Assembly (NCBI GenBank): GCA_002457195.1 | Contig: NTJU01000002.1 | Span: forward strand, 1-42,760 | Reading direction: 5' to 3' | DNA length: 42,760 bases | DNA from: Marine Group II euryarchaeote MED-G33 | GTDB lineage: Archaea; Thermoplasmatota; Poseidoniia; Poseidoniales; Thalassarchaeaceae | Part shown: in pieces, positions 1-42,760 of the stretch | How the letters are laid out: each line of letters opens with the position of its first letter | How positions within the stretch are numbered: position 1 is the stretch's first letter | The notes under the pieces: generated by a model | What the model was told of the DNA's origin: nothing | The model's input: the letters and a program-made list of their open reading frames with translations, nothing else | Database searches by the model: none | Program-made: the position numbers and the translations under genes

Positions 1-729
1 CTAGATTTGACTGTATTGTTTTTCCAACCCTTGTTTGAAAAAATGTCGCAATCTGTCTCGGTTGGTTTGTGCGGCCAAGGCGCTGATGAAATCCACGCTG
101 GGTATCCTCGTTACAGGGATTTGGAATCACATCGAAATTTAATTCACTCTAGGCTGAAATCCTGCGAGCACCCATTTTCTAACACCCTACTTTCCGGTTC
201 CATTACCACACCTGGTTGGCGCGGTAATCACAATCCAAGTTCTGCTTTTTCTGATTTAGAGACAACGCTTCAATACGAAATGAATCATGGCCAACTGACG
301 AATTTCCAGTTACGATTGGTAGATCGCCACAGTATGGCCCATGGTCTTGAGGTTCGTGTCCCATTTTTAGGAAACCCCCATCTCGATGCCAGCAGTAGAC
401 TACCAACTCATTGGAAACTCTCTGACCGTGTGGAAAAGCCGGCTCTTCGAGAGGCAGCAAATCTCACGAAGTTACCAAAGAACATTGTCCACCGCCCAAA
501 ACTACCCGCAGGAAGGGCGACATCACCAACAATGATTGATAATTTGTTAAACGAACTCAAAGGTCATGCTGCAGAATATGCAAATGACATCCCCTCAATT
601 TCGGGAATGTTTCACGGCCAGCCGGAGATTTCATTGGGGTTGCGCTTGTTCCGATCATTGCACATAGTGGATGGTGGACTCGGCCGCCACGGAAAGGATT
701 TGATGACTTTGTTGGGAGATGTTGATTGA
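1..729 (+). CDS. asnB: Asparagine synthase-like amidotransferase, C-terminal part (5' end outside window)
   Basis: The open frame runs in from the left edge, so the glutaminase half lies outside the window and only about 242 codons of the synthetase domain are visible. Seen: GQGADEIHAGY near the start, the counterpart of the SGxGADExxxGY loop of AsnB-type ATP-pyrophosphatase domains, then VDRHSMAHGLEVRVPFL, the typical AsnB signature, and a conserved-looking KPALREAA segment. The family adenylates a carboxylate such as aspartate and transfers ammonia. The stop overlaps the start of the downstream glutamate-cysteine ligase gene (TGATG), so the two are probably translated together. It may be true asparagine synthetase or an AsnB-like amide ligase with another substrate; the C-terminal half cannot decide this. 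Confidence 0.85.
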   Translation, partial: LDLTVLFFQPLFEKMSQSVSVGLCGQGADEIHAGYPRYRDLESHRNLIHSRLKSCEHPFSNTLLSGSITTPGWRGNHNPSSAFSDLETTLQYEMNHGQLTNFQLRLVDRHSMAHGLEVRVPFLGNPHLDASSRLPTHWKLSDRVEKPALREAANLTKLPKNIVHRPKLPAGRATSPTMIDNLLNELKGHAAEYANDIPSISGMFHGQPEISLGLRLFRSLHIVDGGLGRHGKDLMTLLGDVD

Positions 730-1862
730 TGTCATATCGCGGTCCAAATCACCTTTCCAATCTGGAAGAAAGGATTGAAGCCAAACGTCCAGAACTGGAA
801 GAATGGTTTGAATCTAAGAGACTCGAGTTGGATATGCCTCTATACGGTTCTGTAGATATTCGGGATGCACATTGGAAGGTTGCTGTCGTGGATGCCAATC
901 AGTATCCAGCAGGATTCAACAATTTACATGACGGGGATATTGGTGCACATTTGCGAGAATCCATTGGTGATCTGCGCCATATTCACATCTGGCCAGAAAG
1001 CCACAACCGGAATCCAGCCTACACTGAAAATATCACGTCACTGCAAACTATTTTGGAAAATGAAGGATATGCGGTTACCAAAGGGGTCCTCGAGATCAAA
1101 GAAGGGATTCCAGTTTCTATACAAGGGGCAGTGCCAGATCTCATTCTACTCAACAACGATCTAACAGAGGGCCCACTTCCAGAATTGGGTGTTCAAGTCT
1201 CTCCTCCTCCTCAAATGGGTTGGTATCAACGCCGGAAATCATCGCATTTCAGAGCGGTACAACCTTATCTGAATGAAGTCGCTGAAATATTGGAAATTGA
1301 CCCTTGGTTGTTATCCACACATTGGATTGTATCCGAAGACAAATGTCTCGACAAAGAAACATGCCGTACATTGTTGGCGGCAGAGGTTGATGATTTCATC
1401 ACTTATCTTCAAGAGAAGTATGATGAATATGGAATTGAAGGCAAACCCACATTATTTGTCAAGAATGATGCAGGGACCTATGGTCTGGGAATCCTAGAGA
1501 TCACATCTGGTGAAGAATTACTCAGTTTATCAAATAGGAAAATGAATCGTTTGACATATGGGAAAGGCGGTACGGATGCTGAGGATTTCCTAATCCAAGA
1601 AGGAGTTCCTAGTGCCCTCACTTGGGATTCAATGGTGATTGAACCGGTGGCCTATTGTGCCAATGGTAGAGTCGGAGGCTGGTTCTACAGAGCCAATGCC
1701 AAAAAGGGTGAGATGGCGAATTTAAACAGCCCCTCATCGGTATTTCTCTCGCCGGGAGAAATTCAGGATTATGCCATTGAGTCAAGACGAAATCACTGGC
1801 ACATGTTGGTGGCGGAAATTGCGATGCTTGGAATGGCTGCTGAGATTGCTTCAATCCGTTGA
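729..1862 (+). CDS. gshA: Glutamate-cysteine ligase, GshA of the Acidithiobacillus/proteobacterial type
   Basis: This 377-residue protein looks like the GshA family first described in Acidithiobacillus (PF08886/TIGR02049), unrelated in sequence to E. coli GshA. Recognisable segments are VDANQYPAGFNNL near residue 60, LFVKNDAGTYGLGI near residue 245, and the end block with VIEPVAYCANGRVGGWFYR. The family makes gamma-glutamylcysteine from glutamate, cysteine and ATP. A TTG lies one codon earlier, but the ATG at 729 overlaps the preceding TGA by one base and is preferred. No glutathione synthetase gene is seen nearby, so the product could be gamma-glutamylcysteine itself, as in haloarchaea, or another gamma-glutamyl amide. 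The assignment rests on remembered family motifs; transfer from bacteria is an inference. Confidence 0.78.
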   Translation: MSYRGPNHLSNLEERIEAKRPELEEWFESKRLELDMPLYGSVDIRDAHWKVAVVDANQYPAGFNNLHDGDIGAHLRESIGDLRHIHIWPESHNRNPAYTENITSLQTILENEGYAVTKGVLEIKEGIPVSIQGAVPDLILLNNDLTEGPLPELGVQVSPPPQMGWYQRRKSSHFRAVQPYLNEVAEILEIDPWLLSTHWIVSEDKCLDKETCRTLLAAEVDDFITYLQEKYDEYGIEGKPTLFVKNDAGTYGLGILEITSGEELLSLSNRKMNRLTYGKGGTDAEDFLIQEGVPSALTWDSMVIEPVAYCANGRVGGWFYRANAKKGEMANLNSPSSVFLSPGEIQDYAIESRRNHWHMLVAEIAMLGMAAEIASIR

Positions 1863-2141
1863 ATCGACATCTGCTAAATCCGGCGGAGCATCCATTCCTG
1901 TAATTTCGTAATTTGATGGGAATAGAGCAACCAATATACCTGCAATTCCAGTGGCCAAGGCCCACCAGAACATTTTGTAGACAATCGCCATTTCCAATGC
2001 GATTACCATCAGTAACAAACCACCTATATTGGAAATCCAAACCAGTCGCTTGAAGGTGGCCAGGCCAACACCCTTGGTCGTACCCGAAATGGATTCAGGC
2101 CCGAACTCTGCTCCGAAGCGCACTGGATCATCATCGCCCAT
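1851..2141 (-). CDS. Small two-helix membrane protein, last gene of the cytochrome b operon
   Basis: A 96-residue protein with a soluble N-terminus of about 30 residues, two hydrophobic segments (roughly residues 34-52 and 57-74) and a short acidic C-terminal tail. I recognise no family. It is the last co-directional gene behind the respiratory operon and its 3' end overlaps the convergent gshA gene by 12 bases. Its position suggests a small accessory subunit of the membrane complex or an unrelated passenger; sequence alone does not say which. Confidence 0.6.
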   Translation of the reverse strand: MGDDDPVRFGAEFGPESISGTTKGVGLATFKRLVWISNIGGLLLMVIALEMAIVYKMFWWALATGIAGILVALFPSNYEITGMDAPPDLADVDSTD

Positions 2142-2175
2142 GTCAATCGCTCCAGTTCACAGTAATCAATGGTTT

Positions 2176-2508
2176 TCAACGGTCAATCATGATGATGGCA
2201 TCAGTTGGACAAGCCAATACACACAATCTGCATCCTGTACAGGGATCCCTCAATACCTTGGCCTTACGGTTGACATCAATATTCAGAATAGGACTTGCCA
2301 ATGGTGTATCATAAAGTTCGATTGCATCGTCATCACAGACGATGGTACATTGATCACATCCAATGCACAAGTCTTCCTTGACAAATGCGATTGTACCGGG
2401 TCCTCCCTTGACTTTCTCGCGCGCCTCTGTACGCATTGCATTCAGTGCGTATCGGATTCTTGCAGCTTCGCCTAAGCGGCGAGCCTCCAACTCCTTTCGC
2501 GATGTCAT
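2176..2508 (-). CDS. Ferredoxin-like protein with two [4Fe-4S] motifs
   Basis: A soluble protein of about 110 residues with two complete CxxCxxCxxxC motifs, CIGCDQCTIVC and CTGCRLCVLACP, about 40 residues apart, which should bind two [4Fe-4S] clusters. The N-terminal 45 residues are helical and basic, longer than in a minimal ferredoxin. ATG at 2508 is preferred over an upstream ATG at 2529 because the extra seven residues look like untranslated sequence. It lies in the same direction downstream of the cytochrome b/HdrD-like fusion gene and is a natural electron partner for that complex, as HdrC-like or polyferredoxin subunits are elsewhere. No membrane segment is seen, so it should be cytoplasmic. 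Confidence 0.85.
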   Translation of the reverse strand: MTSRKELEARRLGEAARIRYALNAMRTEAREKVKGGPGTIAFVKEDLCIGCDQCTIVCDDDAIELYDTPLASPILNIDVNRKAKVLRDPCTGCRLCVLACPTDAIIMIDR

Positions 2509-2544
2509 GATTGGCCGGGTGCGGCACATCTTCTCAAGACTTCC

Positions 2545-2802
2545 CTATGCAAAGAAGCTCAACCATAGCGGATGAATGGACAAAAGTACAGCCACACAAA
2601 AACCACATATTGTTCCCTTTGCCATATTCGGTCGGTCATATCCTAGCGCGATCAGGATTAGGAAAAACCCAATGATGAAATCGCAGACCATCCCAATCCA
2701 AGCTGCTTTCCAAGATAGCAGAATGGCGACGGTTGCCGTAGCCACTGGTCCAATCATGAATCCCGAGATCCAATCTCGGTCGATGGATACCAATTTCCTC
2801 AC
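2545..2802 (-). CDS. Small membrane protein between the fusion subunit and the ferredoxin
   Basis: An 85-residue, strongly hydrophobic protein with about three membrane segments (roughly residues 12-30, 33-53 and 61-84). Its start overlaps the 3' end of the cytochrome b/HdrD-like fusion gene by 4 bases (ATGA type), which implies translational coupling and probable membership of the same complex. I recognise no family. A small structural subunit comparable in role to the tiny subunits of b6f complexes is possible but unproven. Confidence 0.65.
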   Translation of the reverse strand: MRKLVSIDRDWISGFMIGPVATATVAILLSWKAAWIGMVCDFIIGFFLILIALGYDRPNMAKGTICGFCVAVLLSIHPLWLSFFA

Positions 2803-5612
2803 GCCTGCTTCTTCGCCTCAACTTGTCTTGCGAGGAAAGACACAACATCTAGGATTTCGAAATCATGCTTTGGATCACCTTCGAATTTGAGACATTCAAA
2901 GTGAGATACGCATTTTGGACACGATGTGAGCATGATGTCTGCACCCGTTGCACGGACTTCATCGAATCTCTGCACACGTAGTGCGCGACTGTCCTCGTTA
3001 CAGGACATCATGCTGGACACTCCACAACAGAGTGCATCTTCACCATGGTGTTCCATCTCGACGAGTTCAACTCCATCTACGGCGGTAACCAGATCACGTG
3101 GGCCGTCGTAAATTTCCATCTGTCGACCCAATCTGCAGGGGTCGTGGTAAGTCACCGTAACATCTTCTTCAGCCTTGAGATTCATATCGAATCCATTCTC
3201 GGTCAAAAATTCAGTCGTGTGCATGACCTTGATGCCTTCGAGTTCGTAATCCTTGGCAAAAGTACGGAAGCATTCAGCACAGCTGGAAACCAATGTATCA
3301 ATTCCACTGGCTTGAATCTTCTTTTGATTGTAGGCCTTCAGCTTCTCAAAGACTTCATCCATACCTTGCCACTTCTGGTCGTGGCCACAACACTTGAGGA
3401 AGTCACGACCGAGGTAGGATACTTCCTTGTCCATTTCTTCGAATAGGGTGAATGCAGAGGTAGTTGCATCTCCAAGATTCATTTCACCTTCGTTGATGTG
3501 GCTGAAAATCATCTCTTGATCTAGATAGTCAACACAGCCAGGGTAATATCCAATACTGGAATCAATTGGATAATCTTCGACTGAGATGAAATCTGAATCG
3601 CGCTCCTCTTCTGCCTCAGCGGCTAGAACCGCTTGCAAGACTGTGTGTGGGATATTCGATGCTGGGGGGCCTCCGACGACGAGAGCCCTACGCATATCGA
3701 CATAGGAATCGTAGTCGACCAATTGCGGGCATGCATTCGAACAAGCAGAACACGTCAAACACGAGTACATTGGGACTCCATCATCCTCATTGTTCCAGGT
3801 ATTGTAAATAATATTCAATTTATCACCTGCATTGAATAAGCGAACCGGACATGCATCGTCGCAGAGATCGCATCCATAGCACTTGTTCATTTCATATTCA
3901 TAGCCGCGTGCCATACTACGCATCAACATGAAGACGATTGCACCTGTTCCAAAACAAGGAATGAATAGCGAGTAAATCAATTTGGCATCTAAACTCTTAG
4001 GATTCTTGTGATATGTTGGATTTTCAACTGTATAAGCAGAGAGGCTTGCAATATCCAATCCGATATCAGCCATAGTGAGATTCGCAGGGTCGTTGCGGTT
4101 CAGGGCTTGCCCATTGTCCCCCAGAAGAAGGGGTTGGTATGCTGCAACATTGACGCCGGCGAAGACTGTGTATGATGAGTTGACACCAGTCCACAAGGTC
4201 GAGAATTCGATTTTATATTCACCTGGGGCAAGTTTCAGAACGCTATTTTCACAAGCACCTTCGCTAATTTTCGAATCGGATGCGTCGCGAACAATCAGAC
4301 TACCGGCGCCTTCTCCGATGCCCCATTCACTCGACCGTTCACCACAAACCAAATCGACATATACCGTTTTGAGTCCAAAGTCTTCTATTGTCATATTCCA
4401 ATTTCCTTCAATCGAGATGTCACCAGTCTCATCATTTCCGGATTCAGCCCATTCTTGTGAGATTCCATTTCTACCAATACTGGTATCTTTGTGATGGTTC
4501 ACTCCACTAAAGTCGAGAATATTCCTTTGAACTGGTTGATAAATCCCCCAATTTAGGAAATGACTTGCACTGACTAGACAGAAATCAGAACGACTGTAGG
4601 CATCTTCACCTTCGAATTTCTCACTATTCCAGACTTCGCTGGCAATACTCTGCTCGTAGGTTAGACAATCGGCTTCAATCGATTCCCAGTGATGGCCTTC
4701 ATTGATGTCGACAAGTGTGTCAACTGGTTGTCCACGAAGTTCTTCCAAAGCTGATACTTCATCCATGGCACCAAGACCTCCTTGGTCCCAGAATCCGTCG
4801 TCATATACTGGCCATGTTACTGTGCAGAGTAGAACTGTAACGATGAGTGTACCCATTGAAACCTGTTTACCCAACTGTGGTGTGGTTCTGGCTCCAATTG
4901 ATTTGACCAAGAACCATCGAATCCCCATGTATAGGGCGATCCATATGAAAATCCCAGTCAAAATCCATGGAATGGCATTGAAAATTTCAGCGAGCCAAGG
5001 CTCTCGTGTTCCACAATTGAGCCCTGCGTGAGAATTGAGCTGACAGAAATCAGTCCTATTTTTCCCATACAGTTCAAGGAAGATATTGATTGAAAATACG
5101 CTGATGAACCAAATGTGAGCGAGATAAATCGTGCCCCACGTTGCATACCATGGATCTTCAACACCACGCTTGGCCCTCCCACCCAAGAATGGTGGTAGGA
5201 CCAAAATCATCACAGGAAGGCCTGTGATTGCAGCTCCCCACCAAGCAGCGTTCCACGAGATGACTGGCTGTCCAAAGAAATCTCCAATCGGCCCTGCTGG
5301 AATATCGAATTGAGGTAAGTATTCACCCCAGCGTAGATATCCGTAACTGAAGAGAACATACCAATCTGGGAATACGAATCCGGCTTGTGCGTATGGGTCT
5401 GCTGCACCGTGTAGGGGGGGTGGGATCAACCACGAATAGAAAGCAAGAACAGCGACCATCGCTGCTAGAATAATTCCATCCCTGAGCACTTCATGTGGCC
5501 AGAATGCATGTCCTACAAACACACGTCTACGTTCTTCGTCGGCTGATTGCAAACTATCCTTTTCACGTACATACGTGTCGGCAATCTTGCCTAGATTTTC
5601 GATGAGTCCCAT
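2799..5612 (-). CDS. Fusion: cytochrome b C-terminal membrane domain + extracytoplasmic insert + HdrD/GlpC-like Fe-S domain
   Basis: This 937-residue protein joins three parts. Residues 40-270 are membrane helices like cytochrome b subunit IV, with PDWY (residues 82-85) at the place of the Qo-site PEWY motif. Residues about 275-540 form a polar, probably extracytoplasmic insert with several Cys, followed by a helix near 545-565. The rest is cytoplasmic: two [4Fe-4S] motifs, CYGCDLCDDACP and CLTCSACSNACP, then two complete CCG domains (YYPGC...KCCG...SSCAEC and YHDPC...LCCG...TSCPKC), as in HdrD, HdrB and GlpC. In those families CCG domains bind the catalytic or electron-transferring clusters. 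The ATG at 5612 has GGAGG six bases upstream; a TTG at 5627 is not credible. The gene follows cytochrome b by 15 bases. The fusion suggests electron flow between quinone and a cytoplasmic thiol/disulfide or carrier. Confidence 0.88.
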   Translation of the reverse strand: MGLIENLGKIADTYVREKDSLQSADEERRRVFVGHAFWPHEVLRDGIILAAMVAVLAFYSWLIPPPLHGAADPYAQAGFVFPDWYVLFSYGYLRWGEYLPQFDIPAGPIGDFFGQPVISWNAAWWGAAITGLPVMILVLPPFLGGRAKRGVEDPWYATWGTIYLAHIWFISVFSINIFLELYGKNRTDFCQLNSHAGLNCGTREPWLAEIFNAIPWILTGIFIWIALYMGIRWFLVKSIGARTTPQLGKQVSMGTLIVTVLLCTVTWPVYDDGFWDQGGLGAMDEVSALEELRGQPVDTLVDINEGHHWESIEADCLTYEQSIASEVWNSEKFEGEDAYSRSDFCLVSASHFLNWGIYQPVQRNILDFSGVNHHKDTSIGRNGISQEWAESGNDETGDISIEGNWNMTIEDFGLKTVYVDLVCGERSSEWGIGEGAGSLIVRDASDSKISEGACENSVLKLAPGEYKIEFSTLWTGVNSSYTVFAGVNVAAYQPLLLGDNGQALNRNDPANLTMADIGLDIASLSAYTVENPTYHKNPKSLDAKLIYSLFIPCFGTGAIVFMLMRSMARGYEYEMNKCYGCDLCDDACPVRLFNAGDKLNIIYNTWNNEDDGVPMYSCLTCSACSNACPQLVDYDSYVDMRRALVVGGPPASNIPHTVLQAVLAAEAEEERDSDFISVEDYPIDSSIGYYPGCVDYLDQEMIFSHINEGEMNLGDATTSAFTLFEEMDKEVSYLGRDFLKCCGHDQKWQGMDEVFEKLKAYNQKKIQASGIDTLVSSCAECFRTFAKDYELEGIKVMHTTEFLTENGFDMNLKAEEDVTVTYHDPCRLGRQMEIYDGPRDLVTAVDGVELVEMEHHGEDALCCGVSSMMSCNEDSRALRVQRFDEVRATGADIMLTSCPKCVSHFECLKFEGDPKHDFEILDVVSFLARQVEAKKQA

Positions 5613-5627
5613 GTCTAATCCCTCCAA

Positions 5628-6494
5628 TCAATGTGGCTCGGCAATACCCTGTACCCAGACAATAAACAAGTGGACAATAATCAGTCCAGTGACAATGACA
5701 GGGAGGATGAATACGTGTAGGAAATACATCCTGGTTACAGTTTGGTATGAGAGACTGGTTCCACCAAACATCGCGCTGGCGACCCAAGGGCCAATCAAAG
5801 GTGTACTATTGGCCATGTTGATTCCAATCGTAGCTGCACCAAATGCAAGACTATCCCATGGAAGTAGATAACCAGAGTATCCGAAGAAGATCGTGAAGAA
5901 CATCAGCCCCACACCAATCAACCAGTTTAACTCACGTGGATTTCGGTATGCTCCCGTAAAGTAAACACGACACATGTGTAAGAATACAGCGGCCACCATG
6001 AAGTGCGTCGTCCAGTGGTGAATCGAACGGATGATGTAACCGAAAGGCAACTGCGTCATGATGAATTCCATGCTGGAGTAAGCGGGTGTAGGGTCGCCCT
6101 GCCCACCAGGGACGTAGTAAATTCCTAGAATCGTACCTGTGATGACGAGAATGATGAATGCCAAGAAGGAAATTCCTCCAAGACAATACAATGGGTACCA
6201 ATACCAAATGATACGCAATTTGTATTTCTCAGCATGTGTGAGTGGCATCTGCCGATGCATGCTGTGGTATGCATCTCTAGACATTGCCCAATAATCCTGG
6301 ACTCTAAAACGGGTGTCGAGCCAAGAAAACACCCAAAGGAATGTTTTCTCAACCAGTCCCAATTTCCCGGTGGATTCAACCGCACGCAGGATTTCCTTAC
6401 GGGGCATCTCCTCGTTTTCCTTTCTCAATGTGAATGCGACAGTCACTGTAATTACAGCAATGAAAAGTCCCAACAGCCAAACTTGTAACATCAT
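5628..6494 (-). CDS. petB: Cytochrome b, N-terminal (b6-type) subunit
   Basis: A 288-residue membrane protein matching the cytochrome b/b6 N-terminal domain. Four heme-ligand candidates are visible: H159 and H173 in one helix (13 residues between) and H260 and H275 in the other (14 residues between). The 14-residue spacing is the b6 rather than the mitochondrial bc1 pattern. The conserved GAYRNPRELNW and GYSGYLLPWD blocks are present. Compared with PetB it has an extra N-terminal segment with one additional hydrophobic helix (residues 2-22). GAGGTG precedes the start. It should oxidise a quinol in the membrane together with the Rieske protein and the downstream gene that supplies the C-terminal cytochrome b helices. 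Confidence 0.93.
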   Translation of the reverse strand: MMLQVWLLGLFIAVITVTVAFTLRKENEEMPRKEILRAVESTGKLGLVEKTFLWVFSWLDTRFRVQDYWAMSRDAYHSMHRQMPLTHAEKYKLRIIWYWYPLYCLGGISFLAFIILVITGTILGIYYVPGGQGDPTPAYSSMEFIMTQLPFGYIIRSIHHWTTHFMVAAVFLHMCRVYFTGAYRNPRELNWLIGVGLMFFTIFFGYSGYLLPWDSLAFGAATIGINMANSTPLIGPWVASAMFGGTSLSYQTVTRMYFLHVFILPVIVTGLIIVHLFIVWVQGIAEPH

Positions 6495-6501
6495 TTACAC
6501 C

Positions 6502-7377
6502 TCAATCGCAGAATGTGTACCATTCCTGGTATGTGTCTAACCCTTCAATCACATCGTCGGTGACGACAAATGGAATGAGTGGGAGTCCCACGGGGGCTGG
6601 TCCACCCGTTAAGCGGACGCCAAAGTAGTCGAATGTTGATCCATCATTTCGATTTCGATTGGAATTCTTTTCGAGCATCGTAGGGTCATATCGTGATGAA
6701 TGGCAAATGCAGAATAATTTGTTCCCGCCTGCGTCGACGCCACCCGGTAGCCATGTGTCTGCTGTGAAATCATTGGCAACCAATTGCCAACCGGGGATAC
6801 AGCACAAATGGGGGCATCGACTGAACAACAGGAGGATATTGTCGTGTGGCTGTAATGCTAAATCTGGGGTGCCATCTTCAAGGGTTACGTCAAAAATCTC
6901 ACGACCGTGTCCGACGAAAGATCCTGCGGAATCTCTGCCTTCCCCATACTGGATTCGAGGTACACCCTCTGCAGGTGGTTTTGATTCATTTTCTTCATGA
7001 GGGATGTAAACGATGTTGACGGGAAGTCCACTCCAAACCCCTTGTGCACCAGCCATACCAGTATCTGAATTCGCAGCTTCCGCAACCAAATCAGATTTCT
7101 TCATGATTTGCTCGTGCATGGCGCCATACCAAACCGTATCTTCCTGTCCCTTCGGGACCCAGTATCTGACACCGGTATCCTCTGCACCTGAAGCGGCTTG
7201 TCCCATTAGGAAAGATGCAAAGCCGACAGCACCCAAACTCGCCATGGCAATGACACCACCGGCAGCGTTGAATGTGTATTTCATGAATCGGCGGCGATCA
7301 ATAGTTGTCGCCACATTGTTGGACGTTTCAGCGCCAGTGATGCCTGGCGAGGGTCGGAGTCTGAATTGTCTGGCCAT
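6502..7377 (-). CDS. Rieske [2Fe-2S] iron-sulfur protein with Tat-type anchor
   Basis: A 291-residue protein. The N-terminus carries RRRFMK followed by a hydrophobic helix, which fits a twin-arginine (Tat) signal anchor as used by Rieske subunits. The cluster motifs are CPHLCC (ligands C188 and H190) and CICHSS (ligands C223 and H226), corresponding to the usual CTHLGC and CPCHGS. All ligand and disulfide residues are kept, but the glycine before the disulfide cysteine is an additional Cys (C192) and CPCHG is CICHS; such loop changes can shift the redox potential. ATG at 7377 has AAGGTG upstream and lies just after the previous stop, so the longer reading to 7401 is rejected. It is the extracytoplasmic electron carrier of the bc/b6f-like complex. 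Confidence 0.93.
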   Translation of the reverse strand: MARQFRLRPSPGITGAETSNNVATTIDRRRFMKYTFNAAGGVIAMASLGAVGFASFLMGQAASGAEDTGVRYWVPKGQEDTVWYGAMHEQIMKKSDLVAEAANSDTGMAGAQGVWSGLPVNIVYIPHEENESKPPAEGVPRIQYGEGRDSAGSFVGHGREIFDVTLEDGTPDLALQPHDNILLLFSRCPHLCCIPGWQLVANDFTADTWLPGGVDAGGNKLFCICHSSRYDPTMLEKNSNRNRNDGSTFDYFGVRLTGGPAPVGLPLIPFVVTDDVIEGLDTYQEWYTFCD

Positions 7378-7379
7378 GG

Positions 7380-7829
7380 TTACACCTTGTATTCTACCCA
7401 ACTTTCGGAATCCTTTGGTCCGATGAACTTGTTTCTACGATGCTTGACAATGACAGTGTCTGGCATGACCCACTTCAGATACACGATACCCATGATGATC
7501 AATGTTGTCAGCATCATTGCCATGAAGAATGAGAGCAATTGTTGATCCCAGTGGTTGAATAGCCCGTAAGCCAAACCACCTGACCAGTAAATTGTCCAGA
7601 ACAATCCCCATACAAAAACGAATGTAACCAACCAAGAAGATGCACTTGGGGATATGCTGGAACGGACAATTGTTCCGGGCTCAGGCATGTTGAATACACC
7701 ATGGTCAATTGCGGTAACGTACTCTTCTTCAGTCAGGTTAACTCCATCCAAAGCCGCTCTTGCATCCTCAAGGCTGACGTCGCCTGATTTGACCTGCCTT
7801 AGCAGACGCATCACAACATCATCACTCAA
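7380..7829 (-). CDS. Membrane protein of the cytochrome b operon, unknown family
   Basis: A 149-residue protein with a charged N-terminal part (about 60 residues, predicted helical) and two membrane helices (about residues 65-88 and 97-117), ending in a basic tail. I do not recognise a family. It probably starts at TTG 7829: GAGGTGA lies at a good distance and the start overlaps the preceding stop (TTGA), while an internal ATG at 7811 has no such support. It lies between the CxCH protein and the Rieske gene, with only two bases to the Rieske start codon, so it is a likely structural or assembly subunit of the same complex. Confidence 0.7.
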   Translation of the reverse strand: MSDDVVMRLLRQVKSGDVSLEDARAALDGVNLTEEEYVTAIDHGVFNMPEPGTIVRSSISPSASSWLVTFVFVWGLFWTIYWSGGLAYGLFNHWDQQLLSFFMAMMLTTLIIMGIVYLKWVMPDTVIVKHRRNKFIGPKDSESWVEYKV

Positions 7830-8644
7830 AGTTGATCACCTCTTCGTAGATGCTTCATACGAAGCCGCACCAAATTGGACCTGCCTTCGTAATGACGGCT
7901 GAATCCATATCGTAAGAAGAATCCACAGAATACAATCACTGCGACCACTGCTCCAAATCCGAGAAGACCTAGCCAATGGGCGCGGAATGGCGCACCCATG
8001 TGGTGTAGATCCACATGACCGTGGTCATCGGCAGGTGGGGCGACATCGCCATTCCCTGCAAAAATAGTTCGGGTGCTACCAGAATCCTCTCCTTCACCCA
8101 GTGAGAATGAAAGTCGGTTCCAAGCATCTCCTGTTGGTGCACCGTCGCCATTGACACTGTTTCCAGACAACCAGAATGTAACATCACCAGCACCAGAGGC
8201 AGGTGCAGTCCATACGAAATCCCATGCCCGGTCGGTCGGGTTGCTACCTGCTTCAGTATGGGTCAGTGAGTTTTCGTCATCTCCATTTTGGACCATGTCC
8301 TCGTAGCCGGCTCCAGCTGAAAGTGCTCCATCAGAGACTAGCATCGAGAAGCCAGCAGATGCAGTTCCTCCGATTTCAGGGCCTCCAATGATTTCAATTT
8401 TCATCGTGTAGGCTTGGCCTGCTGTGAAGTGGAATGGAACATCTACAATCATGACTGTCACTGAGTCGTCAGGGGTGATTGCATTCCCTGAATGGCAAGT
8501 ACAACCGGTCTTGGCGACATCAGTCCCACCTTCGGCTTCATTGCCAGTGATGCCCGATGGACGGGCTTGTGTTGAGCCAGCAATCAACAAGACGACGAGT
8601 AGTCCAATAAGGACATGTTTCGTTCGACTGGTTGATACTGACAT
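7826..8644 (-). CDS. Secreted, membrane-anchored Reeler/choice-of-anchor-like protein with a CxCH heme-like motif
   Basis: First gene of the respiratory operon, 272 residues from the ATG at 8644 (AGGTGAG upstream; the GTG at 8653 is less likely). A signal peptide (hydrophobic segment ending near STQA), then GCTCHSGN at about residues 48-55, then a beta-rich domain with the FTAGQAYTM and WTAPASGAGDVTFWLSGN signatures of Reeler/choice-of-anchor domains that in bacteria usually follow a CxxCH motif. Near the C-terminus is a His-rich stretch (DDHGHVDLHHMG), a membrane helix and a basic cytoplasmic tail. The Cys-Thr-Cys-His motif is one residue shorter than a canonical c-type heme site. It could be an atypical cytochrome c, a metal site, or a degenerate remnant. 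Its location suggests it meets the Rieske protein outside the membrane. Confidence 0.72.
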   Translation of the reverse strand: MSVSTSRTKHVLIGLLVVLLIAGSTQARPSGITGNEAEGGTDVAKTGCTCHSGNAITPDDSVTVMIVDVPFHFTAGQAYTMKIEIIGGPEIGGTASAGFSMLVSDGALSAGAGYEDMVQNGDDENSLTHTEAGSNPTDRAWDFVWTAPASGAGDVTFWLSGNSVNGDGAPTGDAWNRLSFSLGEGEDSGSTRTIFAGNGDVAPPADDHGHVDLHHMGAPFRAHWLGLLGFGAVVAVIVFCGFFLRYGFSRHYEGRSNLVRLRMKHLRRGDQL

Positions 8645-8687
8645 AGTAGCCACTCACCTACGGTGAACGTTCGACTTGAAATCCCTC

Positions 8688-8694
8688 CATAAAC
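8688..8694 (-). promoter_or_regulatory. Candidate TATA box of the respiratory operon
   Basis: On the minus strand GTTTATGGA lies about 45 bases upstream of the ATG at 8644, leaving room for a short leader that contains the AGGTGAG ribosome-binding site. It is the best TATA-like element in the divergent 158-base intergenic region. Inferred from position and composition only. Confidence 0.35.
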
Positions 8695-8700
8695 GTTCCC

Positions 8701-8759
8701 TGCTCGACACGAGCAAAACCGTCCGCAGTGGGTCGAATTTCGCGCGCACGCTCGCGAGC
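8701..8759. promoter_or_regulatory. Two related palindromes in the divergent promoter region, possible operators
   Basis: TGCTCGACACGAGCA (8701-8715) is a perfect inverted repeat with 6-base arms and a 3-base spacer. GCTCGCGAGC (8750-8759) is a 10-base palindrome made of the same half-site. Both lie between the respiratory operon and the TPR gene, the first just upstream of the TATA-like element. Repeated half-sites are typical of a dimeric regulator; which one is unknown. Confidence 0.35.
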
Positions 8760-8802
8760 AGCCTAACGCAGTTGTGAATAGTCCCTAGGCTTTCCCACGG
8801 CC

Positions 8803-9108
8803 ATGGCGGAGCGAGCATGGGAAAACACCTACAATCTCTCAGATGAGCAATTTGAGCAACTTGAAGCGGCTGAGGTTTTGATGGAGGGGATGGATTTGTC
8901 CGGCGCCGAGAGATTGTTGTTGAGCATGCTTGAACAGGCCGAAGATTGTGTACCGGTTCTTTCCAATTTGGGCTACTTGTATGGCAAGCATCTTTCCGAG
9001 TTCGAAACCGCAGTTGAATACTATGATCGAGTTTTGGAAATCGAACCCGACAACCCATGGGCTCGTGATGCGCGTCGAAGATATTCAAGATATATTGGAC
9101 GAGATTGA
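8803..9108 (+). CDS. Small TPR-repeat protein
   Basis: A 101-residue acidic, helical protein. Residues about 50-85 match the tetratricopeptide consensus (VLSNLGYLYGKHLSEFETA then YYDRVLEIEPDNPWA), with a less regular helical pair before it, so about two TPR units. TPR proteins act as protein-binding scaffolds; no partner can be named. No strong ribosome-binding site precedes the ATG, so the message may be leaderless. It lies 39 bases before the FtsZ-like gene in the same direction, so the two may be one transcript. Confidence 0.72.
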   Translation: MAERAWENTYNLSDEQFEQLEAAEVLMEGMDLSGAERLLLSMLEQAEDCVPVLSNLGYLYGKHLSEFETAVEYYDRVLEIEPDNPWARDARRRYSRYIGRD

Positions 9109-9147
9109 TTCACAAACCCTCATGACCCCCCTTGTTCAAGCCACATC

Positions 9148-10080
9148 ATGGAGGATGGTGCGTTACTCATTGCTGGTATCGGCAGTTTGGGTTGCACTTG
9201 GGCAAAAGCCGCACAATCCAGAGTCTCGGAATGGACGGACCTCACTTTGGTGGATGCAGATAATAGATCGATGGAAGATGCCCGCCATGCAAATTGCTTG
9301 CTGCTTGGAGACTCGCCTACCGAAGTTGGGTGCGCCGGTATGCCACAACTTGCTGAGGCTCGCATGCGCTCACTACAACCCATCGCCTCACATTTTCTAG
9401 AACGGGCTGAACTGGTTCTATTACTGACCGGGCTTGGTGGAGGTTCAGGATCGGGTGCATCCGTTGAATTTGCCCGACAAGCCGTACAGTCGGGTTGCTT
9501 GGTCATCTCTGTTGCCGCGATGCCGTTCGAATCTCAAAGCGAGCGTCAGAAAATTGCTGAAGAATCTCTTACTCGTTTGTCAAAAGTCAGTCATGTCTGT
9601 GTTGAACTCAGCCTTGATCGAATGGCTTGGCAGGCACGTGAGCGAGGGGTGGATTGGCAACAGGGTTCTGCCTGGGTGGAAGAACTCTGTGAGGGTCTAA
9701 TGCGAACCCTGGCCAATGTTGGACTAATCAATCTGGATTTGATGGATTTACGAGCAATTGTTTCCAAATCAGGAGCCTCCACCCTCCTCGTAGCAGAGGG
9801 GCATTGCGATGAAGCTCAGGAACTGTATCGGAGAGCCCGATCATCCCCACTCGCTGCGATGTCGGTTGGGGGTGCGACAGGGTGCCTCTTACAGGTTGAA
9901 GGAGGCCCGCATATGACACTAAAGCAGGTTGAAGCGGTTTCAGCAGCGTTTACAGACGGCCTTTCGGCCGATGCACAGGTCATTCTCGGGGCTCGGGTGT
10001 CACCCGACCTTGAAGAACGAATGCGGGTTGTAGCCGTCGTCAGTGGTTTGCCACGAGGTGCATCAGATGGGTTGGTTTAA
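9148..10080 (+). CDS. Divergent FtsZ/tubulin-superfamily GTPase-like protein
   Basis: A 310-residue protein with an FtsZ layout. The N-terminal beta-alpha unit has GIGSLG at the place of the FtsZ GVGGAG loop. Residues 93-103 contain GLGGGSGSG, corresponding to the GGGTGTG tubulin signature (T4), with both Thr replaced by Ser. NLDLMD at 195-200 corresponds to the T7 catalytic loop NxDFAD and keeps both Asp. The C-terminal half follows the FtsZ pattern (SPLA, GATGCLLQVEGGPHMTLKQV, the ADAQVILGARV-like strand and a final ERMRVVAVVSG). FtsZ polymerises with GTP at the division site. The short length, no visible C-terminal tail peptide and altered loops suggest a paralogue rather than the main division FtsZ, but this is not certain. 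Confidence 0.8.
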   Translation: MEDGALLIAGIGSLGCTWAKAAQSRVSEWTDLTLVDADNRSMEDARHANCLLLGDSPTEVGCAGMPQLAEARMRSLQPIASHFLERAELVLLLTGLGGGSGSGASVEFARQAVQSGCLVISVAAMPFESQSERQKIAEESLTRLSKVSHVCVELSLDRMAWQARERGVDWQQGSAWVEELCEGLMRTLANVGLINLDLMDLRAIVSKSGASTLLVAEGHCDEAQELYRRARSSPLAAMSVGGATGCLLQVEGGPHMTLKQVEAVSAAFTDGLSADAQVILGARVSPDLEERMRVVAVVSGLPRGASDGLV

Positions 10081-11447
10081 TCCAAATCAACCAATTCAAT
10101 ATCATCGTCTACTGTCACGGGTGGAGGTATATCGAGTTGGATTTCATTTCCTACATCATCCTCGACATCTACAGTGACTTCACCGTCGTAATCCTCTGAA
10201 GTCCCTTCGTGATGTTCATCGTCCACATGATTGTCGCCCCCGTCTAGTTCTTCTCTGGCCGAATCCAACCATCTGGAAAGTTGTCCTATTCTCCAAGCAT
10301 GAATCCACATCATGGTTCCCGCTGTGATCAGGTGGCCAATACCGATGGTTGCTGACATGCCGATGCCGCCAATCGCCCCGCCCGAAAGTTTCGACCCTAG
10401 TACTGCAATCATTGCGATTGAACCTGAATACGCCATACCGAAAGACAAGCCCCAGAATACCGCATTCTGTTTTGTAAACAGCTTGAATCCTCTTCGGTGT
10501 GTATCTTTGGCCAAACTCCAAATGGCCGCAATCACGGTCATGACCATCAGAACGAACTCTTCAATGACCAGGAAAACACCCCAGTCATCAGCAATGAATC
10601 TCCTGTAGGCGCTGAGGAGATGCCATGTGACGAAAAGTTGCATGAACAAACCCCAAGCAAAACCAAATGCAGCAGTGTCTTTTCGCTCAGAATCAATTAC
10701 GCGTCGTTCGGTTGTGTACCAGAACAGAATGCCTTGGATTCCGATTGCCGCCAGGCCGAATAACAAGGCCTTCAATGCTTCCAAAGAAATTAGCGAATCA
10801 CTGTTTTCAGCACCTTGTACAAGCCCCCAGTATGACAGCGTCGCAAAGGTTCCAATAATGGCCATATGCAGCGTCGTTGAAGTGAAGCGTTTGGATTTAC
10901 GTTGGATCGATGCAATCCCCACGGCCCTCCCTCCGACAAAAATCCGTAGACTGGATGAAAGAGCCCTTCCTTGCGCCAATGACCACACCACAAATAGGCC
11001 ACCAAGTGCCATCGCCCAATACTCAACTTGATCGGCACCAGCATCTGAATTGAGGAATCCTGCAATTAGAATAAAGGGGATTAAACCGAGTAATAACGGT
11101 GAAATCCAAGAGGTGATGACCCGGACAAAGAAAAGCATAATTTTCTCAGAAAATGGAATATCTTTAGGCAGAGGTTGGAAATGACTGAAACGATGGATTA
11201 TTTCCATTTCCTGCATCCAAGCAGTCATGGCATACCCAATCGAAAGCCCAACATAACCAGCAATTCCAATGGCGAATAATGAATCAGAATCAGAAGATGA
11301 CAGAAGATATAGGCCAGTACCTGCCAAACCCAAGAGGATGATGTGCGGTAGTGTGGCTGGACTCAATAGATTACGAATGACATCAGAGATTGTTGGTGAT
11401 ACAACCGCTTCCTCTGAATCATCCATCACTTCCTCAGAATCATCCAT
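10077..11447 (-). CDS. Polytopic membrane protein with acidic C-terminal tail, unknown
   Basis: 456 residues from the ATG at 11447. The frame stays open upstream to 11657, but that part runs over the divergent Pop5-like gene and looks non-coding. The N-terminus contains a short duplicated unit (MDDSEE, MDDSEE). Then come about nine or ten hydrophobic helices spread over residues 35-385, followed by an acidic cytoplasmic tail of about 70 residues rich in D, E and V with a PPP stretch. I do not recognise a transporter or enzyme family. Its stop overlaps the convergent FtsZ-like gene by 4 bases. Confidence 0.72.
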   Translation of the reverse strand: MDDSEEVMDDSEEAVVSPTISDVIRNLLSPATLPHIILLGLAGTGLYLLSSSDSDSLFAIGIAGYVGLSIGYAMTAWMQEMEIIHRFSHFQPLPKDIPFSEKIMLFFVRVITSWISPLLLGLIPFILIAGFLNSDAGADQVEYWAMALGGLFVVWSLAQGRALSSSLRIFVGGRAVGIASIQRKSKRFTSTTLHMAIIGTFATLSYWGLVQGAENSDSLISLEALKALLFGLAAIGIQGILFWYTTERRVIDSERKDTAAFGFAWGLFMQLFVTWHLLSAYRRFIADDWGVFLVIEEFVLMVMTVIAAIWSLAKDTHRRGFKLFTKQNAVFWGLSFGMAYSGSIAMIAVLGSKLSGGAIGGIGMSATIGIGHLITAGTMMWIHAWRIGQLSRWLDSAREELDGGDNHVDDEHHEGTSEDYDGEVTVDVEDDVGNEIQLDIPPPVTVDDDIELVDLD

Positions 11448-11499
11448 CAAACACTGCGAGTGTGCGAGGCCTGTTAAGTCCGACGACTGTCCGAGCACC

Positions 11500-11781
11500 A
11501 TGGCCAAGCGTTTGACCAAGGCACTCCGTGATAAGAGGCGCTGGGTTGGTTTGTCCGTCAATAGCTGTGCAAACCGGGCTGAGTTGAAATCAAAAATTGA
11601 AAAGATGGCTCCAGTTGATGATTGGAAACTGATGGACTTCTCTGATGGGAAAGCCATATTGAGGATACTACTGAAAAACCAAAATGAATGGAGAAAAATA
11701 TTGGAAAATCCCGATCAAGACATACATTCAGTCACAATGTCTGGGAAAATACGTTTGGTCCGTGAGAGATTAGAATTGTGA
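11500..11781 (+). CDS. rnp2: Probable RNase P protein component 2 (Pop5 family)
   Basis: A 93-residue basic protein. The N-terminal LRDKRRWVGL matches the LRDKKRYIAF block of archaeal Pop5; WKLMDF and AILRILL fit the central strands; VTMSGKIRLVRERL fits the conserved GVSGTIKRLKRKF end. Archaeal Pop5 is about 110-140 residues, so this is a short member. It would help fold the catalytic domain of RNase P RNA in tRNA 5' processing. ATG at 11500 is chosen because upstream in-frame sequence is antisense to the start of the divergent membrane-protein gene. The call rests on pattern memory, not on a search. Confidence 0.65.
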   Translation: MAKRLTKALRDKRRWVGLSVNSCANRAELKSKIEKMAPVDDWKLMDFSDGKAILRILLKNQNEWRKILENPDQDIHSVTMSGKIRLVRERLEL

Positions 11782-11803
11782 TTTAAACAGCCATTCTATA
11801 GAA

Positions 11804-11811
11804 TTTATAAA
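11804..11811 (+). promoter_or_regulatory. TATA box upstream of the membrane-anchored protein gene
   Basis: TTTATAAA stands in an AT-rich stretch after the Pop5-like gene. With the usual archaeal spacing of about 26 bases, transcription would start near 11834, which makes translation starts at 11817 or 11820 unlikely and supports the ATGs at 11844 or 11871. Confidence 0.5.
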
Positions 11812-11870
11812 TTATTTTGATGATTTATCGCTCAGCCAAATTGATGTGCTTGGCGTGTTTCGGCGAACAT

Positions 11871-12374
11871 ATGGGAGGAGGCGGTGATGCTCCGAGCGTT
11901 CCGGTTTGGGACATGGCTATTCTTGCTGGTGCGACCATATTCTTGTCGACACTGGTCATTGTATCTCCTTGGACACAACCCCTCACATATTCCTTGGATG
12001 GGTCGCCCGAAGAAATCCTCACAGTCCACACAGGTATGTCCTCAGGGACATTGACTTTCGAAGCTGAATGTTTGGATGATCCCTGCCAAGTTCTCACTGT
12101 TTGGCTCATCCCTCACGATGGTGCTGAGAGTTGGGATGGCAGTTTATCTGGTGCACAAGAGGTGGATTTGTTGGATCAGAGCACCTCCGAAACCACAAAA
12201 TCACTCAATGATCCTCTATCGGGCGAATATCGAATCATCCTCGATGGGGATGGCGAGTATCTGTTTGAGGCCACTGTGAACCGTGACATACCGCACGAGT
12301 TCGTACCCGCAATTATTGGGGCATTGCTCGTTGTATGGGGGATTTGGAGAAAGCAGCAAGAGGACATGGATTAG
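11871..12374 (+). CDS. Membrane-anchored protein with an extracytoplasmic beta domain, unknown
   Basis: 167 residues from the ATG at 11871. A short N-terminal segment is followed by a membrane helix (about residues 13-32), then a beta-strand-rich domain of about 100 residues with a Cys pair (ECLDDPC) that could form a disulfide, a second helix near the C-terminus (about 140-158) and a charged tail. No family was recognised. ATG codons at 11820 and 11844 are in frame; the TATA position excludes the first and leaves 11844 as an alternative. The stop overlaps the convergent methyltransferase/biotin ligase gene by 4 bases. Confidence 0.6.
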   Translation: MGGGGDAPSVPVWDMAILAGATIFLSTLVIVSPWTQPLTYSLDGSPEEILTVHTGMSSGTLTFEAECLDDPCQVLTVWLIPHDGAESWDGSLSGAQEVDLLDQSTSETTKSLNDPLSGEYRIILDGDGEYLFEATVNRDIPHEFVPAIIGALLVVWGIWRKQQEDMD

Positions 12375-13753
12375 TCCCAGACCCAGTCAATGTCATGAGT
12401 AGATGTCACCAACCCATTTTTGGTTCTCAAGCCACCATTATCATCCAAACCATATGCGGTGGGGCGGCCTTCAGAAAGGCCACATCGCATTGCAGCATAG
12501 ATTGTATTGAGGACATCTTCTTTGTTTAATTCTGCAACCCGAGGATGGACCTCTAGTAGAGAAGATATCGATGCATGGATGATTGGTAACAGTTCCTCAA
12601 AGGAATATGGTGTTAATGTGGCCCATCCAGCAGTTTGATCTAAATTTGCAATGGGTTTTCGATTCATACCAATTCCCAATACAAGTTGTACATTCTCTCC
12701 CTGGGTTTTACCCTCCACTAGCACACCACATAATTTCCCAAATGCATCCTCTTGCCTCAGCCAAATATCATTGGGCCATTTCACCCGGACTCCAATTTCT
12801 TCCAAACGAGCCACATGAGACCAAGAATGACTGGGTAACCCCCAATCTAGTGTAGCGGATAAAGAATCCAATATTGCAATTGTAGCAGCCATTTGTATGA
12901 ACTCAGGGGACTGGTTTATAGAATTTACAGACAACGCCCAACTCCCCATCAAGCCTTCGGTTGAGTTGAACCATTCTCTCCCTGAGTAACCTCGCCCTGA
13001 AACTTGTTGATCCGTACTAACAAATGTCCCTTGTTGAATCATGCCTAAGCTGAAGATCTCGTCATTGGTGGATTGGCACGTCGGCAATCGTTTGCTCGAT
13101 GCACCTTCAAATGGTCGCCAACATGCGATTACAGTCAGCCTTTCATCACCAATCACTTTGTGGCAAACATTCCGCGTGGCCCATCCATTTCTGCGCCATT
13201 CACTTCCGATTGCCTCGCCAATCTGATTTGAACTGTGTAAGAATAGAATGACTCCCTCTTCATTCAAAAGTGTTGGATTCGATTGAATGGCTTGTAAAAG
13301 ATGAGTTGATTGGTGGTCTCCAATCAGTGCAGAGTCCTCCATTGGGCCCAATGAGTTCCGGGGGTCTGGCTCGATATAGGGCAAATTCCAAGCGATTACA
13401 TCAACGCCTTCTTCGGGCATCCACTGCCCGAAATACCCGGGGCCACCTTCTTTGATTTGCATATCCAGGTCGAATCCGTTTGCAGCAGCATTTCCGCGAG
13501 TTGCAGCGACTGCAAGAGGGTTGATGTCGCATGCGTTGACATTCCACCCACGCTTTGCTGCTGCGATTGTTATTGCACCACTACCGCACCCAATTTCAAG
13601 CAGACGTTTATTCTGCCCGGAACCCATCTCGGCGATGACCTGATCCAATAGGCTCGAATCCTCTCTCGGGGGGTAAACAGTAGGAGGGATATTCAGTACA
13701 ATTTCCCCCAGGCCACTCGCCAACCAATTCGCAACGGTGGCTTTCTGATTCAT
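12371..13753 (-). CDS. Fusion of HemK/PrmC-like methyltransferase and biotin-protein ligase (BirA)
   Basis: 460 residues with two enzymes in one chain. Residues 1-215: a class I methyltransferase with PPREDSSLLDQV before the fold (as in HemK2/Mtq2-type enzymes), SAM motif LEIGCGSG (52-59), acidic ACDINPLAV after strand 2 and NLPY (123-126) at the NPPY glutamine/adenine-methylation motif. Residues 228-460: biotin ligase with QSTNDE, SGRGYSGREW (252-261), KWPNDIW (325-331), GKLCGVLVEG and LGIGMN, the biotinyl-AMP site pattern of BirA. The first would methylate a protein Gln such as in a release factor, the second biotinylate a carboxyl carrier protein. TTG at 13780 gives nine more residues; ATG at 13753 is preferred. 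Confidence 0.88.
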   Translation of the reverse strand: MNQKATVANWLASGLGEIVLNIPPTVYPPREDSSLLDQVIAEMGSGQNKRLLEIGCGSGAITIAAAKRGWNVNACDINPLAVAATRGNAAANGFDLDMQIKEGGPGYFGQWMPEEGVDVIAWNLPYIEPDPRNSLGPMEDSALIGDHQSTHLLQAIQSNPTLLNEEGVILFLHSSNQIGEAIGSEWRRNGWATRNVCHKVIGDERLTVIACWRPFEGASSKRLPTCQSTNDEIFSLGMIQQGTFVSTDQQVSGRGYSGREWFNSTEGLMGSWALSVNSINQSPEFIQMAATIAILDSLSATLDWGLPSHSWSHVARLEEIGVRVKWPNDIWLRQEDAFGKLCGVLVEGKTQGENVQLVLGIGMNRKPIANLDQTAGWATLTPYSFEELLPIIHASISSLLEVHPRVAELNKEDVLNTIYAAMRCGLSEGRPTAYGLDDNGGLRTKNGLVTSTHDIDWVWD

Positions 13754-13981
13754 CAATTGGAGTTCTCTTTCTATTGACAACTACGCCACACGCCCCCTAT
13801 TTGCCACTCCACACCTGTCAATTTGATGAATATTCGCCAAACCTTTATGTGAATTTTTGACTACGGAAGGTTGAGCGGTTCCGCCCCCGGAACTGAGGAT
13901 TATCCCCGAGCCACAGGCAGGACCTATGGCGTAAGGCTTTTGAATACCCCGTCGGTCCGCGGAAGGCCCAGAGACAGCCAT
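13754..13981. other. Non-coding stretch upstream of tRNA-Lys with a GC-rich, structured part
   Basis: No credible gene covers these 228 bases; the only long frame on the minus strand also reads through the tRNA. From about 13866 the sequence becomes GC-rich and contains a stem-loop with 6-base arms GTTCCG/CGGAAC and loop CCCC (13878-13893), a second possible pairing GGACC (13920-13924) with GGTCC (13954-13958), and GGCCCA (13965-13970) that can pair with TGGGCC at the tRNA 5' end (13981-13986). A small structured RNA or a processed tRNA leader is possible. Confidence 0.35.
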
Positions 13982-14055
13982 GGGCCTGTAGCTTAGCCAG
14001 GTAGAGCGTCCGGCTTTTAACCGGATGGCCAAGGGTTCGAATCCCTTCAGGCCCG
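13982..14055 (+). tRNA. tRNA-Lys (anticodon UUU)
   Basis: A full cloverleaf can be drawn: acceptor GGGCCTG with CAGGCCC (7 pairs), D-arm GCTT...GAGC, anticodon stem TCCGG/CCGGA around loop CTTTTAA with anticodon TTT, variable region TGGCC, T-arm AAGGG TTCGAAT CCCTT, and discriminator G. No CCA is encoded and no intron is present. It lies just upstream of the RNA polymerase operon on the same strand; a run of six T at 14078-14083 may end its transcript. Confidence 0.96.
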
Positions 14056-14077
14056 CTCTATCTGGCTCGGTTGCGGG

Positions 14078-14083
14078 TTTTTT
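14078..14083 (+). terminator. Oligo-T stretch after tRNA-Lys
   Basis: TTTTTT follows GCGGG about 23 bases after the tRNA. T-rich tracts end archaeal transcription, and this one lies between the tRNA and rpoH. Whether it stops or only attenuates read-through into rpoH cannot be told. Confidence 0.35.
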
Positions 14084-14113
14084 GGCCGATTTGGGAAAGC
14101 TGGGGGGCATCAA

Positions 14114-14701
14114 ATGGTCGTAAAGAGTTCAACGAAGAAGCGATTGGTAGAATTGGGAGTTCAAGAAGAACATGCCCACAAACTTGCTGACGATGCAAAT
14201 ATGGACGCCATCAAACAAATGAGTGTCGAACAGGTTGCAAAGAAAGTAGGGATTGACACAGACAGCGCTGAACTTGAGAAGATCATGGGAATTATTCGCG
14301 AACAAGGAACTCGCAAACGAACCCGTTCTCGCCGAATCACAATTTCTCAAAAGGCAATCGATGACGATGACATTCCAACTGGTAGCGATCGTTTCAATGC
14401 CCTAAATCACGAACTCGTACCTCACCACGAACTGTTGCCGTCCGAGGAAGAGGCAACAGCCTTGGCACCATGGAAACTGGAAATGCCAGACATTTCTGGT
14501 GAGGGTACGCGCCTGGCCAAAGAATTACTCCCCAAAATACTCATCACTGATCCAGCGGTTCAGGCTCTGAAAGAAATGGAAGAGACTGCGAACGACGAAT
14601 TGCCAGCAGGTTGGCTTACCAACCGCGTAGTTCGTGTTCAACGCTATAGTCGATCATCTGGCACTACGACTGCTTACCGCTTAATTGTGGAGGAAAACTG
14701 A
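14114..14701 (+). CDS. rpoH: RNA polymerase subunit H (Rpb5-like) with an extra N-terminal domain
   Basis: 195 residues, more than twice a normal archaeal RpoH (about 75-85). The RpoH fold is the C-terminal part: HELVPHHELLPSEEEA, then LPKILITDPAV and the end strand TTTAYRLIVEEN. The first 65 residues form a helical domain followed by a basic linker (RKRTRSRR). That domain is clearly homologous to the N-terminus of RpoA2 in the same operon: both begin MVVKS, then TKK, GVQEE and HKLADD at the same positions. RpoH joins the assembled polymerase in the lower jaw near downstream DNA. It is the first gene of the rpoH-B-A1-A2-rpl30e operon, with 12 bases to rpoB. Confidence 0.93.
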   Translation: MVVKSSTKKRLVELGVQEEHAHKLADDANMDAIKQMSVEQVAKKVGIDTDSAELEKIMGIIREQGTRKRTRSRRITISQKAIDDDDIPTGSDRFNALNHELVPHHELLPSEEEATALAPWKLEMPDISGEGTRLAKELLPKILITDPAVQALKEMEETANDELPAGWLTNRVVRVQRYSRSSGTTTAYRLIVEEN

Positions 14702-14713
14702 GGAGGAATCAAC

Positions 14714-17700
14714 ATGAAGGAAATTATCGAGAGCTACTTTCGCACACGAAGTTTGGTCAACCACCAACTTGCATCATACAATGATTGCATTCCGACCGCT
14801 GATTCGCAGAACAGTCGATTTGAGAAGATTGTTCGCAACATCCGCATTGGTACTGATGAGATTATCGAAGATGATGAAGGTGGAATCATCAAACTCGACG
14901 TTCTAGATCACGAGATTCAGGTTCGAATGAAGAACATGACTCTGGGACCCCCAACCATCCGTGAGGCAAATGGTGCCGAACACCCTTCCCTGCCCCTTGA
15001 GTGTCGTCTTCGAAAGTTGACCTACATGTCACCTGTATACCTTGATTTTACCATTCATCGGGACGACCTTCCTCAGCCGATCGTTGAGGAAAAGGTCCAG
15101 GTTGGAAGTGTACCAATCATGGTTAGAAGCCGTCGATGTAATCTGAATCCTGTGCATATTGATGCCAACCGAAATTTGTCCCCTGAAATCAGTGAAGAGG
15201 ACAAAGAGCACTACCATCGCTTGCTTCAGGGCAAGGGCGAAGATCCCCACGACCCTGGTGGTTACTTCATCATTAACGGAACTGAGAGAGTTTTGATTTC
15301 GATGGAAGATTTGGCTCCAAACAGAGTAACTGTTGAAAGGAACAAGCGATATGCGCGAAAGACAGAAGTCGCTAAGATTTTCTCACAGAAAGATGGTGTT
15401 CGTAAACCCCTAACCGTTGAGAAGCGAAAAGATGGTATGTTGATGGTGAAGATTAGCAGTGCAGGAACAACTCCAATCCCAGTCGTTCTCCTAATGCGTG
15501 CTTTAGGCATCGATAACGATCAAGAAATTTTCCAGGCCATTGCAGGCCCAACTGAAACGTTCAAGTTTATTGTCGCCAATTTGAATGAGGTCAAGGATAA
15601 CGAAGAATACGGTGTTGAAAGTGCTGCAGAAGCACACGAATGGTTGCAAAAGAAATTCGCAGCGGGTCAGCAGCGTGAGTATCGTGAGCAGAGGATTCAG
15701 AATCTACTCGACAAAGAGTTGCTTCCTCACCTAGAAACTCCACTCTCTGAAAAGGACAAGATCCGAATCGGACCTGACCTCGCAGAACAAGCTGAAGAGA
15801 GAACCGAGCGAAATCGCAAGAAGAAGGCTATCTTCCTAGGCAGAATCGTCAGACAAGTTCTGGAAATGGCAATCGAGAACAAGGAACCAAACGACAAGGA
15901 TCACTATGCAAACAAGCGTGTTCGCCTCGCCGGTGATTTGATTGAAGATTTGTTCCGTGTATCATTGCAACAACTTGCCCGTGATCTAAAGTATCAACTC
16001 GAGCGACACCACAACCGCAAGCGTGACCTGAAAATCACCTCATGTCTACGACCAGACGTACTCACCTCGAAGGTGATGCATGCTTTGGCTACAGGTAACT
16101 GGGTCGGTGGTCGCAGTGGTGTCAGTCAATTGCTCGATCGGACAACCTTCCTATCGGCATTGTCCCACATGCGCCGAGTGACAAGTCCGCTTGTCAGAAG
16201 CCAACCCCACTTCGAAGCTCGAGATTTGCACCCGACTCAATGGGGTCGTCTGTGCCCCAACGAAACACCTGAAGGTCAAAATTGCGGTCTGGTAAAGAAC
16301 GCTGCCCAAATGGTTGACATTTCTGAAGCGGTCAGCGAGATTGAAGTCAAAGATCTACTTGAAGAACAAGATGTTGAGCCCAATCCTAAGGGATGGTCAG
16401 AAGGTGCAAGAGTTCACGTCAATGGTGACATTTTCGGTCTGCACATGAATCCTCACAAGCTTGTTGAGCATTTCAAACGTGGCCGCCGTCGAGGTGTGAT
16501 TCGCCCCGAGGTCAGTATCCGTCACGATGCAGTGAACCGCGATATTTTCATCAACACCGACAAAGGACGTATTCTACGCCCTCTATTGGTTCTAGATAGT
16601 GGAAGTCTGGTGTTGTCGAAAGACAACCTGGAACAACTTCGAAGTCGTGAAATGTCATTTACAGACTTGGTTAACAACGGTATTGTCGAATGGGTCGATG
16701 CAGAAGAAGAGGAAGACCTTCTTGTCGCACCTCGTCCGTTCGATTTGCCACAAATGAGCCCTAAGAATGGTCGCCCACTTAACCCCGCAAATGTTGAATG
16801 GGTCAACATGGGTGAAGAAGGTATCAAGAAGGCGAAATTGAAGGCAGAAATCTTCATGCCCAATGGAAAAAAGGTCACTGAAACCTTCAGTGTCCCTCTA
16901 AATTACTATCAAGATGATGTGGACAAACTTCGCCGAAAGGAAAAGAAGTCAGGAGATGTATTGATTTACACTCACGTTGAAATCGATCCACAACTCATCC
17001 TCGGTGTGTGTGCTTCATTGGTACCCTACCCAGAACACAACTCGACACCCCGAGTTACTGGTGGTACTGCAATGGTCAAACAATCTCTCGGTTTGCCTGC
17101 GTCCAATGGCCGCTTGCGCCCAGATACACGCCAGCATATTTTGCACTACACTCAGAACTCTATGACAGGAACACGTGCGATGGATGCCACCAATTTCCTT
17201 CGCCGTCCAGCAGGACAAAATTTCGTTGTGGCTATTCTAAGTCACCACGGGTATAACATGCAGGACGCCGTGATTATGAATCGAGGTAGTGTAGAGCGCG
17301 CATTGGGTCGCTCAACATTCGTGCGCACATACAATGCAGAACGCAAACGATTCCCTGGTGGTCAGGTCGACGAAATTGAAATCCCTGGGACCGGCCTTGA
17401 TGAAGTCAAGGGTTTGAAGGCCCCTGAAGCCTATGCCCACCTTGAGGACGATGGACTGCCCACTCCTGAGACAGAAATCAGTAGCAAGCCGGAAGATCGT
17501 GATCGCGTCCCTCAAGTTCTGGTTGGAAAGACAAGTCCCCCTCGATTCTTGGAAGAGACTCACGGTGCTTTCCTCCAAGCTCAAGAACGTCGTGAATCGA
17601 GTATGAATGTTCGACACGGTGAAGGTGGATTCGTGGACAATGTGTTCATTACAGAATCTCTAGACTCTGGTCGCTTGGTAAGAACTACATTGCGAACTCA

Positions 17701-18450
17701 GAGAATTCCAGAACTTGGAGACAAGTTCTCAAGTCGACACGGTCAGAAAGGTGTCATCGGTCGTCTGGTCGACCCTGAAGACATGCCATTCACAGTCGAT
17801 GGTGTCGTCCCAGATCTACTGATTAACCCGCACGCGATTCCATCACGGATGACTGTAGCTCATATTTTGGAAATGATTGGTGGAAAGGTCGGCGCAATGG
17901 AAGGCCGTCTTATCGACGGAACTGCATTCAGTGGCGAGAAGGAAGATAGTTTGCGAGAAGGTCTTCTTCGACACGGATTCGCCCATACTGGTCGAGAAAC
18001 AATGATCAATGGAGAGACGGGAGAAGAATTCCCCACTCAGACATTCGTCGGCGTAATTTACTACCAGAAGCTGCACCACATGGTCAGTGGAAAAATCCAC
18101 GCAAGAAGCCGTGGCCGAGTGCAAATTCTCACCCGCCAACCTACTGAGGGTCGTGCACGTCAAGGTGGCCTTCGGTTCGGTGAAATGGAACGTGACTGTT
18201 TGATTGCACATGGTGCTTCGATGGTCATCAAAGATCGACTACTGGATGAATCGGATGGCTGGGAACTGTATGTTTGTGCCGAGAGTGGACACATAGCATA
18301 CTGGGATTGGCGCAAACGATGTTACGTCAGTCCGATACATGGGGATAAGGCGGAAGTCTTCCCCGTATCGACATCATATGCATTCAAGCTACTCCTGGAT
18401 GAGATGAAATCACTTGGAGTAGCCATGAGACTTGAACTGGAGGACCGAAG

Positions 18451-18454
<4 letters not shown>
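14714..18454 (+). CDS. rpoB: DNA-directed RNA polymerase subunit B (unsplit)
   Basis: A single 1246-residue B subunit; many methanogens and haloarchaea split it in two, whereas Thermoplasma-type lineages keep it whole. Family landmarks: GGYFIINGTERVLIS near residue 185, the LHPTQWGRLCPNETPEGQNCGLVKN region, HHGYNMQDAVIMNRGS, and LGDKFSSRHGQKGVIG. AGGAGG precedes the ATG by seven bases. The C-terminal zinc element is unusual: where two CxxC pairs are expected there are CAESGH and, after 11 residues, CYVSPIH, so only one Cys of each pair remains, each followed by a His. The stop overlaps the rpoA1 start (ATGA). Confidence 0.98.
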
Positions 18455-23108
<4,654 letters not shown>

Positions 23109-23151
23109 TATTCACCCATGAGAAGCAAAAGTGGAGAATGGAGGATTTAGA

Positions 23152-23451
23152 ATGGAACTTAGTAGAGAATTGAAAACAGCGATTAAGAATGGCGATCTGA
23201 CATTTGGTCAGAATCAAGCATCAGATGCTTGTGCTGAAGGTAAGGCAAAGTTGCTAATTTTTGCAGTAAATTGCCCACAAGAATACATCGACGGCCTCCG
23301 TGCACGACACCCTGATGTCCCAATGCACCGAACCGATTTGGTGAATCGAGAGTTGGGTGCGGCATGTGCCAAACCATTCCCAATTAGCACAATTTGCGTT
23401 CTTGGTGAAGGCGGAAGTGAACTGCTCAGCCTACAGCCGAACATTGATTGA
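23152..23451 (+). CDS. rpl30e: Ribosomal protein eL30 (L30e)
   Basis: 99 residues with the L30e/L7Ae-like fold pattern: LTFGQNQASDACAEGKAKLL, FAVNCPQEYI, then ELGAACAKPFPISTICVL. It belongs to the RNA-binding L7Ae/L30e family and sits in the large ribosomal subunit. ATG at 23152 is preceded by GGAGG; an in-frame codon at 23131 is upstream of that site and is rejected. The position directly behind rpoA2 is the classical archaeal one. Confidence 0.93.
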   Translation: MELSRELKTAIKNGDLTFGQNQASDACAEGKAKLLIFAVNCPQEYIDGLRARHPDVPMHRTDLVNRELGAACAKPFPISTICVLGEGGSELLSLQPNID

Positions 23452-23523
23452 GCTGCTCAAATCCGACTGCTCAGTAGATTTTCAACGGAGTGTTGAAGTC
23501 GGGTACGGTCGCCAAAGGCGACC

Positions 23524-24477
23524 ATGGAGTCTTTGATTCGCGATTTGCTCACCCAAATCGGTGCCTCATTGGACCCACCCCCCTCGCATACTCCTTGCCC
23601 CGGAATCTCATTGTTGGGAATCCTCGACCAACCACCTGCTACACGCGGAGGCCCGAAGTTGTCGATTGGTACTCACGTATGGCATGCACACGATGGTTGG
23701 GCGCCGTTGGATCATCTTGAGATTGAGAGGTGGTTGGTAGACGCCCCCACCGGCTCACATTGGATCCTATCTGAACGACCACTACGATTGGAACAACGCC
23801 CACAAAGAACAGATGTGGATTACGACGTTTGGGGACCTGACCGATTTGCACAATGGCTAGGAGATGCGATCCTCAACGGTGATTTGAACGCAAGTGTACC
23901 TCAAACAATTCCATCGACAGTTGTTGAAACTGAAGAAGTTGAAAGAACGACCCCAAATACTCAGCAAACAGGTCCTTCCGCCCTCCGCCCTCGAATCGAG
24001 TTGGAATCTGTATTGGAAAGACACACTTTGACCCATGCTGAACCTCGGCCAGTCCTCCTAAGTGCTCGAATATGGGTGGTCACTGGAATATTGCGAGGAC
24101 CAGGGGATTCTGCAGATCGGCAGTGGTGGGAATTACTTGAAGATCCATTCACTGGGGAAATCGACCACCTCGGTAAGATTGAAACTCTCGATTTCATACC
24201 AAATTTAGAGAGAATTGAACCCTCTCAGTGGGTCGATGAATCAGAGGTGGCACCTAAAATTGCGAGTCTTTGTGATGAACGTCGTCATTATACAGTAACT
24301 GAATCAACAGGTTCGAATCAAGTTCAGGGTAGTGTACTGCATTGGTGGAAATTAGATCCGTCAAGTGCAGAGATGACACCACGCCTAGCCTTACTGCCTG
24401 CATGGCAACTCAGAATACCGAATCGAGGATCAGCATTGGTTCATGGCTTGACAGGTCAATTGATCCCAATGCCCTAA
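23524..24477 (+). CDS. Unknown soluble protein, 317 residues
   Basis: No family was recognised. No signal peptide or membrane segment is seen. The protein is acidic, rich in Trp and Pro, and seems to have two parts: residues 1-120 and 155-317, joined by a Thr/Glu/Pro-rich linker. The second part begins with a hydrophobic strand (VLLSARIWVVTGILRG). The gene lies in the place where nusA and the rps12-rps7-EF1A genes usually follow rpl30e in archaea, so either the operon ends here or this is a lineage-specific insertion. Convergent with purP and touching it end to end. Confidence 0.65.
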   Translation: MESLIRDLLTQIGASLDPPPSHTPCPGISLLGILDQPPATRGGPKLSIGTHVWHAHDGWAPLDHLEIERWLVDAPTGSHWILSERPLRLEQRPQRTDVDYDVWGPDRFAQWLGDAILNGDLNASVPQTIPSTVVETEEVERTTPNTQQTGPSALRPRIELESVLERHTLTHAEPRPVLLSARIWVVTGILRGPGDSADRQWWELLEDPFTGEIDHLGKIETLDFIPNLERIEPSQWVDESEVAPKIASLCDERRHYTVTESTGSNQVQGSVLHWWKLDPSSAEMTPRLALLPAWQLRIPNRGSALVHGLTGQLIPMP

Positions 24478-25635
24478 TCAAGTAAGGACTTCATCAAGAC
24501 GATCTTGCTCGACAGCTTGACGAATCTCCATCGCGATACGTCGGCCACTACTCATTGGTTTGCGCCATGTTGCATTTCCATATGGGTGTCCAACATTAAC
24601 GTGAACATTTGTACCGCCTCCAACACGTGGTGCTACGTCATAGATGTAGTAATCCATGTCCTTGTCGATGCAAGTTTGCAAACAGAAAGGTCCAATGATT
24701 CCAGGGTCGTAATGCTCTTTGCTAGCAGTGATAAATTTCTCACCCAATTCAAACGCCTTCTCGAGTAAACTCTCTCGAATCGTAGCCGTATTGTGTCCAA
24801 CGACTGTCATTTCTGGAATTTGCTGATGGGCTGGCATGGTCATTTGCTGTGGTGCGGGTAGGCGAACATGCCCATCAAGTGATGATTCAAATCGCCAATC
24901 AACGCCCAATAACTCCAGTTTTGGCATATCCTCAGCTAGAGGACTATAGAAGAAGTTTAGATTGAATACAGGGCCAATCACATACCGCTCAATTCGTGCA
25001 CCATCTAAACTGGCTTGATCAATTACTCCTTCCTTGAGAAGTGTTGCTGCCTTCTCCGTATATTCTTCAAATGAAGAACAAGTGAAGAACCCTCTTTCGA
25101 GTTTCTTTTGTGCATGGTGTAATTTGACAATTACCAAGCAATCAATTTCCTCTGGTGTTTGAATGGCTTCAGGGTATGGTAAACCAGCCTGTTCCAAAAT
25201 CCAGTAGTAATCCTGTTCTTCAGTACGCTCTTCCATCCGCAACATGTTTCGGCTACCAAACAATGGGACACGGAAATTGTTTTCGACATCCTCGATAGAA
25301 CTGTAAGATGTGAATGATCGATTTGGGATATACACCACATTCCGCTCTCGCATCTGTTGCTGAAAATCTGGCGCCATCACATCGTTGAATGAATCGAGAA
25401 CAATGGCTTTGTCTACCATGCCTCTAACGACTCGACCTGAAGAATTACGCTTGGTTTTGAAATACTCGGAATAGGTTTTTTCCCGACCTTTTTGGCAATA
25501 GGCAACCGTCGGAAAACCCTCCTCGATTGCACCGTCGCAGAGGTCTAGTGCGCTATGACTGCCCGTCATGCCAATACGTAACTTGAGGCGGTCATATTCC
25601 TCAAGTATGGACTGAATGTCTTGAGAACCAATCAT
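24478..25635 (-). CDS. purP: FAICAR synthetase (formate-dependent), archaeal PurP
   Basis: About 385 residues of the ATP-grasp enzyme PurP, which makes FAICAR from AICAR, formate and ATP in archaeal purine synthesis. Landmarks: GSHSALDLCDGAIEEGFPTV near the N-terminus, PLFGSRNMLRMEE, and YYIYDVAPRVGGGTNVHVNV near the C-terminus. GTG at 25647 would overlap the upstream coiled-coil gene; ATG at 25635 follows that gene's stop closely and has GGTGG upstream, so it is preferred. It is co-directional with the coiled-coil gene, which is probably only a positional link. Confidence 0.93.
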   Translation of the reverse strand: MIGSQDIQSILEEYDRLKLRIGMTGSHSALDLCDGAIEEGFPTVAYCQKGREKTYSEYFKTKRNSSGRVVRGMVDKAIVLDSFNDVMAPDFQQQMRERNVVYIPNRSFTSYSSIEDVENNFRVPLFGSRNMLRMEERTEEQDYYWILEQAGLPYPEAIQTPEEIDCLVIVKLHHAQKKLERGFFTCSSFEEYTEKAATLLKEGVIDQASLDGARIERYVIGPVFNLNFFYSPLAEDMPKLELLGVDWRFESSLDGHVRLPAPQQMTMPAHQQIPEMTVVGHNTATIRESLLEKAFELGEKFITASKEHYDPGIIGPFCLQTCIDKDMDYYIYDVAPRVGGGTNVHVNVGHPYGNATWRKPMSSGRRIAMEIRQAVEQDRLDEVLT

Positions 25636-25639
25636 TGGA

Positions 25640-26530
25640 TTAGCCACCGCGTTGTAGTGCCATCAATTCGTCTGTGGACAAAGTTTCACCAGACATGAGT
25701 TTTGACATGAGATCTTGGACTTCGACCCGAGCATTTACTCTGCCAGAATCGATACCCTGTTCTCTGTTATTTCTGGCACGGAGAATATCATGGATTGAGT
25801 GTAGACACCTTAGGCTGACGATGTAGGTTTGGTGCGCACGATCGGCTTCACGTTTCGCTCGTCGAACCTCGGCCTGGCTGGCATCGGCTTTTTCGCGCAA
25901 CTTATCCACTTCTTCGCTCAACTTCAACATGAGTTCATGAGCTTCTTGAGCAACTTCCTGAGTTTCAACAACAGATTGGTGGCAGGATTCCTGTGATTCC
26001 ATGGCAATTCGGAGTTTTTCGCGAGCATCTTTGAGTTCAACATTCGAATCCTCCTTTTCACTTAAATCACGTAATTTTCTCTTCATCGCTTTCATTCGAT
26101 GCATGGCCTTTTTCTCGTTGTTACCAGTATGCTTGCCAAGCTCGAATTCTCTTTCCAAAGTTTCGATTTGACGACGAAGTGATGCTGGAGTGTCTACCTT
26201 GTCCCGGCGCCCTCGGCGGTCATTTTGGCCACCTCTTCGCTCAGTTTCTGGGGATAATTCTCGCAATAGTTCCTTTGCGTCCTTTACTTCTTGATTTTTT
26301 TCTGCGCGTTGGGATTTAGCATCACGGACAGCAGCATTTGCTTCGTCACGGATTGCTTTTTGTTTTTGAACCTCAGTGATGAGATTTCGCACTCTGGTGT
26401 TGAATTCGTTTCGGGTTCCAATATGCTCCCTCATTTTACCGTTTAAACCGTCACGTACATCACGATTTTTAGTTGCTTTACCATCAACGGACCCTCGCAA
26501 ATCCCCAAGCACAGACAAGATATCATCCAT
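25640..26530 (-). CDS. Coiled-coil protein A, COG1340-like
   Basis: 296 residues, almost entirely helical and charged. The N-terminal half has the spaced R-N/D-E-x-N pattern of the archaeal COG1340 coiled-coil family (for example GTRNEFNTRVRNLI and IRDEANAAVRD). A flexible RGGQNDRRGRRDK stretch interrupts the coil near residue 100. The C-terminal half repeats AQEAHELM and KLREKADASQ patterns, and the end is a short helix (LMSGETLSTDELMALQ). It is one of four such proteins within 10.5 kb; protein C has the comparable NSGKSLSMEDFSALL ending. Function unknown for the family. The ATG at 26530 has GGTGATC upstream. Confidence 0.82.
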   Translation of the reverse strand: MDDILSVLGDLRGSVDGKATKNRDVRDGLNGKMREHIGTRNEFNTRVRNLITEVQKQKAIRDEANAAVRDAKSQRAEKNQEVKDAKELLRELSPETERRGGQNDRRGRRDKVDTPASLRRQIETLEREFELGKHTGNNEKKAMHRMKAMKRKLRDLSEKEDSNVELKDAREKLRIAMESQESCHQSVVETQEVAQEAHELMLKLSEEVDKLREKADASQAEVRRAKREADRAHQTYIVSLRCLHSIHDILRARNNREQGIDSGRVNARVEVQDLMSKLMSGETLSTDELMALQRGG

Positions 26531-26701
26531 TTCAGATCACCACTTGACCTGACGTAGTCAGACCTTAGACATCAGTGCCAAATGGCGATGCCATATAATC
26601 GCTGCTCTCTACACATCGCCCCCTATGGGGGCGTATACATTTTTCACAATCGACTTGAGATAACGATTAAACCCCGCCCGTTCAACCCGCAATTGATTCC
26701 C

Positions 26702-27385
26702 ATGTTCATAGATGGAATGCCCGGAATGGAACGAGTACTTGCAACAGATGTGAACCCGCCCTACTTGACACTGGTAACGGGGCCACCGGGTTCGATGAAA
26801 TCCTCGTTCTGCCTGTCTCTTGTTTCGAACCATTTGCGACAGTCAGGTGGTTTTGGATTGTATTGCACAGTTGAAGAAACTACAAGCAGTTTGCTTCGAG
26901 CCTCACATTCACTTGGGCTCGCGCTGCCACCGAATCTCCAAATCACAGATTTCACAGAATTGAGAAATGAGAACGAAGATATGGATTACCTCAAATTCAC
27001 GCAGAAAATGATAGAGCACTTCAAACGAGAGAGGGGCGATGCGTTTTCAGTGTTTATTCTAGATTCACTAGGAGCAATTTACAGTTTGACCAGTGTTGAT
27101 GAAGAAATGAGAAAGAGAATGTTTCGCTTCTTTGAATTCTGCCGCAGCCAAAATCTGCACACATTTGTGATCACCGAAAGACAAGCGGGTGAAGCTGCCG
27201 AATTGGAGGGCAACGAAGGTTTCCTCGCCGATTGTATCCTGAATCTTGGATTGGATCGCCGGAATGGACAAATGGTCCGGACTCTCCAGATCGAGAAGAT
27301 GAGGCACGTCAGGCATTCGATGGAAAAGCAAGCGATGGAAGTCACGGGCTCTGGAGTTTCACTGCTAGGTCCCCTGTTTGACTAG
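26702..27385 (+). CDS. KaiC/RadA-like RecA-superfamily ATPase
   Basis: 227 residues from the ATG at 26702; the frame is open further upstream to 26582, but KaiC-type domains begin about 20 residues before Walker A and that fits this start. Walker A is GPPGSMKSS, Walker B is SVFILDSLGAI, and CTVEET is at the place of the conserved acidic pair after strand 2. One RecA domain, no second domain, no extra DNA-binding part. Related single-domain proteins include archaellum ArlH/FlaH and many uncharacterised archaeal KaiC-like proteins. Divergent from coiled-coil gene A and convergent (4-base overlap) with the Roadblock-like gene. Confidence 0.82.
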   Translation: MFIDGMPGMERVLATDVNPPYLTLVTGPPGSMKSSFCLSLVSNHLRQSGGFGLYCTVEETTSSLLRASHSLGLALPPNLQITDFTELRNENEDMDYLKFTQKMIEHFKRERGDAFSVFILDSLGAIYSLTSVDEEMRKRMFRFFEFCRSQNLHTFVITERQAGEAAELEGNEGFLADCILNLGLDRRNGQMVRTLQIEKMRHVRHSMEKQAMEVTGSGVSLLGPLFD

Positions 27386-27732
27386 GCCAAGTCAACAATT
27401 CGACCCGCCGCATTTTCAAGCACACTCCGTAGTGCGCCGACATTGGCCCCCACTCCTGATTGGATTAGCAACAATCGATTTTCATCTACCCGATGTGCTA
27501 ACATGAGTGCTTCACTCGTGCGGAGTAGCATTCTTACGGGTACATCTTCGAGTAGTGAATCCAATCCGAACCACATTGACACCGCCGCTTCAACAACTTT
27601 CGATTTTGGTGTAAAATCGATGGGGAGTGCATCAGGCCCTACGAGTGCAACCCACTCTACCTCGTCTTGGCCGAGTAAATCTTGCATGAGGCGTGTCCGC
27701 ATGAACCAATGCAATACTAGACAGGGCATCAT
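27382..27732 (-). CDS. Roadblock/LC7-like domain protein
   Basis: 116 residues or somewhat fewer. The pattern is that of a Roadblock/longin-like regulator: WVALVGPDALPIDF (strand pair), a helix AAVSMWFGLDSLL, a strand RMLLRTSEALMLAHRV, RLLLIQSGVGANVGALRSVL and a final helix. Such domains bind small GTPases or motors (MglB, Ragulator). The first ATG overlaps the acetyltransferase stop (ATGA), which supports coupling; ATGs at 27702 and 27687 would remove a hydrophobic lead. Fourth gene of the coiled-coil B, coiled-coil C, acetyltransferase, Roadblock operon. Confidence 0.62.
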   Translation of the reverse strand: MMPCLVLHWFMRTRLMQDLLGQDEVEWVALVGPDALPIDFTPKSKVVEAAVSMWFGLDSLLEDVPVRMLLRTSEALMLAHRVDENRLLLIQSGVGANVGALRSVLENAAGRIVDLA

Positions 27733-28208
27733 TGTGACGATGCATTTGCATGCAGAGGGCCGAGCATTAACCAGCCATCATATCCGCGATAGAATCCTCT
27801 GAGACATCCTTTCGGCCTGAGCCCACGACGATGGTACATTTGTACGGCTCCAAAATTATCTTGTCGAACTTCAAGTTGAACTGTGCGAATCCCTGATGAT
27901 TGAGCTGCTCGAGCAAAATGTGACCAACCTTTCGAACCGTAGCCGTTGCCCTGCAAATTTTCAGCGACTGAAAATGCGAGTACTCTGGCATGTTTTTCTG
28001 ACATTTTCATTGCCCATAATAGTCCGTGATCAGTTAGGCCATCAGAGAGAATCCATAGTCCGAATTTTTCGTCTAATGGTAACTTCCTGAGGCGTGGTTT
28101 TTGGTAGGATTCACCTGTGGTTTGAATAATCAATTGGCGGATATTTTCCAGTCTAGATTCACTCCAATTTTTGAGGGACGATGTCGGGATCCACCTGAGC
28201 CCGTCCAT
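27729..28208 (-). CDS. GNAT-family N-acetyltransferase
   Basis: 159 residues with GNAT motif A: a strand RVLAFSVAENL followed by QGNGYGSKGWSHFARAA, the acetyl-CoA pyrophosphate loop (Q/RxxGxG). Then TVQLEVRQDNFGAVQMYHRRGL, the usual motif B with the N-x-x-A-x-x-x-Y pattern found in RimI-like enzymes. It should acetylate an amine, perhaps a protein N-terminus or lysine. AGGTGATT precedes the ATG. Located between coiled-coil protein C (4 bases upstream) and the Roadblock-like gene, so modification of one of these partners is possible but speculative. Confidence 0.85.
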   Translation of the reverse strand: MDGLRWIPTSSLKNWSESRLENIRQLIIQTTGESYQKPRLRKLPLDEKFGLWILSDGLTDHGLLWAMKMSEKHARVLAFSVAENLQGNGYGSKGWSHFARAAQSSGIRTVQLEVRQDNFGAVQMYHRRGLRPKGCLRGFYRGYDGWLMLGPLHANASSQ

Positions 28209-28212
28209 GTAA

Positions 28213-29229
28213 TCACCTGCGACGTTTTTCCTTTTCTTCGGGACTCAATGTCCGTCTTTTCCCGCGTGCGGCACCCGATTGTCTCGGTCGACGTTTTTTG
28301 GGTTCGGATTTTGGTTCGGATTTTGGTTTGGTTTTTTCTTTTTCTTTCAGTGAATCGAGTAGACTTCCACTGCCCAATAATGCGCTAAAATCTTCCATGG
28401 ACAAGGACTTCCCACTGTTCGCCCTGGCCTTAACTTCATCCAGTCTAGGCTGAATTTTTCGTCTACCGCGGTTACCTTTGTTGCCCTTTTTTCGAACGCG
28501 GGTGTAGGCCTCCAAGCGTCCGATTTCACGTTTGATACCTTTCAGTTCGGATCGGTGTGTATTGATTTTTTCAAGCATCTTAGCAATTCGCTCATTCAGC
28601 TTTCGAATTTCCTTCGGGTTTGCTTTTTGATTGGGCAATTCTTCACGCGCTTCTTCCGCGACTGATTTTTTTTCGTCATTCAACTTATCCAGTTGTTGCA
28701 GTTTGTCCTTTTGATTCCGCAACAATTCGATGTATTTCTGGTGCAATTGGTTCCCAATTAATTTCTGCGAATGCATCGCTTTCAGTTCAAAGAAGAACGA
28801 GAATAATTTCGTCTCATGTTTGCGGTTGGGCATTTTAGACAAATCATGGGGGATGGTTGCAAGCCGACGATGAGTTTCTATCAATCGCTGCTCAATTATT
28901 TCGAGTGGAGGAGGTACATTTTCATTGACTGTATCTCGTTCGGATTTGACTTTATTCGCCTCATCCCGAATCTTGCGGAATTCTGTAAGCAGGCCATTCC
29001 TCTCTTTACTGAATCCACGATTTGATTCCTGAATGTCGCGTAATGATTGAACCAAGGTGATTTCTGCATCTCGCTCCTGTTTCACCCTGCGTTGCTGCTC
29101 CCCCGTTGCAGTGGCCGTTGCTTTTAGGGATTCAAGTCGCTCACTGATGTCTGAATCAGATAGACTTTCCAAATCATCAAACAAACCTTTTTTTGGTTCT
29201 GAGTGGTGCTTTTTCTTGTCACCACTCAT
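28213..29229 (-). CDS. Coiled-coil protein C, COG1340-like with basic C-terminal tail
   Basis: 338 residues, mostly long charged helices (KERNGLLTEFRKIRDEANKV shows the family pattern). A region near residues 130-165 is less regular and hydrophobic (FSFFFELKAMHSQK). A basic stretch (RKKGNKGNRGRRK) precedes the short terminal helix NSGKSLSMEDFSALL, then a Lys/Pro repeat (KPKSEPKSEPKK) and a strongly basic end with RQSGAARGKRR. The GAARG motif recurs at the end of protein D (RRSGAARGNRGR). A nucleic-acid or ribosome contact by the tail is plausible. The ATG overlaps the stop of protein B (ATGA). Confidence 0.8.
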   Translation of the reverse strand: MSGDKKKHHSEPKKGLFDDLESLSDSDISERLESLKATATATGEQQRRVKQERDAEITLVQSLRDIQESNRGFSKERNGLLTEFRKIRDEANKVKSERDTVNENVPPPLEIIEQRLIETHRRLATIPHDLSKMPNRKHETKLFSFFFELKAMHSQKLIGNQLHQKYIELLRNQKDKLQQLDKLNDEKKSVAEEAREELPNQKANPKEIRKLNERIAKMLEKINTHRSELKGIKREIGRLEAYTRVRKKGNKGNRGRRKIQPRLDEVKARANSGKSLSMEDFSALLGSGSLLDSLKEKEKTKPKSEPKSEPKKRRPRQSGAARGKRRTLSPEEKEKRRR

Positions 29230-30038
29230 TCTTCTTCACCACCGCTTGGTTTTATGGAAATTGGGAGCTCAGCATTTCGACGAAGCACGGTGGATTTCCC
29301 ACCAGATTCGACATCTTTTGCCGCTGTGAGTAATTTATCAAAACCGTCTTTGCTTGTATTTTCCCAGAAGGAGATCGCGGACCCTGATTGCTTGATCAGT
29401 GCACGGGACCGCTCGAGTTGACGAATCGAGTTCCGTAGTTCGGCACGTTTCTCAATAAATTCAGCATGAATCGGCTCGTTTTTCTCGACATGTGTTAGCA
29501 TTTCCTGATGCAGTTTGTCGGCTTGAGTGAAGAGTTTCTGCATTTTTTTACTCGAATCAACGTATTCAGCCATCTCGGGGTTGCTCTTTTTCCTTTGATC
29601 TAACCACTCCTCATTCTTTTTCAGCAAGGCCTTCCTTTCTGAAATCAATCGACGTTCATCGGTTAGTGACAAGGCTTCCTTCTCAATTTTGTCTTCGATC
29701 GCTTGAAGGGATTCTTCGAGTTTGGCCTTCGCCCATTTCGGATCGAGATTTTTGAGTCCGCCGGACTCTTCCAATTTGGACCTGATTGTTCGTGTTTGCT
29801 TGAGTAATCCGCGTGCTTCCTTCTGTGCATCATTCCGCCGTTTTTTCAATTCAGCAATACGATTTGAGTGCATGTCTCTTGCCAATCGCAATTTTTCGAC
29901 TTCTGGAGACAGGGTATCAGCATCTTCAGACATTGCCTTCTCGATTCCAGGCAATGCTTCAGCCAGAAACTTTCGACGCTCCAGAATCTTAGAAGCGAGT
30001 TCCTCCGGTCCGAGGGCGAGAAGGTCTGAAACATTCAT
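29226..30038 (-). CDS. Coiled-coil protein B, COG1340-like
   Basis: 270 residues from the ATG at 30038. Almost all is predicted coiled coil: a first coil with LRLARDMHSNRIAELKKRRN and a second with KLFTQADKLHQEML and FIEKRAELRNSIRQL. The ADKLHQEM and E-K-R-A-E-L patterns match the second half of protein D (QADEIHTQV) and of COG1340 proteins. The end is loose and lacks the basic tail of C and D. First gene of the four-gene operon continuing with protein C. The frame is open 11 codons further upstream, with no supporting ribosome site. Confidence 0.78.
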   Translation of the reverse strand: MNVSDLLALGPEELASKILERRKFLAEALPGIEKAMSEDADTLSPEVEKLRLARDMHSNRIAELKKRRNDAQKEARGLLKQTRTIRSKLEESGGLKNLDPKWAKAKLEESLQAIEDKIEKEALSLTDERRLISERKALLKKNEEWLDQRKKSNPEMAEYVDSSKKMQKLFTQADKLHQEMLTHVEKNEPIHAEFIEKRAELRNSIRQLERSRALIKQSGSAISFWENTSKDGFDKLLTAAKDVESGGKSTVLRRNAELPISIKPSGGEEE

Positions 30039-30138
30039 GCAGAACGAGTTCCGGAACCACGGGTTCCGCATAAAGGTTCAGCGATTAGGGTGCCCAATTT
30101 AGGCAAGGGTCTTGAACTGTAACTGGCCGAGCACATAC

Positions 30139-32718
30139 ATGACCAAAGGTCATGGACGTGGAATTTGGGTGGTTACCCTCTTGCTCATGTGTTCCTCCAT
30201 GCCTCTCGCATCAGCATCAGGGGGGGGACTTTTGTTGTCAGGTGATAGTTTCAACATCATCGGTGATCAGGAAGTTGGATCGGGCGATGTCAATATTAGC
30301 ATCGATATCGTTGCCCATGGTGTGAATTCAGTTGGTTTTGTTGAGATGACCTTCACGGCAGAAGACAACACCCCGTTGGCTTTGGATAATCGCAGTATTT
30401 CTCTCTCAGCCGGGCAATCCTCTTCTGAGACATTTGACATATCGGATGTCCCCATCGGGACACACACATTGTCATTCCAATTGTGGGGGGATGTCGGAAC
30501 CAATTTCGAAAACAATGTTTCGCAATTCCAAGTGTTTGTACAGCGTTTGTCTCCAGGCAATGCATCCTTAGATACCCCGGGCGGTTGGTCAATCGTTTCA
30601 TTTGACCCGTCTCAAGGTGAGCCTAGTGGAAATGCCTCCCTACGCGATGGCGATCACGCTTGGGTAGTTGCAACAGTGAGTAACTCAGGAGATGTAGAAT
30701 GGCAAGGGAATGCCACAATATTTCTTGGAAATACTCTTTTTTCAACTCAGGTGGTTAATGTTGTAGGTTTGACAACCAGTTTTGTCAATTTCACGATTGG
30801 GCCTTTGTTTGAAGGAACAAGTCAGATTTCAATCGAATTGTCCTATAACCAATCAGTTGTAGACGTTGAAACAATGGGTGTCGATATCGGTCCACCTCCA
30901 TTGGCCCGTCCGATTCTATCGATGACCCCAGAAACATATACACCAGACCTTTCAGAGACAATTAACTGGACCATATCGGTGGAAAATCTAGGTGAATCTA
31001 ATTTCTCAGGGTCGATTTCTTGTGATTACCCAATTGGAGTTCAAATCTACTCCTCAAACCTCTTGATTCCCACAAATGGCAATCTGACATGGAATGTTAG
31101 CATCGATGTTCGGCCGGGAGTCATTGAGTGTCAAATCGCAAATTCCACAAGAATTCATTTCGATTCCTTGATCACCTCGGCCCATGTTTACGATATGCCG
31201 GCCGGCCATCTAATGAGGGCAGGAGGTGATGGCCTTACAGTAACAGGTGGCCCATTCCATGTCGGGGACGCTGCGCCACTTGCAATTCTAATTCACAACG
31301 GTGGTGATTTCTCTGGAACGGGGTCCCTCGAGGTCAGAGAGGGATCATCAGATGGAAATGACATGGGTGATTGGTCCTTACTTGAATCTCGAGTACTTGA
31401 GGTTGGAAGTAGCCTTGAGCTGGGCTCACAATACATCACCAGTGTTTCTGGAGAGAGAATGATTGAATGGCGGGTCGTGAGCCAAGACAGTTTGGTTGCA
31501 AACGATTTGTCGGGTTCATTGATCCTCACCATCCAGCCCTCACAATCTCTTGATTCCAGCATATCCTCGTATGGGTGGACTTTGCAAGATGGTCTTTCAA
31601 TCGAAGTGACGACACAACTGTCAGCAGGTGAAGGTCGTCTTGTGTTATTTGAACTAGGTACAACGACCACATCTGGAGATGCGACTCAAATTTCAACAGA
31701 GATTTTCCTATCCCCTGGTCAACGGACTTTGAACTATAATTTGGGCCATCCAACTTCTTCGTCTGATGTGTGGGTCGAGTTGACACCCATTTCTTGGGTC
31801 TCTTCCACGGTTGCACAAGATCAAATCACTTTGGTATACCCAAATCCTGTTGTATCGGTCATCATCGATTCAATATCTCCTGAATCCCCAGCTCCTGGTG
31901 ATGATGTGACCATATCCTACTCATTGTTGAATGAAGGGAATGCGGATACTTTGGCGGGCACGATCATGCTCATTGACATGAAGAGAGATGGCGAGGTCTT
32001 GTGGCCCGTGCCCGGTTCCTCATCTGATATCGACCCTGTTGAATCCGGTGAGACTGTAAGCGGTGAAATTGAAATCAGATGGCCCAAGGGTTCTGTAGTC
32101 GATTTTAGTTTGATTTGGCAAACACCACATACGGATGTAACCGGTTCGGCTTCATTCCTTTCTCAGGTGGATGATACAGTAGAGACCGATGCAACCATTG
32201 ATTGGATGTCAATTGTGTATGGCTCTCTCGCAGGTTTGTTCATTGGACTTGTTACGCGAACGGTCATGCGTGCGCGTGCGGGTGAACCATTACTCTCCCG
32301 TCGAGAGCGTGGTGAACGGAAGGAAAAGCCGAAGAAATCTCCAGAAAAAGTAGTTGCCGAAAAGGTCGAGGTTGCCTGTCCAGCTTGTGATCAAAGGCTC
32401 CGGGTGCCGGCGACATACAGTGGTTCTGCACGTTGTCCTGCCTGTGCACAAACGTTCCCAGTGGTAGCCACGCATGAACCCCCCTCTGACCCTTCAGACG
32501 CTGAAGAAACTGAGTCTGAAGAGGAGTATGAATCCGATGATGAGGTTGTTGAAGTGATGTCTGACCCCGAACCTGAAGAAGAAAAGTCGTCTTCTTCATC
32601 GGATGATGTCATCAAATGTCCAGATTGCGAACAGAAACTCAAAGTCCCATATGACCGCCGTCCGGTTAGAGCCCGATGTCCAGCATGCAAATGTGAGTTC
32701 CGAGCATTAAAGAGGTGA
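30139..32718 (+). CDS. Secreted multi-domain surface protein with one membrane helix and two cytoplasmic zinc ribbons
   Basis: 859 residues from the ATG at 30139, which starts a clear signal peptide (MTKGHGRGIWVVTLLLMCSS, cleavage likely after ASA). Residues about 27-690 are beta-rich, Ser/Thr/Asn-rich and contain several CARDB/DUF11-like repeats (for example NWTISVENLGESNFSGSI, VTISYSLLNEGNADTLAG). A membrane helix lies near 32210-32265 (SIVYGSLAGLFIGLV). After it come a basic linker, zinc ribbon 1 (CPACDQRL ... CPACAQTF), an acidic Glu/Ser stretch and zinc ribbon 2 (CPDCEQKL ... CPACKCEF). The topology is surface domain outside, ribbons inside. The stop lies six bases before the chosen start of the DtxR-family gene. 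Confidence 0.82.
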   Translation: MTKGHGRGIWVVTLLLMCSSMPLASASGGGLLLSGDSFNIIGDQEVGSGDVNISIDIVAHGVNSVGFVEMTFTAEDNTPLALDNRSISLSAGQSSSETFDISDVPIGTHTLSFQLWGDVGTNFENNVSQFQVFVQRLSPGNASLDTPGGWSIVSFDPSQGEPSGNASLRDGDHAWVVATVSNSGDVEWQGNATIFLGNTLFSTQVVNVVGLTTSFVNFTIGPLFEGTSQISIELSYNQSVVDVETMGVDIGPPPLARPILSMTPETYTPDLSETINWTISVENLGESNFSGSISCDYPIGVQIYSSNLLIPTNGNLTWNVSIDVRPGVIECQIANSTRIHFDSLITSAHVYDMPAGHLMRAGGDGLTVTGGPFHVGDAAPLAILIHNGGDFSGTGSLEVREGSSDGNDMGDWSLLESRVLEVGSSLELGSQYITSVSGERMIEWRVVSQDSLVANDLSGSLILTIQPSQSLDSSISSYGWTLQDGLSIEVTTQLSAGEGRLVLFELGTTTTSGDATQISTEIFLSPGQRTLNYNLGHPTSSSDVWVELTPISWVSSTVAQDQITLVYPNPVVSVIIDSISPESPAPGDDVTISYSLLNEGNADTLAGTIMLIDMKRDGEVLWPVPGSSSDIDPVESGETVSGEIEIRWPKGSVVDFSLIWQTPHTDVTGSASFLSQVDDTVETDATIDWMSIVYGSLAGLFIGLVTRTVMRARAGEPLLSRRERGERKEKPKKSPEKVVAEKVEVACPACDQRLRVPATYSGSARCPACAQTFPVVATHEPPSDPSDAEETESEEEYESDDEVVEVMSDPEPEEEKSSSSSDDVIKCPDCEQKLKVPYDRRPVRARCPACKCEFRALKR

Positions 32719-32723
32719 GCTGT

Positions 32724-33374
32724 GTGGATGACCCGATCAAGGAATTTGAGGAAATGTATCTCAAAAAATTGTATGAGTTTTACGCAGAGAACCCAGCGCA
32801 ACCGATTCGCAATAGTAGAATCGCCAAGGAAATGGGTGTTAGTCAAGCATCCAGTAGTGAAATGATTCAAAGATTAGCGGGTAAAGGAATTTTGTACCAC
32901 ATCCCATATCGGGGGTCGACTCTAACCGAAGATGGTCTTGCAGCCGCAGCCAGAATCAAGCGCAGAGAGGGTTTGATGGAAGTTTTCCTGGTTCGTATGA
33001 TTGATTACAAAGGTGATGTCAAAGCTGCGGCTTGTCGTCTTGAACACGCATTAACCGATGATTTAGAGGCCGCAATCGATCGGTTGTTGGGCTATCCTGA
33101 AACAACACCTAGTGGGGAATCTATACCCGGCGTATCTAGGCAAATCGAGCCAGTTGGTAAGTCGATGCTCCTCCCATTACACGCCCTACCAGTGGGACAT
33201 TCAGGAACCGTCGAGTTGTTGGTTTTGGAGGGTTCTGATGCGAAGACAATCTCTGGATTTGGGATTGTCCTTGGTTCTCAAATTGAATCAGTGGATGGGG
33301 GATTTTCATTCAACGATAAATCGTTGATGATTACACCCGAACTTTCCAGCCAAATATTGATTCGAACATTGTGA
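32724..33374 (+). CDS. DtxR/MntR-family metal-dependent transcription regulator
   Basis: About 216 residues. A winged helix is at the N-terminus (IRNSRIAKEMGVSQASSSEM then a wing with YRGSTLTEDG). The dimerisation and metal domain contains ACRLEHALTDDLEAAIDRLL, keeping the Cys, Glu and His of the DtxR primary metal site. The ancillary site differs: the His before CRLEH is Lys, and the first ancillary His seems to be Glu. The conserved Pro-rich IPG is followed by a FeoA/SH3-like C-terminal domain. GTG at 32724 with GAGGTGA five bases upstream is preferred to GTG 32715. Probably represses by iron or manganese; target unknown. Confidence 0.88.
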   Translation: MDDPIKEFEEMYLKKLYEFYAENPAQPIRNSRIAKEMGVSQASSSEMIQRLAGKGILYHIPYRGSTLTEDGLAAAARIKRREGLMEVFLVRMIDYKGDVKAAACRLEHALTDDLEAAIDRLLGYPETTPSGESIPGVSRQIEPVGKSMLLPLHALPVGHSGTVELLVLEGSDAKTISGFGIVLGSQIESVDGGFSFNDKSLMITPELSSQILIRTL

Positions 33375-35044
33375 TGTATTTTTGGCGCAATGGCCTTATG
33401 CGCGCATGGATACGCGGCATCATGGGAGCCGAGAAAATCTCGACAGAGGATGCTCTGGATTTGCTCGCTCCCTCCGATGATGCCATCTCCACAGAAGAAG
33501 CAATTTCAGCAACACAGAAACCTTCTGATGGACGCCCCACTCTTTCAGATATTGACGCCGTTGAAAACCGGATGGAGAAGCTTCGAGGTCGTGAGCGTCA
33601 CCTACTCCGGTTGGACCGATTGTTTTTGTCTAGAGGCATCCATCTTTCACTCACCTTACCCATTTTTGCACTCGCTTTACAGTTGGTCGGACGTCGCTAT
33701 GCTGAAGGTTCCCCTGACTGGTGGATTTCCAGTGTTGAATCAGGTTTCCCTGAAGCCACTCTCAGCATCGTATCTGGTCTTTTAGCGACTATTATTCTCC
33801 TGGCATGGATGGTGTCTCTTTCAGTCGTACGTTCTTTACACAATACGTCGCGCAAGGTCTTCCTCGCGGAAGGGGAATCTTTCATGCTCCGTGGCCGCCC
33901 CTTTGAGAGCCTACACGGATACGAGGCGATTAATGACGTAACTCGAATGGCCATCACACGTGTCTCAGGAGTACTAACGATTGTCACTTTCTCTGCGATT
34001 GCTCAATTGGCTGCCACATTAGAGGGTGGTCTCAGTGATGCAGGCGGGGTGCTTGTTGGATTCGCAATCGGTGGCACTTTCGCAGCGATTGGCCTAGACT
34101 TACTTCGAGGAGGTACCCACCACAACACCGTCGAAAGATGGGGTTTGTTGGAAGCATACGAACCACCCCTGCACCCTTCGTGTCCCGACCGTGTATTCAC
34201 AGAAATCCTCACCACTTGGATGGACCCTGTTCTCCGTGCAAGATTCGATGCTCACATCCAATCTCTTCGTGATGGCCTTCAACCTGGAAAAGACATCCAC
34301 TCTGCAATAGAACACCTCTTGCACATGCGGTATTTGGAAGCCAAGGGTGAACTGACCAATCGTCAGGTTCGCCAATCGATGGAACATTATTTCCGATTAG
34401 ATCGGTTGCCAGAATTGTTTGAAAATGACTGGTTTGATGAAGAAACGTGGACCAATCTGTTCTTACATGTAAAAGGAAAATGTTCGCCCTTTTTCCGTCT
34501 TCTTTCACGACTTCAGCATGATTTGTCCGACGACCTAGAATCATTGCGTGCAGATACACTACATTTTGATGTCGACATGCAAAATGTAGTCAGTGGTTCT
34601 GGGCATCTCTTTGCATATTTACACAATAGTGGCGAAGATAGTCGAAAGATTGTGATTAAAGTTCAGACTCCAGATTTCCAGCCCCATGAAAGTTCTTTCA
34701 CACTCACTCTAGAATCGAGTACAGCTCTCGAAGGATTAGATGCCCACCTCCCCACAAGATCCAGTACGACAGATGACGTTCACGATGTACTTGCGAGAAT
34801 GATGGGCCATGGTGAAATCATTTGGCAAACTTTACTGCCTCAGCATGACGGTGAATCGACAGTTACGGTCAGATTAGAGGATACTGAAGGGAATCTGCTC
34901 GGTGGCAAGGTTCTCGCAGTCCAGGTACGACCCAAATTGCAAGAACGTATCCGTCTCCGAGGCGGAATGGCTGCAGTCACGGCTGGAATTCTCGCCGTAC
35001 TTTACCGGGTTGTCCCATGGGTTGCATCATTGGCAGCGCTGTAA
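33374..35044 (+). CDS. Polytopic membrane protein, unknown family
   Basis: About 556 residues. The first 90 are soluble and charged; four membrane helices follow (about residues 92-110, 125-150, 195-220 and 225-245), then a soluble domain of about 270 residues with a helical part (VFTEILTTWMDPVLRARFDA) and a beta-rich end, and a last helix at the C-terminus (GGMAAVTAGILAVLYRVVPW). No family recognised. The ATG at 33374 overlaps the DtxR-family stop (TGATG), so it is translated with the regulator and may be part of the same metal- or envelope-related unit. Confidence 0.72.
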   Translation: MYFWRNGLMRAWIRGIMGAEKISTEDALDLLAPSDDAISTEEAISATQKPSDGRPTLSDIDAVENRMEKLRGRERHLLRLDRLFLSRGIHLSLTLPIFALALQLVGRRYAEGSPDWWISSVESGFPEATLSIVSGLLATIILLAWMVSLSVVRSLHNTSRKVFLAEGESFMLRGRPFESLHGYEAINDVTRMAITRVSGVLTIVTFSAIAQLAATLEGGLSDAGGVLVGFAIGGTFAAIGLDLLRGGTHHNTVERWGLLEAYEPPLHPSCPDRVFTEILTTWMDPVLRARFDAHIQSLRDGLQPGKDIHSAIEHLLHMRYLEAKGELTNRQVRQSMEHYFRLDRLPELFENDWFDEETWTNLFLHVKGKCSPFFRLLSRLQHDLSDDLESLRADTLHFDVDMQNVVSGSGHLFAYLHNSGEDSRKIVIKVQTPDFQPHESSFTLTLESSTALEGLDAHLPTRSSTTDDVHDVLARMMGHGEIIWQTLLPQHDGESTVTVRLEDTEGNLLGGKVLAVQVRPKLQERIRLRGGMAAVTAGILAVLYRVVPWVASLAAL

Positions 35045-35098
35045 TACGCTCACCTCCCTCATCGTTCTATTCAAATGGGGAAAGGGGGTCGGCAGTTC

Positions 35099-36118
35099 AT
35101 GACGGAATCCGAAGAGGTCGACAGCAGTGATGCTGACCTCCGTGATCAGTTGAAGTCGATGGAGGCCAAACTCCGCCGTCTTCGCGACATCCGACAGCAG
35201 CACAATGATGCTGGTAAAAGGAATGCAGACTCGCGCAATTCGATTCAAAAAGAGTACAAAAAACTCCGAGAAGAAATTGATTTGAAGTTGGCCGAAAATA
35301 AGGAAATTCGCAATAAGGCAAAGGCACATCAGGCGAGACGCGATGCAATTCAACAACAAATCCGCGAACTGATTGGTCAAGCAAAGAATTCTCGTGGAGA
35401 AAAAGGTAAGAAATCCCCCGTTCTTGAATTGAGTGAGATAAATTCTCAGATTGATAAACTTGAGAATATGCTTGAGACTGATGGTTCGATTAAACTCGAG
35501 AAGGAAAATAACATCCTTAAATTAATCAAAAAGCATTCAAATCGAAAGAAGGAATTGGAACCCTTGGTCGAAGAGGCCTTGCGCATCAAGATCGATCTAG
35601 ACAATATCGAAGGCAGTATACAAGAACTCAAGGTCGAGGCTGATTCAGAGCATGCGGCCATGGTTGGTTTCCATGAAGAAGCGGATAAGTTGTGGGTGAC
35701 AATCAAACCGCTCTTTGAAGAACGTGATTTCAAGAAAGCCGAAGGTGATCGGTTGCACGAAGCATTCCTTGAATGTCGTAAACAAGCCGACGAAATTCAC
35801 ACCCAAGTTGTCGCAATGCTCGATCAGGTAAATCAGATTCGTGACAAACTCAAGCAAGAACGCCTTGAGGCCCAGTCTTGGATTGATGACCACAACGAAT
35901 CAGTTCGAACGGCCTTGAAGACACCTGACCAGGACGAAAAATTGGCGGGTTCATTGACACAAGCCCTACTCGCAGGGGCTTCCATCAGTCTGGGTGGAAG
36001 TGAAACAGGTTCCAATGCAAATACCCGCTCCGACGGCCGTTCTTCTCGGAAAGCCAATATGCGCCGGAGTGGTGCTGCAAGAGGCAACAGGGGTCGTTCA
36101 AAACCCCGTGAGGACTAA
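35099..36118 (+). CDS. Coiled-coil protein D, COG1340-like with basic C-terminal tail
   Basis: 339 residues from the ATG at 35099 (GGGGG about ten bases upstream); ATG at 35075 is a weaker choice. Nearly continuous coiled coil: RDIRQQHNDAGKRNADSRNS and KEIRNKAKAHQARRDAIQQQ show the R..R(D/N).. spacing of COG1340; a second coil contains HEEADKLW and KQADEIHTQV. Near the end is TQALLAGASISLGG, comparable to the terminal helices of A and C, and then a basic tail with RRSGAARGNRGR that is shared with protein C. Directly downstream of the unknown membrane protein, same strand. Confidence 0.8.
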   Translation: MTESEEVDSSDADLRDQLKSMEAKLRRLRDIRQQHNDAGKRNADSRNSIQKEYKKLREEIDLKLAENKEIRNKAKAHQARRDAIQQQIRELIGQAKNSRGEKGKKSPVLELSEINSQIDKLENMLETDGSIKLEKENNILKLIKKHSNRKKELEPLVEEALRIKIDLDNIEGSIQELKVEADSEHAAMVGFHEEADKLWVTIKPLFEERDFKKAEGDRLHEAFLECRKQADEIHTQVVAMLDQVNQIRDKLKQERLEAQSWIDDHNESVRTALKTPDQDEKLAGSLTQALLAGASISLGGSETGSNANTRSDGRSSRKANMRRSGAARGNRGRSKPRED

Positions 36119-36175
36119 TTCCTCGCATCCGTGTCCGGGCGCATCCTCAAATAGGCCCAATTATCCGCCGGGGCT

Positions 36176-36412
36176 ATGGCACGTTCAGGCCCTTACAGGT
36201 CATATGACCGGTCTTGGGAAGAAATCGAGACCATGCTCGATATTGCCGAAGAACGTGTTCATGAATGGCAAGATTGGTTTGAAACATGCCAGGATGAAGG
36301 CGACCGTGAAGGAATGAAAGAAGCCGCCAGGAATTACAAGGCATTGCAAGGCGTCGTCAAATGCCTAAAATGGGTCCTCGGAGAAGAGGGGATCCCCAAC
36401 CCACTCGAATGA
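36176..36412 (+). CDS. Small helical protein, unknown
   Basis: 78 residues, predicted all-helical with many Glu and Trp (SWEEIETMLDIAEERVHEW is an amphipathic helix), two Cys and no membrane segment. No family recognised. It stands 57 bases after coiled-coil gene D, and its stop abuts the convergent pdxS stop without a gap. The clear helical amphipathicity and tight packing between genes argue for a real gene. Confidence 0.55.
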   Translation: MARSGPYRSYDRSWEEIETMLDIAEERVHEWQDWFETCQDEGDREGMKEAARNYKALQGVVKCLKWVLGEEGIPNPLE

Positions 36413-37399
36413 TCAGTGTCCACGTTGGTCCATTCGCACATCGAGTTTTTCGATTTCCAAACCATCCATCGGCCTGCCTGCCATCATCGTACTGGCTTCT
36501 GCCACTTTCTCTGCATCATCAAAGTGGTGTGTTGCCATGACGATTGCTTCTGCGGTAGTAATCGGATTTTCAGATTTGAAAATTCCCGAACCAACGAAAA
36601 CACCATCCATACCATGTCGCATTAGCAGAGCTGCATCTGCCGGGGTTGCAATACCACCTGCAGAGAATGTCACAACAGGCAAGCGGCCCATTTCACGGAC
36701 CTCACCAAGAACTTCCAGCACATCAACATGCAAATCATTCAGGGTTCCAAATGGAGTGTCAACAACATCGAGCATGTGCTCGGAAGCAACTTCAAGTCGA
36801 CGGAAACCACTGCTAATGGTCGAAGCGATGGTTTCCAATTCCTGTGAATTTGAACGCTGAATCAAATCGATTTCAGCGGCGACGATCCGGGCGTGTTGAA
36901 CTGCTGCGACAACATTTCCTGTACCGGCTTCACCTTTGGTTCGAATCATTGCTGCACCTTCGACAACACGACGTACTGCTTCTCCAAGGTTGGTACAACC
37001 GCAAACAAACGGGATGGTAAAATCATTCTTTGGGATGTGATAAAACGGGTCTGCGGGGGTCAAAACTTCAGATTCATCAATCATGTCTACGCCCAAGGCT
37101 TCGAGAACACGCGCTTCAGCGTCATGCCCAATACGTGCTTTTGCCATCACTGGGATGCTCGTCGTTTCGATAATCCCATTGATCAAGTCAGGGTGACTCA
37201 TTCTGGCCACACCTCCATCAGCACGGATATCGGCAGGAACACGCTCCAATGCCATGACGCTACTGGCACCAGCATCTTCTGCAATGTGTGCCTGCTCAGG
37301 TGTGACGACATCCATGATGACGCCCCCTTCCTGCATTTTAGCGAAGCCTCGCTTGAGCAATTCGGTGCCCTTGCGCATGTGAGTTAGGTCAATCGACAT
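36413..37399 (-). CDS. pdxS: Pyridoxal 5'-phosphate synthase subunit PdxS
   Basis: 328 residues. PdxS builds PLP from ribose 5-phosphate, glyceraldehyde 3-phosphate and ammonia supplied by PdxT. Landmarks: [30 protein letters not shown] (first catalytic Lys), [38 protein letters not shown] (second Lys) and [16 protein letters not shown]. Compared with bacterial PdxS (about 294) it has an insert of about 30 residues after QHARIV, as I recall for some archaeal PdxS. No pdxT is in the window. ATG at 37399 is chosen; 37429 is unlikely because the upstream part does not resemble PdxS. Confidence 0.97.
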
Positions 37400-37405
37400 T
37401 CCAAT

Positions 37406-37420
37406 CGGTCTAATCGACCG
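37406..37420. promoter_or_regulatory. Inverted repeat just upstream of pdxS
   Basis: CGGTC-TAATC-GACCG lies seven bases upstream of the pdxS ATG. It could be a hairpin near the start codon or a regulator site; MocR/PdxR-type control of PLP synthesis is known in bacteria, but nothing here identifies a regulator. Confidence 0.25.
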
Positions 37421-37450
37421 TTGCCGCACATTAGAACTTTCGTCAGAGCC

Positions 37451-37729
37451 CTAGTCGTCAGCGAGAATCGGGGAATCTCCCTCGGCAATCTCGGCATCGA
37501 CACATTCTGTTTCGTTCTTCTCGATCCACGCCTCTTCTTCATCGGGAACATCAGTGTCTGCGAAAATCGCTTCAACTGGACATTCCGCGATACATGCACC
37601 GCAATCAATGCACTCATCCGGGTCGATTACGAGGTATGTGGGGAGTTCACGAAAAGCCTCTACAGGGCAAACAGCAACACAATCTTGGTACTTGTGGTTT
37701 ACACAAGCTGAAGTCACAACGTGGGTCAT
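37451..37729 (-). CDS. fdxA: 7Fe-type ferredoxin ([3Fe-4S][4Fe-4S])
   Basis: 92 residues. The first cluster motif is Cx7Cx3CP ([15 protein letters not shown]), as in seven-iron ferredoxins; the second is [25 protein letters not shown] after it matches the DVPDxW region of FdxA. It is a soluble low-potential electron carrier. ATG at 37729 is chosen over the TTG one codon earlier. A TATA-like ATAATAT centred about 25 bases upstream (37751-37757) suggests a leaderless message. pdxS follows 51 bases downstream on the same strand. Confidence 0.93.
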
Positions 37730-37750
37730 CAATACTTAGGAACGGGCATC

Positions 37751-37757
37751 ATAATAT
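37751..37757 (-). promoter_or_regulatory. TATA-like element for the ferredoxin gene
   Basis: On the minus strand CATATTAT is centred about 25 bases before the ATG at 37729, the distance expected if transcription begins at the start codon. Confidence 0.4.
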
Positions 37758-37794
37758 GAATCCTTGTAATTAGGCTGGCCTAAAACTGGGTGTT

Positions 37795-38265
37795 TTACGA
37801 TTCAAATTCTTTGGGCAAATTCTCAGCATTTGCCTTCGCAGCGGCTGCAACCAACATATCCCTTGCATTCTGAACCGAATCTTGACCCGGATAAACTTCC
37901 AGTTTGATCCGACCTTTAATCTGCTCACCAAAACCATCTGATAATTCTATAGAGCCTGATACTAGAGATGAAATTCTCAGTCGGATATGCAAATTATTTT
38001 GTTCGTCGATTCGCTTATCGAGATCAGCGGATTGTGATAACCGTTCGAGCAATTCTGGACCCAAATGCGAGATGCTTTGTTTGGCGGCTTTCTTTTGCTT
38101 AATTCGGGCACATAACATCGTCATTCTCGCACCGTGATAGGATTTGACTTTCTCTTTAGAAATCTCAGCCAAGCCACCAGTTATCCAATTGATTGCGTCT
38201 TCAATCGCCTGGGTAGAACCAACCCCGCTAGAGGTTGCATTCCAAGTTACGTTGTGCACGGCCAC
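37795..38265 (-). CDS. RNA-binding protein resembling the predicted exosome subunit family (COG1325)
   Basis: 156 residues. Pattern: AVHNVTWNATSSGVGST, then KVKSYHGARMTMLCARIKQK and LHIRLRISSLVSGSIELSD followed by a final IKGRIKLEVYPGQD strand. SYHG and the alternating strands recall the archaeal exosome-associated RNA-binding family COG1325, but I cannot verify this. The start is a GTG at 38265; no ATG exists before residue 48. Divergent from the eS1 gene with about 120 bases between. Confidence 0.55.
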   Translation of the reverse strand: MAVHNVTWNATSSGVGSTQAIEDAINWITGGLAEISKEKVKSYHGARMTMLCARIKQKKAAKQSISHLGPELLERLSQSADLDKRIDEQNNLHIRLRISSLVSGSIELSDGFGEQIKGRIKLEVYPGQDSVQNARDMLVAAAAKANAENLPKEFES

Positions 38266-38292
38266 AATTGTTGCGTAAGGTGTGCAGCCTAT

Positions 38293-38307
38293 GACCCCTA
38301 CGGGGTC
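38293..38307 (+). promoter_or_regulatory. Perfect hairpin in the leader of the eS1 gene
   Basis: GACCCC-TAC-GGGGTC is a 6-base perfect stem with a 3-base loop. A second GC hairpin, GGGG-TAG-CCCC, lies around 38354-38364, just before the ribosome-binding site AGGAG (38375-38379). They may form a structured leader that controls ribosomal protein eS1 synthesis; this is inference. Confidence 0.3.
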
Positions 38308-38388
38308 GAAGCATGGCGTTCAAATACCCGGGGCAGGTCGGCGACTCGCTAGTGGGGTAGCCCCCGCGACAATCAGGAGATGAAAAAA

Positions 38389-39348
38389 ATGGCCAGCAAG
38401 GGTGCAGCATCACGAGCAGAAGCTCGAAAACAGAAAGACAAATGGAAGGCAAAAAGATGGTACACAATTCGTGCACCCCGACAACCTTGGCACTTCAAGG
38501 TAATCGGCGAAACCCTGGGCGAAGAAGACGAACTCCTGATCGGTCGCATGTATGAGATCACACAGCAAGAAGTCGATGGCGATTTCAGCAAGATGCACGT
38601 AAAACTCAAGTTCCGTGTTACTGAAGTCGTTGGTCAAGATGCTATTACACAGTTTGCAGGACATGAAGTCCTCAAAGATCACGTCCGAAGACAAGTTCGA
38701 CGATACCGCGGTAAAGTTGACGATGTCATCGATGCGATTACAGATGATGGATACTATGTCCGCATCAAGCCATTCCTGATTACACAAGGTCGAGTGAAGA
38801 CCAGCCAAAAGCAAGGCATGCGCGATGCTTGCCGCGATGTTGTGTTGCAAACAGCAGCACGTAACACGTGGATTGATTTGCAGAAGCAAATCCTATCTGG
38901 TGAACTTGAACAAGCACTTGAGAAGGCAGCTCGAAAGATTGCAGCCGTCAAGGTTGTAATGATTCGAAAGAGCCAGTTGATCCAAGATGGAGTAATCGTA
39001 GAAGACGGTCCAACTCTCGATGAAATCCGTGAAGATGAGTCTAGAGTGGCTGCTGCCAAGAAGGCAGCCATCGCTGCAGCAATGGATGAAGAGGATGCAG
39101 AAGACGAAACTCCTGACGTTTTGGCAGCAGCAGAAGCAGCTGCTGACGACGATGATACATCCGACGAGGAAGCGGAAGCCGATTCCGAAGACGAATCTAC
39201 AGAAGAGGAAGTTGTTGAAGAAGCGGCCGCTGATGATGCACCTGATTATGCATCGATGAAGGTCGCCGAACTCAAGGAATTGCTCAAGGCGGCTGGGAAA
39301 CCAGTCTCCGGAAAGAAGGACGAGTTGATCGCCCGCTTGATGGAGTAG
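38389..39348 (+). CDS. rps3ae: Ribosomal protein eS1 (S3Ae) with acidic linker and C-terminal SAP domain
   Basis: 319 residues; archaeal eS1 is usually about 195-225. Residues 1-225 are eS1 (WKAKRWYTIRAPRQPW, ETLGEEDELLIGRMYEI, VDDVIDAITDDGYYVRIKPF, IVEDGPTLDEI). Residues about 228-283 are a nearly pure Asp/Glu/Ala stretch. The last 34 residues are a SAP-type helix-extended loop-helix: MKVAELKELLKAAGKPVSGK then KDELIARLM. SAP domains bind nucleic acid. AGGAG lies ten bases before ATG 38389 and only one base before ATG 38380, so the downstream ATG is chosen. First gene of an operon with the phosphorylase and MazG-like genes. Confidence 0.93.
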   Translation: MASKGAASRAEARKQKDKWKAKRWYTIRAPRQPWHFKVIGETLGEEDELLIGRMYEITQQEVDGDFSKMHVKLKFRVTEVVGQDAITQFAGHEVLKDHVRRQVRRYRGKVDDVIDAITDDGYYVRIKPFLITQGRVKTSQKQGMRDACRDVVLQTAARNTWIDLQKQILSGELEQALEKAARKIAAVKVVMIRKSQLIQDGVIVEDGPTLDEIREDESRVAAAKKAAIAAAMDEEDAEDETPDVLAAAEAAADDDDTSDEEAEADSEDESTEEEVVEEAAADDAPDYASMKVAELKELLKAAGKPVSGKKDELIARLME

Positions 39349-39357
39349 GTGAGGCCA

Positions 39358-40113
39358 ATGGCCCGCCTCACAGTGCTGTGTGGCACCGGAATGACCGAGT
39401 TGGCCACATCTACCGATGGCGCTGAAGTCGAGACGTTTCGTTCTGACACACCATGGGGTGAAGTTCCTTGCACATTGGTTCACACTGGGGGGCATGAGAT
39501 TCTATTCATCTACAGGCATCACAGCCCAGATGGCAAAGTAAACCCCCCTCACAGTATCGAGCACCGTGCAAATGTGCATGCTGCAACTTCGTTTGGTTCA
39601 AATGCAGTCATCAGCGTATGGTGTGTAGGGACCATGGATCCGGATTTTCCACCTGGTGTGGTCGGTGTAGCCGATGACATGCTCGATATATCTGGGACCG
39701 TTTGGACATTCCACGATTCTTCAGCCGTACATGTCAATCGAACAGAAATGTTTGACAGAGCACTGTCTGAAATCGCAGCAAATGTTCTCAAATCGCAGGA
39801 TGGCGCAGGTCCGAATGCTTACAGGCAAATCGTTGGACAAGCGAGTGGACCACAATTTGAAAGTCGTGCTGATGTGGAAGCATACCACCGTTTGGGTGCC
39901 ACCTGTGTCAACATGACCATTGGCGGTGAGGCTCGTTGCATGTCGGAAAAACCACCTGCCCACGTCGGTCTTCTCCTCTCAAGTAATTGGGCTGCTGGAA
40001 AAGACCCAGCGGACCACCTTGCACCCGTTGATCATCACAGTGTCGAGAACCTAGCTGCTTCCATGCGTGCACGGGTCTGGGCTGCTATTCTCGCGATTGC
40101 CGACACACAGTAG
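39358..40113 (+). CDS. Purine nucleoside / methylthioadenosine phosphorylase family protein
   Basis: 251 residues from the ATG at 39358 (AGGTG upstream). The MTAP/PNP pattern is visible: LCGTGMTEL at the phosphate loop, YRHHSPDGKVNPPHSIEHRA with RANVHA, SVWCVGTM followed by an acidic loop, SGPQFESRADVEAYHRLGA (consensus GPRFETRAE) and SNWAAG near the end. The family cleaves purine nucleosides or methylthioadenosine with phosphate. RHH replaces the usual RHG, and the specificity residues are not clear, so the substrate is left open. Second gene after eS1, before the MazG-like gene. Confidence 0.85.
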   Translation: MARLTVLCGTGMTELATSTDGAEVETFRSDTPWGEVPCTLVHTGGHEILFIYRHHSPDGKVNPPHSIEHRANVHAATSFGSNAVISVWCVGTMDPDFPPGVVGVADDMLDISGTVWTFHDSSAVHVNRTEMFDRALSEIAANVLKSQDGAGPNAYRQIVGQASGPQFESRADVEAYHRLGATCVNMTIGGEARCMSEKPPAHVGLLLSSNWAAGKDPADHLAPVDHHSVENLAASMRARVWAAILAIADTQ

Positions 40114-40144
40114 GTTCATCGTCCTCAGTGTCGGTGATGATGCC

Positions 40145-40537
40145 ATGACAAGGCCAGTGGATGTCGATGAATGGGGCAAAGTAGACTTTTCAGAGGAACC
40201 AGATGGTTCCTGGACGACCATGATGGGTCGCGTTGCACGCTTCCACCTCAAGCACGATTTTGCCAATCCGGAAAACAACGGCCACGACATGGGGTATCGA
40301 CTTGCCCTCGTCATCGAAGAACTCGGTGAATTGTCAGCAGCCATTACGAAGGGTAAACCGAAGGAAGAAGCCGCAGAAGAGTTGGCCGACGTCTTCATCT
40401 TGACCCTTGGCAATGCATTGGCCATGGAAGTTGATTTAGAAGCAGAATTTCACAAGAAATTAGACAAAATCATGCAACGCCCAGCCAGGCGTGGTGGGAT
40501 GGGAATTCGTGTCACTGAATATCAGGGTGAGAGATAA
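40145..40537 (+). CDS. MazG-like nucleotide pyrophosphohydrolase
   Basis: 130 residues from the ATG at 40145 (GGTGATG upstream); the frame also reads from 40067, inside the preceding gene. The catalytic pattern is ALVIEELGELSAAITKG then EEAAEELADVFILTLGNA, the ExxE...ExxD metal site of all-alpha NTP pyrophosphohydrolases (MazG, HisE, RS21-C6). It probably hydrolyses a (d)NTP to the monophosphate and pyrophosphate, possibly as house-cleaning. Joined with a nucleoside phosphorylase in one operon, which fits nucleotide metabolism. Confidence 0.87.
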   Translation: MTRPVDVDEWGKVDFSEEPDGSWTTMMGRVARFHLKHDFANPENNGHDMGYRLALVIEELGELSAAITKGKPKEEAAEELADVFILTLGNALAMEVDLEAEFHKKLDKIMQRPARRGGMGIRVTEYQGER

Positions 40538-40571
40538 GATTGGTGATGATAAATCAATTCTGCAAGTAACA

Positions 40572-40579
40572 TTTATACT
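40572..40579 (+). promoter_or_regulatory. TATA box of the bestrophin-like gene
   Basis: TTTATACT is centred 26 bases upstream of the ATG at 40601 in an AT-rich stretch, so transcription should begin at or next to the start codon (leaderless mRNA). Confidence 0.55.
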
Positions 40580-40600
40580 GTTATTTCATAATTTTAGGCT

Positions 40601-41380
40601 ATGTTTGAGGACCTTACACGGGTACGCCTTGTTGTCAATATCAAGACACTATACGTTTCGATTCTCGCAGTCGGTTCGATGATTATCTGTCGAGAATATG
40701 GAATCGAGGGTAGTTTTCCACTGACGTTAATTTCGACTGCGATTATTTTCCCAATCGTTTTCTCGATTGGTGGAGCTTACAAACGTCGTGAGAATGCTTT
40801 GGCACATTATGGGGCCATCAAGGCCCACGGTAGAGCGATATTCTATGCTGTCCGAGACTGGATGCCAGAGTCTGATCGAGACAGTCTATCCCAAACCCAA
40901 GGTGTGATGAGAGAATTGATGGTTGGTATGCGTGAACTTTTCACCAATCCTGAAGAAGAGATGCGTGAACATGAAACTGCAGTTTATTCTGCATTCTCGA
41001 AACTCTCGTTGTTAATTCGTGTTGAACTTCGCGACAAGGGTCTCCCTGGAGGCGAATGTTCCCGTCTCTATGCGTACATGTCGAAGATGATGGTGGCCTT
41101 TGAAAATACAAAGCATATTTTCCAGTATCGCACACCTCGCTCATTACGGGCTTACAGCGATTTCTTCATTCTTGTCTTGCCGATCATGTATGGTCCATAT
41201 TTCGTCGCATCTAGTACCTCTTACTCGATGTATTTGGAATACTTGATGCCACTTTTATTCACATTTATTTTGGTAGGTTTGGATAATATCCAAGAGCATC
41301 TTGAGAATCCATTCGATCAAATTGGTGTTGATGATGTGGCAATTAATGCTGAAACATTCGTCAAGAGTTTAGAACACTAA
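40601..41380 (+). CDS. Bestrophin-like membrane protein
   Basis: 259 residues with hydrophobic segments near residues 15-32, 38-57, 188-205 and 210-228. The end, GLDNIQEHLENPFDQIGVDD, resembles the conserved bestrophin C-terminal ENPFGxDxxDLxxD block, and KRRENALAHYGAIKAHGRAI resembles the cytoplasmic helix of such channels. Bestrophins are anion channels. The N-terminal half is not clearly bestrophin, so DUF4239-like or another related family is possible. Transcribed from its own TATA box. Confidence 0.55.
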   Translation: MFEDLTRVRLVVNIKTLYVSILAVGSMIICREYGIEGSFPLTLISTAIIFPIVFSIGGAYKRRENALAHYGAIKAHGRAIFYAVRDWMPESDRDSLSQTQGVMRELMVGMRELFTNPEEEMREHETAVYSAFSKLSLLIRVELRDKGLPGGECSRLYAYMSKMMVAFENTKHIFQYRTPRSLRAYSDFFILVLPIMYGPYFVASSTSYSMYLEYLMPLLFTFILVGLDNIQEHLENPFDQIGVDDVAINAETFVKSLEH

Positions 41381-41400
41381 TGCGTTTGTCTCGATCGTGA

Positions 41401-42132
41401 TTAATTTCGAATATTGGACATTCCCCCATCCAAATGCAAAATCTGACCCGTTAGGTTGTCCGGAGCTTGACACAATAACCATTCGATTGTGGATGCGATT
41501 TCATCGGGTTGGTTGATTTTTTTCAATGGAATCATCCCAACCGCTGCTTCTCGAATCGCATCCGATTTGAGTATATTTTCAGCCAAGCGAGTTTCGGTTA
41601 ACCCTGGTGCTACAGCATTGACTCGAATTCCCCTTTGACTGTAGGTTGAAGCCGCGGATCGAACCATTGATTCAATTCCACCCTTCGCTGCTGCAATGGC
41701 TTCATGATTGACCAACCCTAGACTGGCGGCTACACTCGACATGAATACCACACGGCCACCGCCAGAACGAAGCATTGCTTTACAAGCGATTGAAAGTGTC
41801 AAAAATGCTGTTGAAAGATTCGTATGAATGACTTCATTGAAATCATCAATTTTGATTGCATGTGGGGGGCGAATCAACATGGATCCAACCATGTGCGCAA
41901 CCCCTGCGATTGTCCCTCCTCCTCGTTCGAGAGAAGTTCGTACGGCCTGATTTACAGATTCAGGATTCAGTGCGTCGCCTTGGACGACTTCCACTCCTAA
42001 TGCTTGTAGTTCTTCACATCGCGATACATCTCGGGCCAGAACTGTAACGCTGGAACCATTGTTGAGTAATCGTTTCGCTAGAATGATTGCAATGTCGCTA
42101 CTTCCACCAACGATGAGATATGATTCGGGCAT
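41401..42132 (-). CDS. Short-chain dehydrogenase/reductase lacking the catalytic tyrosine
   Basis: 243 residues of SDR fold: nucleotide loop GGSSDIA, NLSTAFLTLSIACKAML (NxxAAF-like), FMSSVAASLGLVNHEAIAAAKGG, then RVNAVAPGLTETRLAENI and the end motif GQILHLDGG. The Ser and Lys are present, but the Tyr of YxxxK is Ile and no Tyr stands at the FabI-like position either (His). NHEAIAAAK-type SDRs are, as I recall, a recurring subgroup in bacteria. The oxidoreductase substrate is unknown. The gene has its own TATA box 26 bases upstream. Confidence 0.88.
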   Translation of the reverse strand: MPESYLIVGGSSDIAIILAKRLLNNGSSVTVLARDVSRCEELQALGVEVVQGDALNPESVNQAVRTSLERGGGTIAGVAHMVGSMLIRPPHAIKIDDFNEVIHTNLSTAFLTLSIACKAMLRSGGGRVVFMSSVAASLGLVNHEAIAAAKGGIESMVRSAASTYSQRGIRVNAVAPGLTETRLAENILKSDAIREAAVGMIPLKKINQPDEIASTIEWLLCQAPDNLTGQILHLDGGMSNIRN

Positions 42133-42155
42133 GTTGAGAAATTTTCAATTGGACA

Positions 42156-42161
42156 TTTATA
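42156..42161 (-). promoter_or_regulatory. TATA box of the SDR gene
   Basis: GGTATAAATG on the minus strand is centred 26 bases before the ATG at 42132, which indicates a leaderless transcript. Confidence 0.55.
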
Positions 42162-42208
42162 CCTCTGTTTACAAATAGAGTCACAGATTGATCCTAGAGT
42201 TTCTCAAT

Positions 42209-42760
42209 TCATTGTTCCCAATGTTGCCATTGTTCCTGAGTATGTGCAGTTCTGTACCACCAATCACCACTTGATTCAGGCCATTCGTACCACTCGTAAC
42301 CATCGCCCTTCTGGACTCCCACCACACCCAATGGTGGTGCACTTAACCCAATTTCTTGTACCTGCGGGGGCCCCGAAGGTTCTGGACCACTCCATGAAAT
42401 TGAGGGCAGTGTCTCTTTCTCTTTTTTACGACCAAACATTGCTGGCCATGCAAATAATAGCAAGAAGCTTCCAAGTCCAATACTGCTTCCAGTCACGAAT
42501 ACCAAAGTTGAGGTACTCATGCCATCTTCCTCATCAGAGGGTGGACATCCGTTTGGTTCTACATATCCGACTGAATTGGCGCACTCATCGACACCATCTG
42601 CAACACCATCACCATCTGAATCAATGAGGTTATCACAGCCGTATGGGACTCCATCTCCGTCGATATCGATTGTGTCATTATGTCCTTCACAAGCATCGAT
42701 TGAATCTTCGACACCGTCATCGTCTGAATCAATTAGAGAATCACAGCCATCTGGAATTTG
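42209..42760 (-). CDS. C-terminal part of a calcium-repeat (thrombospondin type 3-like) surface protein, 5' end outside window
   Basis: The frame is open from the right edge without a stop; 80 codons precede the first internal ATG at 42520, so that ATG is not the start. The visible part begins with Asp-rich repeats such as DSDGDGVADGVDECANS and DIDGDGVPYGCD, each with a Cys, typical of TSP3-like calcium-binding repeats. Then come a membrane helix (LVFVTGSSIGLGSFLLLFAW), a basic stop-transfer segment (GRKKEK), a Pro-rich cytoplasmic stretch and a Trp-rich end (YEWYEWPESSGDWWYR). The C-terminal tail of about 65 residues is therefore inside the cell. Confidence 0.8.
   Translation of the reverse strand, partial: QIPDGCDSLIDSDDDGVEDSIDACEGHNDTIDIDGDGVPYGCDNLIDSDGDGVADGVDECANSVGYVEPNGCPPSDEEDGMSTSTLVFVTGSSIGLGSFLLLFAWPAMFGRKKEKETLPSISWSGPEPSGPPQVQEIGLSAPPLGVVGVQKGDGYEWYEWPESSGDWWYRTAHTQEQWQHWEQ

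Follow-up and report, generated by a model that had tools for sequence, protein, structure and literature searches.

Few proteins are as conserved as the subunits of RNA polymerase, and it is common to regard the archaeal enzyme as a fixed, minimal Pol II. Why, then, would two subunits of one archaeal polymerase begin with the same extra domain? The question is raised by a 42,760-nucleotide stretch of DNA (the window) from a Marine Group II archaeon of the order Poseidoniales (Ca. Thalassarchaeaceae), whose RpoA2 is 98% identical to that of MED-G33 bin.838, its closest public relative. Poseidoniales are among the most abundant marine archaea. The genes of interest lie in the order tRNA-Lys, rpoH, rpoB, rpoA1, rpoA2, and all coordinates of the window given below are on the + strand. 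rpoH (14114-14701) encodes 195 amino acids and rpoA2 (21534-23108) encodes 524.

The initial annotation of this DNA had proposed that RpoH and RpoA2 begin with homologous domains, with about 20 identities in the first 27 gap-free positions, and that a basic linker follows both domains. We agree on both points. Of these 27 positions, 20 are identical, and the gap-free alignment, which is 52 residues long in all, contains 26 identities (E = 8e-18). In RpoH, the domain comprises residues 1-65 (14114-14308) and is followed by the linker at residues 66-96 (14309-14401), which stands out by its dN/dS and by low model confidence (in the AF2 model, residues 67-79 and 91-101 have a pLDDT of less than 50). 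In RpoA2, the domain comprises residues 1-62 (21534-21719), which match the profile at 2.3e-32 within the window's own genome. A variable linker, delimited by mean identity and dN/dS, occupies residues 63-105 (21720-21848), and the conserved core occupies residues 106-524 (21849-23105; TIGR02389 matches at 6.5e-129 over residues 131-518). Across relatives, the mean net charge of the linker is +4 in RpoH (residues 66-90) and +6 in RpoA2 (residues 63-100). RpoH and RpoA2 are the sole sites of the domain in the window's own genome, where we found no third copy, and a search of plasmids gave no match. These results support one domain that became common to both subunits through duplication.

Could the starts be mis-annotated, so that the real proteins begin past the domain? 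The initial annotation had named this as a way in which it could be wrong, but it was not borne out. The ATG of rpoA2 overlaps the stop codon of rpoA1 and has a ribosome-binding site, GGAGGTGG, just 5' of it. The start of rpoH lies 57 nt past the tRNA-Lys(TTT) that is directly upstream (13982-14056, from ARAGORN). Also, the domain begins at the identical residue in all relatives, and dN/dS is lower in the domain than in the linker, both in RpoH (0.10 vs. 0.27) and in RpoA2 (0.14 vs. 0.40), although these values are rough because dS is high. For these reasons the annotated starts look credible, and we consider mis-annotation, for which we found no evidence and which is a theoretical possibility only, extremely improbable. 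Mean identity is 0.61 in the domain of RpoH vs. 0.53 in its linker; it is 0.70 in both the domain and the core of RpoA2 vs. 0.38 in its linker. Judging from the substitution rates, both copies of the domain are under purifying selection.

How widespread is the domain? It is present in 142 of 145 Poseidoniales genomes, from both families and all 21 of 21 genera, and nearly all of these have two copies, one on a frame of about 200-250 amino acids and one on a frame of about 520. The other three genomes, in which we found no match, are incomplete (82-85%). When we searched 292 Thermoplasmatota genomes with single sequences and with profiles, strong matches were confined to Poseidoniales. These searches missed the relatives on RpoA2 outside the order, which came to light when we searched with the whole of RpoA2 and read the proteins. 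Long RpoA2 N-termini are found in most other families of Thermoplasmatota, and also in the family of the same class that is sister to Poseidoniales (which we call MGIII, from its placement beside them). By profile scoring, RpoA2 has canonical HhH (helix-hairpin-helix) repeats or a relative of the domain at its very N-terminus in 19 of the 31 non-Poseidoniales families that we read; a beta-rich domain of about 130 residues is present in 7 of the 31, including 4 without HhH; and 8 of the 31 have none of these additions. The consensus of the N-domain in these other RpoA2 proteins is MAKKDTIxALxKRGIxEExAEKLAxxxTLxxLKKASxxEL. We had considered that the RpoA2 domain was also new in Poseidoniales, and we dropped this idea after reading the N-termini from the 31 other families.

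RpoH is another matter. None of 37 RpoH loci from other Thermoplasmatota has the domain: RpoH is an ordinary short protein there, and when aligned to the Poseidoniales RpoH profile it matches from position 73 onward at the earliest. The domain is also absent from the archaeal Rpo5 chains in the PDB, which are about 80 residues long. Beyond Thermoplasmatota our comparison covered PDB chains only, as the genome searches were centered on the phylum. The solved RpoA2 chains (Thermococcus, Pyrococcus, and Sulfolobales) have 391-397 residues, and full-length alignments to them start at query residues 120-143. So the earlier statement that ordinary archaeal RpoH and RpoA2 have no such domain stands for RpoH and for the RpoA2 of these solved polymerases, but it fails for RpoA2 within Thermoplasmatota.

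Given relatives on RpoA2 in 19 of 31 families and ordinary RpoH at 37 loci, we conclude that RpoA2 has had the domain since early in Thermoplasmatota and that the copy on RpoH is an innovation that arose in the stem of Poseidoniales. Because the sister groups have the domain only on RpoA2, we infer that it was copied from RpoA2 to RpoH, which would make the RpoA2 domain the ancestral copy and the RpoH domain the Poseidoniales-specific one. In a tree of the domain, which has only 64 columns, all Poseidoniales copies from both subunits fall into a single clade (100/100), to which none of the other sequences belong. Within this clade, the RpoA2 copies form a clade of their own; the RpoH copies do not, and their branching is poorly resolved. 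Later exchange between the two copies is therefore possible.

What kind of domain is it? The suggestion of a small helical fold, about the size of an HhH domain, proved apt. AF2 predicts five helices in each copy: at residues 6-13, 18-25, 30-34, 38-45, and 52-66 of RpoH (mean pLDDT 77) and at residues 6-14, 18-27, 30-34, 38-45, and 49-64 of RpoA2 (mean pLDDT 75). Using hhalign, the Poseidoniales domain matches the RpoA2 N-domains of other Thermoplasmatota (hereafter A5) at 94.7% (E = 5.8e-8, score 36.8), and A5 matches canonical HhH repeats at 94.0% (E = 1.5e-7, score 35.0). The direct link from the Poseidoniales domain to canonical HhH repeats is weaker, at 48% (E = 1.8e-4, score 24.8), so the HhH assignment rests partly on the intermediate A5 family. 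In 200 column shuffles per comparison, the maximum scores were 18.3, 19.3, and 17.7, respectively. The A5 profile recovers Poseidoniales RpoA2 at 2e-3 and 6e-3, the repeats in sibling RpoA2 N-termini are Pfam's HHH_5 (2.5e-22 and 2.3e-33), and a profile of the sibling N-domain finds topoisomerase V (1.9e-10), XPF, Rad51, DisA, and NusA in the PDB. Structural comparison with VIA matches the five-helix model to DisA (Z 9.1, 66 residues, 2.2 A) and NusA (Z 8.7, 70 residues, 3.0 A), and the (HhH)2 domain of FANCM is also among the best matches, all three scoring at Z 8-9. SAM domains fall within the same range (Z 7-9, up to 8.0), yet the stronger sequence links point to HhH proteins and we do not think that this is a SAM domain. 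When the window's own domain was searched against Pfam, NCBIfam, and PDB profiles, no family passed the cut-off, HHH families included; we take the weak matches to ADH_Fe_C and ancMT as due to chance. Together, the profile comparisons and the models identify the shared domain as a degenerate tandem helix-hairpin-helix, or (HhH)2, at the level of homology and fold class.

We say degenerate, and do not claim canonical DNA binding, because the GhG hairpins are missing: they are present in 1 of 87 RpoH copies and 2 of 80 RpoA2 copies vs. 14 of 18 canonical repeats. The Poseidoniales domain has the same five-helix tandem fold as the HHH_5/(HhH)2 family (PF14520, which includes DisA, XPF/FANCM, topoisomerase V, the AR domains of NusA, and the Rad51 N-domain), and its profile similarity to the family runs through the sibling RpoA2 domains. 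It differs in lacking GhG hairpins, in scoring below Pfam cut-offs, and in being attached to RpoH and RpoA2. A5 is homologous to it and lies at the same site on the same subunit as the Poseidoniales RpoA2 copy, but A5 has no copy on RpoH, lacks the VKSxTKK arm, and is often followed by HhH repeats or the beta-rich domain.

The helix-hairpin-helix fold is best known from DNA-handling proteins, so it is natural to ask if both copies grip downstream duplex DNA non-specifically. DNA or RNA is handled by topoisomerase V, XPF, and NusA, which are (HhH)2 relatives, the N-terminal arm (VKSxTKK, net +4) is basic and invariant, the linkers are basic, and the RpoH site lies beside the downstream DNA (PMC2675907). 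There is even a precedent in the C-terminal domain of the bacterial alpha subunit (alpha-CTD; PF03118), which is likewise a module of HhH type that a flexible linker joins to an RNAP subunit. However, the alpha-CTD is on a different subunit, at the C- rather than the N-terminus, and it binds DNA on the upstream rather than the downstream side. (PF03118 does not match the window's two domains or the other Poseidoniales copies, but the RpoA2 HhH repeats of one other Thermoplasmatota family match it at 9.9e-6.) Furthermore, the body of the domain is acidic, with a net charge of about -6, and this together with the loss of the GhG hairpins makes a classic HhH grip by the body doubtful. We consider non-specific gripping of DNA by both copies to be unlikely. 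Nevertheless, some partner that is acidic or is a nucleic acid is suggested by the invariant arm and the linker, both of them basic.

Where on the polymerase would these modules be? RpoH residues 98-195 (14405-14698) are the assembly domain: residues 98-194 correspond to the ordinary Rpo5/Rpb5 assembly domain, by Pfam (Rpb5_C, PF01191, 1.4e-11) and by structure. With VIA, the RpoH model matches T. kodakarensis Rpo5 (Z 9.1, 72 residues, 1.9 A) and residues 143-215 of yeast Rpb5 (Z 8.3, 68 residues, 1.8 A). In the comparison with Rpb5, only the assembly domain is aligned (model residues 98-192), with nothing over the jaw (1-142). Since RpoH 98-194 is the assembly domain, the N-terminal module of RpoH has the same place along the chain as the jaw domain has in eukaryotic Rpb5. 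The assembly domain is also rather long in this RpoH, at about 98 residues vs. about 78 in other archaeal RpoH, and has short insertions. As to RpoA2, the initial annotation had placed this subunit, like RpoH, in the jaw/clamp region. We disagree about the clamp: by homology with Rpb1, we take the RpoA2 N-terminus to lie before the trigger-loop region, on the foot/cleft side. Beside the Rpo5 assembly domain there is a free groove, which is filled by Rpo13 in Sulfolobus and is partly filled in eukaryotes by the Rpb5 jaw, a downstream-DNA binder (PMC2675907). The Rpb5 jaw and Sulfolobales Rpo13 are likewise extra elements on the N-terminal side of the assembly domain, but the jaw has about 130 residues and Rpo13 is a separate helix-turn-helix subunit (PMC2675907). 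Neither is known as an (HhH)2 domain.

Because the domain is duplicated onto two subunits of one complex, the copies might instead bind each other. Such an intramolecular (HhH)2 heterodimer, comparable to XPF-ERCC1 or FANCM-FAAP24, would link RpoH to RpoA2 and stabilize the lower jaw side. (HhH)2 domains often dimerize, FANCM-FAAP24 is among the best structural matches, and the arm and the body are oppositely charged. On the other hand, in most Thermoplasmatota the RpoA2 copy is present without a partner on RpoH, and we doubt that pairing is the explanation. A third idea is that the domain is a docking site for a factor specific to the lineage or for the ribosome, which would couple transcription to another process. 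The AR domains of NusA, which have the same fold, can bind protein, and across the phylum various additional domains have come and gone at the N-terminus of RpoA2, as expected where factors dock. But we found no candidate for the partner, and this idea seems to us rather improbable.

Instead, we think it probable, with some reservation, that an old (HhH)2 module of RpoA2 was copied onto RpoH at the jaw position and that both copies serve as tethered contact arms. First, a degenerate (HhH)2 module on a flexible basic linker was added to the N-terminus of RpoA2 long ago in Thermoplasmatota. Second, in the ancestor of Poseidoniales, a copy would have been placed on the N-terminus of RpoH, where eukaryotic Rpb5 has its jaw domain. 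Both modules would then make their contacts downstream on the polymerase. A nucleic acid or a partner that is acidic may be bound by the basic parts (the invariant arm and the linker), and the helical body, which is acidic, may dock on a protein, possibly copy on copy as in other (HhH)2 heterodimers. The candidate partners are duplex DNA for arm and linker, the other copy, or a factor. This is the simplest account because there are two tethered modules with one origin in RpoA2 and both have kept the identical basic arm. More tentatively, the two tethered modules together might be a lineage-specific jaw that grips downstream DNA or a factor, as an independent counterpart of the Rpb5 jaw and Rpo13. 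This goes further, and we lean somewhat against it.

Abundant marine archaea have thus duplicated a domain between two RNAP subunits, and their polymerase carries a tethered module that is seen in no solved archaeal RNAP (the chains compared are from Thermococcus, Pyrococcus, and Sulfolobales). Should the copy on RpoH act at the jaw, then archaea and eukaryotes have filled the same gap with unrelated domains. If this is true, then the purpose of the Rpb5 jaw position becomes directly testable. Polymerase structures from Sulfolobus and Thermococcus do not represent Thermoplasmatota, which is a warning for those who rely on them. Targeted literature searches, with partial coverage, gave no report of a domain shared by RpoH and RpoA2. 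A survey of archaeal RNAP small subunits covers Rpo6 and Rpo8, and the part of its text consulted here mentions no such domain on Rpo5 (PMC13257274).

The RpoA2 N-terminus is a site of domain addition across the whole phylum Thermoplasmatota. Two or three canonical HhH_5 repeats are found there in several families, at loci L136, L137, L144, L149, L150, L157, L163, and L143. The beta-rich domain of about 130 residues, for which we found no relative by sequence in Pfam or the PDB, is encoded at L128-L133 (MGIII), L161, L173, L168, L170 (twice), L140, L146, L158, and L135. In one genome (G353; L166, 11021-12000), the RpoA2 N-domain is on a separate frame just upstream of the RpoA2 frame, which could be due to a frameshift, an assembly error, or a split gene. 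Finally, misbinning or mislabelling is evident for a contig given as Deltaproteobacteria AH-558-G13 (L102), as the rpoH and rpoA2 on it are those of Poseidoniales.
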